Positions 1-64,000 of a stretch of 64,000 nt of DNA are shown here, piece after piece; the first letter of the stretch is position 1, and the number at the start of each line of letters is the position of its first letter. The notes under the pieces are model-generated. The model did not search any database. It saw only the letters and a program-made list of their open reading frames with translations, and was not told where the DNA came from. The position numbers and the translations under genes are program-made. This stretch comes from Pseudarthrobacter psychrotolerans (lineage in GTDB: Bacteria; Actinomycetota; Actinomycetes; Actinomycetales; Micrococcaceae), in the NCBI RefSeq assembly GCF_009911795.1, contig NZ_CP047898.1, positions 1,240,001 to 1,304,000 on the forward strand, written 5' to 3'.

Positions 1-536
1 AGCAGGAACCGGCCCTTGACGTTGCGGGCCACGTATTCCAGCTGGTCCTCGATCCTGCTGGAGCCGGAGTCCAGCGAGGTGGCCGAGTCCACCTCGCGCA
101 GGAGCCTCTCCAGATGCGGCTCGCCCGCCTTGGCTGGGATGGAGCGCGTACCGTTGCCGTCTCCGCAAACCAGGCCCACCACGTCTCCGTGCCGGTGCGC
201 AAGGTAGCCCACCACGCCGAGTGCCATCACGGCGATGTCCTTTTTGATCTCGCCGTCGCGGGACTCGGCAGTCATGCCCCGGCCAGTATCGGCAATCAGC
301 AGGACCGTCTGTCGCCGCACGGCGACGTACCGTTTGATGAGCGGCGAGCCGAACCGGGCGGATGCCTTCCAGTCGATGTCGCGGACGTCGTCCCCGGGGA
401 TATAGGCGCGCAGGTCATCAAAGTCGAGGCTGCGGCCGCGGAAAACGGAACCGTATTCGCCGTCGAGCATGCCACGGGCTTTCCGGTGGGCGAAGACGGC
501 CATCTTCGACTTGACGCGTTGCAGGAGGCTGGTCAC
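1..536 (-). CDS. DUF58 domain-containing protein (3' part beyond window)
   Basis: Partial gene running off the left edge; about 178 codons are visible. The diagnostic DUF58 stretch PGDDVRDIDWKASAR lies at roughly residues 48-62, followed by a vWA-like start (LLIADTGRGM). I chose the GTG at 536 because it lies 7 bp after the moxR stop and gives MTSLLQRVKSK. Next to moxR this is the classic MoxR-DUF58 pair, usually thought to act in assembly or maturation of a membrane-associated complex; the actual client is unknown. Family assignment is firm, function is not. Confidence 0.85.
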   Translation of the reverse strand, partial: MTSLLQRVKSKMAVFAHRKARGMLDGEYGSVFRGRSLDFDDLRAYIPGDDVRDIDWKASARFGSPLIKRYVAVRRQTVLLIADTGRGMTAESRDGEIKKDIAVMALGVVGYLAHRHGDVVGLVCGDGNGTRSIPAKAGEPHLERLLREVDSATSLDSGSSRIEDQLEYVARNVKGRFL

Positions 537-543
537 CGCAGCC

Positions 544-1551
544 TCAGGGAGTCTGGACGGAGGCCACAACCGCGTCGATGATCGTCTCCACCGGCACCTG
601 CTCCGCAACGGCGTCGAACCCCAGGATGAGGCGGTGCCGCAGAACGCGGTGGGCGAGGGACTTCACGTCCTCCGGGATCACGTGGTCCCTGCCGTTGAGC
701 AGGGCCACTGCCCGGGCGGCCTGGCTGAAGGCAATGCTGGCGCGCGGGCTGGCACCGAATTCGATGAAGCCGGCGAGCCGCTGGTCGATGTACTGCCCGG
801 CGTTCCGGGTGACGAACACCAGGCCCACGATGTAGTTGATGATGGCCGGGTCGATGTAAATCCGCTTCACCAGATCCTGCACGCCGATGACGGCATCCAG
901 TGAAGCAGCGGCCGCCGGCTTCTGCTCCGCGCTGAAGACCCCGGCGTCGATCCGGCGGATGATTTCCGTTTCCTCGGCAGGCGTGGGGTAGTCCAGCACG
1001 TCCTTGAGCATAAAGCGGTCCATCTGCGCCTCCGGCAGCTGGTACGTGCCTTCCTGCTCGATCGGGTTCTGGGTGGCCAGCACCATAAACGGGGAGGGCA
1101 GCCGGTATTCCTCTCCCCCGATGGAGGTCTGCCGCTCCTGCATGGCCTCCAGCATGGCGCTCTGGGTCTTGGCGCTGGACCGGTTGATCTCATCGAGCAG
1201 GACGATGTTGGCGTGCACCGGCCCGAGCTGGGTGATGAAGGTGCCCTTGGCGGCGTCGTAGATCTGCGTGCCCACGATGTCGCTGGGGAGCAGGTCCGGC
1301 GTGCACTGGATCCGGCGGAACTCTGCGCTGACCGCCTCGGCCACGGTCTGGGCGGCGGTGGTCTTGGCCAGTCCCGGAACGCTTTCCAGCAGGATGTGCC
1401 CACCGGTCATCAGGCCCACCAGCAGGGATTCACGGAGCCGCGCCTGGCCCACCACCTTGGCATCGAAGCTGCGGGAAATGTTCGCCACCACTTGCTGTGC
1501 CCGGTCCAGTTCCGCCGGGTTGATTCGTGCGGACGCACTGGTCTGAAGCAA
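544..1551 (-). CDS. MoxR family AAA+ ATPase
   Basis: 335 aa AAA+ ATPase of the MoxR chaperone family. Visible motifs: Walker A around VPGLAKTTA (about residue 60), Walker B LLDEINRS (about 118), and a C-terminal lid domain. The first base of the consensus EGVPGLAKT is varied (ESVPGLAKT). The start is a TTG at 1551, preceded by AGGGGG with about 8 nt spacing. It is followed 7 bp later by the DUF58 gene, so the two are probably one transcript. MoxR proteins are thought to remodel or insert cofactors into partner complexes; the partner here cannot be named. Confidence 0.9.
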   Translation of the reverse strand: MLQTSASARINPAELDRAQQVVANISRSFDAKVVGQARLRESLLVGLMTGGHILLESVPGLAKTTAAQTVAEAVSAEFRRIQCTPDLLPSDIVGTQIYDAAKGTFITQLGPVHANIVLLDEINRSSAKTQSAMLEAMQERQTSIGGEEYRLPSPFMVLATQNPIEQEGTYQLPEAQMDRFMLKDVLDYPTPAEETEIIRRIDAGVFSAEQKPAAAASLDAVIGVQDLVKRIYIDPAIINYIVGLVFVTRNAGQYIDQRLAGFIEFGASPRASIAFSQAARAVALLNGRDHVIPEDVKSLAHRVLRHRLILGFDAVAEQVPVETIIDAVVASVQTP

Positions 1552-1705
1552 TGGATTTCCCCCTGAAGGCTGGTGGTTTGAGACTGGTAGGCCGTGGTGC
1601 CGCCGGGCGGCGGCGCTCCGCCCGCCATCCTATCCAAGCCACCTGCAGGTCAGGCCGCAATGGGGACCCCTCCCCATCGCGGCTCTGCAGGTCTATCCTT
1701 TTGGA

Positions 1706-1903
1706 ATGAGCCAGCTACCAGCCAGTTACCAGGAGTATCTCGCAGGAAAAAGCGAGAGTTTCATCAACACCGTGCGGCCCATCCTGATGCAGTCGGCGGC
1801 GGATAAGGCCCACGGTGTGCGGGTACTCAACCTGCCTCACGGCCACCAGGCACATCTGGACGATTCCATCCCGTTTGGGACTGTGATCGAGGACATCGAC
1901 TGA
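1706..1903 (+). CDS. small conserved hypothetical protein, 65 aa
   Basis: Short acidic protein beginning MSQLPASYQEYL, with no membrane segment and no motif I recognise. It is divergent from moxR and convergent with the ABC permease. There is no good Shine-Dalgarno sequence: the ATG is preceded by TATCCTTTTGGA, so a TATCCT -10 box would put the transcription start at or next to the ATG, hinting at a leaderless mRNA. Coding is supported by the clean frame and by its fit between neighbours; function is unknown. Confidence 0.6.
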   Translation: MSQLPASYQEYLAGKSESFINTVRPILMQSAADKAHGVRVLNLPHGHQAHLDDSIPFGTVIEDID

Positions 1904-1912
1904 CGCCGGACA

Positions 1913-2797
1913 TCAGCCCTTCACCGCACCCGAGAGGGCAAAGGAATTGCCCGCGCCCTTGGCCACGATCACGTACAGGGCCAGCACCGGGACTGAATAC
2001 AGGATGGAAAAGGCGGCCAGCTGGCCGTACGCCACTGCGCCGTGCTGCCCGAAGAAGCTGAAGATCGATACGGCTGCCGGCTGCCGGGCCTCGGACAGGA
2101 GCAGGACGAACGGGACGAAGAAGTTCCCCCAGGCCTGGATGAACACAAAGATGAACACCACGCCCAGCCCCTGCCGCATCAGCGGCAGGACGATGGTCCT
2201 CAGCGCCGTTAGTCCGGAGGCTCCGTCCACCCACGCTGCTTCCTCAAGCGACACCGGGACGGCGTCCATAAAGTTCTTGGTCATCCAGATGGCCATGGGC
2301 AACGTGGTGGTGGCCATAAAAAAGATCGTGGCCGGCATCGAATCCAGCAGGTGAAGCTGCACAAACAACCCATAGACCGGCACCATGATGGCCGTGATGG
2401 GAAGGCAGGTTCCAAACAGGATGGTGTACATGAACGGCCTGTTGAACCTGGACTGGTAGCGGGACAGCGGGTAGGCGGCAAGCACTGCTGCCACGAGGTT
2501 CACGGCGGCCGTGCCGGCGGACAGCACCATGCTGTTCCAAAGCGGCTGGAACAGCAGCCCCGGCGTCATGATGGCGGCAAAGTTGTCCAGGGAGACTTGA
2601 GCCGGGAGCCGCGTCTCATGCCCGGCGGAGGCATCAAGGGAAGCAAACACCAGCCACAGCAGCGGCAGGACAAAGCAGGCACCGATCAGGATCAGCGCCA
2701 CGTCCGCCGGCATCCGGGCACGCTGCTGGGCACGGGAAACTGCACCCGTCCCGGACCGCAGCTGCCCCCGGGCGGAGGTCCCCGCCGTCGTCGTCAT
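1913..2797 (-). CDS. carbohydrate ABC transporter permease (MalG type)
   Basis: 294 aa inner-membrane permease with about six hydrophobic segments. The EAA-loop signature for contact with the ATPase is seen at about residues 190-210 (EEAAWVDGASGLTALRTIVLP). It starts with ATG overlapping the stop of the upstream permease by 4 bp, so translation is probably coupled. It is the last gene of the sugar importer; no ATPase gene lies beside it, so a shared ATPase (MsiK-like) elsewhere is likely, as is common in actinobacteria. The substrate cannot be read from the sequence. Confidence 0.88.
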   Translation of the reverse strand: MTTTAGTSARGQLRSGTGAVSRAQQRARMPADVALILIGACFVLPLLWLVFASLDASAGHETRLPAQVSLDNFAAIMTPGLLFQPLWNSMVLSAGTAAVNLVAAVLAAYPLSRYQSRFNRPFMYTILFGTCLPITAIMVPVYGLFVQLHLLDSMPATIFFMATTTLPMAIWMTKNFMDAVPVSLEEAAWVDGASGLTALRTIVLPLMRQGLGVVFIFVFIQAWGNFFVPFVLLLSEARQPAAVSIFSFFGQHGAVAYGQLAAFSILYSVPVLALYVIVAKGAGNSFALSGAVKG

Positions 2798-3711
2798 GGT
2801 TTGCCCTCCCGCAGGAGCCGGACGTAGGCGGCACCGAACACCACGCCAATGAGGATCAGCACTGACGCCACCGCGGTGCCGTAGCCGATGTCGCCGAACT
2901 TGAAGGCCTCCAGGTACGCCATCACCGGAAGCGTGGTGCTGGCATTGGCGGGACCGCCCGCCGTCATGACCCAGATGAGGGTGAACACCGCCAGCGTCTG
3001 CAGGGTGATGAGCATGAGGTTGGTGGCGATACTGCCGCGGATCATGGGGATGGTGATGAAGGCCAGCCGCTGCCAGCCACCGGCACCGTCCATCAGCGCG
3101 GCCTCCGTGACCTCACCGGGGATGTCATTGAGCGCGGCGCGGTAGACCAGCATGGAGAACGCCGTGCCACGCCAGATGTTGGCAAGCAGGATGGCAACCA
3201 TCGGGAACGAATACAGCCAGTTGGTCTGTCCGAACCCCAGTCCGCCCAGCAGCTGGTTCAGGGTCCCGTCCCGGCTGAAATAGGCGTAGGCAGCGAAGGC
3301 GGCCACGATCTCGGGCAGCACCCACGCAGCCACCACCGCAGTACCGACGACGGCGGCCACCGGGCGGCGTGCCCGCCGCATCAGCACCGCGAGGGTGAGC
3401 CCCAGCAGGTTCTGGCCCAGAATGGCCGAGCCGCCCACGAAGAGGACCGTCAGGCCAAGCGAGAGAGGCAGCATCGGATCGGACAGGAGCCTGGCGTAAT
3501 TGTCGAACCCGATCCAGCCGGGATTGCGGGCGTTGCGGCCGGTCAGGGCAGCGTTGGTGAATGACGCGTGGAAGGCCCACAGGACGGGGCCGGCCAAAAA
3601 CACAAGCAGCAGAAGCACGGCCGGGAGAACCGGCAGCAGCCGCGCTTGGCGCCGGAACACGGAGCGACGCCGCCGGTTGCCCGGCTGGTCATGCGTTACA
3701 GAAACCGCCAC
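2794..3711 (-). CDS. carbohydrate ABC transporter permease (MalF type)
   Basis: 305 aa membrane permease; about six transmembrane segments beginning near residue 27, with an EAA loop around residue 200 (EVTEAALMDGAGGWQRLAF). It pairs with the following MalG-type permease to form the translocation pore of a CUT1-type sugar importer. It starts 3 bp after the stop of the binding-protein gene and overlaps the next gene by 4 bp, which fits a single operon. Confidence 0.88.
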   Translation of the reverse strand: MAVSVTHDQPGNRRRRSVFRRQARLLPVLPAVLLLLVFLAGPVLWAFHASFTNAALTGRNARNPGWIGFDNYARLLSDPMLPLSLGLTVLFVGGSAILGQNLLGLTLAVLMRRARRPVAAVVGTAVVAAWVLPEIVAAFAAYAYFSRDGTLNQLLGGLGFGQTNWLYSFPMVAILLANIWRGTAFSMLVYRAALNDIPGEVTEAALMDGAGGWQRLAFITIPMIRGSIATNLMLITLQTLAVFTLIWVMTAGGPANASTTLPVMAYLEAFKFGDIGYGTAVASVLILIGVVFGAAYVRLLREGKP

Positions 3712-3714
3712 AGA

Positions 3715-5064
3715 TTACTTGGCGACGGTCTTGGCTTCACCCACGATGCCCTTCACCGCCGTGTCATAGTCGGCGGCCGCCTGCTCCGGGGATTTCGACC
3801 CGGTGATCACAGCTTCCGTTGCTTCCTGGACGGCCGCCGAGATCCGGGGGTAATCGGCGGTGGCGGGACGGTAGTGCGTAACGGCCACAAGCTCGGACAC
3901 GTCCTTCACAAACGGGTTGGCCGCCTGGTAGCCGGCATCGGCGGCGACGTCTTTCCGTACGGCGATCTGGGAGGTGGCGATGTTGAAGGCCAGGGAGTTC
4001 TTCTGGTTCAGGGCCGTGGCGAGGAACTCAAACGCGAGGTCGGGGTTCTTGGTCTCGGCCCCCGCTGCCAGCGTCCAGCCGCCGGACATGCTGACACCGC
4101 CGGGTGCTTGGCCGTTCTGGGTGGGGAAGGCCGTCACGCCCATGTCCCGCCCATACTCGGCCCATTCGTAGCTGCCGCCCTTCTGCCAGAACGACGGCGT
4201 GTAGGAACCCTCCACGGTGGCGCCCATCTTGCCCTGCGGTAGCCATTCCCCGAAGACCTTCTTCCACACATTTGCGTCGAGGGCCTCCGCAGGTGAGACG
4301 GCCAGTTTTTCGTCGTAGAGGGTCTTGAGGAATGTCAACGAGTCGGTGAACCCCTTCGAACCGACCACCCACTTCTTGGCGTCGGGGTCGTAGAGTTCGG
4401 AGCCCGTTCCATAGAGCAGCTCATAGAAGCTTTGCATCACGGTGCCTTCACCAGTCGCCTTGCCGGCGTACATGTTGAACGGCACTACGGTGGCGTCGCT
4501 GGCCTTGATTTTCCGGGCGGTGTCCAGGATGTCCTGCCAGGTGCGGGGCTCCCACGGGACGCTGACGCCCGCGGCGGTGAGCACCTTTTTGTTGTACCAG
4601 ATACCGCGGGTGTCGGTGCCGAGCGGCACCGCGTACGTGCCGCCGTCGTCCCCCAGGCCGGCCGCCTTGGCGCCGTCATCGAAGGTATCCCAGTCCTTCC
4701 ACCCCTCAAGATGGCTGTCCAGCTTCAGGAGGTACCCGGCGTCGACGTCGGAACGCACCTTGAAGGTGTCCTCATAGAAGACGTCCGGGGCGGTGGAGGG
4801 CGACCGGAGAGCGAGTGCGAGCTTGGTGCCGTAGTCGTCGTCGTTCGCCTGGATGGGCTCCAGGGCAACCGTGACGCCCTGGTTGGCGGCCTCAAATTCC
4901 TGCTTGGCCGCCTGGAAAAGGGTGTCCAACGCGGTGAAGGAGTCGGTCTTTTGGTACACCACCTTCAGCGTTTTGGTCTCAGCTTCGGGGACGGCAGGGG
5001 AACACGCCGTCAGCACAAAGCCCGCTGCAGCGAAGAGTGACGTGATTTTGAGGGCCCGACGCAT
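3715..5064 (-). CDS. extracellular sugar-binding lipoprotein of ABC importer
   Basis: 449 aa family 1 solute-binding protein. The N-terminus MRRALKITSLFAAAGFVLTAC is a lipoprotein signal peptide with lipobox LTAC, so the mature protein is tethered outside the membrane. The start at 5064 was chosen over an in-frame upstream ATG (5160) because GGAG sits 4-8 nt before it and the signal peptide begins there. It captures sugar and hands it to the two permeases encoded immediately downstream. The ligand is unknown; the ROK regulator upstream suggests a carbohydrate. Confidence 0.9.
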   Translation of the reverse strand: MRRALKITSLFAAAGFVLTACSPAVPEAETKTLKVVYQKTDSFTALDTLFQAAKQEFEAANQGVTVALEPIQANDDDYGTKLALALRSPSTAPDVFYEDTFKVRSDVDAGYLLKLDSHLEGWKDWDTFDDGAKAAGLGDDGGTYAVPLGTDTRGIWYNKKVLTAAGVSVPWEPRTWQDILDTARKIKASDATVVPFNMYAGKATGEGTVMQSFYELLYGTGSELYDPDAKKWVVGSKGFTDSLTFLKTLYDEKLAVSPAEALDANVWKKVFGEWLPQGKMGATVEGSYTPSFWQKGGSYEWAEYGRDMGVTAFPTQNGQAPGGVSMSGGWTLAAGAETKNPDLAFEFLATALNQKNSLAFNIATSQIAVRKDVAADAGYQAANPFVKDVSELVAVTHYRPATADYPRISAAVQEATEAVITGSKSPEQAAADYDTAVKGIVGEAKTVAK

Positions 5065-5070
5065 GATGCT

Positions 5071-5085
5071 CCATTCAGTCAATGG
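5071..5085. promoter_or_regulatory. inverted repeat at the translation start of the binding-protein gene
   Basis: CCATT-CAGTC-AATGG, a perfect 5-bp inverted repeat just upstream of the start codon and overlapping its ribosome-binding region. It is a possible operator for the ROK regulator encoded upstream, but it is short and could be chance. Confidence 0.2.
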
Positions 5086-5140
5086 CTGCCGTCCCCTGTA
5101 CCTGCGGGCCCCCAGCCGCGGCGATATCCACATGCTAGAT

Positions 5141-5169
5141 GGGGCTCCTGCCACTGGCAAGGAGGCCCC
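5141..5169 (-). terminator. hairpin between ROK regulator and ABC operon
   Basis: A stem-loop on the minus strand beginning 16 nt after the ROK stop: GGGGC-CTCC-T-TGCC-AGT-GGCA-GGAG-CCCC, with two small bulges. No U-tract follows, so it is either a weak terminator or a structure that lowers read-through from the regulator into the importer genes. Confidence 0.35.
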
Positions 5170-5184
5170 GGTCAGACGTCCGGT

Positions 5185-6441
5185 TCAGACTTCCAGGAGA
5201 AGCCGCTGAGCCCGGGGCGCGAGTGTGTGCTCCAGGACCAGACAGGCAGCTCCAATGGCCCCGACGTCCTCACCGACTCCTGTGCCGACAACCTCGATGG
5301 TGTGGATCAGGCGCGCCGCGCTGTTGGCGTGCACCAGCGCCGGGATCTTCTCCAGGTAGCGGTCAGCGATCCGGCTCCAGAAGGGTCCGCCGAACACAAC
5401 GCGTTCCACATCCAGCGTGTTGGTGACCACGGAAACGGCCCGGGCCACCAGCACCGCCGACTTGTCGATGATCGCAAGGGCCTTGGCATCCCCGGCATCG
5501 GCGAGGTCGCACAGCTGCGCGAAACTCTGCTGCACTTCGGCTCCGCTGGTGTGCTTTCCGGAGCCGTTCAGCATGCCCGCGGCAACGGCCTCGGCAACGA
5601 GGACCTGGGGGATGGCCGAGGACTTCACGCAGCCGCGCAGTCCGCAGTCGCAGCCCGGCCCATCGGGATCCACCACAATGTGGCCGATCTCGCCGGCATT
5701 TCCTGATGTTCCGCGGACCACCTCATCGTTGAGGACGATGCCGCAGCCTATGCCGGTGCCCATGTACATAAAGATGAAACTGCCCGAGCCGCTGGGCCCG
5801 CCGGCCCACGTTTCGGCGACGGCGGCGCTGGTGACGTCCTTATCCACCAGGACGGAATAGCCTGTGGCTTTGGCCAGGGCGTCCCGGAGTTCCACGCGGT
5901 CCCAGCCCGGCAGCAGCGGCGGATCCACCACAGTGCCGTTGTCCAGGTCGATGGGTCCCGGAGCGGCCAGGCCCAGGCCGGCGATCCTGCTGGTGTCCAC
6001 ACCGGACTCAGCAACCAGCTGTTCAATCTCGGTGGCCATCGTGGACATCACCGCGGCAGGATCATTCCCGCCGGGCGTTTTGATCCGCGAATGCTGTACA
6101 ACGGCGCCTACCAGATCCAGGACCACGAACGTGGTGACGGCGGGGTCCAGGTGAACGCCGATGGCATACATGCCGCCGGGGTTGAGGCGAAGCATGGTGC
6201 GCGGTTTGCCGGGGCCGGTGCCTTCTTTGCCGGCTTCAACGATCAGGTGCTGGTCCAGCAGGCGGCGGGAGATATTGGAGATTGTCTGCGGCGAGAGGCC
6301 CACAATCTGGGCGAGCTCCACGCGGCTCAGCCCGCCGGATGACCTGCGGATGGCATCCAGGATGACCGTGAGGTTAAAGTCCCCCATGCGCGGAAGATTA
6401 GTCCCGCGCCGTGGCGCCGAGGACTGGCGGATTTCTGGCAC
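5185..6441 (-). CDS. ROK family transcriptional regulator
   Basis: 418 aa. The N-terminal winged helix-turn-helix (about residues 25-75, LSRVELAQIVGLSPQTISN) is followed by a ROK sugar-kinase-like fold, including the zinc motif CDCGLRGC near residue 265. The start is a GTG at 6441 with GGGGAG just upstream. It lies immediately upstream of, and in the same direction as, a sugar ABC importer, so it probably represses that operon until a sugar or sugar phosphate binds. The effector is not identifiable. Confidence 0.9.
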   Translation of the reverse strand: MPEIRQSSAPRRGTNLPRMGDFNLTVILDAIRRSSGGLSRVELAQIVGLSPQTISNISRRLLDQHLIVEAGKEGTGPGKPRTMLRLNPGGMYAIGVHLDPAVTTFVVLDLVGAVVQHSRIKTPGGNDPAAVMSTMATEIEQLVAESGVDTSRIAGLGLAAPGPIDLDNGTVVDPPLLPGWDRVELRDALAKATGYSVLVDKDVTSAAVAETWAGGPSGSGSFIFMYMGTGIGCGIVLNDEVVRGTSGNAGEIGHIVVDPDGPGCDCGLRGCVKSSAIPQVLVAEAVAAGMLNGSGKHTSGAEVQQSFAQLCDLADAGDAKALAIIDKSAVLVARAVSVVTNTLDVERVVFGGPFWSRIADRYLEKIPALVHANSAARLIHTIEVVGTGVGEDVGAIGAACLVLEHTLAPRAQRLLLEV

Positions 6442-6468
6442 GGTCTCCCCTAGGTTTTCGGCCGCGTA

Positions 6469-6485
6469 TTCATGATGTCTGAATC
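6469..6485. promoter_or_regulatory. inverted repeat upstream of the ROK gene
   Basis: ATTCA-N7-TGAAT lies 28 bp upstream of the GTG start. It may be an autoregulatory operator; its half-site does not exactly match the repeat near 5071, so this is tentative. Confidence 0.22.
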
Positions 6486-6567
6486 GTACGTTACCTCCTG
6501 ATCAACGCCCAGAGCCGGAGGTGGGGCCGCGCCGCGGCCGGGGCACCACCTGGCCGTGCAGGCGCGC

Positions 6568-7749
6568 CTACGGTCGTCTGGTACTGACCGCCACCGTGAA
6601 CTTTGGATTGCCGCCCTTCACGGTGGTGGGACCAACCAGCCGCTCCAGCGCCGGGAGGTACTGCAGGTGCCGGTTGAAGACCGTCCACAGCTCACCGCCC
6701 GGGGCCAGGACCCTGGCTGCCGCCTCGAACAGTTTGATGCCCGCGCCGGCATGCACGCTGGCGCCCAGGTGGAAGGGCGGATTCAACAGGACCAGCTCGG
6801 CGCTTCCGGCGGGCAGGGTGCTCATCGCGTCATCCTGGAGGGCCGTAATTCGCTCCGCGAGGCCGTTAGCCTGCGCCGTGGAACGGGCGGAGGCGACGGC
6901 GGCTGCGGACCGGTCCGTGGCCGTGACCCGTGATTCCGGGTTCTGGCGGGCGTACATAGCGGCGAGGATTCCGGTGCCGCAGCCCAGGTCGATGGCGTGC
7001 CCGGCCTGCGGCATCTCCGGCAGGAAGGTCAGTAGGAATCTGGTCCCGATGTCCAGTTTCGCTCCGGCAAAAACGGCACCGTGCGCAGCAACGTCAAGGT
7101 CCAGCTCGGCAAGGCGTTCGACGGCGGGACTCCACCCGTGCGTCTCAGTTTGCCGGGCGCCGCTTGCCAGGATGATCCGTGACTTCTGGCGCGCCAGCTG
7201 CGGCTGGACCGTCTCGAAGTGGCGTTCCAGGACCGCATTCATTCCCAGCGACATGTGTTTGATCCGCCCGCCGGCGAGCAGCACAACGCCAGGGGCGGCA
7301 TAACGCGCCACAGCGGCCGCGATTTCTTCAAGCTCCGCCAGCGTTCGCGGCAGTTGGAGCAGGACCAGCTCCGCGCCGGACAGCAGCTCCTCCCCCAGCG
7401 GCAATTGTTCGAATCCCGTGGCGTCAACGGCTCCGGGAGCGGCGGCTTCGAAGCCCAACGCCGCGGCGTTGTTGCTTAACGCGCGCTCCCCTGTGATGAG
7501 ATCCTCGTGCACGCGGACCCGCCGGACACCGAGAGTGCCCAGTGCACCGAGGGTGAGGGCGCCGTAGCGGTCGCCGATCACGGCGAGCCGCGTGTCAGGT
7601 CTCAGGTGCGCTACGGCGGTTTCGAGCAGCAGCCGGTCCGTGGCGTCCCAGGCCTGGAGATTCGGGGCTTCGACATCCGGGTGGCGGCGGAGCGTGCCGA
7701 AGATATCCTCAAGACTGTTCTGTGCCACTGGTTCCTGCCATCCGGTCAT
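6568..7749 (-). CDS. RlmG/RsmC-like class I methyltransferase
   Basis: 393 aa. The C-terminal half holds a SAM-binding motif (AIDLGCGTGILAA, about residue 252) and the N6/N2-amino methyltransferase motif LLNPPFH (about residue 325), typical of the small-domain rRNA guanine-N2 methyltransferases RlmG and RsmC. The N-terminal half is a degenerate methyltransferase-like domain, as in that family. The start at 7749 overlaps the stop of the upstream monooxygenase gene as ATGA; an upstream extension in frame would overlap that gene heavily and is unlikely. The target, 16S or 23S rRNA guanine, is inferred. Confidence 0.8.
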   Translation of the reverse strand: MTGWQEPVAQNSLEDIFGTLRRHPDVEAPNLQAWDATDRLLLETAVAHLRPDTRLAVIGDRYGALTLGALGTLGVRRVRVHEDLITGERALSNNAAALGFEAAAPGAVDATGFEQLPLGEELLSGAELVLLQLPRTLAELEEIAAAVARYAAPGVVLLAGGRIKHMSLGMNAVLERHFETVQPQLARQKSRIILASGARQTETHGWSPAVERLAELDLDVAAHGAVFAGAKLDIGTRFLLTFLPEMPQAGHAIDLGCGTGILAAMYARQNPESRVTATDRSAAAVASARSTAQANGLAERITALQDDAMSTLPAGSAELVLLNPPFHLGASVHAGAGIKLFEAAARVLAPGGELWTVFNRHLQYLPALERLVGPTTVKGGNPKFTVAVSTRRP

Positions 7750-8825
7750 GTGCTGGTTGTTGATGCGGTTGGTGCAAGCGCAGGCAGTTTGAGGATGGCC
7801 GCGACGGCCGCCCGGCCCGCCCTGTTTGCGCCGATGGTGGACGACGACGGCCCATAACCCACCAGATGGACCCGCGGCTCGATTGCCACCTGGGTCCCCT
7901 CCATGGCGATGCCGCCGCCGGGTCCCCTGAGGTGCAGCGGCGCCAGGTGCTCGAGCTCGGCACGGAATCCCGTAGCCCACAGGACGACGTCGGCCCGGAG
8001 CAGGCTCCCATCGGTGAGACGGACGCCGTCGGGCTCTATGGCGGTGAACATGGGGCGCCGGTCCAGCGCACCCCGTTGTGCTGCCGCCCTCAGGGCCGGC
8101 GTCCAGATGAGGCCGGTAACGGCCACCACGCTTTGCGGCGGCAGGCCCTGCCGCACGCGTTCCTCCACAAGGGCGACGGCGTTGTGGCCGGCCTGGGCAT
8201 CGAACGCGGCGTCGCGCCAGTCCGGTTCCCGCCGGGTGAACCAGCTGGTGCTGGTGACCTGCGAGACCTCATCCAGCAGCCCGACCGCGGAAATGCCGCC
8301 GCCCACTACGATGACGTGCAGGCCGCGGAACTCCTCGGCGGAGACGTAGTCGGCCACGTGCAGCTGGCGGCCCCTGAACGTGGCGCGGCCCGGGTAGATG
8401 GGCCAGAACGGCCGGGTCCACGTGCCGGTTGCGTTGATGAGAGCCTTCGCTGACCAGTGGCCGCTGTCGGTGCTGATCCGCAGGCGTCCTGCCGGGTCGG
8501 CGTCTTCCCTGGCGACGGAGGTGACCTTGACCGGGCGCACCACCTCAATCCCGAGGTCCCGCTCGTAGCCGGCGAAGTACCGGCTCAGGAACTCCGAGCT
8601 GGGTTCCGCGGGGTCCACGTCAGGCTTCGCGATGCCGGGAAGGTCACTGATGCCATTAACCGTGGCCATGACCAGGCTCTTCCAGCGGTGCCGCCAGGCG
8701 CCGCCCGGGCCTTCCTCGGCGTCGAGGACCTTGTAGTCAACCCCCCGGCGGTGCAAGTGGTAGGCGGCGGAGAGTCCCGCCTGGCCCGCGCCGATGACCA
8801 CAACGTCGGTGGTTCCATAGTCCAT
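7746..8825 (-). CDS. flavin-containing monooxygenase-like NAD(P)-binding oxidoreductase
   Basis: 359 aa. The N-terminal FAD-binding Rossmann motif is VVIGAGQAGLSAAYHLHRRG; a second dinucleotide motif VIVVGGGISAVG occurs near residue 172. ATGTWTRPFWP matches the linker motif of CzcO/FMO-type proteins. It probably oxidises a small organic substrate or acts as a quinone- or thiol-type reductase; the substrate is unknown. Translationally coupled to the downstream methyltransferase by a 4-bp overlap. Confidence 0.82.
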   Translation of the reverse strand: MDYGTTDVVVIGAGQAGLSAAYHLHRRGVDYKVLDAEEGPGGAWRHRWKSLVMATVNGISDLPGIAKPDVDPAEPSSEFLSRYFAGYERDLGIEVVRPVKVTSVAREDADPAGRLRISTDSGHWSAKALINATGTWTRPFWPIYPGRATFRGRQLHVADYVSAEEFRGLHVIVVGGGISAVGLLDEVSQVTSTSWFTRREPDWRDAAFDAQAGHNAVALVEERVRQGLPPQSVVAVTGLIWTPALRAAAQRGALDRRPMFTAIEPDGVRLTDGSLLRADVVLWATGFRAELEHLAPLHLRGPGGGIAMEGTQVAIEPRVHLVGYGPSSSTIGANRAGRAAVAAILKLPALAPTASTTST

Positions 8826-8844
8826 GCTCGTGGCCGGTTTTCCG

Positions 8845-9198
8845 CTAGACCTTCTTCACCACGGAGGATTTGAGCTGCATCGGTCCCACACCGTCCACTT
8901 TGCAGTCGATGTCGTGATCGCCCACACCGTCCATCAGCCGGATCCCGCGGACCTTGGTGCCAACCTTGATGACACCGGAGCTGCCCTTGATTTTCAGGTC
9001 CTTGATCACCGTAACCGTGTCGCCGTCGGCGAGGACATTGCCCACTGCGTCCTTGATGACCCGCGGCCCGGCCTCTGCCGTGGCCTCCGCTGCCTCGGCG
9101 GACCACTCGTGGCCGCATTCCGGGCAGACCAGGAGCGCACCCATCTCGTAGGTGTAGGCACTGGAACATTCGGGGCATGGTGGCAACGTCTCATTCAC
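8845..9198 (-). CDS. yjdM: zinc ribbon protein of the YjdM/PhnA family
   Basis: 117 aa. The N-terminal zinc ribbon is [13 protein letters not shown]...CPECGHEW (about residues 8-31), followed by the characteristic PhnA-like beta domain ([15 protein letters not shown]). In some bacteria the family is linked to phosphonate metabolism by name only; its biochemical function is unsettled. It lies 19 bp from the oxidoreductase start and may be cotranscribed with it. Confidence 0.88.
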
Positions 9199-9282
9199 TC
9201 CCCCATGATAATCGCGCCGCTGCGCTGACAGGCGCGCGCCGCCGTCGTACTGTTGGCCCTAGGCAGACGAAAGGCGAGGACC

Positions 9283-10599
9283 ATGACAACGAAAAAAGGG
9301 GCAGCGTCGCTGCTGGCTAACGCACTGGGCATCGTTCTGGGCACGGCGGAGATACCCCTGCGCCTCCGGGCGTGGGACGGTTCCGAGGCGGGGCCGCCCG
9401 ACGCCCCGGTCCTCGAATTCAGGTCACGCCGCGCCCTGCGCCGGATCCTGTGGTCACCCGGGCAGCTCGGGCTCAGCCGAGCCTACGTCGCCGGGGACAT
9501 CGACGCCCCCGGCGACATTTTCGCTGCCTTCACAGCGCTCAGCTCGGTGGGGAAATTTTCCGAGCCCGGCCCCTTCCGGCCCCTGACCCCGCGTGAACTG
9601 GCCACGCTGGTCAGTACGGCCGTCCGGCTGGGCGCGCTTGGTCCCAACCCTGCTCCGCCGCCGGAGGAAGCAAAGGTCACCCGGAAGGGCCGGCTCCACA
9701 CCCGGCAGCGCGATGCCGCAGCCATCTCGCACCATTACGACGTCGGCAACGACTTTTACGCCCTCGTGCTGGGACCGTCGATGGTCTACTCGTGCGCGGT
9801 GTGGGCGGACGGACCCGGCGGCGGCGCCGCCGCCGGCCGAGGCCTTCCGGCCGGACTGGATGAGGCGCAACAGGCCAAGCTGGACCTCGTCTGCCGGAAG
9901 CTTGGCCTGCGGCCCGGGATGAGGGTCCTGGACGTGGGCTGCGGATGGGGCAGCTTCGCGTTGCACGCAGCGCAGCATTACGGAGTCACGGTGGTGGGCG
10001 TGACGCTCTCCTCCGAACAGGCCGTGCTGGCGCGCAAACGCGCCGCCGACGCGGGCCTGACCGAAAACATCGATATCCGGGTGCAGGATTACCGGGATAT
10101 CGGTGACGGACCGTTCGACGCCATCAGCTCCATCGGCATGTCCGAACACGTGGGCCGGGAACAGACACCCCACTACGTCGACGTGCTGCACGGATTGCTC
10201 CGTCCCGGCGGCCGGCTGCTCAACCACGCCATCTCTTGGAACGCCGGCCCCACCAAGCCGGACCCGGATTCGTTCATTCCGCGCTACGTCTTTCCGGACG
10301 GCGAGATGATCAGCCTGGGCGAGATGGTCGGCGCGTTGGAGACCGGCGGGTTCGAGGTGCTGGACGTGGACGCCCTGCGCCAGCACTATGCCCTGACCCT
10401 GCGGGCCTGGGTGCGCCGGCTGGAGGAGACCTGGGACGAAGCCGTCCGGCTCACCAGCCTGGGCCGGGCGCGCGTGTGGCGGCTCTATATGGCTTCAAGC
10501 GCCGTGGGCTTTGAAACCGGGATCACGGGCGTCAACCAGGTACTGGTCCAGCGTGCCGGCGGGGACGGGCCGCCGCTGCGCCGGACAGACTGGATCTGA
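9283..10599 (+). CDS. cfa: cyclopropane-fatty-acyl-phospholipid synthase family methyltransferase
   Basis: 438 aa. It has a lipid-binding N-terminal region and a C-terminal SAM-dependent methyltransferase (VLDVGCGWGSFALHA, about residue 215). The CFA signature SHHYDVGNDFYALVLG occurs near residue 150 and the segment with SIGMSEHVG near 285. It would add a methylene bridge, or methyl, to unsaturated membrane acyl chains. The start was chosen at the ATG after AAGGCGAGGACC rather than an upstream in-frame ATG at 9253. Followed by a bidirectional terminator. Confidence 0.88.
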   Translation: MTTKKGAASLLANALGIVLGTAEIPLRLRAWDGSEAGPPDAPVLEFRSRRALRRILWSPGQLGLSRAYVAGDIDAPGDIFAAFTALSSVGKFSEPGPFRPLTPRELATLVSTAVRLGALGPNPAPPPEEAKVTRKGRLHTRQRDAAAISHHYDVGNDFYALVLGPSMVYSCAVWADGPGGGAAAGRGLPAGLDEAQQAKLDLVCRKLGLRPGMRVLDVGCGWGSFALHAAQHYGVTVVGVTLSSEQAVLARKRAADAGLTENIDIRVQDYRDIGDGPFDAISSIGMSEHVGREQTPHYVDVLHGLLRPGGRLLNHAISWNAGPTKPDPDSFIPRYVFPDGEMISLGEMVGALETGGFEVLDVDALRQHYALTLRAWVRRLEETWDEAVRLTSLGRARVWRLYMASSAVGFETGITGVNQVLVQRAGGDGPPLRRTDWI

Positions 10600-10645
10600 G
10601 CTTTTGCTAATCGAGGGCCCACCGCTCCGGGACCCCTCAGGACAC

Positions 10646-10679
10646 AAAAAAAGCCGCCCGGCCGGGTGGCTCTTTTTTG
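10646..10679. terminator. bidirectional intrinsic terminator
   Basis: AGCCGCCCGG-CCGGGTGGCT stem flanked by A7 on the left and T6 on the right. It ends cfa from the left and tRNA-Ala from the right. Confidence 0.85.
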
Positions 10680-10696
10680 CGGACCAAGGTCCTGTT

Positions 10697-10772
10697 TGGT
10701 GGAGCTGAGGGGACTCGAACCCCTGACCCCCTGCATGCCATGCAGGTGCGCTACCAGCTGCGCCACAGCCCC
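10697..10772 (-). tRNA. tRNA-Ala (GGC anticodon), CCA encoded
   Basis: Full cloverleaf on the minus strand: acceptor GGGGCTG/CAGCTCC, anticodon loop ATGGCAT giving GGC, T-loop GTTCGAGTC. The 3' CCA is encoded in the DNA. Its body is identical to the second copy at 11055-11127. Confidence 0.95.
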
Positions 10773-11011
10773 AAACTTCTGTTCCCCAAGCGGTGCAGAC
10801 CGCCCGAAGCAACCTGATCAGCTTAATAGAAATCTTCGCGCGGCGCCAATCGGGAGCCCCGAGCCACAATTCATAGGCTTGTTCTCGGATCCGGACCTTC
10901 AAGGCCAGGTTCCGCGAGGACGTCCAGGACTCGCACGCCGGGGGCAGGTGTGTGCCCGAGACACACGGGCCCTGGAACAGGCATCCAGCAAGGAGGGTGG
11001 CCAGCGGGCAC

Positions 11012-11048
11012 AAAAAAATCCGCCGGAATCTTTCGATTCCGGCGGATT
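11012..11048 (-). terminator. intrinsic terminator downstream of the second tRNA-Ala
   Basis: Minus-strand 14-bp stem (AATCCGCCGGAATC, loop GAAA) ending in seven T residues, directly 3' of the tRNA at 11055. The 240 bp between here and 10773 hold no gene I can support; they should contain the promoter of the first tRNA-Ala. Confidence 0.9.
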
Positions 11049-11054
11049 ATCCGG

Positions 11055-11127
11055 TGGAGCTGAGGGGACTCGAACCCCTGACCCCCTGCATGCCATGCAG
11101 GTGCGCTACCAGCTGCGCCACAGCCCC
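11055..11127 (-). tRNA. tRNA-Ala (GGC anticodon), CCA not encoded
   Basis: Same 73-nt body as the tRNA at 10697, with discriminator A followed by CCG rather than CCA, so CCA must be added enzymatically. Immediately followed by its own terminator. Confidence 0.95.
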
Positions 11128-11227
11128 GGACCTTCGTTACTCCGCGGTCTCCCCGGAGCAACTCAAATATCTTAGACCAGCTTTTCCGAAAATTCCAAAT
11201 CGGGCATATTCGGGCCGGCAAGGCCTG

Positions 11228-11629
11228 CTATTCGGCGTCGGAAGCCGCCGTCGCCTTGGCTGAAGCGTCGTCCCCGAGCTGCAGGTCAACTACCGGGCAG
11301 TCCTTCCACAGGCGCTCCAGGGCGTAGAAAACGCGGTCCTCTTCATGCTGGACGTGGATGACGATGTCCGAGTAATCCAGCAGTACCCAGCGACCGCCGG
11401 AGCGGCCTTCGCGGCGTACCGGACGGAGGTCCTGCTTGGAAAGCTCTTCTTCGATGCCGTCAACGATGGCGTTGACCTGGCGCTCGCTCGGCGCGGATGC
11501 GATGAGGAAGACGTCTGCCAAGGCCAGGCGTTCGCTGACATCAAGCGCCACGATGTCGTGGGCAATCTTGTCTGCGGCTGCCTTGGCGGCTTGGCGGGCA
11601 ATGGCTATGGATGAATCTGATGCAGTCAT
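11228..11629 (-). CDS. rsfS: ribosome silencing factor RsfS (Iojap)
   Basis: 133 aa. Iojap/RsfS signature seen at LADVFLIASAPSERQVNAI and GRWVLLDYSDIVIHV. It binds ribosomal protein L14 and blocks subunit joining under starvation. The ATG at 11629 follows AAGGAG at good spacing. It lies downstream of nadD and a tail-anchored protein gene in the same direction, the usual actinobacterial nadD-...-rsfS order. Confidence 0.95.
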   Translation of the reverse strand: MTASDSSIAIARQAAKAAADKIAHDIVALDVSERLALADVFLIASAPSERQVNAIVDGIEEELSKQDLRPVRREGRSGGRWVLLDYSDIVIHVQHEEDRVFYALERLWKDCPVVDLQLGDDASAKATAASDAE

Positions 11630-11676
11630 GGGACTCCTTGTAGTTTTCTAAAGCTTCGTAAGAGGGCGTGGCCTGG

Positions 11677-13020
11677 TCAGCTGGAGATGCCGCTGACAAT
11701 GAGGATGACGCCGGAAATAAGTGCCACGATCCCAAAAGCCAGGACGAGGACCTGAATGAGCCTGAGCCGCTTTGCGCGGGCCAGGCCTGCCGTCGCCGCA
11801 TCCAGCGGCTCCAACCCATGCGCTGACCGGGCCGGGATACGCGGCAGGTCATCGAACAGATCGTCCGGCTCCCCCAGCGGCACATCGGCCACAACCGGCC
11901 GGACCGGGACGACGCGTCTCGGTTCCGCGGCTGCCCTGGCAGCAGCTTCCGCACGGGCGATCACCCGGGAACGTCCCGAAGCGGCTGGCTGCGCAGAACC
12001 ACCGGCCGGCGCCTTTGACGTCGTGGACGGCCGGCGGCCCTTGCCGCCAGGCCTGACCTTGGATCCGGGCTGGGTCACCACCGGCACATAGGAAGTGGCC
12101 GGGGGTTTCATCACAGGACGGTCGACGCCGGGCACCTGCACGAATTCCAGCGGCGTCACCATCGCCAGGTTGTCGGCGGTGGCCGGTCCAGTCTGGGGAG
12201 CGGACTGGGTGGCCACGATCTGCGTATTGGCAGCCTGCAAGGGTCCCGATACTGGCTGTGCAGGGACTCCCTGCGCCGCAGGTGCGGCCTGCTCGGCCAG
12301 CTTCTGCTTGGCCATCGCCCGACGGTTGAGCACCGCCGCACGCTCAGCCAAGGCAATCTGTTCCGCAAGGATGTCCGGATCCACCGCTTCAGGGTCCAGG
12401 GAGGCGATGTGCTCCATCTTGGCCAATTGGTTCCTGGCCTGCTCGGCAATGAGTGTGCGGGCCGCAAGTGCCTGCTCCACGCTCATGCCGTCCGGAACGC
12501 CCTTGGCATTGGCCGGAACAGCCGCCTGGGTCTTTTCGGATACGGCGGTGCCGTGGCCCGGCTTCGTTGGTACCGGCTTGGCCTGGCCCGGATTTGCTTG
12601 GCCTGATTTGGCCGTGGCCGGTTTGGCCGTACCCGGTTTGGGTTGGCTCGGCGCAGGTTGGCCGGGCAGGGGCTGACCCATGGGGGCGGCAATGATGGGA
12701 TTGGCCGACGTGACGGCCTGTTCCTTCAACTGCTGGAGCCGTAACTGCCTGCGGGTCGGAGGGCCGCCGGCGGAAAGCTGGCCCTCCTTCTCCTCAAGTT
12801 CCTTGATGGCACGCAACGCCGCACGGTCGCGGGCACGGATCTGCGAGGACCGCTGCGCCTGGGACTGCTCGGGGACGGAATCCACCGGGGCGTCACCCGC
12901 GCGCCGTTGTTTTGAGGCAGGCGAAACCTGGCCCGGGACGGTTGACCCGGAAGCCGTGTTCTCATCTCTGGCCTGCCGCAGTTCGCGGCGGCTGCGGACG
13001 GGGGGCTGTTCCTGACTCAT
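11677..13020 (-). CDS. tail-anchored hypothetical protein with low-complexity linker
   Basis: 447 aa with no recognised enzyme domain. Residues 1-20 are basic (RSRRELRQARDE); residues about 115-170 are a Pro/Ala/Lys/Gln-rich linker with AKPATAK and QAKPVPTKPG type repeats; an alanine-rich helical stretch follows; the last 25 residues form a single membrane helix (VLVLAFGIVALISGVILIV). Probably cytoplasmic with a C-terminal anchor. The start at 13020 was chosen because it lies 7 bp after the nadD stop; an ATG at 13071 would overlap nadD by 44 bp. Its position between nadD and rsfS is typical of Arthrobacter. Function unknown. Confidence 0.72.
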   Translation of the reverse strand: MSQEQPPVRSRRELRQARDENTASGSTVPGQVSPASKQRRAGDAPVDSVPEQSQAQRSSQIRARDRAALRAIKELEEKEGQLSAGGPPTRRQLRLQQLKEQAVTSANPIIAAPMGQPLPGQPAPSQPKPGTAKPATAKSGQANPGQAKPVPTKPGHGTAVSEKTQAAVPANAKGVPDGMSVEQALAARTLIAEQARNQLAKMEHIASLDPEAVDPDILAEQIALAERAAVLNRRAMAKQKLAEQAAPAAQGVPAQPVSGPLQAANTQIVATQSAPQTGPATADNLAMVTPLEFVQVPGVDRPVMKPPATSYVPVVTQPGSKVRPGGKGRRPSTTSKAPAGGSAQPAASGRSRVIARAEAAARAAAEPRRVVPVRPVVADVPLGEPDDLFDDLPRIPARSAHGLEPLDAATAGLARAKRLRLIQVLVLAFGIVALISGVILIVSGISS

Positions 13021-13027
13021 TGGGGAC

Positions 13028-13645
13028 TCATTCAGTACTGGGTGGCTCGTCTGTTGCGGTAGTTCGGACATCCTGGGGATCTGATCCCTCGGCGTACAGA
13101 CCATATTTGGCGATATATTGGACCACCCCGTCCGGCACGAGGTACCAGACGGGATTGTTCCCGGCTACACGCACACGGCAGTCCGTGGACGAGATGGCCA
13201 TGGCGGGCACCTCAAGGAGGCTGACGTCTTTGCGGCCCATGCCATCAAGCACATGTCCCGGCCGTGTTACGCCGACAAAATGGGCCAGGGACCACAGCTC
13301 ATCGATGTCCTTCCAGGACAGGATCTGCGCCAGGGCATCCGCACCGGTGATGAAGAACAGATCCGCATCCGGACGCTGGGTCCGGAGATCCCGCAAGGTA
13401 TCAATGGTATACGTGGGACCGGGCCGGTCGACATCCACCCTGCTGACGGTGAACCGGGGGTTCGAGGCCGTGGCGATCACCGTCATAAGGTAGCGGTGCT
13501 CAGGCTCGCTGACCTGCTTGTGGGATTTCTGCCACGGCTGTCCCGTAGGGACAAAGACCACTTCATCCAGGCCGAACTTGGCGGCCACCTCGCTGGCTGC
13601 AACAAGGTGGCCGTGGTGGATGGGATCAAACGTCCCACCCATCAC
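13028..13645 (-). CDS. nadD: nicotinate-nucleotide adenylyltransferase
   Basis: 205 aa nucleotidyltransferase that makes nicotinate adenine dinucleotide in NAD synthesis. The (T/H)xGH signature is [12 protein letters not shown] at residues 3-14 and the second motif is SSTDCRVRV near residue 170. The start is the GTG at 13645 (or the next ATG at 13642); the frame is open upstream through residues ending [11 protein letters not shown], so a longer N-terminus is possible but has no ATG or clear ribosome-binding site. Confidence 0.93.
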
Positions 13646-13697
13646 GCCCAGCCGCAGCCGCCCCTGCGCACCGTCACGGTGCAGAACACGCGAAATG

Positions 13698-13928
13698 TCA
13701 GTGGCCTTGGCCGTGGTCGTGCTTGTTGGGGTGCTGGCGGTGCGGATCGGCGTGCTCTTCCGTTACGGTGTGGCGATTGCCCAGGTTGGAATAGGACCAC
13801 GTAACGAACATCAAAACCAGCAGGATGGAGAAAATGGATACGCCGAAGACCCACGGCTCAGCCCAGATCGGAGCGGGTGCGTGTTCTCCGCCTTCGGCAA
13901 CGGTCATGGCAATCTGCTGGAGCAGCAT
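13698..13928 (-). CDS. small single-pass membrane protein with His-rich tail
   Basis: 76 aa. One transmembrane helix at about residues 27-45 ([19 protein letters not shown]); the C-terminal 20 residues contain seven histidines ([11 protein letters not shown] at the end). Conserved position upstream of nadD in Arthrobacter relatives is my inference. The tail could bind metal; there is no direct evidence. Confidence 0.65.
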
Positions 13929-14003
13929 TTTCTCCCCTAAGGTTCAAGGATGTGGCAGCGGATTGTCCCGCCGTTCCGGACTTCTCTCTATAATACCGCG
14001 TTG

Positions 14004-15356
14004 CTACCCGCGGACCTGGCCCTCGCCCTGCACGATCCATTTGGTCGTAGTGAGCTCAGTCAGTCCCATGGGGCCGCGGGCGTGCAGCTTCTGCGTGGAG
14101 ATGCCAACCTCTGCACCCAGGCCGAGCTCGCCGCCGTCGGTAAACCGCGTGGATGCGTTGACGATGACCGCGGCCGAGTCAACCTCGGCAATGAACCGCT
14201 CAGCGTTGGCGAGGTTGTTGGTGAGGATCGCCTCGGTGTGGCCGGTGGACCAGGTCCGGATGTGCTTGACGGCGTCATCCAGGCTGTCCACCATGGCCAC
14301 GGCGAGGTCCAGGTCCATGTACTCGGTTCCCCAGTCCTCATCCGTTGCCGGCTCGGTCTCAATAGAGGACGGCAGGGCAGCCCGGATGCGCTCGTCGGCG
14401 TGGAGGGTGACGCCGGCACCGCGCAGCGCGGCGGCGACGGCGGGCAGCACCGTGGACCGCGAATGGACCAGCAGGGTCTCCACGGTGTTGCAGACACTGG
14501 GCCGCTGGGTCTTGGAGTTCAGCAGGATCTCCACCGCCATTTCCTCGCTGGCAGATTCGTCAATGAAGATATGCACGTTGCCCTCGCCGGTCTCGATGAC
14601 CGGCACGGCGGCGTTCAACACCACGGATTGGATCAGATCCCGGCCTCCGCGCGGGATCAGGACATCAACGCGCCCGCGGGCCCGCATCAGGGCGTTTGCG
14701 CCTTCCCTGCCGTACTGGTCCACTGTCTGCACGGCATCGGCGGGCAGCCCGACGGAGTCCAGGGCCTCGCGGAGTATCTGGACCAGGGCTTCGTTGGTAA
14801 AGGCCGCAGCAGTACCGCCGCGGAGGATGACGGCATTGCCGCTCTTGAGCGCCAGGCCGGCGATATCCACAGTGACGTTGGGCCTTGCCTCGTAAATGGC
14901 TGCGACGACGCCCAAGGGAACGTTCACCTGGCGCAGGCGGAGGCCGTTAGGGAGGGTCTGGCCGCGGACCACGTTGCCCACCGGATCGGGCAGGTTGGCC
15001 AGGTTCTCCAGGGCGTCAACCAGCCCGGTAATACGCGCATCGCTCAGTGTCAGCCGGTCCAGCAAGGCCGCGGACGTGCCGTTGGCCTTGCCTGCGGCAA
15101 CATCCTTGGCGTTGGCGGCCAGGATCTGTTCCTTCCGGTCCAGCAGTGCAGCACCGATTGCCCGGAGGCCACTGTCCTTCAAAGCGCGGTTGGCCCCGGA
15201 CATCTGGCGGGCAGCCTGCCGTGAGCGGTCAGCGATGGCGTGGACGGCTGCCTCAACCTCCGCCGGAGTGGTGGTACTCCCCTTTTCCGGCCCGGAAGGA
15301 ACCGCATTCGAATCGTTGAAATTGCCAGGGGCTTGGGAAATCAGTGCCTCAGTCAT
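14004..15356 (-). CDS. proA: gamma-glutamyl phosphate reductase
   Basis: 450 aa aldehyde-dehydrogenase-fold enzyme reducing glutamyl-5-phosphate to glutamate semialdehyde, the second step of proline synthesis. The catalytic cysteine lies in KTQRPSVCNTVETLLVH (about residue 288). An extra 20-residue N-terminus precedes the usual core. It lies 26 bp downstream of proB, which makes its substrate. Confidence 0.95.
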   Translation of the reverse strand: MTEALISQAPGNFNDSNAVPSGPEKGSTTTPAEVEAAVHAIADRSRQAARQMSGANRALKDSGLRAIGAALLDRKEQILAANAKDVAAGKANGTSAALLDRLTLSDARITGLVDALENLANLPDPVGNVVRGQTLPNGLRLRQVNVPLGVVAAIYEARPNVTVDIAGLALKSGNAVILRGGTAAAFTNEALVQILREALDSVGLPADAVQTVDQYGREGANALMRARGRVDVLIPRGGRDLIQSVVLNAAVPVIETGEGNVHIFIDESASEEMAVEILLNSKTQRPSVCNTVETLLVHSRSTVLPAVAAALRGAGVTLHADERIRAALPSSIETEPATDEDWGTEYMDLDLAVAMVDSLDDAVKHIRTWSTGHTEAILTNNLANAERFIAEVDSAAVIVNASTRFTDGGELGLGAEVGISTQKLHARGPMGLTELTTTKWIVQGEGQVRG

Positions 15357-15382
15357 CCTTCAAGTCTAGGCGAGCGGACCGC

Positions 15383-16531
15383 TCAGACCAGAACCAGGTC
15401 GTCGATATGGACAACCTCACGGTCGAATCCGCGGCCCAGGGACTCGCCCAGTTCCACTGTGGAGCGGCCCAGCATCTGGGGAAGCTCTTCGGAAGAGTAA
15501 TTAACCAAACCGCGCGCGATGACGGTACCGTCGCCGGCCACCATCTCGACGGCGTCGCCGGCTTCGAAGGTGCCGTCCACCGATGAAATTCCGGCAGGGA
15601 GCAGCGAGTAGCGATTGTCCCGCACAGCATGCACGGCGCCGTCGTCAAGAAAGAGCCGGCCCTGGACATGCGCCAGGTGCGCGAGCCACATCATCCGCAC
15701 GGACTTCCGGCCACTGTTGACGGTGAACCAGGTGCCCACGTCCTCACCGGCCAGGGCGGCTGCGGCATTGGCGGTGGAGGTGACCAGCGCCGGGATGCCG
15801 GAATCGGCGGCCATGATGGCAGCCTCGACTTTAGTCTGCATTCCGCCGGTGCCTACGCCTGCCTTACCCGGCTTCCCGATGGTCACTGCCTCAAGATCTT
15901 CGGGGCCGTCCACCTGGGAGATGCGCTTGGCGCCCTTGGCGGGCGGGCCGTCGTATATCGAGTCGACGTCGGAAAGCAGCAACAGGGCATCGGCGCGGAC
16001 CAGATGGGCCACGAGCGCTGAGAGCCTGTCGTTGTCACCGAAACGGATCTTGTGCGTGGCGACCGTGTCGTTTTCATTGACCACCGGCACCACGCCGAGG
16101 TTGAGGAGGCGGTTCAGTGCACGGAACGCGTTCGTGTGGTGGCTGCGACGCATAAGGTCATCTGCAGTCAGCAGCACCTGGCTGACGGTGACGCCATGGG
16201 CGCCGAACGCGTGCGTGTAGCGTGCCATGAGCAGGCCCTGGCCCACGCTGGCGGCGGCCTGCTGGGTCGCGAGGTCACGGGGACGCTTCACCAGGCCGAG
16301 GGGCGCAAGCCCTGCGGAAATGGCTCCCGAAGAAACCAGGATAATTTCCGTACCGGCGTTATGTTTGGCGGCCAGGACATCTGAGAGGGCGGTCAGGGAC
16401 TCTTCCGAGATGCCGCCCTTGATGCTGGTCAGCGACGACGACCCTACTTTGACAACGATCCGGCGGGCCCGGGCGAGCACACTGCGGTCGTCTTTGGGTT
16501 CCTCGATGATTACTGCGGACTTTTCGGTCAT
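15383..16531 (-). CDS. proB: glutamate 5-kinase
   Basis: 382 aa. N-terminal amino-acid kinase domain (RIVVKVGSSSL near residue 25; GTGGMQTKVEAA near 223) and C-terminal PUA domain (residues about 285-370). Phosphorylates glutamate, committing it to proline. I chose the ATG at 16531 (GAGG 8 nt upstream, 10 bp after the obg stop); an ATG at 16552 overlapping obg is possible but has a poorly spaced ribosome site. Upstream in-frame codons lie inside obg. Confidence 0.93.
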   Translation of the reverse strand: MTEKSAVIIEEPKDDRSVLARARRIVVKVGSSSLTSIKGGISEESLTALSDVLAAKHNAGTEIILVSSGAISAGLAPLGLVKRPRDLATQQAAASVGQGLLMARYTHAFGAHGVTVSQVLLTADDLMRRSHHTNAFRALNRLLNLGVVPVVNENDTVATHKIRFGDNDRLSALVAHLVRADALLLLSDVDSIYDGPPAKGAKRISQVDGPEDLEAVTIGKPGKAGVGTGGMQTKVEAAIMAADSGIPALVTSTANAAAALAGEDVGTWFTVNSGRKSVRMMWLAHLAHVQGRLFLDDGAVHAVRDNRYSLLPAGISSVDGTFEAGDAVEMVAGDGTVIARGLVNYSSEELPQMLGRSTVELGESLGRGFDREVVHIDDLVLV

Positions 16532-16541
16532 TTCAGTGGCC

Positions 16542-18191
<1,650 letters not shown>

Positions 18192-18247
18192 TTAAAAGAA
18201 TAGTGGAGCGGACCAAATGGCCCGCTCCACCGTTTCAGAACTATTTG

Positions 18248-18511
18248 TTACTCTGCAGCTGCAGCAGCAACGATGTTGACTACGCGGCGACCGCGGCGGG
18301 TACCGAACTGGACGGCTCCCGGAGCCAGTGCGAACAGTGTGTCGTCGCCGCCACGGCCAACGCCGGCGCCCGGGTGGAAGTGGGTGCCACGCTGGCGGAC
18401 GATGATCTCCCCTGCGGAAACTACCTGGCCGCCGAAGCGCTTGACGCCGAGGTACTGGGCGTTGGAGTCACGACCGTTGCGAGTGGAACTCGCGCCTTTT
18501 TTATGTGCCAT
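18248..18511 (-). CDS. rpmA: 50S ribosomal protein L27
   Basis: 87 aa; starts [20 protein letters not shown], the standard L27 N-terminus reaching towards the peptidyl-transferase centre. It lies 62 bp after rplU in the same transcript. Confidence 0.97.
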
Positions 18512-18573
18512 TTGAAATGCCTGCCTTTAAAATTCTGGGGAATCTGCTGAAGAACCTGAACAGTAACGAAGAG

Positions 18574-18882
18574 TTACTTGATACCCGTGATCTTGACCTT
18601 GGTCAATTCCTGACGGTGACCCTGGCGCTTCTTGTAACCGGTCTTGTTCTTGAACTTCTGGATGACGATCTTCGGACCACGGAGGTCTTCGAGGATCTCA
18701 GCCGTAACCGTTACCTTGGCCAGGTCCGCAGCAGCAGAGGTGACTTTGTCACCGTCTACCAGGAGCAGTGCGGGCAACTCAAAAGTGCTGCCGGCTCCAC
18801 CGGGGACGCGGTTCAGGGTAACGAAGTCTCCAACGGAAACCTTCTCTTGGCGGCCGCCTGCGCGGACAATCGCGTACACCAC
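18574..18882 (-). CDS. rplU: 50S ribosomal protein L21
   Basis: 102 aa from GTG-GTG-TAC ([14 protein letters not shown]), the usual L21 start. A GTG at 18894 would add four residues (MSSQ) and is an alternative. The C-terminus [17 protein letters not shown] carries the KxxGHRQ signature. First gene of the rplU-rpmA-obg-proBA run. Confidence 0.96.
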
Positions 18883-19015
18883 TTGGGAACTCACTTCTCT
18901 CGACGTTTATTACTAAATTTGCGTGCTGAACCCGATTCCATAATTGGCTGGGTTCTCGCTGTGCCTCAACGCCGTGGGGTCGTAACCCAAGTGTTGGCGT
19001 AAGCACCGAAGATCT

Positions 19016-19045
19016 AGAATACGCTAATTTTGCCTTCGGCCGCAA
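19016..19045 (-). promoter_or_regulatory. candidate promoter for the rplU operon
   Basis: On the minus strand TTGCGG, an 18-bp spacer, then TATTCT. This would start transcription about 125 nt upstream of rplU. Matches sigma70-type consensus only moderately. Confidence 0.35.
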
Positions 19046-19154
19046 ATGAGGCTGGTTACGGTCGGTTGTCTGTGATAGGACCCACAAGCAGGTACTGCAC
19101 TGACAATCCAAAACCGTGCCTGACTATCGTACAGGCCACACGGACCCCAAACTG

Positions 19155-20753
19155 TCAGGAATGAATTCGCGGCGCGTCGAAGAATTCCACTTCGAACCGG
19201 GAGGACTGCCTGAACGCCACCAGCATCGCCGCCCGTTCATCCGCGGAAGCGCTCCGGCCGGCGTCGTCAGCCAAGGCGATGGCGTCACGGGTGGCCTGCG
19301 CGAAGTCCTCGTCAGCATAGGCACGCAGCCAGTCGGCATAAGGGTGCGCTGCAGGGGAACCGGCAGCCAGGAACTCCGCGTGGAGCGTCTGCCCCACCTC
19401 GGCGTACAACCAGAAGCACGGCAGCACCGCCGCCACGAGGACCGCGTAGCTGCCGGAGGCCGAGGCCGCCAGCAGGTGGTCCACGTAGGACTTGGTGACA
19501 GGTCCAAGGGCAGAGTCCACTGTCCTGGTGCTCAGCCACGTGCGGTGCAGTTCGGATTCGACTTCAAGGCATTGCCGGGCCGACTTTGCCCAGAACGTCT
19601 GCGCGGCTTCCGTGGGCGCCAGCGCGCTGGCCCGGGCCAGGACACGCGAATAACCGTTGAGGTAGATGGCATCCTGAGCGAGGTAATAGGCGAACTGCTC
19701 CTCAGACAACGTGCCGGCCGCCAGGCCGCGGATGAAATCCAGCCCGTAGATGGCTTCAAGGTCGGGCTCCGACGCCCGGCGCAGCGTCTCTGCGAATTCG
19801 CCGGCTGCCGGAACCTGCTGCAGGTGGTGGAAGTGGTTGATGGGGCCGTTGCCCCCGCCCACCTCAAGCTGGTCAGAGGCCTGCAGCGCGCCAACGAGCC
19901 AGGGCTTAACCTTCCGCAATGCGGCTTCCCAGTCCCCCAGCCTGGCCTGGGCCGTAGCCATCGCCGACGACAACGAGCAGCCGGTGCCGTGGCTGTTGCG
20001 GGTGGGGATCCTATCCCCGCTTACTTCCACCACCTCCCGGGTGAGCAGACCGGCGGCGTTGACCAGGGCATCCGGGCACGCACCGCCGTCGAGATGGCCG
20101 CCCTTGACCAGGACGGTGGCGCCGGTCGCGGCGGACAACCGCTGCCCTTGCCGGAGCGCATCAGGCCAGTCCCGCGCCTGCGGCTCCCCCACCAGGATGG
20201 CCAGTTCGGCCAGGTTGGGGGTGATCAGGTCCGCGAGCGGGAGCAGTTCCCGCAGGGCCGCCTCGGCAGACTCCTGCAGCAGCCGGTCTCCGCTGGTGGC
20301 CACCATCACCGGATCAAGAACGACGACGGCGGGACGCACCTTTTCCAGCCAGTCCCGGACCACGCCAATCACCGCGGCGTCGCCCAGCATGCCGATCTTG
20401 ACCGCATCGATGGTGATGTCGTCGCTGATGGCCTCGAGCTGCTGGCCCAGAAAGGACGCCGGCGGGACGTGAACCGCCCGGACCCCCTGCGTGTTTTGGA
20501 CTGTCAGGGCGGTGATGGCCGCCATGCCATAGCCGCCAAGAGCCGCAATGCTCTTGAGATCGGCCTGGATGCCCGCGCCACCTGACGGGTCCGATCCGGC
20601 AATGGACAGCACCCGCGGAACGTCACGCAGCACCTGCACCGCAGAAGAGCGGACTGGTGCGGGCCGGACGGCAGCGGGGTTTGCCGGGGTTTCCGGCAGA
20701 GCCGCCAGGGGCGTTGCAGGAGGAAGGACGGAAGTTGAAGCCAAAGGAGACAT
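19155..20753 (-). CDS. thiD: bifunctional HMP(-phosphate) kinase / TenA-type thiaminase II
   Basis: 532 aa fusion. Residues about 45-305 are ThiD (LSIAGSDPSGGAGIQADLK; C-terminal GTGCSLSSAMA), phosphorylating hydroxymethylpyrimidine and its phosphate. Residues about 320-530 are TenA, a salvage hydrolase, with the likely catalytic Cys in VAAVLPCFWLYAEVG. Both act in thiamin pyrimidine supply. A TPP riboswitch lies directly upstream. The start is uncertain: the ATG at 20753 directly abuts AAGGG (no spacer), while a TTG at 20744 has a 9-nt spacer. See the regulatory entry. Confidence 0.9.
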   Translation of the reverse strand: MSPLASTSVLPPATPLAALPETPANPAAVRPAPVRSSAVQVLRDVPRVLSIAGSDPSGGAGIQADLKSIAALGGYGMAAITALTVQNTQGVRAVHVPPASFLGQQLEAISDDITIDAVKIGMLGDAAVIGVVRDWLEKVRPAVVVLDPVMVATSGDRLLQESAEAALRELLPLADLITPNLAELAILVGEPQARDWPDALRQGQRLSAATGATVLVKGGHLDGGACPDALVNAAGLLTREVVEVSGDRIPTRNSHGTGCSLSSAMATAQARLGDWEAALRKVKPWLVGALQASDQLEVGGGNGPINHFHHLQQVPAAGEFAETLRRASEPDLEAIYGLDFIRGLAAGTLSEEQFAYYLAQDAIYLNGYSRVLARASALAPTEAAQTFWAKSARQCLEVESELHRTWLSTRTVDSALGPVTKSYVDHLLAASASGSYAVLVAAVLPCFWLYAEVGQTLHAEFLAAGSPAAHPYADWLRAYADEDFAQATRDAIALADDAGRSASADERAAMLVAFRQSSRFEVEFFDAPRIHS

Positions 20754-20830
20754 CCCTTCGCCGGTGCTAGCCGGACAGGTTCAACGGGTGTGGATCTCAG
20801 CCGGCTCTCTGCGCGGCACCCCGTGTCAGT
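20752..20830 (-). promoter_or_regulatory. TPP riboswitch (THI element)
   Basis: The minus strand carries the conserved aptamer blocks in order: ACGGGGTGCC, GGCTGAGAT, ACCCGTTGAACCTG, and GGCGAAGGGA. The outer helix can form between GACA at its 5' side and TGTC at its 3' side, and that TGTC includes the T and G of the candidate ATG start of thiD-tenA. TPP binding would therefore hide the start region and shut translation off. No separate terminator lies between aptamer and gene. Confidence 0.92.
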
Positions 20831-20860
20831 CACCAGCCTAGCGTTCCTCAGGACTTAACG

Positions 20861-20909
20861 CCGGACGCCCGGACGCAGCCCGTAATTCACGGGTACGTCC
20901 GGGCGCCGG
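20861..20909 (-). terminator. strong hairpin after the RNase E/G gene
   Basis: Long GC stem CCGG-A-CGCCCGGACG pairing with CGTCCGGGCG-CCGG, loop of about 20 nt, located 26 bp after the ribonuclease stop and before the TPP aptamer. No U-tract, so termination is plausible but unproven. Confidence 0.5.
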
Positions 20910-20934
20910 TGTAGTGGCTTGCCCTGCTGTTTGG

Positions 20935-23900
20935 TCAGAGCTCCGAGGCCGGAACCCCTACGCCCAGGATGATGGGCGCGTTGGTGGCCGCCGGCTTCTC
21001 AGCCACAGGAGCCTTGCCGGGCTCAGGGGCCTTGGCGGCGTGGGTGTGTCCGGCGGCAGCCGCCGGAGCGGCTTCGTGATGCTCCACGGACGTGGCGTTG
21101 GCTGCGCCCTGGGCACGGCTGGCGCTCCGGTTCCGCCGGGGACGGCGGGCGCGGGGCTCCTCGGTGTGGTCCGAGTAATCCTTCTCCCCCACAGCGGGCT
21201 GCTGCTGACGGGCAGGTGCGGCCGGCTGACTTTCAGTCGCCTGGACTGCCGACGGCGTACTCTCCGCTACCGGGGCCGGCTCGCCAAGGTGGGCGAAGGC
21301 CGCCGCGAGGCGGTCAAGCGTCAGGGCAGGTGCGTGCGGCTGGTCCCCGTGGTGCTGCACGAACGGCAGTACCACCTGCTCGCCGCCGAACGTCAGCACC
21401 GCGGCGGGGCGGCCGTTGGAGTCCGTCTCGGCCCGCTCAGCCGGAGCCGGCACCGCAGGGGTCTGGCCCGCGGCGGCTGATGCGTGAGCCCTTTCGTCGT
21501 CGTGCATGTGCGCAGCGTGGGCTGCGGCCGCAATGTTCGCAAGCGCTGCCCGTGTGGCCTCCGCCTTGGCATGGCGTTCGGCGTCAGTGGGTTCCGGATG
21601 GACCGTGTGGATCTGCACCGGCGCTGCCGGTGCCGTTTCCAGCGGCTGGCCGCCACGTCCGCGGCGGCGCTTCCGGTCAGTGCGGCCACCCGGCTGGCTG
21701 TCCGTGCGCTGGCTGTCCGTGCGCATGGTGTCCGTGCGCTGGCTGTCCGTGCGCTGATCGTTGATGCGGGGTTCCTGCCGGCTGTCCACCCGCTGCACAT
21801 GGTGCTCAGCGGCTACGGTGTTGGCGCGGCGGTGCTCCACGGGGTCGTCGTGGGTGACGATTCCGCGGCCTGCACAGGTTTCACACTGCTCCCCGAAGAC
21901 TTCCAGGAGTCCAGTGCCCATGCGCTTTCGCGTCATCTGCACAAGGCCCAGCGAGGTCACTTCAGCAACCTGGTGCTTCGTCCGGTCGCGGCCCAGGCAC
22001 TCCACCATGCGGCGGAGGACCAGGTCGCGGTTGGATTCGAGGACCATGTCGATGAAGTCGATGACGATGATGCCGCCGATGTCGCGGAGCCGGAGCTGCC
22101 GGACCACTTCTTCAGCTGCCTCCAGGTTGTTCTTGGTTACGGTTTCCTCGAGGTTGCCGCCGCTGCCGGTGAACTTGCCGGTGTTGACGTCCACCACGGT
22201 CATGGCTTCGGTGCGGTCGATGACCAGCGAACCGCCCGAAGGCAGGAAGACCTTGCGTTCCAGGGCCTTGTGGATCTGCTCATCAATCCGCCACGCGGCG
22301 AAGATGTCCTGGTCCTTGGTCCACTTTTCCAGGCGGCCCACGAGATCCGGGGCAACGTAGGTGACGTAGGCCTCGATGGTGTCCCAGGCCTCTTCACCGG
22401 AGACGATCAGCTTGGAGAAATCCTCGTTGAAGACGTCACGGACCACCTTGATGGTGAGGTCAGGTTCGCCGTAGAGGAGCTCCGGGGCGAGGATCTTGGT
22501 GGACGTGGACTGGCTTTCGATGCCCTCCCACTGCGCGCGCAGCCGGTTGATGTCGTGCGTGAGCTCCTCTTCCGAGGCGCCTTCGGCAGCGGTGCGGACG
22601 ATGACGCCTGCGTGCTCCGGGAGGCGGTCCTTGAGGATGCGCTTGAGACGGTTGCGTTCGACGTCGGGCAGTTTGCGGGAGATGCCGGTCATGGAGCCGC
22701 CGGGCACATAGACGAGGTAGCGGCCGGGGAGCGAGATCTGGCTGGTCAGGCGTGCACCCTTGTGGCCCACGGGATCCTTGGTGACCTGGACCAGGACGGT
22801 GTCGCCGGACTTAAGCGCGTTTTCGATCCGGCGCTGCTTGCCTTCGAGGTTAACGGCTTCCCAGTTCACTTCACCGGCGTACAGGACGGCGTTGCGGCCG
22901 CGTCCGATGTCAACAAATGCGGCTTCCATGGACGGCAGGACGTTCTGCACCTTGCCGAGGTAGACGTTGCCGATCAGGGAGTCCTGCTGGGTCTTGGAGA
23001 CAAAGTGCTCGGCCAGGACGCCGTCTTCGAGGACGCCGATCTGGATTCTGTCGTCGCGCTGGCGGACGATCATCTGCCGGTCGACTGATTCACGGCGGGC
23101 CAGGAACTCGGCCTCGGTGATGACGGTGCGGCGGCGGCCGGTATCGCGGGATTCGCGGCGGCGCTGCTTCTTGGCTTCCAGGCGGGTGGAACCCTTGACG
23201 GACGTGACGCGGTTGTTGACCGGCGCTTCAGTGGCGGCGCGCGGCGCGCGGACGCGGGTCACCGTGTTGGGCGGGTCGTCGCCTTCTCCGCCGGTCAGTT
23301 CCAGATCCTGGTCCCCACGGCGGCGACGGCGACGACGACGGGACGTCACGCCCTCATCGGCCTGCCCGGCAGATTCATCATCAGCTTCTTCGGCAGCTGC
23401 GCCGTCGTCGCCTTCGTTATCGCCGTCAGCATCACTTTCGCCGGTGCGGCTGCGTCCCCGGCGACCACGGCTGCGGCGCCTGCGGCGGCCGTTGGCGTCG
23501 TCCGCTTCGCCGTCTTCGGCGTCGTCCTCTTCCGGCTCCTCAACCACGGCGGCGGCCGGTGCGGGGCGGACCACGGTGCTCAGGTCAGGGGCCTGGAAAA
23601 GCACCGACGTGGTGGACGCCGGCTCAAGGAACAGTGAGCTGAACGGGCTGGCAGGCTCGGCAGCAGCCGGTTCTTCAGCCGGCGCGGCGGCAGCCTTGGC
23701 GGGGGCGGCGGCGGTTACTGCGGGCGCGGCGGCCTCCGCAGCTGCGGCTTCCTCTGCTTTCGGGGCCGGTATTACTGCAGCTTCGGCGGCTGCCTGCTCC
23801 TCGGGAGCTGTTTGTTCCACGGCCGCGGGGGCGACGTCGGGGGCCGAAGTCTTGCGCGTGGCCACGCGGCGGCGGCGGACAGGCTTGGTCTCCGCTGCAG

Positions 23901-24257
23901 CCTCAGGGGCTGCGGCTTCGGCCGCGGGTTCGACGGCGGCAGGCTCTACGACGGTCTCGGTAACAACGGCGGCAGGTGCCTCCAGAACCTCAGCAGCGAA
24001 AGCCGGCAACGGCTCGGCGGTGTCCACCTTCTTGCGTGCGCGGGTCCGGCGAACCGGCGCCTTGGGCTCCGGCGCGACGTCCCAGCTGCCGGGCCTGCGG
24101 CGTCTGCCGCAGGCTCAGCCGCGGCCACAGTGTCAGTCACAGGCGCGGCCGCTGCGGCCTTTGGCACTGCCTTCCGTCGCGTCCGGGTGACCTTCTTGGG
24201 CGCTTCCGCAGCCTCAACGGCTTCATCATTAACGGCTGGTGCTTGTTCATTTTCCAT
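20935..24257 (-). pseudogene. rne: Rne/Rng family ribonuclease E/G, apparent single-base frameshift
   Basis: Long actinobacterial RNase E/G, 1107 aa once one base is restored. It begins MENEQAPAVNDEA at 24257 (AGGAG 11 nt upstream); that frame fails at about 24081-24083, where a GGG run on the minus strand needs a fourth G to continue into APEPKAPVRRTR. From 24027 to 20935 the frame is intact. About 330 residues of Ala/Glu/Arg-rich disordered sequence precede the S1 domain (QIGVLEDGVLAEHFV) and the catalytic core with Asp in VVDVNTGKFTG and VIDFIDM; the zinc-link is CETCAGRG. A disordered C-terminal tail follows. It processes rRNA/tRNA and degrades mRNA. I think the frameshift is a sequence error. 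Confidence 0.88.
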
Positions 24258-24710
24258 ATGTGGCAACACTCCTGCCCTGACGTACCGCCACATCCGGCAC
24301 CCATTGGGGCACATATTGTCAAAACCCTCGGGCGTTGACAGAAGTCAAGTGGATACTCCCAGGTTCGCACCGGCAGAGGGGTGCGGCAGCCCGTGGGAGC
24401 CGTCGGCTGTGTCCTGAAACCCGTTGTTCTACACGCCACAACCAGGTGCCGACCAATGGAATTGCGGGAGGCCGGATCAGAGAATCCGAAGCCTGCCCTG
24501 CTCATCATTGGCGGTCTTGAAACAAGCCACCGGACCGGAGTCCGAATGTGGGTCGGCCTCCAGCCATGTTCATTCTCTCACACCCGGGCCGAAAGACGGC
24601 GGAAGCAAGGGCAACGGATCACTACGTGCGGGCCGCCACTGAATGCTGCTTCCAGCCACCGGCGTTACAATCGGGGCAAGGAGCACCCGAAGCAAAGGAC
24701 GCCACACACC
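24258..24710. other. divergent intergenic region between rne and the VKOR gene
   Basis: 453 bp with no coding frame that I can support. It must hold both promoters; a TACAAT at 24666-24671 is a possible -10 for the rightward gene, without a clear -35. TTGACA and TTGACT hexamers occur on the minus strand near 24315-24345. Confidence 0.5.
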
Positions 24711-25385
24711 ATGCCCAGCATTTCCTCCCACGGCACCGAGACGCCGGCGTCTTCCCCTGCGGCGGAGCCGTTGCCCGCCACGCCCGGGACTGTGCCGCCG
24801 ATGGCACGTAACCGGCCGTTCGGCTGGCTGATGGTCATCACCGGCGCCGTCGGCTGGCTGGCCTCGGGATCACTGGTCCTGGAAAAGCTCGCCCTCCTCA
24901 AGGATCCCAATCACGTTACGGCCTGCGACGTTAACCCGTGGATTTCCTGCGGCCAGGTCATGCAGACGTGGCAGAGTTCCGCGTTCGGGTTCCCCAACAT
25001 GTTTATCGGCATCGTGGCGTTCGCCGTCATCATCACTGTGGGCATGGCCCTGCTGTCCGGTGCCACGTTCGCCCGCTGGTACTGGGCAGGGCTGCAGGCG
25101 GGCGTCACGCTCGGCTTCGCGTTTGTGGTCTGGCTCTGGTCACAGGCGCTGTACGACATCCACGTCCTGTGCCCGTTCTGCATGATCGTGTGGGCCGCGA
25201 TGATCCCGCTCTTCGTGTGGGTGACCATCCGCAACGTCGTCCATGGCATCATCCCCGTCCCGTCAGGTGCGGCACGCGTGCTGGGCGAATCGGGCTGGAT
25301 CATCACCGCGTTGCTGTACGTGGCAGTCATCGCCAGCATCTTCTTTGCGTTCATCCAGGTGTTTGCCGGAACCTCAGGCTTCTAA
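24711..25385 (+). CDS. vitamin K epoxide reductase family protein
   Basis: 224 aa membrane protein with about five transmembrane helices. The VKOR cysteine pairs are visible: the loop pair in CDVNPWISCG (about residues 68-76) and the active-site CxxC in LCPFCMIVW (about residue 160). In actinobacteria VKOR homologues reoxidise DsbA-type proteins for disulfide bond formation in exported proteins. A Ser/Pro/Ala-rich N-terminus of about 35 residues precedes the first helix. The start is the ATG at 24711 after AAAGGA; a second in-frame ATG (MARNRPFGW) is possible. Ends in a shared terminator. Confidence 0.88.
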   Translation: MPSISSHGTETPASSPAAEPLPATPGTVPPMARNRPFGWLMVITGAVGWLASGSLVLEKLALLKDPNHVTACDVNPWISCGQVMQTWQSSAFGFPNMFIGIVAFAVIITVGMALLSGATFARWYWAGLQAGVTLGFAFVVWLWSQALYDIHVLCPFCMIVWAAMIPLFVWVTIRNVVHGIIPVPSGAARVLGESGWIITALLYVAVIASIFFAFIQVFAGTSGF

Positions 25386-25410
25386 AGCGGGCTCCGGAAG
25401 ACGCACAAAG

Positions 25411-25448
25411 GGCGCGAACCGGCACGTAAATACGTGCCGGTTCGCGCC
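25411..25448. terminator. bidirectional terminator between VKOR and ndk genes
   Basis: Perfect 18-bp inverted repeat (GGCGCGAACCGGCACGTA / TACGTGCCGGTTCGCGCC) with a 2-nt centre, AAA before and TTTAC after, between convergent genes. Confidence 0.8.
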
Positions 25449-25469
25449 TTTACTTGGTGGGTGCGGGAC

Positions 25470-25889
25470 TTAGTCCTGGAACCAGATCTTGATTTCGCGC
25501 TCGGCCGAGTCCACGGAGTCGGAGCCGTGGACCAGGTTCTGCTGGACCTTCAGGCCCCAGTCGCGGCCGAAGTCGCCACGGATGGTGCCGGGGGCGGCAG
25601 TGGTGGGGTCGGTGGTGCCGGCCAGGGACCGGAAGCCTTCAATGACGCGGTGGCCTTCGAAGATCGCGGCCACAACCGGTCCGCTGAGCATAAATTCGAC
25701 GAGGGGCTCGTAGAACGGCTTTCCCACGTGCTCTTCGTAGTGCTGCTCCAACAGTTCCCGGCTGGCGTCAACCTTCTTCAGTTCGGCGAGGGTGTAGCCC
25801 TTGGCCTCAATGCGGCCCAGGATGGTGCCGCTGAGGTTGCGGGCAACGCCGTCGGGCTTGATCAGTACCAGGGTGCGCTCGATGGTCAT
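25470..25889 (-). CDS. ndk: nucleoside diphosphate kinase
   Basis: 139 aa; transfers the gamma phosphate between nucleoside di- and triphosphates. It starts [18 protein letters not shown], and the phospho-histidine lies in [17 protein letters not shown] near residue 117. The start at 25889 fits the family; an upstream frame extension is not conserved. Slightly unusual is the C-terminal IWFQD. Confidence 0.96.
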
Positions 25890-25930
25890 GGCTGCTCCAA
25901 ATGCGTGAGGGGGTGGGTTTCGGAACAATT

Positions 25931-26377
25931 CTACGAGGCTTCCGGGGAGTCCCCGTGCGAGGCGTTCCAGTCGGCCTGTTCCCGTTCGCGCTTGGTGGCC
26001 TCGGAATCGATCCTGATGCCGGTGCGGATTCCGTGCCACCAGGCCAGGCCGAACAGCGCGCCGACCAGGAACATCATGGGCTCAATAATGCCCGTCAGGA
26101 TCAGCACAATCTGCAGGATCCAGCCCAGCCCTACCCCCCAAGGTTTGGACAGCACAGCGCAGGCAAGGACCATCACGACGCTTAGCGCGATGCCGATCCC
26201 CAGGATCACCGCCGGCGGAAACTCACCGCGTTTGAGTCCAAAGACTGCCAGCGTTGCGAAGAACACCACAAACGCCTCAAGCAGCAGGACTGTGGAGGCA
26301 AACATCACCTTGGTGGACCGGCGCTTCTTGGGCATTCCCGGGCGCCATTCACGCTGGGCTTTGGTCAGCTTGGCCAC
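25931..26377 (-). CDS. DUF4233 domain-containing membrane protein
   Basis: 148 aa with four predicted membrane helices (for example [19 protein letters not shown] and [19 protein letters not shown]). The [19 protein letters not shown] segment is typical of DUF4233. It starts 2 bp after the folC stop; the ileS-folC-DUF4233-ndk order is usual in actinobacteria. Function unknown. Confidence 0.85.
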
Positions 26378-26379
26378 GG

Positions 26380-27738
26380 CTAGGCCTCCGTCTTTCCGAG
26401 CAGGATCCGGGCTTCCGCCACCAGGGTGATGGACCCCGTGACCAGGACGCCGCCGGAGAGATCATCGTTGGCTTCGGCGCGTTCCACGGCCCATTCGAGG
26501 GCGTCGTCGAGTTTTTCCGCGATGTGGATGTTGTCTTCCCCGAAGCCCATTTCCACGGCCAGTTCGGCCAGTTCGGCCGCCGGCACTGCCCGTGGCGAGT
26601 TGGACTGGGTGAAGCAATATTCCTGGGCGATGTCGCCCAGGGACTCCTTGAGCTGGCGCAGGATCTCTTCGGCATCCTTTTCCTTCAGGACTCCGACCAC
26701 CGGTACCAGCCGCGTGAAAGTGAAGGCCTCCTGGATGGCCTCGGCCGAGACCCTGATACCTTCCGGGTTGTGGGCCGCGTCCACGATGATGGTGGGCGCC
26801 GTCCGGACAACCTCAAGCCGGCCGGGGGACGTGACAGACGCGAAGGCTTCCTGCAGCACCTCGGCGTCAAGTTCCTTTTCGCCGCCGAAGAAGGCCTCGA
26901 GGGCTGCCACGGCCACTGCCGCGTTCTGGGCCTGGTGCGCGCCGTGCAGCGGCAGCAGCAGTTCCGGGTACCGGCCGGCGATGCCTTGGATGCTCACCAC
27001 CTGGCCGCCCACGGCAACCGTCCGGGATTCGACGCCGAACTCCACGCCTTCAAACCGGAACGGGACTGCCACTTCCTTGGCTTTCTCGAGCAGCACCTGG
27101 GCAGCGTCAACGGGCTGCGAGGCACTGATGAGGTAGCCGCCGGGCTTGATGATGCCGGCCTTCTCGTAGGCAATGTCCTCGGTGGTATCGCCCAGCAGGT
27201 CGGTGTGGTCCAGCGAGATGGGGGTGACCACCGAAACCAGGCCGTCGCCCACATTGGTGGCATCGGTGATGCCGCCCAGGCCCACCTCGATCACGGCCAC
27301 GTTGACGGGCTGGTCCGCGAAGATCGCGAAGCCCAGGATGGTCAGGCACTCGAAGTACGTGAGCCGTGGCTCCCCCGCCGCGGTGAGTTCGTCGTCGACG
27401 ATCTGCAGGTACGGGCGGATCTCGTCCCAGATCCGGACGAACGTTTCGTCAGAGACGGGGTGGCCGTCGATGCTGATCCGCTCGGTGACCTTGGACAGGT
27501 GCGGGCTGGTGTAGCGGCCGGTGCTCAGGCCGTACGCGCGCAGCCCGGCCTCAATCATCCGGGCGGTGGAGGTCTTGCCGTTGGTGCCGGTCACATGGAT
27601 GATCGGGAACGCCTTGTTGGGCTCCCCCAGTACATCCATCGCCCGGAACAGCGGCGCGAGACGCGGCTCCATCTTGTTTTCCGGTGCACGCCCCAGCAGC
27701 TCGGCGTAGACACTTTCCACGGAGAATTCGTCAGTCAT
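26380..27738 (-). CDS. folC: bifunctional folylpolyglutamate synthase / dihydrofolate synthase
   Basis: 452 aa Mur-ligase-fold enzyme. The P-loop is IIHVTGTNGKTSTARMIE (about residue 47) and the folate/ATP motif is YTSPHLSKVTERI (about 76). Residues DAAHNPEGIRVS (about 320) are the C-terminal domain signature. It adds glutamate to dihydropteroate and to folates in the cytoplasm. It starts 3 bp after the ileS stop (ileS stop at 27742). Confidence 0.94.
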   Translation of the reverse strand: MTDEFSVESVYAELLGRAPENKMEPRLAPLFRAMDVLGEPNKAFPIIHVTGTNGKTSTARMIEAGLRAYGLSTGRYTSPHLSKVTERISIDGHPVSDETFVRIWDEIRPYLQIVDDELTAAGEPRLTYFECLTILGFAIFADQPVNVAVIEVGLGGITDATNVGDGLVSVVTPISLDHTDLLGDTTEDIAYEKAGIIKPGGYLISASQPVDAAQVLLEKAKEVAVPFRFEGVEFGVESRTVAVGGQVVSIQGIAGRYPELLLPLHGAHQAQNAAVAVAALEAFFGGEKELDAEVLQEAFASVTSPGRLEVVRTAPTIIVDAAHNPEGIRVSAEAIQEAFTFTRLVPVVGVLKEKDAEEILRQLKESLGDIAQEYCFTQSNSPRAVPAAELAELAVEMGFGEDNIHIAEKLDDALEWAVERAEANDDLSGGVLVTGSITLVAEARILLGKTEA

Positions 27739-27741
27739 GGC

Positions 27742-30700
27742 TCAGGCCTCTGCTTTTTCGACGAACACACTGTCTACACCTGCGGCGACCAGCACCGCTT
27801 GCGAATTGTTAAGTGAAGTTCGCTCGGATTTGAACACAAGACTCACTGAAAGGGTCTCCTTCGAAATCAAGTCACGATGCATCTCCAATTGAGCTGCCGC
27901 TTCGGGTGTCGCGCGAATGACCGTGTTGATGCGATCGCTCACATTCAGCTGTTCTTCCTTCCGTGCCTGCTGAATAGCCCGAATAACGTCACGTGCAAGC
28001 CCTTCGGCCTCAAGTTCCGGCGTGACCTCGGTGTTGAGCACTACGAAGCCGCCGCCCGGCAGGACAGCTACTGCTGTTCTTGCCACGGCAGTACCGCCCT
28101 CTGACCCTGCCACCACTGTCTCCAGCGTGTATTCCTGGGGTTCCAGTTCCAGGCCGCCGGCGGTGACCAACCCAGCATCAGAAACCGACCAGTCACGGGA
28201 CTTGGCGCCCTTGATGGCCTGCTGGACGTTTTTGCCCAGGCGCGGTCCCGCGGCGCGGGCGTTGACCACGAGCTTTTGCTCGATGCCGAACTCCTCCGGG
28301 GAGGCGCTCTCGGCGTCGAGCAGGCGCACGGAACGGATGTTCAGTTCATCGGCGACGACGGCGGCGAAGCCTTCCAGCGCATCCGCGCCGGGTGCCACCA
28401 CAGTCAGCTCCTGCAGCGGCAGGCGGACGCGAAGGTTGGCGGCCTTGCGGAGCGAGGAACCGGTGGAGCAGATCTGCTGCACGCGGTCCATCGCTTCCAC
28501 CAGCGAAGCGTTGGCCGGGAACAGCTCAGCGTCCGGCCAGTCGGCCAAGTGCACGGAACGGCCGCCGGTGAGGCCGCGCCAGATCTCCTCGGAGACCAGC
28601 GGCAACAGCGAGGCGGCCACGCGGGACACGGTTTCGAGCGCCGTGTAGAGCGCGTCGAAGGCGTCAGCGCTCTCGTCAAAGAAGCGCTGGCGGCTTCGGC
28701 GGACGTACCAGTTGGTGAGCATGTCCAGGTAGCTGCGGAGCTCATCGCAGGCGCCGGAGATGTCGTAGCTGTCCAGCTGCGCAGTGACGTTGCGGACCAG
28801 GTCGCCAGTGTTAGCCAGCAGGTACTGGTCCAAGGTGTCCTGGTAACCGTCGTAACGCAGCTTCGCGTCGTAACCCCGCGCTGTTCCACCGGCTGCGCCC
28901 GCGGCGTTCGTGTACAGCGTGAAGAAGCTGTACACGTTCCACAGCGGCAGGATGACCTGGCGGACGCCGTCGCGGATTCCCTGTTCGGTGACCACCAGGT
29001 TGCCGCCGCGCAGGATGGGGCTGGACATCAGGAACCAGCGCATGGCGTCGGAACCGTCGCGGTCCAGGACCTCGGACACGTCCGGGTAGTTGCGCAGGCT
29101 CTTGGACATCTTCTGCCCGTCGGAGCCCAGCACGATGCCGTGGCTGATGACGTTCCGGAAGGCCGGGCGGTCAAACAGCGCCGTGGACAGGATGTGCAGC
29201 ATGTAGAACCAGCCGCGGGTCTGCCCGATGTACTCCACGATGAAGTCCGCCGGGTTGTGTGTGTCGAACCAGGCTTCGTTCTGGAACGGGTAGTGCACTT
29301 GGCCGTAGGGCATGGAGCCGGAGTCGAACCAGACGTCCAGGACGTCCTCCACGCGGCGCATCACGGACTGGCCCTCTTCGGGGGTCCGGGGATCGTCCGG
29401 GTTGGGCCGGGTCAGTTCGTCGATGAACGGGCGGTGCAGGTCGACCTGGCCGGCCTTGTTCAGTGGAAGGCGGCCGAAGTCGGCCTCGATTTCGGCCAGG
29501 GAACCGTAGACATCCGTCCGCGGGTATTCCGGGTCGCTGGACTGCCACACGGGGATGGGGCTGCCCCAGTAGCGGTTGCGGCTGATGGACCAGTCGCGGG
29601 CGTTGGCCAGCCACTTGCCGAACTGGCCGTCCTTGACGTTCCCGGGGATCCAGTTGATCTCCTGGTTCAGTTCGGACATGCGGTCCTTGATCTTGGTGAC
29701 TTCCACATACCAGGACGAAACAGCGCGGTAGATCAGGGGGTTGCGGCAGCGCCAGCAGTGCGGGTAGCTGTGCTCGTAGCTTGCCTGGCGGACCAGCCGG
29801 CCTTGCGCGCGCAGCACCTGGGTGATGGGCTTGTTGGCCTCGAACACCTGCAGGCCCACGATGTCGTGCAGGTCGCCGTGGCTGAACAGCGGCAGGAACT
29901 TGGCGCCTTCATCGACGGACAGGACTACCGGGATGCCGGCCTCTTCACAGACCTTCTGGTCGTCTTCACCGTAGGCGGGCGCCTGGTGGACGATGCCGGT
30001 GCCATCGGTGGTGGTGACGTAGTCGGCCACGAGGAAACGCCAGGCGTTCTGGGTCCCGTACTTTTCGTCGTCGCGGAAGTCGTTCCACAGCGGCTGGTAC
30101 GCCAGGCCCGCAAGTTCCGCACCGGTGTGGGTTGACGTCACGGCGGCCTCGGCGGAATCCACATCCTCATAGCCCAGGTCCTTGGCGTACGCGGCCAGCA
30201 GGTCAGCGGCGAGGAGGAAGCTTCCGGTAACCGGGGCGTCCGGCGAGGCGGCCTTGACGCCGCTGGGTCCGGCGGGCAGCACGGCGTAGGTGATGGAAGG
30301 CCCGACGGCGAGCGCGAGGTTGGTGGGCAGCGTCCAGGGCGTGGTGGTCCAGGCGAGCGCCAGCACGCCGGCGAGCTGCTTCGACAGCTCCGTCTCCCCT
30401 GCTGAGATGGGGAACGTCACCGTAACTGTCTGATCCTGGCGGTTCTTGTAGACGTCGTCGTCCATGCGCAGTTCATGGTTCGACAGCGGCGTTTCGTCCT
30501 TCCAGCAGTACGGCAGCACGCGGTAGCCGTTGTATGTCAGGCCTTTTTCGTGCAGCTGCTTGAAGGCCCACAGGACCGACTCCATGTATTCGACGTTGAG
30601 CGTCTTGTAGTCGTTCTCGAAGTCCACCCAGCGGGCCTGGCGGGTGACGTAGCTCTTCCATTCATCGGCGTACTTCATCACGGAGGCACGGCAGGCGGCG

Positions 30701-31128
30701 TTAAACTTGTCGATGCCCATGGTCTCGATCTGGGTCTTGTCCGTCATGCCCAGCTGCTTCATGGCTTCCAGCTCAGCCGGCAGGCCGTGGGTGTCCCAGC
30801 CGAAGCGGCGTTCCACGCGGCGGCCGCGCTGGGTCTGGTACCGGCCCACGAGGTCCTTGGCGTACCCGGTCAGGAGGTGGCCGTAGTGCGGCAGGCCGTT
30901 GGCGAAGGGAGGACCGTCGTAGAAGACGAATTCGTTGCTGCCGGGCTGCCCGCCGGGGGCGTCGGCGCTGCGCTGGTCGATGCTGGCCTGGAAGGTGCCG
31001 TCCTGGTCCCAGTACTTCAGGATGCGCTCTTCGATCTCCGGGAACTTCACGGAGTGGGAGACACCAGCGGCAGCGCCGCTCGAAACGGTAGCCGAAGGGG
31101 AGGCTGAGGCTTTGGGGTAATACGTCAT
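27742..31128 (-). CDS. ileS: isoleucine-tRNA ligase
   Basis: 1128 aa class I synthetase. The HIGH motif is [10 protein letters not shown] (about residue 62), the KMSKS motif is [11 protein letters not shown] (about 608), and the CP1 editing domain lies between them (residues about 195-400). The C-terminus is the long actinobacterial form with an anticodon-binding domain. The start at 31128 follows AGGA at 8 nt; an ATG at 31137 is an alternative. Expression is controlled by the T-box leader immediately upstream. Confidence 0.95.
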
Positions 31129-31137
31129 TCTCGACAT

Positions 31138-31430
31138 CCTGGGTTGAGCTGGTGAACCATTCAGCCGCTGCTGACTGGTTCCGTTCAGGATGCGAGGACG
31201 GCTCGTGTGCTGTCCTGGGACTGCACGCTGACCGCGGTACCACCTCACTTACCGGCACTCCACCACGCTCCGTGGAGAGCTGTTGTTGCGCCGGCCGCTC
31301 ATTACTGCTGTGACGGGCTTACCCGTCCGGTTCTACTGACACAGGAGTCCAGGTAACAGGACTGCCGGCGTTTTCTTCCGGAAGCTCACCGGTGATGGCC
31401 GGGTCAAAGCTGCTACTCGATTCTACCCGG
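31138..31430 (-). promoter_or_regulatory. T-box leader (tRNA-Ile sensing) of ileS
   Basis: The minus-strand leader carries the conserved T-box AGGTGGTACCGCGG at 31232-31245 and a short stem-I region (GCCATCACCGGTGAGCTTCC) whose specifier is ATC at 31394-31396, an isoleucine codon. No terminator with a U-tract lies between the T-box and the start codon, so regulation is expected to be translational, as in the ultrashort stem-I ileS T-boxes known from actinobacteria. Uncharged tRNA-Ile would raise ileS translation. Confidence 0.9.
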
Positions 31431-31439
31431 AAAATTACA

Positions 31440-31469
31440 CCAAACTGCACCCGGATGAGTGCAGTTTGG
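31440..31469 (-). terminator. intrinsic terminator of the phosphodiesterase gene
   Basis: Minus strand CCAAACTGCAC, 8-nt loop, GTGCAGTTTGG followed by TGTAATTTT, 15 bp after the stop of the upstream gene and just before the T-box leader. Confidence 0.8.
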
Positions 31470-31483
31470 CGCATTGTTCGACC

Positions 31484-32578
31484 CTAGTGTCCAGGCTGGA
31501 GCTCGAAGCGGTGCGGCAGCTTCATGCCGGACTCGGCCATCACCTCGCGAAGACGGTCCGGATAGTCGGTGATGAGGCCGTCGACGCCGGCTCCGATCAG
31601 TGCGCGCATGGTGGGCTTATCGTCGACAGTCCACGGGATGACCTGCATCCCGGCGGCGTGCGCACGCTCCACCATGTCCGCGGTGACGTAGGGGACGTAG
31701 CCGGGGTCAGTGACTTGTCCGTTTTGCGGCGTGCCATGCACAGGCGAGACGGCGTCGAAACCCAGGGAGGACGCCGCCGCAATGAGGTCTCCGCCGAAGT
31801 CGTCCGCGTCAATACCGCCAAGCCACGGTGAGCTGCCCGGCTGGCCGGCCTGCAGGAAGTCCTTGTTGGTCAGGGCCACCGTCCGGATCTGGGGATCGCG
31901 CTCCTGGACGAGGCGCAATGAGCCCCAATCGAAGCTCTCGATCGAGACGCGGCCCTGCATGTGGGCGGCCTTGATTTCGCGGAGCGCGACGTCGACGAAC
32001 TGCTCGCGAGGGGCGGTCTCCTGCGGGGCACCCGCTTCCACCTTGGTCTCGATGTTGAACTTGACTTGGCTGGCCCGGTAGGAGTCCGCCAGGGCGAACA
32101 CCTCGGCGAGCGTGGGCATCTTGGCGCCCGGCGAGGCCTGCTGGCCCGGGAACTGCGGCAGCGTGAGGCTGCCGCAGTCCAGGCTACGGACCTGTTCGAA
32201 CGTCAGATCCTTGATGTATTTACCCACGTAGGGGAACTGGGGGTCGTTCGGCGTCACTGGGGCCGTGTCCAGGCACTTCTTGTCGCTGATCTTGCGGTCG
32301 TGCGTAATGACCTCGCGACCGTCCTTGGTGATCTGGAGATCCAGCTCAAGGGTGGACACTCCGGTCTCGATGCCTTTGGCGAAGGAGGCCAGCGTCGACT
32401 CGACGGTGAGGCCGATCCCTCCGCGGTGGGCTTCAAGATCGAAATGATTGTCCTGACTGTCCTGGCTGTTGTGGCCGGGGCCGTCGGCGTTGGTGCTCGC
32501 GGCATGGGCCTGGGCCGAGGTGGCGAGCAGCAAGGCTGCGCTGAGTACGGCAGCGCCGAGCTTCGTCGGGGTTCGCAT
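31484..32578 (-). CDS. secreted glycerophosphodiester phosphodiesterase family protein
   Basis: 364 aa. Signal peptide MRTPTKLGAAVLSAALLLATSAQAHA precedes the GDPD TIM-barrel (residues about 47-355). Catalytic elements are visible: LEAHRGG with ESTLASF, ELDLQITKDG, and ITHDRKI. It hydrolyses glycerophosphodiesters to glycerol-3-phosphate outside the membrane. The start was chosen at the ATG at 32578 (GGAG 9 nt before) because it opens the signal peptide. Confidence 0.9.
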   Translation of the reverse strand: MRTPTKLGAAVLSAALLLATSAQAHAASTNADGPGHNSQDSQDNHFDLEAHRGGIGLTVESTLASFAKGIETGVSTLELDLQITKDGREVITHDRKISDKKCLDTAPVTPNDPQFPYVGKYIKDLTFEQVRSLDCGSLTLPQFPGQQASPGAKMPTLAEVFALADSYRASQVKFNIETKVEAGAPQETAPREQFVDVALREIKAAHMQGRVSIESFDWGSLRLVQERDPQIRTVALTNKDFLQAGQPGSSPWLGGIDADDFGGDLIAAASSLGFDAVSPVHGTPQNGQVTDPGYVPYVTADMVERAHAAGMQVIPWTVDDKPTMRALIGAGVDGLITDYPDRLREVMAESGMKLPHRFELQPGH

Positions 32579-32792
32579 GGGAAGGGTCTCCACTCTGGTG
32601 GTGTGCAGTCGAACAAGCCACCATTGCCGTCCCGGGCCAACAGCGGACCACACGGGCCTGATGGGCGCGCCACGCGGAGGTGAACGTCATTCGTCGCCGC
32701 AGCTCGAACTCCCTCAGCCTGGGCGGGCGTAACCCGGGTCCACTGTCTGGAATCGTGCGCATGACCGTCCCACTCCGGGTCCGAGCCGCCAC

Positions 32793-33489
32793 GTGACGCG
32801 TGCGGCCTTCAGCTGGCGGGTGCTGGCCCTGCTGGCGGCCGCCCCAGTGGCAGCACTGTCCATATTCCGCGCCGTACCCGCAGCGTGGCCCACGCTCGTG
32901 GTGCAGTCCCTGGCCTTCACACCGTGGCTGGTACTGCCGGCGGCCGCGGGACTGCTGTTCGCCGTGCTGGGCCGGCGCGGGTGGCTGGTCGTGGCGGCAA
33001 CGCGGACGCTGCCGAGAGTGTCAGTCTGGTCCGGGACAACGGCATCGGGCTGCTGACCATCCAGGAATAGACGCCGGCGTTGGAAGACCGGCTGGCGGCC
33101 GAGGGTCTTGCGGCCCTGCTTCCGAACCCGATCAGCCACCCGGTGAACGGCGCCGCCGGCAGCGCGTTTACTCAAGCCACCCGATGCAGCAACCGGGCGC
33201 CTTGCCGGATTCCCAGTTCCAGATGACGACGGTCCGCCTCACCCTGGGCGCCGGCGGCGCCGATCCTGGCGCACTGGACGCCGGCGGGCGGCAAATGGTG
33301 GATGTGGCAACAGCGGACGGCTCGCGGCTAGTGCCCACCCGGCCGATGGATGGGCAACTGCTTCCCGGCATCACCATCGACCACCTGGTCACCAGCCCCG
33401 GACTGGCCAGCTCAGGCTACGAAGTCCATCGGGTGCCGGGCACGGACCGCGCCGCCGTCCTGACAACCCTGGCTATCCCCGCCGGCTGA
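32793..33489 (+). pseudogene. decayed endonuclease/exonuclease/phosphatase family membrane protein
   Basis: Remnant of a gene usually about 330 aa. Frame 1 gives an N-terminus with two membrane helices (LALLAAAPVAALSIFRAV; VVQSLAFTPWLVLPAAAGL) and ends at 33056. Homologous sequence continues in other frames: SVSLVRDNGIGLLTIQE then an in-frame TAG at 33068, then GLAALLPNPISHPV, and finally from about 33170 YSSHPMQQ... to GITIDHLVTSPGLASSGYE near the end. The central part that normally carries the catalytic Asn/His residues is missing. Stop, frameshifts and deletions together show real decay, not a single base error. Confidence 0.75.
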
Positions 33490-33503
33490 CCAGCTCCGGC
33501 AGA

Positions 33504-34307
33504 TCAGGCCTTGCGGATCAGCTTGTGGGTGGCTGCCTGGGCAACGGGCCGGATCACGATCTGGTCCAGGTTGACGTGGTGCGGCGCGCTGACGGCATAG
33601 CGCACCACGTCTGCCACGTCGGCCGGCGTCAGGGGCTTCTCCACGCCCTGGTAGACCTTCGCAGCGGCGCCCTCGTCACCGAAGCGGTTGAGTGCGAACT
33701 CTTCGGTGTGGACAAGGCCGGGGGCTACCTCGATGACGCGGACGTTGTGCTCCGCCTCTTCCAGCCGGAGGGCGCCGGTCAGCGCGTGCTGGGCAAACTT
33801 GGCGGCGTTGTATCCGCCGCCGCCCTCGTAGGCCACCAGTCCGGCGGTCGATGTCAGGTTCAGGACAGTTCCTTCGCCGTTGGCACGGAGCATCGGCAGG
33901 AACGCCCGGGTGAGCTTCATGGTGCCAAGGACGTTGACCCGGAACATCCATTCCCAGTCCTCGGTGTTGGACGCGCCCACCAGGTCGGCGCCGCGAGCCC
34001 CGCCGGCGATGTTGATCAGCGTCCCCACACCGCCCGCTTCGGTGACTCGGGCAAGCAGCCGGGCGACGTCGTCGTCCTCGGTGATATCAGCGGGAATTCC
34101 GACGGCGCCTGTTTCAGCTTCCAGCGCGGCCAGCCGTTCGGCGCGGCGCGCCACAGCGAACACCGTCCAGCCTTCCGCCCGCAATGCCCGCACGGTAGCC
34201 TGGCCGATGCCCGTGCTGGCGCCGGTAACGACGGCCGCCTTGTTCTGGAGTGAATCGTTTGGTGATGCCTGGCCTGGTGCTGTCGCCTTGCGTGAATCCT
34301 CAGTCAT
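33504..34307 (-). CDS. short-chain dehydrogenase/reductase (SDR) family oxidoreductase
   Basis: 267 aa classical SDR. NAD(P) motif VVTGASTGIGQAT (about residue 27), catalytic Ser in LNLTSTAGL and the YNAAK pair (about residue 164). The N-terminal 20 residues are disordered. The closest named relatives are YdfG-like serine/3-hydroxy acid dehydrogenases; the substrate here is unknown. It faces the decayed gene at 32793. Confidence 0.88.
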   Translation of the reverse strand: MTEDSRKATAPGQASPNDSLQNKAAVVTGASTGIGQATVRALRAEGWTVFAVARRAERLAALEAETGAVGIPADITEDDDVARLLARVTEAGGVGTLINIAGGARGADLVGASNTEDWEWMFRVNVLGTMKLTRAFLPMLRANGEGTVLNLTSTAGLVAYEGGGGYNAAKFAQHALTGALRLEEAEHNVRVIEVAPGLVHTEEFALNRFGDEGAAAKVYQGVEKPLTPADVADVVRYAVSAPHHVNLDQIVIRPVAQAATHKLIRKA

Positions 34308-34331
34308 GGCACCACCCTAACGGCAGCGCAG

Positions 34332-34706
34332 CTACCGGTGCTTGAGTATGAACTCGAGTAACACCCGGGCGTGGTTCACGTCAGGATCCCGCGCTCCGTA
34401 AAGGAGGGTCACCCGGCTGTTGGCGGCCGCCAGGTCCAGGAGCGTGGCAACGGCGGGGTTGTTCTCCAGCTCCTGCCGGTACTTCAGCCTGAAGTCCTCG
34501 AAGCGCTCCTTCATGTGCCCGAATTCCTGCCGCAGCGGCGCTGAAGGCGCAACGTCCTTCAGCCAGAGGTCCAACCGGGCATCGACTTTGCTGACCCCGC
34601 GGGGCCAAAGCCTGTCCACCAGAACCCGGCAGCCGTCGTCGTCCGCCGGTGCGTCATAGATGCGCTTGGTCCCAAAGCTATCCGCGGTTGTGCCCATCTC
34701 CCGCAT
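34332..34706 (-). CDS. DUF488 family protein (YeaO-like)
   Basis: 124 aa. DUF488 features: VLVDRLWPRGVSK, LDLWLKDVAPS and the C-terminal VTLLYGARDPDVNHA. The start may be the ATG at 34706 or the ATG at 34697; neither has an ideal ribosome site. The frame stays open far upstream across valS on the opposite strand, which is a shadow effect. Biochemical function of the family is not established. Divergent from valS with only 42 bp between. Confidence 0.85.
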   Translation of the reverse strand: MREMGTTADSFGTKRIYDAPADDDGCRVLVDRLWPRGVSKVDARLDLWLKDVAPSAPLRQEFGHMKERFEDFRLKYRQELENNPAVATLLDLAAANSRVTLLYGARDPDVNHARVLLEFILKHR

Positions 34707-34748
34707 GCTACGGCAGGCCCCGCCACCGGAACATGAAACAATTGCCAA

Positions 34749-37367
34749 ATGGCTGAAGACACTCAGGGTACAGACACGCCCTCCACCGCCCCTATCAACG
34801 TTCCGGACAAGCCCGCCCTTGAGGGGCTCGAAGCTGCCCTCACGCAGCGCTGGCTTGCCGAAGGGACCTACAAGTTCAACCCGGACACCACCCGGGAGCA
34901 GGTCTACTCGATCGACACTCCCCCGCCTACCGCGTCGGGCTCCCTGCACGTGGGGCACATGTTCTCCTTTACGCAGACGGATGTGCTGGCCCGCTACCAG
35001 CGCATGATCGGCAAGAACGTGTTCTACCCGATGGGTTGGGACGACAACGGCCTGCCCACCGAGCGCCGCGTGCAGAACTACTACGGCGTGCGCTGCGATC
35101 CGGCCATCCCGTACGACGCCAGCTACCGCGCTCCGGTCGAGCCGGCCAAGAACCAGCGCGATTTCGACGTCGTCTCGCGCCGGAACTTCATCGAGCTGTG
35201 TGAAGAACTTGCTGTGGAGGACGAGAAGGTTTTCGAAAGCCTGTTCCAGCAGCTCGGACTTTCCGTGGACTGGCAGCTGACGTACCGGACCATCGACGAC
35301 GCCTCCCGCGAAGTCTCCCAGCGCGCCTTCCTGGCCAACCTGGCAGCCGGCGACGCCTACATGGCCGAGGCGCCCACCCTGTGGGACATCACCTTCCGCA
35401 CGGCCGTGGCCCAGGCGGAGCTCGAAGACCGCGAAGTTGCCGGCGCGTACTACCGCTACCCGTTCTTCACCGAAGACGGCGAAAAGATCTACGTCGAGAC
35501 CACCCGTCCCGAGCTCCTGGCAGCCTGCGCCGCCCTGGTGGCAAACCCCGACGACGAGCGGTACCAGCCGCTGTTCGGCAAGAAGGTCACGTCCCCGGTC
35601 TTCGGGGTTGAGGTTGAGGTCAGGGCCCACCCGCTGGCCAAGGCTGACAAGGGCTCCGGCATCGCCATGGTGTGTACCTTCGGTGACCTCACCGACGTCA
35701 CCTGGTGGCGGGAACTGCAGCTGCCCACCCGCGCCATTGTTGGCCGGGACGGGCGGATCATCGGCGAAACACCGGACTGGATCACCACCGACGCAGGCCG
35801 CACCGCCTACGAAGCCATCGCGGGCAAGACCGTTTTCAGCGCCAAGGAAGCGGTAGTGGAGCTCCTGGCCGCCGACGATCTGATCGACGGCGAACCGAAG
35901 AAGATCATGCACCCCGTGAACTTCTACGAAAAGGGCGACAAGCCCCTTGAGGTTGTCACCTCACGCCAGTGGTACTACCGCAACGGCGGCCGCGACGAAG
36001 AGCGCCGCGCACGCCTGATCGCGCGCGGCCACGAGATCGACTTCCACCCGGCTTTTATGCGGTCCCGCTACGAGAACTGGATCTCCGGGCTGAACGGCGA
36101 CTGGCTCGTATCCCGCCAGCGCTTCTTCGGTGTGCCCATCCCCGTCTGGTACCCGCTGGATGCCGATGGCAACCCGCAGTACGACGCCCCGATCGTGCCT
36201 CTGGACGAGCAGCTGCCGGTTGACCCCGCGGCCGATGCCGCACCGGGTTACAACGAGGCACAGCGGGGTGTTCCCGGTGGCTTCGCCGGCGACGCCGACA
36301 TCCTCGATACGTGGGCCACGTCTTCCCTGACACCGCAGATTGTGGGCGGCTGGAGCCGGGACGAGGACCTCTTTGCCAAGGTGTTCCCGTTTGACCTGCG
36401 CCCCCAGGGCCACGACATCATCCGCACCTGGCTCTTCTCCTCGGTGGTCCAGGCTGATGCGCTGCAGCACGCCGCGCCATGGAAGCATGCCGCCATCTCT
36501 GGCTGGATCCTGGACCCGGACCGGAAGAAGATGTCCAAGTCCAAGGGCAACGTGGTGGTTCCCACCGACGTGCTGGACGAATTCGGCTCTGACGCGGTCC
36601 GCTACTGGGCCACGTCCGCCAAGCTCGGCGCGGACACGGCCTACGAGATTGCGCAGATGAAGATCGGCCGCCGCCTGGCCATCAAACTGCTGAACGCCTC
36701 AAAGTTCGTCCTGAACCTGGGCGCGACGGAGAATTCAGTGGTCTCCACCGATCTCTCGGTCCTGACCAACCCCTTGGACCGCGCGGTGCTCGCCCAGCTG
36801 GCCGAGGTGGTGCGTCAGTCCACCAAGGCGTTCGAGAACTACGACTACGCCAGGGCCCTGCAGATCACCGAGAGCTTCTTCTGGCAGTTCACGGACGATT
36901 ACGTGGAGCTCATCAAGGACCGCGCCTACGGTGCCGCCGGCGACGCTGAGCAGGCGTCCGTGCTGGCAGCACTTGCCACCAGTCTGGACACGCTGCTGCG
37001 CCTGTTCGCCCCGTTCCTGCCCTTCGCCACCGAAGAGGTCTGGGGCTGGTGGCGCACCGGCTCCGTGCACCGTGCCCAGTGGCCCACCGCAGTGGACGTG
37101 GACGGCGACACCACGCTGCTCGCCACCGTTGGCACGGCCCTGAGCGGTGTCCGCAAGGCGAAGTCCGAGGCCAAGGTCAAGCAGCGGACCGAGGTCCTTT
37201 CCGCCACCATCACGGCCTCGGAATCCCTGACCACACAGCTGAAGGCCGGACTTGGCGACCTGAAGGCAGCCTCGAACGCCCGCGAGCTGACCCTCGTAGC
37301 AGGCGACGGCGAACTGGCAGTCAGCGACGTTGTGCTGGCCGCTCCGGAGGAACAGCCCAAGGCCTGA
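34749..37367 (+). CDS. valS: valine-tRNA ligase
   Basis: 872 aa class I synthetase. The HIGH motif is SGSLHVGHMFSFTQ (about residue 63) and the KMSKS motif is KKMSKSKGNVVVP (about 594); the editing domain lies between. The C-terminus has a short coiled-coil tail with KAKSEAKVKQRTE. No Shine-Dalgarno is visible: AACAAT lies 6 nt before the ATG, so the mRNA may be leaderless. Ends in a strong terminator. Confidence 0.95.
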   Translation: MAEDTQGTDTPSTAPINVPDKPALEGLEAALTQRWLAEGTYKFNPDTTREQVYSIDTPPPTASGSLHVGHMFSFTQTDVLARYQRMIGKNVFYPMGWDDNGLPTERRVQNYYGVRCDPAIPYDASYRAPVEPAKNQRDFDVVSRRNFIELCEELAVEDEKVFESLFQQLGLSVDWQLTYRTIDDASREVSQRAFLANLAAGDAYMAEAPTLWDITFRTAVAQAELEDREVAGAYYRYPFFTEDGEKIYVETTRPELLAACAALVANPDDERYQPLFGKKVTSPVFGVEVEVRAHPLAKADKGSGIAMVCTFGDLTDVTWWRELQLPTRAIVGRDGRIIGETPDWITTDAGRTAYEAIAGKTVFSAKEAVVELLAADDLIDGEPKKIMHPVNFYEKGDKPLEVVTSRQWYYRNGGRDEERRARLIARGHEIDFHPAFMRSRYENWISGLNGDWLVSRQRFFGVPIPVWYPLDADGNPQYDAPIVPLDEQLPVDPAADAAPGYNEAQRGVPGGFAGDADILDTWATSSLTPQIVGGWSRDEDLFAKVFPFDLRPQGHDIIRTWLFSSVVQADALQHAAPWKHAAISGWILDPDRKKMSKSKGNVVVPTDVLDEFGSDAVRYWATSAKLGADTAYEIAQMKIGRRLAIKLLNASKFVLNLGATENSVVSTDLSVLTNPLDRAVLAQLAEVVRQSTKAFENYDYARALQITESFFWQFTDDYVELIKDRAYGAAGDAEQASVLAALATSLDTLLRLFAPFLPFATEEVWGWWRTGSVHRAQWPTAVDVDGDTTLLATVGTALSGVRKAKSEAKVKQRTEVLSATITASESLTTQLKAGLGDLKAASNARELTLVAGDGELAVSDVVLAAPEEQPKA

Positions 37368-37386
37368 CCGGTTCTAGGCCCAGTTT

Positions 37387-37417
37387 CAGGGCTGCCCTCT
37401 TTGGGCAGCCCTGTTTT
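37387..37417 (+). terminator. intrinsic terminator of valS
   Basis: CAGGGCTGCCC-TCTT-TGGGCAGCCCTG followed by TTTTT, 20 bp after the valS stop. Confidence 0.9.
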
Positions 37418-37722
37418 TGGGCAAAGGGGAAGCCCCATCAGCGTTTTGCCGTTGGTGGGGCTTCGACTTGTCGGCCATCCTGGTGACGTCTTTGATGGTC
37501 TGGCAGGATCCTCGGATCTTCAGGTCTTCCTACCTCGTCACTGGTAGCTTGTATCTGACTTTGCCGATGGCTGCGTCGGATACATATCACTGAATCTTTG
37601 GTTCCTGCGTCTCACTTCTTTCGAAGTGGGTAAGAACCATTGTTGTCCCGAAGGTTTGGATGCGCAAGAGCCCCGGGCGAACTACATCAGAGTAGTTCGT
37701 CCGGGGCTCTTTGCTGTCTGCG
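37418..37722. other. intergenic region with two further hairpins, no gene seen
   Basis: 305 bp without a supportable coding frame. It contains GAAGCCCCA...TGGGGCTTC at 37430-37466 and an 18-bp hairpin at 37667-37711 (AGAGCCCCGGGCGAACTAC / GTAGTTCGTCCGGGGCTCT), which is flanked by TTTG and probably terminates the minus-strand gene at 37723. The stretch 37470-37660 is less GC-rich than its surroundings and I recognise nothing in it. Confidence 0.5.
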
Positions 37723-38337
37723 TCAGTTGAATTCGGGGCGTTCGCTGCGGCTGCGCTTGATCTCAAAGAAATGCGGGTAGGACGCGAGCGTGACGGTGGC
37801 ATCCCACAGCTTGCCTGCCTGTTCGCCGCGCGGGATGCGGGTCAGCACGGGGCCGAAGAAGACAGTTCCGTTGAAGGCAACAACCGGTGTGCCCACGTCC
37901 TGGCCCACCAGCGAGATGCCCTCCTCGTGGCTGGCCCTGAGCTGGGTATCGAAGGCGTCCGTGGCGGCTACGTCTGCCAGACTGGCCGGGAGTCCGCACT
38001 CGGCCAGTGCCTTGCTGATGACAACGCCGTAGTCCTTCTCGCCGCCAAGGTGGATCAGTGTGCCCATGGCATCGTAGAGCGGTTTCACCACGTGGTCGCC
38101 GTGCTGCTCCTGGGCCGCGATGATGACCCGGACCGGGCCCCATGCCTTGTCCATGGCTTCGCGGTAGCCGGCGTCGAGTTCGCGCCCCTCGTTGAGGACG
38201 GCCAGGCTCATCACATGCCACACCGTTTCGATATCGCGGACGGCCTCTACCTCACCGATCCAGCGTGAGGTGATCCAGGCGAACGGGCACAGCGGATCGA
38301 ACCAGAAGTCGGCCTGGTTGATGGTTATTTCAGTCAT
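37723..38337 (-). CDS. DsbA-fold protein of the Rv2466c (mycothiol-dependent nitroreductase) family
   Basis: 204 aa thioredoxin-like protein. The N-terminal signature FWFDPLCPFAWITSRW matches the Rv2466c family, in which the active site is CPWC. Here the second cysteine is Ala (CPFA), so it would work with a single cysteine. The conserved cis-Pro region is VGTPVVAFNG (about residue 148). Rv2466c reduces substrates with mycothiol; the same role is inferred but the missing cysteine makes it uncertain. Confidence 0.82.
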   Translation of the reverse strand: MTEITINQADFWFDPLCPFAWITSRWIGEVEAVRDIETVWHVMSLAVLNEGRELDAGYREAMDKAWGPVRVIIAAQEQHGDHVVKPLYDAMGTLIHLGGEKDYGVVISKALAECGLPASLADVAATDAFDTQLRASHEEGISLVGQDVGTPVVAFNGTVFFGPVLTRIPRGEQAGKLWDATVTLASYPHFFEIKRSRSERPEFN

Positions 38338-38406
38338 GCGTGAGTCCTCTGGTTCCTGGGCGTGCGGGGATGGAAGGTGGAAGTGTCAGGCGGCGTGGCG
38401 GACGCG

Positions 38407-39687
38407 TCAGGCGGACTTGCGTCGCTTGGTCACATGCGGAATGAGGGTGGGCTCTGCCTTGCTGAGGACAACGTCAGCGGTGATGACCACGCTGGCCACG
38501 TCTTCGCGGCTGGGGAGGTCGAACATGACCGGGAGCAGCACTTCCTCCATGATGGCGCGGAGGCCGCGGGCACCGGTGCCACGCTCAAGGGCCTGGTCGG
38601 CGATGGCGTTGAGGGCATCGTCATCGAAGACGAGTTCCACGCCGTCGATCTGGAACATCTTCTGGTACTGCTTGACCAGCGCGTTCTTCGGCGTGGAGAG
38701 GATCTGGATGAGGGCGTCGCGGTCCAGGCTGGAGACCGTGGTGATCACCGGCAGGCGGCCGATGAATTCCGGGATAAGACCGAATTTCAGGAGGTCCTCG
38801 GGCATCACTTCGCCGTAGGAGTCCACCTTGTTGCTGGCGTCGTTGAGCGGGGCGCCGAAGCCGATTCCCTTGCGCCCGGAACGCGAACCGATGATCTCTT
38901 CCAGCCCTGCAAAGGCGCCCGCTACGATAAACAGCACGTTGGTGGTGTCGATCTGGATGAATTCCTGGTGGGGGTGCTTGCGTCCGCCCTGGGGCGGAAC
39001 GGAGGCCACTGTTCCTTCGAGGATCTTCAGGAGGGCCTGCTGCACGCCCTCACCGGAGACGTCCCGGGTGATGGAGGGGTTCTCGCTCTTACGCGAAATC
39101 TTGTCGATTTCGTCAATGTAGATGATGCCCTGCTCGGCCTTCTTGACGTCGTAATCCGCCGACTGGATGAGCTTGAGGAGAATGTTCTCCACGTCCTCAC
39201 CCACATAGCCGGCCTCGGTGAGCGCCGTGGCATCGGCAACAGCAAACGGAACGTTCAGGCGCCGCGCAAGGGTCTGGGCCAAGTAGGTTTTACCGCAGCC
39301 GGTGGGGCCGATGAGAAGGATGTTGGACTTGGCGATTTCAACGTCGTCGTGGTGGCCGCCCTCGGCGAGGCTGCCGCTCTTGGGGGCGTGGCCGGCCTGG
39401 ATCCGCTTGTAGTGGTTGTAGACGGCGACGGCGAGGGACCGCTTGGCAGGTTCCTGGCCGATGACGTATTCCTGCAGGAAGTCGAAGATCTCGCGGGGCT
39501 TGGGCAGTTCGAAGCTGCCCAGATCGGCGACTTCCGCGAGTTCTTCCTCAATGATCTCGTTGCAGAGTTCAATGCATTCGTCGCAGATGTAGACACCGGG
39601 CCCGGCAATGAGCTTGCGTACCTGCTTCTGGCTCTTTCCGCAGAAAGAACACTTCAGCAGATCCGTGCTCTCGCCAATCCGAGCCAT
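38407..39687 (-). CDS. clpX: ATP-dependent Clp protease ATP-binding subunit ClpX
   Basis: 426 aa AAA+ unfoldase. N-terminal zinc finger CSFCGK...CDECIELC (residues 13-39), Walker [12 protein letters not shown] (about 122), Walker B IIYIDEID, pore loop GYVGEDVE, and the IGF-type loop IGFGAP for ClpP docking. The start at 39687 follows AAGGGG with 7-nt spacing; the frame is open further upstream but is not ClpX-like. It lies after clpP1-clpP2, its protease partners. Confidence 0.96.
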
Positions 39688-39868
39688 ATGTGAACCCCTT
39701 AAGTATCTTGCTGCCAGGCAGCTGTGCACCGTTGCTGGAATCGTGGCGGGGCCTGGGAGGACCGGCCGTGACATCTTCCACTCTAGGTCACAATTGCGCC
39801 CAAGGGTGGAAAGCGAAGGCCGGTGCGGCCCAAATAACTGGGACCGCACCGGCCGCCGAAGAGCCGTA

Positions 39869-40528
39869 CTACCGGGTAATTGCCTGCGGCTTCATCTTGC
39901 GGGAATCAAGGACCTGGTCAATGAGGCCGTAATCCAAGGCCTCCGCCGCGGTCAGGATCTTGTCACGCTCGATGTCGTTGTTGACCTGCTCCGAGGTGCG
40001 GCCCGAGTGGTGGGCCAGCGTGTCCTCAAGCCAGGCGCGCATCCGCATGACTTCAGCGGCCTGGATCTCAAGGTCCGATGCCTGTCCGCCCTGGCCGCCG
40101 GAGAGTGCCGGCTGGTGGATCAGAACGCGGGCGTTGGGCAGGGCCAGCCGCTTGCCCGGTGTGCCGGCTGCGAGGATCACGGCGGCAGCACTAGCGGCCT
40201 GGCCGAGGCAGACGGTCTGGATCTCCGGGCGGATGTACGTCATGGTGTCGTAGATCGCGGTCATGGCGGTGAAAGAGCCACCCGGGGAGTTGATGTAGAG
40301 GGTAATGTCACGGTCCGGGTCGGTGGACTCGAGGACCAGCAGCTGGGCCATGACGTCATCAGCGGAGGCGTCGTCGATCTGGACACCAAGGAAGATGATG
40401 CGGTCCTCGAACAGCTTGGTGTACGGGTCCTGGCGCTTGAAGCCATAGGGCGTGCGCTCTTCGAACTGGGGAAGTACGTAGCGGCTGGTCGGAAGGTTAC
40501 CGGCAGTCGATCCGAAGTTGTAGTTCAT
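39869..40528 (-). CDS. clpP2: ATP-dependent Clp protease proteolytic subunit (ClpP2 type)
   Basis: 219 aa serine protease. Catalytic Ser in [13 protein letters not shown] (about residue 110), His in [10 protein letters not shown], Asp near [10 protein letters not shown]. Together with ClpP1 it forms the mixed tetradecamer known in actinobacteria; ClpX and ClpC feed it substrates. It lies 38 bp after clpP1. Confidence 0.95.
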
Positions 40529-40566
40529 TTTTGTTGCTCCTGATCTGATTGTTCGAAAGTGCCGGG

Positions 40567-41190
40567 TTACTTCTCGGACGCCGACTCGCCGGAGGTGCCG
40601 CTAGCGGTTCCGCCACCACCGGAGACGGAACCGGCGTGGGCCGCGATCTTGTCGAAGAAGCCGTATTCGAGGGCTTCCGTGGCAGTGAACCACTTGTCGC
40701 GGTCGTTGTCCTTGAGGATGGTTTCCACGCTTTGGCCGGTCTGGTCTGCAGTCAGTTCAGCCATGACCTTCTTCATGTGCAGGATCAGCTCGGCCTGGAT
40801 CTTGATGTCCGAGGCGGTGCCGCCGATGCCGCCGGAGGGCTGGTGCATCAGGACGCGGGCGTTGGGCGTGGCGTAGCGCTTGCCCTTTGTGCCGGAAGAG
40901 AGCAGGAACTGGCCCATGGAGGCTGCCAGGCCGGTTGCGACGGTGACGACGTCGTTCGTGATGAACTGCATGGTGTCATAGATGGCCATGCCCGCGGTCA
41001 CGGAGCCGCCGGGAGAGTTGATGTAGAGGTAGATGTCCTTTTCCGGGTTCTCGGCGGACAGGAGCAGCAGCTGCGAGCAAATGGCGTTGGCGTTGTCGTC
41101 ACGCACCTCGGAGCCCAGCCAGATGATGCGCTCTTTCAGGAGGCGGTTGTAGATGTAGTTGTCCTGGCCGGCCGGATCTACAGTCGCCAT
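40567..41190 (-). CDS. clpP1: ATP-dependent Clp protease proteolytic subunit (ClpP1 type)
   Basis: 207 aa. Catalytic Ser in [13 protein letters not shown] (about residue 96), His in VLMHQPSGG, Asp in DNDRDKWFT. The C-terminal 20 residues are a Gly/Ser-rich tail. First gene of clpP1-clpP2, with a likely ClgR box about 125 bp upstream. Confidence 0.95.
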
Positions 41191-41315
41191 CCGGGGGCCT
41201 CTGCGTGCTGTGACATGTGTACTTACCTCTCGCTGGTGACGGTGACATCACTGAACTTCACTACTTGGACACTAACCGGTTTGGTGGCCGATTTGTTCGC
41301 CGGAATCGCGCTGTT

Positions 41316-41326
41316 CGCTGACGGCG
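41316..41326. promoter_or_regulatory. ClgR-like box upstream of clpP1P2
   Basis: CGCTGACGGCG fits the core of the published ClgR consensus CGCYNANRGCG exactly. ClgR activates clpP1P2 and clpC in corynebacteria, streptomycetes and mycobacteria. It lies 126 bp upstream of the clpP1 start codon. Confidence 0.5.
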
Positions 41327-41355
41327 CACGATCCCTGCAACTGCCCGTTAACCAC

Positions 41356-41389
41356 GGCAGCCCCCGGACCAGTAGGTCCGGGGGCTGCC
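41356..41389. terminator. hairpin downstream of tig
   Basis: Stem GGCAGCCCCCGGACC / GGTCCGGGGGCTGCC with a 4-nt loop, 25 bp after the tig stop on the minus strand. No U-tract. Confidence 0.5.
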
Positions 41390-41413
41390 GTCAGTCGCAC
41401 TGCCAGGAGCGTG

Positions 41414-42804
41414 CTAGAACTTCACTGCTGCCGGGTCGTCACTCGGGGTGGCCTCGGTCTCGGCGCTGGTGTCTTCAGCGGCCTCTGCCTCAACGGCGGG
41501 AGCCTCTTCTTCGCCGCCGGGGCGGACGAAGTCGCTGAGGTCAACAGTCTTGCCGGCGGAGTCGGTCACGGTGGCCTGGCCCAGGACTACGGCCAGTGCC
41601 TTCCGGCGGCGGACCTCGGAAACCATCATGGGAACCTGGCCGCTCTGATCGATGATCTGGGCGAACTGGTTCGGGTCCATGCCGTACTGGCTGGCAGCGC
41701 TGACGATGTAGTCGATCAGCTCGGCCTGGCTGACGTTGACTTCTTCCTTTTCGGCAATGGCGTCGAGGATGACTTCGTTCTGGAAGGCGCGGGCGGTGTT
41801 GGCCTTGACCTCTTCGCGGTGTTCCTCGGTGTCGTGTTCGCCTTCACCGTGGCCGTTGCCCTCCTTGAAGTGGGTTTCGAGCTGCTCTTCAACCACGGAG
41901 TCCGGGACCGGAACCTCGATGAGCTCAACGAGCTTGTCCAGGACCTTGTCGCGGGCCTCTACGCCCTGCTCAACAACCTTGGAGTCGGCGGCCTGCTTGG
42001 CCAGGTCCTCGCGGAGCTCAGTGAGGGTGTCGAACTCGGAGGCCAGCTGGGCGAAGTCGTCGTTGGCTTCCGGAAGCTCGCGCTCCTTGACGGCCTTGAC
42101 AACAACCTTCACCTGGGCGGACTCGCCGGCGTGGTCACCGCCCACCAGGGTGGTTTCGAAGATGGCGTCTTCGTCAACGCTGAGGCCGGTGACGGCCTCG
42201 TCCAGGCCCTCAAGCATGGTTTCGGTGCCCACCTGGTAGGACAGGCCGGACGCGGAATCAACGTCGGCGCCGTCAATGGTGGCGGTGATGTCGATGGTCA
42301 GGAAGTCGCCATCGGCGGCCGGGCGGTCCACGGACTTCAGCGTGCCGAAGCGGCCGCGCAGTTCATCCAGGGCCTTGTCAACGTCTTCGTCGGAGGATTC
42401 CGCTGCGGCTACCTCGACCTTGATGCCGGCGTAGTCCGGGAGTTCGATCTCCGGACGGATATCAACCTCGGCGTGGAACTTCAGTTCCCCGTCCGTGGAG
42501 CTGGGGTCCGGAACTTCGGTGATTTCAACCTCGGGACGGCTCAGGGGCGGATGCCGGATTCCTGGACTGCAGCCTGGTACCAGCCGTTAAGGCCTTCGTT
42601 GATGGCCGTCTCCAGCACGTAGCCGCGGCCAACGCGCTGATCGATCAGCTTGGACGGGACCTTGCCCTTACGGAAGCCAGGGACCTGGATCTGCGAAGCA
42701 ACAGTCTTGTATGCCTCGTCGATGCTGGGCTTCAATTCCTCAAAAGGGACCTCAACATTGAGCTTGACCCGCGTGGGGGTGAGGTTCTCGACAGCGCTCT
42801 TCAC
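41414..42804 (-). pseudogene. tig: trigger factor, apparent single-base frameshift
   Basis: Ribosome-associated chaperone, 463 aa once one base is restored. The N-terminal ribosome-binding domain runs from 42804 (MKSAVENLTPTRVKLNVEV; signature GFRKGKVPSKLI) and stops at 42541. Continuation [16 protein letters not shown] is in another frame; adding one C to the minus-strand CCCC run (42544-42547) joins them. The rest holds the FKBP-type PPIase domain ([14 protein letters not shown]) and the C-terminal chaperone arms, ending in an acidic tail. Being highly conserved and otherwise intact, the break is probably a sequence error. Confidence 0.9.
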
Positions 42805-42888
42805 GGTCTAAGTACTCCTGGGTTTGTGGGATGGGTTTCTGCAAACGCATTTTTTGCCCGGGCCGTATGCACGGCCCGGGCCGCAGAG

Positions 42889-42963
42889 TCGGGGTGACAG
42901 GATTTGAACCTGCGACTTCCTGCTCCCAAAGCAGGTGCTCTAGCCAAGCTGAGCTACACCCCG
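42889..42963 (-). tRNA. tRNA-Pro (TGG anticodon)
   Basis: Minus-strand cloverleaf: acceptor CGGGGTG/CACCCCG, anticodon loop TTTGGGA giving TGG, T-loop GTTCAAATC. CCA is not encoded. Confidence 0.95.
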
Positions 42964-43111
42964 TAAGTGCACAGGCAAGTCTACGTTCATCCGGGCGTTC
43001 TTTGCACATTTGACACGTGGGGCATGAATTAGGTTTAGTTGTATCCGGCTTCAACAGCCAGCCCGAAGAAACGCAGTGCAGCACGATGCAACAGCTGAGC
43101 TGGATTTTTCC

Positions 43112-43185
43112 GGGGACGTAGCTTAGTGGTAAAGCCTCAGTCTTCCAAACTGATGATGCGGGTTCGATTCCCGTCGTCCCCTCCA
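43112..43185 (+). tRNA. tRNA-Gly (TCC anticodon)
   Basis: Acceptor GGGGACG/CGTCCCC, anticodon loop CTTCCAA giving TCC, T-loop GTTCGATTC, 3' CCA encoded. Directly followed by a terminator. Confidence 0.95.
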
Positions 43186-43190
43186 TATAA

Positions 43191-43225
43191 AGCAGGGCCC
43201 CTCGCTGAGGGGCCCTGCTTTTTGG
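43191..43225 (+). terminator. intrinsic terminator of tRNA-Gly
   Basis: AGCAGGGCCCCT-CGCTG-AGGGGCCCTGCT followed by TTTT; strong stem. Confidence 0.9.
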
Positions 43226-43259
43226 TTGGCCGGCTTAGGGGTTGGTCGACTTTTGTTGG

Positions 43260-44195
43260 CTACTGCTGGCAGCCGGGGCACCAGTACAGCTTGCGGCCCA
43301 CCATTTCGGTGATGGCCACCGGCACGGCACAGACCCGGCAAGGCTGCCCTTCCCGCTTGTACACGAAGTGCGCATCGCCACCAGAGGGCAGGACCGCCCC
43401 TGGTTCCCAGGAATCCGGGTCCCGATACACCTGCTCCCAATACACCGGCGGTGTGGTGATGATCCGCCCGTCGCGGACGCCGTCGGCCATTACTGCGGCG
43501 GTATCGTCCCACAACTGACCGGCGGCGCTGCTGGAAAGGGCAGAGCCCGGCAGCCAGGGATCCAGCCGTTGCCGGAACAGCACCTCGGCCCGGTAGACGT
43601 TCCCGACGCCGGCAATCACCTTCTGGTCCATCAGCAGCGCAGCGATGGGCGTCTTGCGGGACAAAAGGCCCGTCACAAAGCGGGTCCTGTCCGCGGGATG
43701 ATTGTGCAGCGGATCCGGCCCCAGCCGGGCCAGGACGGCCCGCGCTTCTGCCTCGGTGATGGCCGCGCACGTGGTGGCACCGCGCAGGTCCGCCCAGCCA
43801 TGGCGGCTGACCAGCCGGACGCGCACGGCACCCCGGGGCTCGGGCGGGCCTGCGTACTCAACCGTCCCGGCGTCGTCGGTATTTTCGGGGTCCTCGAAAA
43901 CCTCGCGCTCCCCGATCTTCCGCGGCGCGCCGATGCTGGAGGCGCCGCTGAAGGTGGCATCGCCGCCGAAGTCCCAGGCACCGTAGAGCCCCAGGTGGAT
44001 GTGCAGCACCACGGCGTGGTCAAAGTGCAGGAAGAGGTGCTTGCCGTGGGCGCGCGAATCCGTGAGGACCTGGCCGTCCAGCAGGGCTGCGCCGGCAACG
44101 AACCGGCCCTGCGGGCTGCTGACGGCCAGCGCCTCGCCGGTAAATACGTCCCCGAACTGTTGCGCCAGGCGGCGGACTGAATGCCCTTCGGGCAC
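43260..44195 (-). CDS. Fpg/Nei family DNA glycosylase (Nei-like)
   Basis: 311 aa base-excision repair enzyme. The catalytic N-terminus is PEGHSVRRLAQQ (Pro1 and Glu2 after Met removal), an endonuclease VIII-type variant; the H2TH region is near residues 165-215 (LLMDQKVIAGVGNVYRAEVLF), and the C-terminal zinc finger is CRVCAVPV...YWCPGCQQ. It removes oxidised bases and cleaves the abasic site. The GTG start overlaps the rpiB stop by one base (TAGTG), so the two are coupled. Confidence 0.92.
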   Translation of the reverse strand: MPEGHSVRRLAQQFGDVFTGEALAVSSPQGRFVAGAALLDGQVLTDSRAHGKHLFLHFDHAVVLHIHLGLYGAWDFGGDATFSGASSIGAPRKIGEREVFEDPENTDDAGTVEYAGPPEPRGAVRVRLVSRHGWADLRGATTCAAITEAEARAVLARLGPDPLHNHPADRTRFVTGLLSRKTPIAALLMDQKVIAGVGNVYRAEVLFRQRLDPWLPGSALSSSAAGQLWDDTAAVMADGVRDGRIITTPPVYWEQVYRDPDSWEPGAVLPSGGDAHFVYKREGQPCRVCAVPVAITEMVGRKLYWCPGCQQ

Positions 44196-44689
44196 TACTC
44201 GATGACCTCGCCGGTGGATTCGTATGCCGCAATCTTGCCGATGCGGCGGACGTGCCGTTCATCGTTGCTGAAGGGCTCAGCGAGGAAGGCCTCGATCAGT
44301 TCGGTTGCTTCTTCGACAGAGTGCTGGCGGCCGCCCACGGCCACCACGTTGGCGTCGTTGTGTTCACGCGCCAGGGTGGCGGTGGAGTGGTTCCAGGCGA
44401 GGGCCGCGCGGACCCCCTTGACCTTGTTGGCCGCAATCTGTTCGCCGTTGCCCGAGCCGCCCAGGACAATGCCAAGGGCGTGGATTCCTGCCTGCTGGTC
44501 GGCCACGACGGCGAGCGCTGCATTGATGCAGAAGGACGGGTAGTCGTCCAGGGCGTCATATTCCTTCGGGCCGTGGTCCACTACGTCGTAGCCTTTGGCT
44601 GCGAGGTGGCTGACCAGGTGGGCGCTGAGTTCCATGCCTGCGTGGTCGGTGGCGATGTGTACCCGCGGGAAGGCAGGGGAAGAAGTCAC
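44195..44689 (-). CDS. rpiB: ribose-5-phosphate isomerase B
   Basis: 164 aa RpiB/LacAB-type isomerase of the pentose phosphate pathway. N-terminal VHIATDHAGMELSAHL, phosphate-binding loop VLGGSGNGEQIAANK (about residue 75) and HNDANVVAVGGRQ. The actinobacterial form uses a Glu in place of the active-site Cys; GSGNGEQ fits that form. Confidence 0.92.
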   Translation of the reverse strand: MTSSPAFPRVHIATDHAGMELSAHLVSHLAAKGYDVVDHGPKEYDALDDYPSFCINAALAVVADQQAGIHALGIVLGGSGNGEQIAANKVKGVRAALAWNHSTATLAREHNDANVVAVGGRQHSVEEATELIEAFLAEPFSNDERHVRRIGKIAAYESTGEVIE

Positions 44690-44767
44690 AGCAGTATCCG
44701 TTCGTTTCGGCGCCGGTGGCCAGCAGTGCTGGTTCAGGCCAGGGTCAGATCATCACGGACAAGGCTA

Positions 44768-45784
44768 CTAGGACTCAGACTCCGTAGCACGTTCGCCGGA
44801 CGCGCCCCCGTGCGCCCTGGCAGCCACGCGGGTCAGGACTTCTGCCAGCCGCGCGGCGGATGCCGGGCTGCCGCCGCTGACCGCTAGGTTGCGCCCATCG
44901 GTTTGATGCACTACGACGGCGGGGCCGCTGCTGACCAGCATTGCGGCGGTGCCGCTGTGGTTGCGGTAGCCCCACCCGCCGTAGTCGGCGGCGCGGACGT
45001 CCTCGGCGCTTGCGGTGGAGATCGCGGCCGCAGGTACCTGCATGACGGGCAGCACGCCGGCCACCAGGACGCGCAGGCCGCGGCGGTCGGCCTTGACGCG
45101 GGCGCAGAGGAAAGCAGCGGCTACCACAGCGAGGGCAGCCACCAGCGCCCCAAGCCAGGGCATGGCCACGGCTATCAGCGCGGCCGGGAACAGGCTGGCC
45201 ACCGCGATCATCACAAAGACGGAGCTGCGGGCGTGCACCCACATCCGGAAGGTGTCTCCGTCAAGCTCCGGGTCAAGCTCGCTGGCGAGGGCCAACTCCA
45301 GGGCCCGGTCATCCTCGGACGACCACTGCCTGTCAGCTTTGAAGACGAACCCCATGACAACGCCCAGCGACAATGCCGCCCCGCTCCCGAGAGCGAGAAC
45401 CGAGAGATCCACCCGGGACTCCCGGGCATCGGCAAGGCCGGCCTGGCCCACCAGCCCGGCCGCCAGGACGCTGGTGACGAACAGGCTTAGGAACAGTCCC
45501 ATCCCCATCATGATCCGGCGCATAACCGCGGGCCGGGACAGCGGTACCGCCTGGAACAGCACCAGCCAGCCTGAGGCGATGATGAGTAGCGCGCCGCCGC
45601 CCGCATAGGCGCCGAACGGGGCAAAGGAGGCGCCGCCGTCGGCCGTCCAGCTGATCGCGACGGGGTCCGGAAGATCGGGCCGCAGCAAAAAGGCGCAGAA
45701 CACAAAAGCCGCCGCCAGGACCACAGGAAAGCCCACCGCGAAGCGCAAAGCCTTGATATCCATCGAATCCCGGAACTTTCCCAT
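44768..45784 (-). CDS. DUF1648-like membrane protein
   Basis: 338 aa with about six membrane helices: a cluster at residues 13-150, two more near 180-215. The N-terminal segment with PDPVAISWTADGGASFAPF fits DUF1648. A cytoplasmic or extracellular C-terminus of about 110 residues carries TDGRNLAVSGG and other PH-like beta elements. No known function. Divergent from pepN. Confidence 0.7.
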   Translation of the reverse strand: MGKFRDSMDIKALRFAVGFPVVLAAAFVFCAFLLRPDLPDPVAISWTADGGASFAPFGAYAGGGALLIIASGWLVLFQAVPLSRPAVMRRIMMGMGLFLSLFVTSVLAAGLVGQAGLADARESRVDLSVLALGSGAALSLGVVMGFVFKADRQWSSEDDRALELALASELDPELDGDTFRMWVHARSSVFVMIAVASLFPAALIAVAMPWLGALVAALAVVAAAFLCARVKADRRGLRVLVAGVLPVMQVPAAAISTASAEDVRAADYGGWGYRNHSGTAAMLVSSGPAVVVHQTDGRNLAVSGGSPASAARLAEVLTRVAARAHGGASGERATESES

Positions 45785-45885
45785 GCATTAACGCTACTCC
45801 CGCCGGAGGCCGTGACAGAATGACTTCACTGTGCCGGTGCAGGCCACCGCCCGCCGGCAACCGCAACCCCTTCTGGAGGCCCCAC

Positions 45886-48467
45886 TTGCCAGGTATGAAC
45901 CTGACTCGCGCCGAAGCCCGCGAGCGTGCCGAACTCATCAACGTTGACTCCTACGATGTCACTCTTGACCTGACCAGGGGCGAGAAGGTCTTCGGGACCA
46001 CCACCACGGTGAAGTTCACGGCAGTGCCGGGTTCCGCCACCTTTATCGATGCAGTCACCCACGCCGTCCACAGCGTGACGCTCAATGGGCGCGCCCTCGA
46101 CCCTGCGGTAGCGTCCGACGGCGTCCGGATCCAGCTCCCGGAGTTGGCCGCGGCCAACGAGCTCACGGTGGTGGCCGACGCGCCGTACATGAACACCGGC
46201 GAAGGCCTGCACCGCTTTGTGGATCCCGTGGACAACGAGGTGTACCTGTACACCCAGTTCGAGGTTCCCGATTCGCGCCGGATGTTTGCGGTGTTTGAGC
46301 AGCCCGACCTCAAGGGCACCTTCAGATTCACCGTCACGGCGCCCTCGCACTGGGATGTTATCTCCAATTCCCCCACCCCTGCCTCTGCCCCGGTGGAGGC
46401 CGCCCCAGCGGACGACGGCGGTGCCCGCTCGGTCTGGACGTTCGCCCCCACACCGCGGCTGTCCTCCTACGTCACTGCCCTGATCGCCGGACCGTACCAG
46501 TCGATCCGCAGCGAAGTTCTCAGTTCCGACGGCCGGGTGATCCCGTTGGGTGTTTTCGCCCGGAAGTCCCTGATGCAGTACCTCGATGCGGACAACATCT
46601 TTGAGCTGACCCGCCAGGGCTTCGAATTCTTCGAGGCCCAGTTCGGCTTCCCGTACCCGTTCGAGAAGTACGACCAGCTCTTTGTGCCCGAGTTCAACGC
46701 CGGCGCCATGGAGAATGCCGGCGCCGTGACCATCCTGGAAGGCTACGTTTTCCGGAGCAAAGTGACGGGGGCGCAGATCGAGCGCCGGGCCATCACCGTG
46801 CTGCACGAACTCGCCCACATGTGGTTCGGCGACCTGGTGACCATGCGCTGGTGGAACGACCTCTGGCTCAACGAATCCTTCGCCGAATACATGTCCCACC
46901 TCGCGGCCGTGGAAAACACGTCGTTCACGAGCGCATGGACCACTTTCGCCTCGGTGGAGAAGTCCTGGGCCTACCGCCAGGACCAGCTGCCCACCACGCA
47001 CCCGATCTTCGCCGACATCAGCGACCTGCAGGACGTGGAGGTCAACTTCGACGGCATTACCTACGCCAAGGGCGCCTCAGTCCTGCGCCAACTGGTGGCC
47101 TGGGTGGGGCCGGAACAGTTTATGGCCGGTGTCCGCGAGTATTTCGCCAAGCACGCCTGGCAGAACACCGAACTCAGCGACCTCATGATCGAGCTGGAGA
47201 AAGCCAGTGGCCGCGACCTGGACCAGTGGGGCCGCCTCTGGCTGGAGACCGCCGGCGTCAATACACTCAAGCCGGAAATCTCCGTGGACGGCTCCGGGAC
47301 GCTGACGTCGTTCACCATCGTGCAGTCCGCCGTCGCGGAGTGGCCCACCATCCGTCCGCACCGGCTCGCCGTCGGGTTCTACAACCTGAACAGCGCGGGC
47401 AAGCTGGAGCGCGTGCACCGCGAGGAGCTCGACGTCGACGGCGAGCGCACCGAGGTCCCGGAGCTGGCGGGCCTGGCCCAGCCTGACCTGATCCTGGTCA
47501 ACGACGACGACCTCGCCTACGCGAAGGTCCGGCTGGACGAGAAGTCCCTCGCCACGGCAACGGCGCATCTGAAGGACTTCAGCGAGAGCCTGCCGCGCAC
47601 GCTGGTGTGGAACTCCGCCTGGGACGCTGCCCGCGACGGCGAGTCCCCGGCGCGCCGGTACGTGGAGCTGATCCTGGCCAACGTGGCCGCGGAATCGGAT
47701 TCTTCGGTGATCCTGGTCCAGCTGCGCCAGCTGGCCACCACGCTGAACTTCTATGTGGCCGAGGACCACCGCGAGACCACTGCGGTGGCCGCCGTGGACA
47801 CCCTGTGGGAACTGGCCAGTGCCGCACTGGGCGGGTCCGACGCCCAGCTGCAGTTTGTGAAGTCGTTTGCCCTGCTGGCCCGCAGCTCAGGCCAGCTGGA
47901 CACTGCCGCCGCGCTCCTGGACGGCACGGCCACCCTTGACGGGCTGACCGTGGACCAGGACCTGCGCTGGGAGCTGCTGGCCTCGCTGGTGGCGGGGGCC
48001 GGGTCGGCCAGGCTGAGATCAACGCCGAACTGGAACGCGACAACACCGCGAGCGGACAGAACGCCGCGGCGCTGGCCACGGCGGCCATCCCCACCGCCGA
48101 AGCCAAGGCCGCGGCCTGGGACTCGATAGTGGTCACGGGAGAACTCTCCAATGCACTCCAGGGATCAGCGGTTACTGGCTTCATGCGGGTGCTGGACCGT
48201 TCGCTGCTGGAGCCGTACGCGGAAAAGTACTTCGAAGCTGTTCCCTCGATCGTGGCAAACCGCACACACGCGCTCGCCCAGCAGATCGTCGTCGGGCTTT
48301 ACCCGGCGCTGCTGACCACGCAGGCAACGGTGGACCGGACGGATACTTTCCTCGCGGGCCTGCCGGCGGACAGTGCCGCCCTGCGGCGCATGATGCTCGA
48401 AAACCGCGACGGTGTGGCCCGGGCCCTGCGGGCACGCGCGGCCGACGTGCTGCCGGGCGAGCTGTAG
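45886..48467 (+). pseudogene. pepN: aminopeptidase N (M1), apparent single-base frameshift
   Basis: M1 zinc aminopeptidase, 860 aa once one base is restored. The exopeptidase motif is GAMENAGAV (about residue 274); the zinc site is LHELAHMWFGD with downstream Glu in NESFAEY. The frame breaks at a GGGGG run (47994-47998); one extra G continues into GRVGQAEINAELERDN and on to the C-terminus DVLPGEL at 48467. The start is likely the TTG at 45886 (GGAGG with a 6-nt spacer); the ATG at 45895 is the alternative. It releases N-terminal residues from peptides. The break is probably a sequence error. Confidence 0.9.
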
Positions 48468-48477
48468 GCCCCGCGCC

Positions 48478-48951
48478 ATGGGCCTGGGCGAGCACCACTA
48501 TTCCCTGACGGTGCAGTGGACCGGCAACCTGGGGGACGGCACGTCGTCGTACCGTGGCTACTCGCGGGACCACGACGTCCGGATCCCCGGGCTGCCGGTC
48601 CTGCCCGGCTCGGCCGATCCGACGTTCCATGGCGACCGTGACCGCTACAACCCGGAGCAGCTACTCCTTGCGGCGCTGGCGCAGTGCCACATGCTGTCCT
48701 TCCTGCACGTGGCGGTGAAGCACGGGGTGGTGGTGACCGACTATCAGGACAACGCCACCGGTGTGATGCGCCTGAACCGCGACGGCAGCGGACAGTTTGA
48801 GTCCGTCACGCTGAACCCCCGGGTGACCGTGGCGGATGCGGCCCATGTGGATCTGGCCGAACAGCTTCACCGCGAAGCCAACGCTGTCTGTTTCATCGCC
48901 CGGAGCGTCAACTTCCCCGTGCATCATTCACCCGTGACCGTGGTGGCCTGA
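48478..48951 (+). CDS. OsmC family peroxiredoxin-like protein
   Basis: 157 aa. The two reactive cysteines of the Ohr/OsmC fold are in AALAQCHMLSFLH (about residue 65) and REANAVCFIARSVNF (about 142). Likely reduces organic hydroperoxides. It lies 10 bp after the pepN stop; no clear ribosome site, so translation may be coupled. Its 3' end overlaps the convergent epimerase gene by 44 bp. Confidence 0.85.
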   Translation: MGLGEHHYSLTVQWTGNLGDGTSSYRGYSRDHDVRIPGLPVLPGSADPTFHGDRDRYNPEQLLLAALAQCHMLSFLHVAVKHGVVVTDYQDNATGVMRLNRDGSGQFESVTLNPRVTVADAAHVDLAEQLHREANAVCFIARSVNFPVHHSPVTVVA

Positions 48952-49966
48952 GACCCCGGTTCGGGGGGACGGACTCAGCGGCTCGAAGCAGCTCCTCTGC
49001 CAGCCGTGTCTCGGTGGCGGGCGTGAGTCCTGCCTTGCGGGGGCGGTCCAGGCCCCGGCGGCGCTCGTCCTCTAGTGTGTCCGCCAGCGTTTCCTGCCAG
49101 GGTCTTAAGGTCAGCCCGGCTGCTCGGGCGGCGTGGTTGCTGCGGCTGCAGAACCCCTCGTGGCCGGGCGGCAGCCACAGCGGGAGGGAGTCAGGTCCGG
49201 CCCAGTAGTCGATCCCGTGTTCCAGGAGCCAGTCCTCCGGGGCCTTGAGGGCCTCTCCTTGGTACCCGGCCGCCGTTGTGGCTGCCTCGATGTACTCGCC
49301 AAAGGGCACGTGCTCCCCCACGGCGTTCAGCGGCCCGGTCACCCCACGCTGGGCAGCATCGAGAACCCAGGCCGCGAGGTCCCGCACATCAATCACCTGC
49401 GTGGCGTGGCTGGCGATGGCAGGGACCACGGCCGGGCCGTTGTCCCTGGCGAACCTTGCAGGCCAGTAGCCGTACCGGTCCGTTCCATCGCCGGGGCCGC
49501 TGATCAGGCCGGCGCGGCAGAGGTGAGCCCTGTCCCCTGCGGCCTCCAGGGTGGCCTGTTCAATCGCCGACTTGGATTCCCCATAGTTCTCCGGGGTGGA
49601 TTCTGTGCCGGTTGGCAGCGGTGCCAGCAGGTCAGCGTCCTCAGCCGCTCCCGGCGTTGAATGGTCTGCGTAGACGGAGCAGCTGGACACAAACGTCCAG
49701 TGGGCAGCCCGGTGGGCCAGGGCGGCCAGCGCCCCCTTGGCCAGGACAGGACCGCGGGCCACGTCAATGACCGCATCCCAGTCCCCTGCAACCTGTGCGT
49801 AGCTGTTCGCGCCGAGCGAACGGTCCGCTTTTACCCACTGGACACCGTCTGGCGGTTCGGTCGCCGATCCGCGGGCCAGGCACGTGACTGTGTGACCTGC
49901 GGAAACGGCCTGCCGGGCGATTTCAGAGGAGAGAAAGGCGGTTCCGCCCAGAATGAGGATGCGCAT
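48908..49966 (-). CDS. NAD-dependent epimerase/dehydratase family protein
   Basis: 352 aa extended-SDR Rossmann protein. N-terminal MRILILGGTAFLSSEIARQA replaces the usual GxxGxxG with GGTAFLSS, as in reductase-like relatives. The active-site Tyr-Lys pair is YGESKS (about residue 128). Substrate unknown. The last 44 bp overlap the 3' end of the convergent osmC-like gene; the C-terminal 40 residues are basic and poorly conserved-looking. Confidence 0.82.
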   Translation of the reverse strand: MRILILGGTAFLSSEIARQAVSAGHTVTCLARGSATEPPDGVQWVKADRSLGANSYAQVAGDWDAVIDVARGPVLAKGALAALAHRAAHWTFVSSCSVYADHSTPGAAEDADLLAPLPTGTESTPENYGESKSAIEQATLEAAGDRAHLCRAGLISGPGDGTDRYGYWPARFARDNGPAVVPAIASHATQVIDVRDLAAWVLDAAQRGVTGPLNAVGEHVPFGEYIEAATTAAGYQGEALKAPEDWLLEHGIDYWAGPDSLPLWLPPGHEGFCSRSNHAARAAGLTLRPWQETLADTLEDERRRGLDRPRKAGLTPATETRLAEELLRAAESVPPNRGLRPPRSRVNDARGS

Positions 49967-50088
49967 GGGGCCACGCTACGGCGCTAGGGTTGAAAGAGAA
50001 CAGAGCCTTATGCCGCGGGCGAACCTGTGCATGGGCCGACGTCATCCCCCGGCCGCCGCCGGTGACCCCCCAAGGAGTTTTGCCTCTA

Positions 50089-50781
50089 ATGTTCAGCACG
50101 ATGTCGCTAACACCCCCGCCCCTCACCTCGCAGCCCAACGGCGTCAGCGTCACGGGCATTGCGATCAGCCTCGGCGTCGGAATCGCGATATGGCTGGTGG
50201 CCACCTTCGCAATTTCCCGGATCAGCAAGCGAGTGGCGTCGGGTACCAACTTCTTCAAAAAACCGCACTTCAAGTGGGTTGCCCCCGCCTTGCGGGCCCT
50301 GGATCACGAGCGCCGCGTGCAGCGGGCGGAAACCATCGGTTCCCTGCTCAACAGCATCGTCGGAGTTCTGGTGGCCGTGATCACCACCATGTATGTACTG
50401 CAGAACCTGGACATCAACATCGCCCCGCTGCTGACCAGCGTGGGAATCCTGGGTATCGCCATCGGTTTTGGCGCCCAGCAGCTGATCCGCGACTTCCTTG
50501 CCGGCATCTTCATCACCATCGAGGACCAGTACGGGATCGGCGACGTGATCGAAACCAGCGAAGTGGTGGGTGTGGTCGAGTCCATGGGGCTGCGCATCAC
50601 GCGGGTCCGGTCGGAGGACGGCGCCATCTGGTACCTCCGCAACGGCGAGATCCTTCGCGTCGGCAACCGTTCGCAGGGCAAGTACGTGCCGGTGCAGGAC
50701 TCGCCGGTGGCCGGGCCGGAAACTGCCCTCAGTGCCCCTGCCACGGATGCGAACAAGACAGAGCAAAAGGCCGGAGAATAG
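50089..50781 (+). CDS. small mechanosensitive ion channel (MscS) family protein
   Basis: 230 aa. Membrane helices at about residues 19-40, 77-95 and 99-120; the pore-lining helix and start of the beta domain are GILGIAIGFGAQQLIRDFLAG, followed by IEDQYGIGDVIE and the vestibule domain. It ends shortly after the beta domain, so it lacks the larger C-terminal vestibule of E. coli MscS. The start at 50089 has AGGAG 12 nt upstream. It lies 4 bp before glbO. Confidence 0.88.
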   Translation: MFSTMSLTPPPLTSQPNGVSVTGIAISLGVGIAIWLVATFAISRISKRVASGTNFFKKPHFKWVAPALRALDHERRVQRAETIGSLLNSIVGVLVAVITTMYVLQNLDINIAPLLTSVGILGIAIGFGAQQLIRDFLAGIFITIEDQYGIGDVIETSEVVGVVESMGLRITRVRSEDGAIWYLRNGEILRVGNRSQGKYVPVQDSPVAGPETALSAPATDANKTEQKAGE

Positions 50782-50785
50782 AGAC

Positions 50786-51238
50786 ATGACCACACCCGCC
50801 GAGCCGCAGCAGCCCCGCCAGCTGATACAGAACGATCCCTTCAGCCAGCCCGGCTACACGGACAACTTCTACGATGCCGTGGGTGGGCACGAGACGTTCG
50901 TCAAGCTGATCGATGTCTTTTACGACAGCGTCGCCACGGACCCACTGTTGCGCCCGATGTACCCGGAAGAGGACCTTGAGCCGGCCAAGCGGCGGTTCCT
51001 GATGTTCCTGGAGCAGTACTGGGGCGGCCCCACGACGTACGGCGAGGAGCGCGGCCACCCGCGCCTGCGGATGCGCCACATTCCGTTCCGCGTTACGCCC
51101 GAAGCCAAGGACCGCTGGTTGCTCCATATGCGGACGGCCGTCGATTCCCTGGAACTGGCTCCCCTGTACGAGGGAACGCTCTGGGACTACATGGAACGCG
51201 CCGCGTTGTCCATGGTGAATAGCCCCTCGGACGCCTGA
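50786..51238 (+). CDS. glbO: group II truncated hemoglobin (trHbO)
   Basis: 150 aa. Globin helices with TyrB10 in VFYDSVATDP, the proximal His in RMRHIPFRV, and TrpG8 in KDRWLLHM mark group II truncated haemoglobins. Known members bind oxygen tightly and help respiration or nitric oxide/peroxide handling. The start follows GGAGA; the gene is tightly linked to the channel gene before it. Confidence 0.92.
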   Translation: MTTPAEPQQPRQLIQNDPFSQPGYTDNFYDAVGGHETFVKLIDVFYDSVATDPLLRPMYPEEDLEPAKRRFLMFLEQYWGGPTTYGEERGHPRLRMRHIPFRVTPEAKDRWLLHMRTAVDSLELAPLYEGTLWDYMERAALSMVNSPSDA

Positions 51239-51291
51239 CTCGGGCCTTCGGGCCTAGCGTATTGGCGGGCACGACGGCGGCGGGCCGGGTT

Positions 51292-51948
51292 TTAGAGGCC
51301 GCTGCCGGTGCGCGCCAGGACGTGGCCGCGCGGGCCGCTGAGGCGGAACCACCGGCCGGCACGGTAAAGCTTCTGGTCCCCATCAGCGAGGAATCCCAGC
51401 GTCAGGGCCGCGAAAGCGGCTCCTGCCGGGAGGCCGGAGCCATCAAGGGCCCGGCCCCACACAGCGGCGCGTGCGTTGTTGACGATCAGCGCCCCCGGCT
51501 GGGCCGGCATGATGCCCGCCACTTCGGTGATGCCGGCTTCGGCCGCGCGCCGGACTTCGGCATCCGACAGCGAACCCACCAACTCCCAGCCAGTGCGCGG
51601 CGCGCCGACGCCCGTCCACGATTCGGTGACGGTGGACGGCGGAACCGGCAGCTCGACGTCGTCCTCCCCCGCCCTGGCAAGCCGGTCAAGGACGGCTGAC
51701 AGCGGCACCGTCACGTCGATCGCGGAAGGTTCCGCCAATCCAATTGTGCGCAGGCCCAGGATGGTGGGAGTGGATTCCCCCAACAGCCGGGGCCGCAGAA
51801 CGCACACGTAGGCCGCGAGCACGGAACCTGCGGCCTGAAGCCGGATGGCGCCGTCGTCGACGGTCTTGGCACGGGTGACGAAGGTGCGCAGATCCGCGAG
51901 ATCACGCGGATCGGCGAACCGGAAGGACTTGGTTAGTAGGTCAGACAC
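51292..51948 (-). CDS. hypothetical protein, 218 aa
   Basis: Begins MSDLLTKSFRFADPRDLADLRTFVTRAK if the GTG at 51948 is used. It has no membrane segment or motif I can name; the fold looks alpha/beta and soluble, with LQAAGSVLAAYVCVLRPRLL and LLVGSLSD-like stretches. There is no ribosome-binding site, but TAGTGT sits 7 nt upstream, consistent with a leaderless mRNA. The frame is open further upstream but overlaps the tesB promoter and start. Divergent from tesB. Confidence 0.7.
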   Translation of the reverse strand: MSDLLTKSFRFADPRDLADLRTFVTRAKTVDDGAIRLQAAGSVLAAYVCVLRPRLLGESTPTILGLRTIGLAEPSAIDVTVPLSAVLDRLARAGEDDVELPVPPSTVTESWTGVGAPRTGWELVGSLSDAEVRRAAEAGITEVAGIMPAQPGALIVNNARAAVWGRALDGSGLPAGAAFAALTLGFLADGDQKLYRAGRWFRLSGPRGHVLARTGSGL

Positions 51949-52011
51949 ATTAAGAACACTACCGGCTGAACCTTGGTTGAGCAGCGGCGGGGCGGCGTCT
52001 AAAGTCGAACC

Positions 52012-52992
52012 ATGACTGAAGCCGAAACCGGACTGCTGGCGCCACCCAGCGGCGACCCGACCGAAACGCTCATCCAACTCCTTGACCTTGGTGAGCTTCA
52101 AGGCGCCCGGACCGATGAGGACATCTTCCTTGGCCCGTCACAGCAGCAGCCACGGCAGCGGGTGTTCGGCGGCCAGGTGCTGGCTCAGTCGCTGGTCGCC
52201 TCCATGCGGACGGTGGACCCGGAACGGTTCGTCCATTCCATGCATGGCTATTTCCTGCGGCCAGGCGATGCCAACAAGCCCATCACGTTCGGTGTCCAGC
52301 GCCTGCGTGACGGCCGGTCCTTTTCGGCCAGGCGTGTCCATGCCTATCAGGAAGGTGTGCCCATCCTGTCGATGATTGCCTCCTTCCAGGATCTGGACGC
52401 AGGGCTCGACCACGAATCCAAGATGCCCGCCGGCATTCCCGACCCTGAGTCGCTGCCAAGCACGGCCGACCTGCTGGGCAAGTTCGACCACCCCATCGCC
52501 CAGCACTGGGCTTACGAGCGGCCCTTTGATATCAGGCACGTTGACCCTCCGCTCTATGTTTCGGCCAAGGGCAAGAAGGAGGCCCGGAACGCTGTCTGGA
52601 TGAAGACTTTCGGGCCCATGCCCGATGATTCAAACCTGCACCGGGCTGCCCTGGCCTACGCCAGCGACTACACGCTGCTCGAATCCATCCTGCGCCGCCA
52701 TGGACTGAGCTGGATCACGCCCGGCATGAGTGTTGCCAGCCTGGACCACGCCATGTGGTGGCACCGTCCCGCCCGCGTGGACGAATGGCTGCTGTACGTC
52801 CAGGAATCCCCAAGCGCCCAGGGAGCCCGCGGCCTCGCCACGGGCAAGATCTTCAACCGGGCGGGGCAGCTCGTTGCCTCGGTAGCGCAGGAGGGCATGG
52901 TCCGGGTTCCCACCGACCTGAAAAACAAAGTAGTTGGTGCCTTCCAGTCCAAAGTCCTGGAGCACCAGATCCGCAAGGCCGGGCGGGGCTGA
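52012..52992 (+). CDS. tesB: acyl-CoA thioesterase II
   Basis: 326 aa double hot-dog thioesterase. RVFGGQVLAQSLVAS (about residue 49) and HSMHGYFLRPGD mark the N-terminal half; LDHAMWWHRPARVDEWLLY and the Asp/Thr/Gln triad region (SGxxGLATGKIF type) the C-terminal half. It hydrolyses medium- and long-chain acyl-CoA. It ends 55 bp before a bidirectional terminator. Confidence 0.93.
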   Translation: MTEAETGLLAPPSGDPTETLIQLLDLGELQGARTDEDIFLGPSQQQPRQRVFGGQVLAQSLVASMRTVDPERFVHSMHGYFLRPGDANKPITFGVQRLRDGRSFSARRVHAYQEGVPILSMIASFQDLDAGLDHESKMPAGIPDPESLPSTADLLGKFDHPIAQHWAYERPFDIRHVDPPLYVSAKGKKEARNAVWMKTFGPMPDDSNLHRAALAYASDYTLLESILRRHGLSWITPGMSVASLDHAMWWHRPARVDEWLLYVQESPSAQGARGLATGKIFNRAGQLVASVAQEGMVRVPTDLKNKVVGAFQSKVLEHQIRKAGRG

Positions 52993-53046
52993 GGCTGGGC
53001 GGGCCGGCTGACTTCTGCCAGGCAGCCATCGTCTATCAGGCACCAG

Positions 53047-53080
53047 AAAGGCCGGCGCCCCTGACGGGGTGCCGGCCTTT
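53047..53080. terminator. bidirectional terminator between tesB and ettA
   Basis: AAAGGCCGGCGCCCC-TGA-CGGGGTGCCGGCCTTT with TCTTT after; sits between convergent genes. Confidence 0.85.
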
Positions 53081-53088
53081 CTTTGCGA

Positions 53089-54771
<1,683 letters not shown>

Positions 54772-54817
54772 GGTTCCAAATCTAGTGGGTTGGCGGGCTT
54801 AACTCACATTCGAGGCG

Positions 54818-55375
54818 TCAGGCAGCCGCCCCCACGAAGCACTTGCCGCTTGCCAGGACCGGAAGAACGATGACAGTGACATTGCCGTCGCGGACCTGTC
54901 CCACTACGCAGTCGGTGCCCTGCAGCACGGCGGCTTCAATGGCGTCGGCTTCCAGCCCGGTGGGCGTCCGGCTCGCCGACACGTCAAGGGCCGCCGGCGC
55001 AATCCCGGCGCCGGTCAGGGCATCGGTCACCTGGGCTGTGGCCGGCTTTGGTGTCCCGGCTGCCAGCCTGCCGAGCGCATCCGTTACTTTCTGTTTCATG
55101 ACCGCTGTGGCCGGATCCTCCGCCGGGGACGTGGCAGCGGGCTGGGCGGAGCCCGTGGTGGCCGGCTCCGAGGGCGTGGCCACCTCGCCGGGGGTGGCAG
55201 CGCCCTGAACGGCCTCTGTTGGGGAGCCGCCGGTGCAGGCTGCAAGCGCAAGAACCATCAGGAGGCTTCCGGCGAGCGCCGTGGGCGCCCGTCCCGCATG
55301 TGACCCAAACCGCCAGGAACGGGTGGTCCGGCTGATGATTGGGGTTGCCTGCCGGTTGTCCGTCGCGCGATTCAT
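54818..55375 (-). CDS. secreted lipoprotein, DUF6993-like
   Basis: 185 aa. Signal sequence ending LLMVLALAAC (lipobox LAAC), then a Thr/Pro/Ala-rich linker and a C-terminal domain with two conserved cysteines (QGTDCVVGQVRDGNV and ASGKCFVG) that may form a disulfide. The domain resembles DUF6993 of Micrococcaceae; this is a pattern-based guess. The start at 55375 is preceded by GGAAGA; an upstream in-frame ATG is less likely. Function unknown. Confidence 0.75.
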   Translation of the reverse strand: MNRATDNRQATPIISRTTRSWRFGSHAGRAPTALAGSLLMVLALAACTGGSPTEAVQGAATPGEVATPSEPATTGSAQPAATSPAEDPATAVMKQKVTDALGRLAAGTPKPATAQVTDALTGAGIAPAALDVSASRTPTGLEADAIEAAVLQGTDCVVGQVRDGNVTVIVLPVLASGKCFVGAAA

Positions 55376-55483
55376 GCCGCCATTCTTCCACGCGGCCAAG
55401 CCTGGGACTGAACGGTCCCGGCGCGGGCGGACTGCCGGCACCGGGCCCGCCCGCGTCCCGTTCGGTATCCAACGCCAGCACTT

Positions 55484-56068
55484 TCAGACGGTGGCTCCGG
55501 CGAGCTCGCCTGTTTCAGCGTCCACCGGAATGTGGTTGCCGTCTGCATCCTCGTGGAAGACTCCCAACGCTGCAGCGTCGTCGTCCGCTTGCTCCCCTTC
55601 TTCCGGGTCTCCTCCGTCATCGTCAGGATCAGCAGGGCCGATGCTGCTGCCCTCCGCTGTTGCCGCACCCTGCCCTGCCCCACCGTTGTCTGAGACGAGG
55701 TGCAGTCCGGTGTCACTGGTGCGGATGTAGTTGGCCGAACCACGTTTGAGGTCGTGGCCCACGGAATCCGCATCGATTTCGGCCGAATGATAGACCCGGC
55801 CTTCCTTCTCCCAGCTGCGCAGCTTGAGCCGGCCAACGACGATGACGCACTGGCCCTTCTTGATGCTGCAGGCCATGTTCCCGGCCAGCTGGCGGTAGCC
55901 TTGGACGTTGAACCAGTTGGTGTGGCTATCCACCCAGGTACTCGTAGCCCGGTCAAAACGCCGCGCCGTTGAACCGAGGCGGAACGAGGCGGTGCCAACG
56001 CCGCCAGGGGTTGTGGAGGTCTTGATATCCGTGGCAACGAAGCCCCGGAATGTTTGGTAGTCAGTCAT
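55484..56068 (-). CDS. ssb: single-stranded DNA-binding protein (tail-less paralogue)
   Basis: 194 aa. OB-fold at residues 1-110 (TSTWVDSHTNWFNVQGYRQLAGN; IVVGRLKLRSWEKEG). The C-terminal third is acidic (DPDDDGGDPEEGEQADDD) but ends GELAGATV, lacking the usual DDDIPF-type tip that recruits partner proteins. So it is probably a second SSB, like actinobacterial SsbB, and not the essential replication SSB. The start at 56068 follows AGGACAAG. Confidence 0.85.
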   Translation of the reverse strand: MTDYQTFRGFVATDIKTSTTPGGVGTASFRLGSTARRFDRATSTWVDSHTNWFNVQGYRQLAGNMACSIKKGQCVIVVGRLKLRSWEKEGRVYHSAEIDADSVGHDLKRGSANYIRTSDTGLHLVSDNGGAGQGAATAEGSSIGPADPDDDGGDPEEGEQADDDAAALGVFHEDADGNHIPVDAETGELAGATV

Positions 56069-56282
56069 CGTCTTGTCCTGTCTCGAAAGGTAGCGCCTTA
56101 GCGGCAAAACCAGCTTCGCGCGGACGGCACCGGGCCGCGAGGGACAACTTCGCGTATGTGCACAACCCTGCCTCAACCCGACTTGTTGAGGAGAAGTACC
56201 GGCAGTGCGCGACGCTGACGGGGCTACGCGTCGGGGCGATGTAGACTTTTGATGCGCCGGATCTCTGGTCGTGGCGCCACGT

Positions 56283-56355
56283 GCCCCAGTAGCTCAGGGG
56301 ATAGAGCAGCGGCCTTCTAATCCGCCGGTCGGGGGTTCGATTCCCTCCTGGGGCA
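56283..56355 (+). tRNA. tRNA-Arg (TCT anticodon), integration site of the island
   Basis: Acceptor GCCCCAG/CTGGGGC, anticodon loop CTTCTAA giving TCT, T-loop GTTCGATTC. CCA not encoded. The integrase of the adjacent island points towards its 3' end, so the attachment core most likely lies in the 3' half of this tRNA. Confidence 0.93.
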
Positions 56356-56363
56356 CAAAGAAA

Positions 56364-56410
56364 AGCGGCTCTGACCTGCGAAAACGTAGATCAGAGCCGC
56401 TTCTATTTTT
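56364..56410 (+). terminator. terminator downstream of tRNA-Arg
   Basis: AGCGGCTCTGA ... TCAGAGCCGCT (11-bp stem, 16-nt loop) followed by TCTATTTTT, just inside the island. Confidence 0.85.
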
Positions 56411-56451
56411 GCCAGGGAATCAGAGAATCCACCGCTTACCCACCGCTTTGG

Positions 56452-56775
56452 CTACTCCAATGGCATCGGAGTCCGGCCTTCTTGCATGGCCTTGATCTTG
56501 GCCACAGTTTCCATCCACCGGTCTTCGCCGCCCCAATGCGGAACTGCTGCCCACGGAATCTGGAGGCGGTCGGTGACGGATTGAACGAGTTCCTCCGCCT
56601 GCCTTGTCTGCAAGGTGCGGGAATCCTTGCCTGCCAATGCAACGGTGAACAGGGCGCGGCTGTTCGCCTCGTCGTAGCTGTACTTCCATTCCAACTCGCC
56701 TCGGTCCTTCAGCTCGTCAAGCATGCCGGCCAGGTGCCAGGTCCGGTGCAGCCTGTAGGGCTTGATGTCAGGCAT
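56452..56775 (-). CDS. hypothetical island protein, 107 aa
   Basis: Soluble, basic-acidic mixed protein beginning MPDIKPYRLHRTWHLAG. The ATG at 56775 has GGAGG 5 nt upstream. It overlaps the end of the integrase gene by 8 bp, so it lies in the integrase transcript. No recognised domain. Confidence 0.7.
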   Translation of the reverse strand: MPDIKPYRLHRTWHLAGMLDELKDRGELEWKYSYDEANSRALFTVALAGKDSRTLQTRQAEELVQSVTDRLQIPWAAVPHWGGEDRWMETVAKIKAMQEGRTPMPLE

Positions 56776-57957
56776 TGCTTCCTCCAAAGGCTTGCAGTAG
56801 CTCAGTCATATCGGGGGCTTGATGGGTCTTTTGCACGTAGTGCCGGCTGGTGATCTGCTCGCTCGAGTGGCCGAGCTGGGCAGAGGCTGAAGCCATGCCC
56901 TCGGCATTGGCCAGCAGAGTACCCACGGACTTGCGGAACGTGTGCGGAGTGACCCACTTGAACCCAATGTCGTCCCGGGCGGAGCGCCACTGCTTCCGGA
57001 AGTTCCCCGGATCCCGCAGAGTGCCCGTGGAGGACGGGAAGACGACGTCCCAAGGGTTGGCCATCAGCTGCTGAACCTGGCGGCGGAGCAGCATCTCAAC
57101 CGCAAACGGGGCAGGTAGTAGCGCTGACGGGAGTTGGTGGACTTGGGATGTTCCTGGATCGTCATCCCCTCCCCCGGCACGTAAATGACCGTGCCGGTGA
57201 CTGTGAGCGTCGGGCGTTCCGCTTTGAGGTCGACGTCTTTCCACCGCAACGCGAGGGCTTCGCCGATGCGTGCGCCCGTGGCGAGCATGACGTCGACGAC
57301 GTCGAGGAGGTCATCGGGGCGCTTGCGGCCCCGCGGCCGGGAGTCGAGCTGCCATTGGCGGAGGCCGGCGCGGAGTGCGGCTGCTTCCTCGAGAGTCAGG
57401 GCACGGACTTCTTTGCGGTTTACCGGCACCTTTGCCACGTCCCGCAATGGGTTGGCGCCGATGGCACCGTGCCGCGCTGCGAGGCCCAGCATGGCGGACA
57501 GGACAGTCTTTGACAGCTTCGCCGTCGCAGCCCCATGTTTGGCTGTCGTAGCCTTCAGGAAGCGGTCCAGGCGCGAGACGGTGGCCTCCCTGATTGTCAG
57601 GCCGCCCACACCCGGGCACACGTAGGAGTCCTTGACCTCGAGGTACCGGCGCTGCGTGTTGATGGCCCGGTCCTGGTCCATGAATTCAAGCCACCATATC
57701 TCAGCGAGCTTGTTGAGGCGGGTATCCGGCGTGATGTCGTCGCCCGCCGGCATGGCCCGATCACGCAGGGCGGCAACCAGGGCCTGCTCAGCCTTGGCGC
57801 CGCGGTCATTCTTGGACACCGACGCCGCCCGGGCCTCCACCTTCCGCGTGATCCCGTCGAAGTCGCGGAACCTCGCCATTGCCCGCCAGACGCCCGGGGC
57901 GACCTCATCGCGGCTGATCCTCCCCCACGTCCCAATCTGCAGCGGCGGCCTAGGCAT
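56768..57957 (-). pseudogene. int: tyrosine recombinase/integrase, apparent single-base frameshift
   Basis: 396 aa after restoring one base. N-terminal arm and SAM-like core-binding domain (residues about 70-150: RYLEVKDSYVCPGVGG) and catalytic domain: first Arg in ATGARIGEALALRW, HxxR in TPHTFRKSVGT, second His and nucleophile Tyr in SEQITSRHYVQK. The break is at a minus-strand CCCC run (57108-57111); one extra C joins YYLP to PFAVEMLLRR. The start at 57957 overlaps the regulator stop by 8 bp. It catalyses integration and excision at tRNA-Arg. The break is likely a sequence error. Confidence 0.9.
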
Positions 57958-58444
57958 CGGGGACGTCCAGTAAGCTGTCCAGCCCATCAGCACGGACGGT
58001 CGACGTCAGATTGCTAGTCGCCTTCATTAGTTCGTTCTTGAGTGCCGTGAGGCTTGTCTCGACCTGTTCGCCCTGTGATCGTGCCTGTTCAAGACGGGCA
58101 AGCGTCGCGACTACGGACCTACGAAGATGATCGTCTGTTATCGCCTGTGTCAAGGCAAAGAGTGCGTCGGAGCTCAGTACGAACTTATCTGACACCGCCA
58201 CGTCTCCGGAATCGTAGCGCCGAAACAAGGCCGGCACGCTGCAGCCCAATATCTGGGCCAGTGCCAAAATCTCGGAGGCGACGAAGGCCCTCTTACCTTG
58301 CTCTGCCCTCGAAACGATCTGGGCCGACCAGGGCTTGCCCAAAAGCTCACCAAGTTTGTGCCCTAGTTCGCTCTGCGACATCTCCACACGAAACGTCTTC
58401 ACGTTCTCGCCGATGATCTGCTCGACCGTCTTTACGTCAGCCAC
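57950..58444 (-). CDS. XRE-family helix-turn-helix regulator of the island
   Basis: 164 aa. N-terminal Cro/C1-type HTH: FRVEMSQSELGHKLGELL and WSAQIVSRAEQGKRAFVAS (residues about 20-60), then a helical tail. The GTG at 58444 has GGAG 4 nt before; upstream ATGs exist in frame but have no ribosome site. It lies divergent from xis and co-oriented with int, the usual place for the lysogeny/stability repressor of a phage or satellite. Confidence 0.8.
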   Translation of the reverse strand: MADVKTVEQIIGENVKTFRVEMSQSELGHKLGELLGKPWSAQIVSRAEQGKRAFVASEILALAQILGCSVPALFRRYDSGDVAVSDKFVLSSDALFALTQAITDDHLRRSVVATLARLEQARSQGEQVETSLTALKNELMKATSNLTSTVRADGLDSLLDVPDA

Positions 58445-58495
58445 GATTCTCCATTCGCCTTGTAGGTACATACAGAATGCCATTAGACGCTGACG

Positions 58496-58524
58496 TTGAC
58501 AAGCCGCAGCGAATCGTGCAAGAT
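58496..58524 (+). promoter_or_regulatory. candidate rightward promoter of the island
   Basis: TTGACA, 17-bp spacer, CAAGAT, pointing towards the xis-like gene. Lies in the divergent region between regulator and xis. Confidence 0.55.
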
Positions 58525-58534
58525 CAACTCAGAA

Positions 58535-58557
58535 GTCCAATGAAAAAGAAATTGGAC
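58535..58557. repeat. perfect inverted repeat, candidate repressor operator
   Basis: GTCCAAT-9 bp-ATTGGAC, a perfect 7-bp repeat just downstream of the candidate rightward promoter and before the xis-like gene; a likely operator for the island's XRE regulator or Xis. Confidence 0.5.
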
Positions 58558-58582
58558 CTGAGGATACATCGGAGGTAACGAC

Positions 58583-58801
58583 ATGGCGAAAGTCATAGAG
58601 CCCGCGGGCGACGTCAAACAGGAATGGCTTTCCCCGGCCCAGCTGGGTGAGGAGCTCAACATCCCACTCGCGACTATTTACGTTTGGCGTTCGAGGCGCA
58701 CTGGCCCACGCGGCCACAAGATCGGCGCGCACGTCCGCTACTCCCGCCAAAGCATCAATGAGTGGCTCGCCTCCGTCGCGGACCCTAAGCCGGCCGCATG
58801 A
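58583..58801 (+). CDS. excisionase-like helix-turn-helix protein
   Basis: 72 aa with a MerR/AlpA-type DNA-binding fold: WLSPAQLGEELNIPLATIYVW, then RSRRTGPRGHKIGAHVRYS and SINEWLAS. GGAGG lies 7 nt before the ATG. First gene of the rightward run and divergent from the regulator; probably an excisionase or transcriptional activator. Confidence 0.85.
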   Translation: MAKVIEPAGDVKQEWLSPAQLGEELNIPLATIYVWRSRRTGPRGHKIGAHVRYSRQSINEWLASVADPKPAA

Positions 58802-59097
58802 AGTCGACGAGCATGAGCGGCGCACAGAAAAGCGGCCCGGGTTTCATCCGCCAAGAAGCAACCCGAACCGCTGGACACATCATCACCAACATCGAAGTAG
58901 GAGATTCAGCTATGTCACAGAGTACCCACACCCCCACCGAAGTGTCACCCACACAGCTCCTGCGGAACCTCATCGAGGACGCCGCCTGCGGGATGGCTCT
59001 CCCTGAGGAGCTCCACGACGCCCTCACGCTGCTTGAGCAAGCCCTGCACCTCGCGCCCACCTCCCCTCATCTGGAACGCGAGGAGGTAGCGGCATGA
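58798..59097 (+). CDS. hypothetical island protein, 99 aa
   Basis: Starts in the ATGA overlap with the xis-like gene, MKSTSMSGAQKSG; an internal ATG at 58912 (MSQSTHTPTEVS, GTAGGAGA before it) may be the true start. The C-terminal half is helical and acidic (LEQALHLAPTSPH). No domain recognised. Confidence 0.6.
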   Translation: MKSTSMSGAQKSGPGFIRQEATRTAGHIITNIEVGDSAMSQSTHTPTEVSPTQLLRNLIEDAACGMALPEELHDALTLLEQALHLAPTSPHLEREEVAA

Positions 59098-59282
59098 GCA
59101 CGCACGAGGAGTGGGAGGACGCACGGGAGAAGCGCGACCGGACAGCTGTCCGGGTCACACGGGCCATCATGGCCGGCAACACACCTTTAGCGAAGGACCT
59201 CGCGGTCTTCGCAGCCTACGAAGACGAGATGGACCGCATCGCGGCCGAGCTCGACGGCAATGGTGGGGAGGCGAAGAAGTGA
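59094..59282 (+). CDS. small hypothetical island protein, 62 aa
   Basis: Starts within the stop of the preceding gene (ATGA) and is highly charged: MSTHEEWEDAREKRDRTAVRV...EDEMDRIAAELDG. Predicted helical. No domain recognised. Confidence 0.65.
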   Translation: MSTHEEWEDAREKRDRTAVRVTRAIMAGNTPLAKDLAVFAAYEDEMDRIAAELDGNGGEAKK

Positions 59283-59521
59283 GCACGAAGACACTGCCGG
59301 CAATCCGACCAGTCCACAACTTCAACCCCGTTTTGCACCACTACTACAAGGGCCGAGACATTGACCGGTCCCAGGTCACCAGAGAGCCCATCACAGCGCT
59401 CTGCGGCGAGATCGGGGCCATCAGCGCCGCTGCCACAGGGCAGCAAAGCAACGGCACCGTCGTGGTCTGCCCCATGTGCGCCACCACGTACGCCGGCCTC
59501 CCCAGGCGTAGGCCCAGATGA
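59279..59521 (+). CDS. small protein with CxnCxxC zinc-type motif, DUF3039-like
   Basis: 80 aa starting GTG in the GTGA overlap with the previous gene. It has TALCGEIGAIS and VVCPMCATTYAGL, a knuckle pair resembling the actinobacterial DUF3039 small proteins often found in phages; family assignment is by pattern only. Rich in basic residues. Confidence 0.65.
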   Translation: MSTKTLPAIRPVHNFNPVLHHYYKGRDIDRSQVTREPITALCGEIGAISAAATGQQSNGTVVVCPMCATTYAGLPRRRPR

Positions 59522-59581
59522 CCCGACCGAGGCAACTACGGAAGCGTTTAGAACAGCGGCTGATCGGAAGGAGGTAAGGCA

Positions 59582-60306
59582 GTGGAGGAACCAGTTGGAG
59601 GATTCGTCCGCCACCCAATCGGCAGATTTGAGTGGGAACGCATTATTCGCCGGGCAATCATCAAGCCGCCGAGCATCAAATTCTTGGGCTCATGATGGCG
59701 ACCTACGCCAGTGCAGACGGAAGCCGTGTGCGGCCAGGCCAGGCGCGTCTGGCGGCCGTCATGGGCACCAGCATCAGCACCGTGGAACGTGGCCAGCGAA
59801 CCATGGAGCAAGAGGGCTTCCTTGAGATGGTGGCCAAAGGTCATTCCTCTGGCCGCGGTCGAAGCAGCGGGTACGCGAGCGAGTACCGCCTGACCATCCC
59901 TTCGGATCTCCTGGACAGGGTCGCCATGCTCGACCCCGACGAGAAACACCCGTCATCCACGCCGGGTGAATCCGGCAATGACCCAGCACCCATGACGGGT
60001 GAATACCCTCCGGAGCCCTCGCGACATTCTCGCGGATCCAAAGAATCACCCGTCAAACAGGACGAAACACCCGTCACTGGTGCGGAAATACCCGTCAATT
60101 TGGCGGAATCACCCGTCACTCATGACGGCCCACCACAACATAAACACCACCACAAAGACCAAAACAAAAAAGATCAATCAGGGTTTCTCACCTTAAGTGA
60201 CGCGAGCGCGAAATCGCCGGACACCTCGGCTGGCATCGAAGCCGAACGGAACCGACAGCTGACCGCCCTGCAATCTCTGATTGATTCTCAGAAAGAGGCA
60301 TCGTGA
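59582..60306 (+). CDS. winged-helix replication-initiator-like protein, apparent frameshift
   Basis: 241 aa after restoring one base. The true start is shown by AAGGAGGTAAGGCA before GTG at 59582, giving MEEPVGGFVRHPIG, but this frame ends at 59694. Adding one G to the GGG run at 59686-59688 continues into LMMATYASADGSRVRP. Residues about 35-110 are a winged helix as in phage replisome organisers (VMGTSISTVERG). Residues about 122-180 form heptad repeats of ESPVxxx type encoded by iterons. A DnaA/DnaB-loading or initiation role is inferred from context. The frameshift is likely a sequence error; a downstream start at 59632 is a second reading. Confidence 0.72.
59947..60118. repeat. iteron cluster inside the initiator-like gene
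   Basis: The 9-mer CACCCGTCA occurs at 60047, 60068 and 60110, with TACCCGTCA at 60089; start points are exactly 21 bp apart. A further copy is at 59947 and one in inverted orientation (TGACGGGTG) at 59993. An A-rich, G-poor stretch of about 60 bp (60130-60180) follows. Such iterons inside a replication gene resemble the lambda O/ori arrangement. Confidence 0.75.
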
Positions 60307-60587
60307 CCAGCCTCAACGAAACACCTCACGCCGACGAGGTCGCCAGCCCAGAAGAACTCGAAGCTGCCATCACCCAATTCGCGGATAGGTGCTACGCGCT
60401 ACCCCCCAGCAAACAGCACTTCCTCCTGGCAACACTCGCCCAACGACCGGCAATCCACATCGACACCTTCGCCATCCTGCTAATCATGCTCGAGAGCAGC
60501 GACGACGGTTTCAACATCAACGACCCAGAGCTCAACCGCATGGTCGAACACGCCCTGACAAGACACACCCCCCAGGAGCCCGCATGA
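60303..60587 (+). CDS. small hypothetical island protein, 94 aa
   Basis: GTG in the GTGA overlap with the preceding gene. Acidic and helical (EELEAAITQFADRCYALPPSKQ; DTFAILLIMLE). Could assist the initiator like phage helicase-loader partners, but nothing shows this directly. Confidence 0.6.
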   Translation: MTSLNETPHADEVASPEELEAAITQFADRCYALPPSKQHFLLATLAQRPAIHIDTFAILLIMLESSDDGFNINDPELNRMVEHALTRHTPQEPA

Positions 60588-60727
60588 CCCACACCCCACC
60601 ATCCAAATGCGACCGATGCGTCCCCACCGAAACACTCACGTCCGACTCCGGGATCACCTGGACCATCGAAACCGCGCACCAGACAACCTGCCCCAACCAC
60701 CCCCACCACACGGAGACCCCCAAATGA
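60584..60727 (+). CDS. tiny Cys-containing hypothetical protein, 47 aa
   Basis: Overlaps its neighbours by ATGA on both sides, so it is part of a translationally coupled chain. It has CDRC and a later single Cys near TCPNHPHH, a possible zinc binder. Short, so confidence is limited. Confidence 0.5.
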   Translation: MTHTPPSKCDRCVPTETLTSDSGITWTIETAHQTTCPNHPHHTETPK

Positions 60728-61077
60728 TCGCACCCACATACTTCTCAGTAATCGGCACAGACCACGCCCCGGAAATAGCAACCGACCCAACCTACGAATT
60801 CGCCGGACACCTAGCCGCCGCCGTCGCCGCCACGTCCAAGGACGTCGAAACCATGAAGGCCGCCATCTGGGAAAGCGTCGTCACCCTCGCAGCCACCGGA
60901 GTCGACCAGAAGCACATCATCGGCGCACTCTCCTCAACGCTCGCGATATTCGCCGTCGAAATCTTCAACCCCGCCGTCGACATCATGGAAGAACTCACCC
61001 CCGGGCTGGACTACCGCGACATGATCGGTCGCGCCACAGGCCCCGAGCCCACCAATACCCACCGAGGAGACCGATAG
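60724..61077 (+). CDS. hypothetical island protein, 117 aa
   Basis: Starts in the ATGA overlap at 60724. Alpha-helical, Ala-rich (AGHLAAAVAATSKDVETMK) and weakly hydrophobic helix ALSSTLAIFAVEIF. No domain recognised. Confidence 0.6.
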   Translation: MIAPTYFSVIGTDHAPEIATDPTYEFAGHLAAAVAATSKDVETMKAAIWESVVTLAATGVDQKHIIGALSSTLAIFAVEIFNPAVDIMEELTPGLDYRDMIGRATGPEPTNTHRGDR

Positions 61078-61257
61078 ATGAGCAACCAAAAGCACGACAT
61101 CGGCAACAAAAAACGCCGACACGCCGAAGCCCGACAAGCCAGCAGCCACGAAATAACAACCCAAGCCATGGCCCACAGCCTCATCGAACGCGGCCTCGCC
61201 ACCACACGCATCCTCGACGCAAACGGCACCCCCAACCGACGCAGGCAGCGGCCATGA
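61078..61257 (+). CDS. small basic hypothetical protein, 59 aa
   Basis: Starts right after the preceding TAG and ends in the ATGA overlap with the next gene. Basic (MSNQKHDIGNKKRRHAEARQ and NRRRQRP at the end), possibly nucleic-acid binding. No family match. Confidence 0.5.
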   Translation: MSNQKHDIGNKKRRHAEARQASSHEITTQAMAHSLIERGLATTRILDANGTPNRRRQRP

Positions 61258-61892
61258 ACGCACCCATCAAACAAGCCGGCCAGGGTCAACCCATCAAACG
61301 CTCGACACAGTTTTACTGCGCGGCGAAGAAAACGGACGGAAGCCCGTGCCGGGCGTACGCGATCAAGGGCGGCCGGGTGTGTCGTGTTCATGGTGGGATG
61401 GCCCCCTCTGTGAGGGCTGCAGCGGCCCGGAGGGCGCAGGAGGAGGCGGCACGGCGGCAGTTGGCCAACCTTGGCGAGCCTGTGGCCATTGACCCTGCTG
61501 AGGCGCTGCTACAGCTTATTGCTTGGAAGTACGGCGAGGTGAAGTGGCTGCGGGCCAGGGTGCAGGATCTCCCGGGCGATGAACTGACTTGGGGCTTGTC
61601 TCAGACAGATGTGGGCATTGGTCCCGAGGGGCCCATCGACAAGGCCACTCACAAGGCTTCCCCGTCCGTTTGGTGGGCTCTTTTGCGGGAAGCTGAGGAC
61701 CAGCTCGCCGACTACGCTGCGAGGGCTCTACGGGCCGGCGTCGACGAACGCCGGGTCAAGATCGCGGAACAGCAGGGCCTCATGGTCCATGCCGTCATGA
61801 TGGCCGTGTTCAACCGGCTCGCCCTGACACCTGAACAGTGGACGCTGGCCAGGGCGGCGGCGCCGGAAGAGCTGCGGAGGCTGGCAGGTTGA
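61254..61892 (+). CDS. phage HGG-motif protein of the terminase-adjacent family
   Basis: 212 aa. A knuckle YCAAKKTDGSPCRAYAIKG...CRVHGG near residues 20-45 is the CxnCRxHGG signature of actinophage proteins usually encoded beside terminase genes and sometimes called small terminase subunits. Its middle (AWKYGEVKWLRARVQ), PSVWWALLREAEDQLADYA, and C-terminal VDERRVKIAEQQG match that family. It could recruit packaging machinery. No large terminase gene follows in the window. Confidence 0.75.
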   Translation: MNAPIKQAGQGQPIKRSTQFYCAAKKTDGSPCRAYAIKGGRVCRVHGGMAPSVRAAAARRAQEEAARRQLANLGEPVAIDPAEALLQLIAWKYGEVKWLRARVQDLPGDELTWGLSQTDVGIGPEGPIDKATHKASPSVWWALLREAEDQLADYAARALRAGVDERRVKIAEQQGLMVHAVMMAVFNRLALTPEQWTLARAAAPEELRRLAG

Positions 61893-62338
61893 CCGTGTAC
61901 AACCCCCGCCGGCCACTGCTTGGCGCATTCATCAACGGCCCAAGTGCGCAGATTTTGACGGCGATGCTCAAACGCGAAGAAGTGGTTCGGCGGTCGAAGG
62001 ACTTGCCGACGGACCTCAGAAACAAGCTCCTGGACGATTGGGATGCGATGGCGGAAGCTGCCAGGCTTTACCGCGAGCGGTGCGGGGAGCTTCGCAACGG
62101 GTCGCCGGCAGAGTCCGCGGCCGTGATGGTTTCGGGTACTGAAGCCGCCGGCACCCAGCCAGTACTTTGGCCCGTGCGCATGGTGGCCATGGTGATCGGT
62201 CGGACGGACAGCCGAGTCCGGCAGATGCTCCGCTGGGGAGAGCTGGAGGGCGTGAAGGTGGACGGCCGCTGGAGGGTCAGCGAGGACACCGTGGGCGACT
62301 ACGGAATGAGGCAACTCCTGGCCCGCCAGTCAGCCTGA
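61889..62338 (+). CDS. helix-turn-helix protein, 149 aa
   Basis: TTG start in the TTGA overlap, with GGAGG 8 nt upstream (GTG at 61895 is an alternative). The C-terminal third is a HTH of the AlpA/excisionase kind: WPVRMVAMVIGRTDSRVRQ, then WGELEGVKVDGRWRVSED. N-terminal half is helical. Possibly a regulator of the downstream genes or a DNA-packaging adaptor; unknown. Confidence 0.65.
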   Translation: MTVYNPRRPLLGAFINGPSAQILTAMLKREEVVRRSKDLPTDLRNKLLDDWDAMAEAARLYRERCGELRNGSPAESAAVMVSGTEAAGTQPVLWPVRMVAMVIGRTDSRVRQMLRWGELEGVKVDGRWRVSEDTVGDYGMRQLLARQSA

Positions 62339-62386
62339 TATGAGGCCATTCGCAGGCCGAAACAACGCGGAATCGCGAAAACATAG

Positions 62387-62418
62387 GAATGGGACGCCCT
62401 AACTCGGGCGTCCCATTC
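62387..62418 (+). terminator. hairpin after the small-gene run
   Basis: GAATGGGACGCCC-TAACTC-GGGCGTCCCATTC, a perfect 13-bp stem, 48 bp after the last stop. No U-tract. A second hairpin (GGCGCTGCC / GGCAGCGCC) lies at 62552-62576. The 286 bp between 62339 and 62624 hold no supported gene. Confidence 0.55.
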
Positions 62419-62624
62419 GTGCATCCACCGGAAACCCACCACTATGAACAGTATTTCCGCCCCCGGAAACGCGGAAACGATTCGCGGGCAGTACGTCAGA
62501 GACTGATTGTGGATGGGTTCTTTAGGGAATCCCCAGCCGGAACCAGTGCCCGGCGCTGCCGGTGGAAGGCAGCGCCGGTCACTACCCCGGGCCCCGACAC
62601 TTCATAACCAGAGGAGGGCCAGCA

Positions 62625-63220
62625 ATGACCACCAACGATGACGTCCTGGCCGCCCTGCGCGGGGACAGACCGAGCGAACAATGCGGGAAAGCGTTCACCG
62701 CGCCTTCGCCGGAGAGCGCGATCTGAGCGATGTTGAGCGCCACACAAACGAATCCGTAGCCCGGGCATTCGGCCGCGAACCCGAACGACAGGTGACCGGG
62801 AACGAACTGCCCATCCAGAAGCGCGACTTCAGCGCCGTCGCGGTTTGGGCGGCGAAGGAAGCGGCCGCCACCGCCACCCGCGCACTGAGCCAGGCCATCA
62901 TGCGTGCCGATGGGAACAAGGGCATCTACGCCGCCGAGGCGGAAGCCCAGGCCATCGCGGAAGAGTCCTACGCCTTGGCGGCCAAGCGCAGCCCTTATGA
63001 GGACGTCCGGCACGAAGCAGTTGCCAGGGCCCTGACGAAGCTGGCGGACACATGTGAGCGCCGGGCAGAAGAGAGCAAACGGCAGCCCCGGAAGGCAGCC
63101 CCCAAGGCCGCCCAGCAGCCGCAGGCAGCGCCAAGGCACCAACAGGAATCCCTTAGCCCCCGGAGGCGTGTACAGATCTCCGAACAAGCCACCCGCGGCA
63201 ACGTCAGAGCCGTGAAGTAG
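62625..63220 (+). CDS. hypothetical island protein, apparent frameshift
   Basis: 198 aa after restoring one base. ATG at 62625 (AGGAGG 7-10 nt upstream) reads MTTNDDVLAALRG and then drifts out of frame at a GGGG run (62661-62664); one extra G joins it to TERTMRESVHRAFAG and the rest of a 180-codon frame that runs to 63220. The protein is helical, Ala-rich and ends in a Gln/Pro/Ala/Arg-rich basic tail. No domain recognised; coding direction and downstream gene spacing fit the island. Confidence 0.6.
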
Positions 63221-63253
63221 ACCCCCGAACTTTCCACAAGGAGCAATCAGCAC

Positions 63254-63922
63254 ATGGCAATTTTCAGCAAGAGCGTAGACGCTGCTCAAACCGCAGTGTC
63301 CAAGGCCGAAGACCTTCTCAAGGAATGGGAAAGCAAAGCCATCAATGCCCGTGCCGAGGCCGAGCGACTGGACAACGAGTCCGGCGCCGCGATCCTCGCC
63401 GACGAGTCAGCCGCCGACACCATCACACTCAAGATCCACTCATGGGAGCGCAAGGCACGCGCCTTCGATCAAGCCGCGGAGGAAGCCCGCAGGAAGCTCA
63501 CAGCCGCCCGCCACGAGGCGCTCGAAGCGGAGGCCCGCGAAGAGGACAAGGAAGGCACAGCCGGCCGCAGGAAGGCGGAAGCACACAACGCCAAAGTCGC
63601 CGCCCTCGTCCACCAGCTCGAAGTGCTCGACGAATGTGACTGGGGCCGCGCCCCGGCCAAGGATCCCATCTCCGGTGAGCTTGTTGGTTCACAACGGGGG
63701 ATCGGTCACAGACTCGCCACGGAGGCGGAGCGGCATGAGATACGGGCCGCGTCCATCCGGCACTTCCTTGAAACGGGCCGGATCCCAAACGACTACTTCG
63801 AGATCAACGAGGTTACCGGCACCACGTTCAACACGAGTGCCCGGATCCTGAACGAAGGCGACAACATCCCAGCTTCCCTGTACGTCGCCCGTAACGCCGG
63901 CCTGAGCTTCCTGGAGGCCTGA
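63254..63922 (+). CDS. coiled-coil hypothetical island protein
   Basis: 222 aa with about 100 residues of charged coiled coil at the N-terminus (KAEDLLKEWESKAINARAEA; EEARRKLTAARHEALEAE) and a compact C-terminal domain with WGRAPAKDP and ITRIPNDY-like stretches. ACAAGGAGCAATCAGCAC precedes the ATG (GGAG 9 nt). Resembles phage scaffolding or head-morphogenesis helpers only by architecture; unassigned. Confidence 0.65.
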   Translation: MAIFSKSVDAAQTAVSKAEDLLKEWESKAINARAEAERLDNESGAAILADESAADTITLKIHSWERKARAFDQAAEEARRKLTAARHEALEAEAREEDKEGTAGRRKAEAHNAKVAALVHQLEVLDECDWGRAPAKDPISGELVGSQRGIGHRLATEAERHEIRAASIRHFLETGRIPNDYFEINEVTGTTFNTSARILNEGDNIPASLYVARNAGLSFLEA

Positions 63923-63925
63923 CCC

Positions 63926-64000
63926 GTGACAACCATGCAGGAAGCCCTCCAAGCCGCGGCAGCGGTGATCGAGGAGGACGTCAGGAAGATGGACGCTGGC
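63926..64000 (+). CDS. start of a further island gene (cut by window end)
   Basis: GTG at 63926 with GGAGG 9 nt before it; 25 codons visible (MTTMQEALQAAAAVIEEDVRKM). Too little to classify. Confidence 0.55.
   Translation, partial: MTTMQEALQAAAAVIEEDVRKMDAG

Follow-up and report, generated by a model that had tools for sequence, protein, structure and literature searches.

A candidate lambda-O-type replication origin within the initiator gene of a tRNA-Arg island in Pseudarthrobacter psychrotolerans

The island and its initiator gene

The window analysed here is a 64-kb stretch of the Pseudarthrobacter psychrotolerans genome (contig NZ_CP047898.1, positions 1,240,001 to 1,304,000). The following features belong to the element discussed below, and coordinates are those of the window.

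56317..56358, plus strand: attachment core, a 42-bp exact repeat consisting of the 3' part of tRNA-Arg(TCT) (56283-56356) and 2 bp
56768..57993, minus strand: tyrosine integrase in two frames (57064-57993 and 56768-57244), with PF00589 and phrog_1 on the pieces
57950..58483, minus strand: CI-like HTH repressor, matching phrog_8 (E 5.4e-5) and phrog_4 (E 9.7e-4) weakly
58583..58801, plus strand: excisionase-like HTH_17 protein (PF12728, phrog_66)
59585..59692, plus strand: conserved N-terminal piece of the initiator, in a different frame from the remainder (positions 2-37 of the family profile, E 2.1e-12)
59632..60306, plus strand: initiator, with a winged-helix DNA-binding domain, a disordered iteron-bearing linker and a C-terminal helix (family profile, PHROG, model of the relative P0005)
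60724..61077, plus strand: 117-aa protein 3' of the initiator, with five relatives besides itself in the protein search
69310..69351 (L047:14310-14351), outside the window: second attachment core, the same 42-bp exact repeat

The two 42-bp copies bound 13.0 kb. The first-pass annotation had assigned the candidate origin to an island, and a 13.0-kb element with an integrase between att repeats agrees with this. Further genes of the island encode a 212-aa phrog_3678 protein, a 1027-aa tape measure protein, an HK97-gp10-like protein and another protein of the HTH_17 type. Among the subset of island genes that were scanned, none was recognisable as a helicase or loader. The 117-aa protein has a 75.7% identical stretch in the island of genome G129; we conjecture an accessory role in replication and regard it as a candidate helicase loader.

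The same attachment core is found twice in genomes G129 (12.1 kb), G170 (11.9 kb) and G099 (15.8 kb). These islands encode an integrase and a 1034-1110-aa ORF matching the tape measure protein (28.8% over part in G099). A search for head genes gave none among the subset of ORFs scanned in the islands of the window, G129, G170 and G099; in G172, related genes lie within an apparent fuller prophage that has a head protein. Islands of 12-16 kb in tRNA-Arg(TCT), with an integrase, a replication initiator and a tape measure ORF that is intact at 1027-1110 aa, thus recur (window 56317-64000 continued by L047:9001-14351, L059, L097 and L098). The window island shows several features of satellites, namely an integrase, a regulator, an excisionase, a replication gene of its own, att repeats and a size below about 16 kb. 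The recurring islands are candidate tape-measure-bearing phage satellites of the Arthrobacter group. Satellites of this kind have been published for PLEs and cf-PICIs, according to parts of PMC12987554; the islands resemble these in size, integrase and tape measure gene, but the host here is an actinobacterium and we infer the satellite nature of the island.

The ORF at 59632-60306 alone has weak PHROG matches (phrog_345, E 4.7e-4; phrog_270, E 6.1e-4) and 27 relatives at E<=1e-3, the named ones coming from Arthrobacter, Pseudarthrobacter and Paenarthrobacter. Of 23 aligned relatives, 20 match phrog_270, a replication initiation protein family (best E 4.1e-31), while 14 match phrog_1032 and six phrog_391, also replication-initiation families; the most frequent match, in 21, is phrog_26991, annotated as function unknown. 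The relation to O-like families is shown via PHROG 270, 1032, 391 and 345, the window copy itself matching weakly (best E 4.7e-4). The structural model of P0005 has a winged-helix domain at residues 10-113 approximately (pLDDT mostly near 90, lower at 91-100), unstructured parts with pLDDT<50 at 125-182 and 199-216, and a C-terminal helix at 219-240. Nearly all repeated heptads fall in the 125-182 linker. The earlier description of a winged-helix, phage-type initiator gene that holds its own iterons is supported. In two relatives, L060 and L098, the C-terminal parts match a primosomal-protein PHROG, whereas the window type has a short helix only.

Foldseek with the P0005 model gave nothing at E<=0.001, only generic winged-helix regulators (best 2d1h_A, E 0.028), and a sequence search of solved structures found no close relative of the initiator (best 2d1h_A, E 0.021). 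A tblastn search with the window ORF against phage records gave no match; with the intact P0005 it gave 12 phage records, all Mycobacterium phages at 28-30% identity, and two plasmids. A single-sequence scan found one locus in genome_contigs and none in viral_contigs, and an alignment-based scan found 24 in viral_contigs. By alignment search, initiator matches occur in 14 of the 395 family genomes searched, 4 of 396 at the order level and 6 of 206 at the genus level; a further initiator of this kind was not found in the window's own genome at E<=1e-10. In phages and islands of the Arthrobacter group these genes are labelled, for example, hypothetical protein or helix-turn-helix protein.

The first-pass annotation treated the initiator gene as intact. 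This does not hold for the window copy, where the family profile matches lie in two frames: the N-terminal piece in one and the rest (59677-60300, profile positions 33-234, E 7.9e-86) in the other. The integrase is split as well, within the catalytic domain; G129 has an undivided integrase of 427 aa, to whose residues 17-310 and 311-423 the two pieces correspond. The initiator of G129 is undivided too, and with its array takes up L059 9727-10476. With both the initiator and the integrase frame-split, the window copy may be inactive or decayed, or it may be mis-sequenced; decay and assembly error may both explain the split frames. Despite this, the origin DNA of the window copy looks intact.

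Iterons in the window and in relatives

The initiator gene contains the following sites.

59947..59955, plus strand: outlying direct iteron, read as H-P-S
59993..60001, minus strand: outlying inverted iteron, read as MTG
60047..60118, plus strand: four direct iterons [CT]ACCCGTCA, starting at 60047, 60068, 60089 and 60110, in 21-bp steps
60113..60128, no strand assigned: dyad CCGTCACTCATGACGG, made up of the last iteron plus an inverted half-site
60129..60180 (approximately), plus strand: CCCACC followed by a G-poor, A/C-rich tract, the proposed unwinding and helicase-loading site

The four copies in 21-bp steps, the additional direct and inverted copies upstream and the A-rich stretch just after the array had been described from the sequence before, and all are present as exact matches or, for the stretch, at about 60129-60180. 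The 64-kb window has six exact matches to YACCCGTCA, all within 59947-60118, with 1.22 expected and 0 of 100 shuffles reaching six. When codons were shuffled synonymously with the protein held fixed, the best 8-mer reached at most three copies per 260 bp, compared with the six observed (0 of 200 shuffles reach six). Genome-wide enrichment of the word is absent, since the iteron pattern has 80 matches and the reversed control pattern 91. Neither does the genome have a second cluster; besides the six, no two matches lie within 350 bp of each other.

The same word is read in three ways in one gene: HPS at 59947, MTG in the inverted copy at 59993, and, for the four heptads, [S/T/I]PV[K/T/N]. The inverted copy lies 55 bp before the first of the four, measured by 8-mer starts, and L003 and L009 have the same 55-bp distance. 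Base composition over the 60 nt scored 3' of the last 8-mer is 0.50 A and 0.08 G. DnaA boxes, searched as TTRTCCACA with up to one mismatch, number 13 in the window, where 13.2 are expected; none lies past 56506 and hence none at the candidate origin.

Repeats were counted in 38 initiator rows, representing 37 genes, by the best 8-mer against 200 synonymous shuffles per row. Nine duplicates or near-duplicates (L004, L006, L035, L037-L040, L042 and L046) were dropped beforehand, and L002, L010 and L022 (the window itself) as well as L052 and L053 (the same genes as L003 and L005) were never entered. In 25 of the 38 rows none of the 200 shuffles reaches the observed count, and in L029 one does. 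The remaining 12 rows are seven short forms, L007/L054 (one gene, of 100 aa), L013, L019 and L050. A significant array is absent from L007/L054, L013, L019 and L050 by synonymous shuffles, and from L058 by dinucleotide shuffles. At least five copies of the best 8-mer occur in 23 of the 38 rows, against 5 of 191 control ORFs, of which four overlap an initiator by coordinates; the controls were taken from the window, L001, L048, L049 and viral contigs and cut at 1500 nt, and part of them was checked for initiator overlap. The loci are related, and counts across them are therefore not independent. The search is a partial detector, as exact 8-mers miss the degenerate iterons of lambda itself.

Most relatives have repeats of their own at the corresponding position, as a rule spaced by 21 or 22 bp. 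Among 28 initiators, same-strand steps of up to 30 bp are 21 bp in 28 cases, 22 bp in 20, 23 bp in two, 26 bp in two and 16 bp in one. At least one step of 21 or 22 bp is present in 21 of the 28; there is none in L013, L016, L021, L029, L043, L045 and L050. The earlier claim of exactly 21 bp is correct for the window, but as a general rule it has to be widened to 21-22 bp (28 + 20 of the 53 short steps). Steps of 22 bp break the reading frame, as in L051, L001, L027 and L028. Some lineages keep the frame of the repeats and others cycle it, so that in L051 four successive copies occupy three frames; in L011 three copies of the word, 21 bp apart, read H-P-S, and a copy 22 bp further on stands in another frame. 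Two M. abscessus phages carry five copies of ACGACCGG in steps of 33, 33, 34 and 22 bp. A conserved protein without the 21-bp spacing had been named beforehand as an outcome that would refute the origin. Relatives with 22-bp steps show this outcome in part, but in a manner that strengthens the reading of the repeats as DNA sites.

In nine relatives the initiator stops shortly after the DNA-binding domain. Eight of these have an array of the same type that extends past the stop codon, with a count that none of 100 dinucleotide shuffles reaches; in the ninth, L058, 9 of 100 shuffles do. The initiator protein therefore need not include the array. In L030, L036, L041, L044 and L057 a single outlying copy is still found inside the end of the ORF. 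For three of the eight (L031, L036 and L041), half of the array is covered by no ORF of more than 55 aa, and the arrays of the others are overlapped by chance or real ORFs. Two pairs among the short forms are close relatives, L036 with L041 and L025 with L044. Beside the arrays of L025, L036 and L057, unlike in the window, we saw by eye the words TGTGGATAA and TTATCCACA, which we take to be DnaA-box-like.

Coupling to the DNA-binding domain and the 3' element

Sharing of the repeat word follows identity of the DNA-binding domain. Across 31 loci, a word is common to 4 of 4 pairs at 80% domain identity or above, 10 of 21 at 60-80%, 7 of 60 at 50-60%, 4 of 154 at 40-50%, 3 of 162 at 30-40% and 0 of 64 below 30%. 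The other 11 of the 21 pairs at 60-80% have different words. Exceptions with low identity and yet a common word are L028 with L005, L008 and L009 (43-48%) and L055 with L032-L034 (32-39%). The domains of the window and L003 are 77% identical, have STVERG in the presumed recognition helix, and both use ACCCGTCA. L005, L008 and L009 are 63-70% identical to these two, have STVRRG, and their word is ACCGGTCA; of the four copies in L008, two have this word and two have ACCAGTCA.

The change of word is silent at the iteron proline codon, which is CCC in all four window copies and CCG or CCA in all four copies of L005, L008 and L009. Between the window and L003, 8 of 8 iteron Pro/Val codons are identical, compared with 67 of 115 codons elsewhere; between the window and each of L005, L008 and L009 the number is 4 of 8, with all four prolines differing. 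Iteron codons of L005 are identical at 16 of 16 positions in L009 (elsewhere 169 of 284) and at 12 of 15 in L008 (elsewhere 112 of 224). These comparisons suggest that evolution preserves the DNA sites and not the repeats of the encoded protein. The earlier proposal that the repeat serves both DNA and protein is not supported, given heptads in predicted disorder, 22-bp steps that break the frame, and arrays past the stop codon in 8 of 9 short forms.

A swap of the domain is seen in two islands. In L097 the last 46 residues are the C-terminus of the L059 initiator (67% identical), and in L098 the last 220 residues are those of L009 (75% identical), each joined to another DNA-binding domain. BLAST of the swapped domains gave no match for L097 against the L059 domain or for L098 against the L009 domain; the L097 and L098 domains are 34% alike. 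L097 has five copies of CAAC[AG][AG]AACGTTG in steps of 25, 23, 25 and 23 bp, and L098 has CAACAAAACGTTG twice and GTTGCCCC, with steps of 23, 25, 24 and 46 bp, both counted without a shuffle control. This suggests that specificity, meaning the domain together with its iterons, is a swappable unit. L097 4822-5517 (reverse-strand numbering) and L098:4575-5801 thereby represent a second, unrelated domain type, with CAACAAAACGTTG-like repeats at 23-25 bp and C-termini of the window family.

For the DNA 3' of the array we used 30 loci chosen for having an array, with kinship ignored. Left out, as lacking a usable phased array or repeating another locus, were L007, L013, L016, L019, L020, L021, L029, L045, L050, L054, L056 and L058. 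CC[ACT]ACC occurs within 25 nt after the last iteron in 24 of the 30, compared with 3.8% of random 31-nt pieces, and in 13 of the 30 it lies exactly 10 nt after the 8-mer; it was not found within 75 nt in L015, L017, L018 and L034. In the tract that follows the last iteron the mean G content is 0.13 versus 0.34 earlier in the gene, lower in all 30 loci, and A exceeds T in 29 of them. An inverted half-site of at least 6 bp after the last iteron is found in 17 of the 30, as a raw count with no chance control; L005, L008 and L009 have no dyad of 4 bp or more.

Where the element is coding, CCNACC encodes a Pro-Pro pair that is invariant in alignment A2, though in a linker of low confidence (pLDDT ~55), and the same bases recur in versions beyond the stop codon. 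Words of the form ACC[AT] in the tract are most often spaced by 11, 12 or 14 bp; with 23 rows chosen for CC[ACT]ACC, related rows unthinned and a mononucleotide-shuffle null, this spacing is suggestive only. CCNACC and the A/C-rich tract are likely the unwinding and helicase-loading site. A search of the open-access literature found no description of the recurrent 3' tract.

A probable lambda-type plan and its alternatives

We consider it very probable that the locus is an origin of the lambda O type, in which a winged-helix initiator of a phage family binds iterons that lie within its own gene, in the part coding for the linker. This plan is itself already known from lambda, and the first-pass annotation named it; iterons inside the initiator gene, phasing at about two helical turns and an A-rich tract 3' of them support that comparison well. 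As in ori-lambda, the candidate origin lies in the middle of the initiator gene and has four direct iterons followed by an A-rich tract. The annotated iterons of lambda (J02459) have steps of 20, 24 and 23, and the lambda tract at the same place is A-rich (0.50) and G-poor (0.17). The locus differs from lambda in iteron sequence, in steps of 21-22 instead of 20-24, in the dyad at the last iteron, in a tract that is A/C-rich and begins with CCNACC, and in that no P-like loader was recognised in the scanned genes. The gp38/oriL system of Bacillus phage SPP1 is alike by description, but SPP1 has the loader gp39 and the helicase gp40, neither recognised here. In Stx phages additional iterons merely lengthen O by residues, as described in part of PMC7466680. 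Closest in host are the RepA origins of mycobacterial prophages, for which a section of PMC7157519 reports no repeats in the regions examined and an origin thought to lie upstream of or within repA. A literature search, judged mostly from titles and listings, yielded no paper that we recognised as describing the present origin family.

At the level of sequence, comparison between relatives shows the sites, their spacing, selection on the DNA, the coupling of site and domain, and the recurrent 3' tract. For the later steps, a multimer of the initiator on the array, melting of the tract and helicase loading, we infer from analogy, with lambda and SPP1 as models (parts of PMC7466680 and PMC6316719). 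In brief, about four initiator units would line up on one face of the DNA, at sites two helical turns apart, and the two outlying sites would provide further initiator contacts. Strain may be directed from the last site with its inverted half-site into the adjacent CCCACC and A/C-rich tract, which would open. The C-terminal part of the initiator, or the product of a neighbouring gene, would then bring the host replicative helicase to the opened tract, and the origin would replicate the integrated phage-like island after excision.

The repeats could instead be operators through which the protein represses or activates its own gene or operon. The fold does resemble MarR/ArsR-type regulators (the best Foldseek hit being 2d1h_A, E 0.028) and the sites lie in the protein's own gene, but the replication-initiation PHROG matches and a phased mid-gene array followed by a recurrent G-poor tract speak against this reading. 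So do the primosomal-protein matches of L060 and L098 and a sliding clamp gene within about 2 kb in two M. abscessus phages, and we consider operators improbable. That the heptads are kept in close relatives of the window initiator fits a second alternative, in which they are a tandem protein feature for protein interaction and the DNA repetition is a by-product of recent duplication. We give this next to no credence, as the same DNA word has three readings in this gene, 22-bp steps break the frame, arrays continue past stop codons, codons are identical within iterons, and the heptad linker is predicted to be disordered. The comparisons make a protein feature very unlikely as the sole explanation of the repeats.

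A variant of the lambda-O-type reading is that the initiator has been lost and the origin is used in trans, with a helper phage initiator reading the same word. The split initiator frame beside six intact sites would fit this, but the genome has no other initiator of the family at E<=1e-10 and the split may be a sequencing error; we regard the variant as rather unlikely. Returning to the lambda-O-type origin as such, we tentatively propose that actinobacterial phages, plasmid-borne elements and satellites might share one origin chassis. Here an exchangeable cassette of domain and iterons would stand at a near-fixed distance from CCNACC and a G-poor tract rich in A and C, with a dyad often standing before them. 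Since this element would not depend on initiator specificity, its reader would be a factor common to these origins, probably the helicase of the host or the corresponding loader. Such a chassis would shift between coding and non-coding DNA; among its users in the Arthrobacter group would be tape-measure-bearing satellites in tRNA-Arg.

The comparison separates selection on DNA from selection on protein, and it offers a testable, minimal origin for phages and islands of the Arthrobacter group. A 3' tract common to initiators with unrelated iterons gives a handle on the loading of the host helicase, and for genetic work on bacteria of the Arthrobacter group, segments of this kind might be used as replicons.
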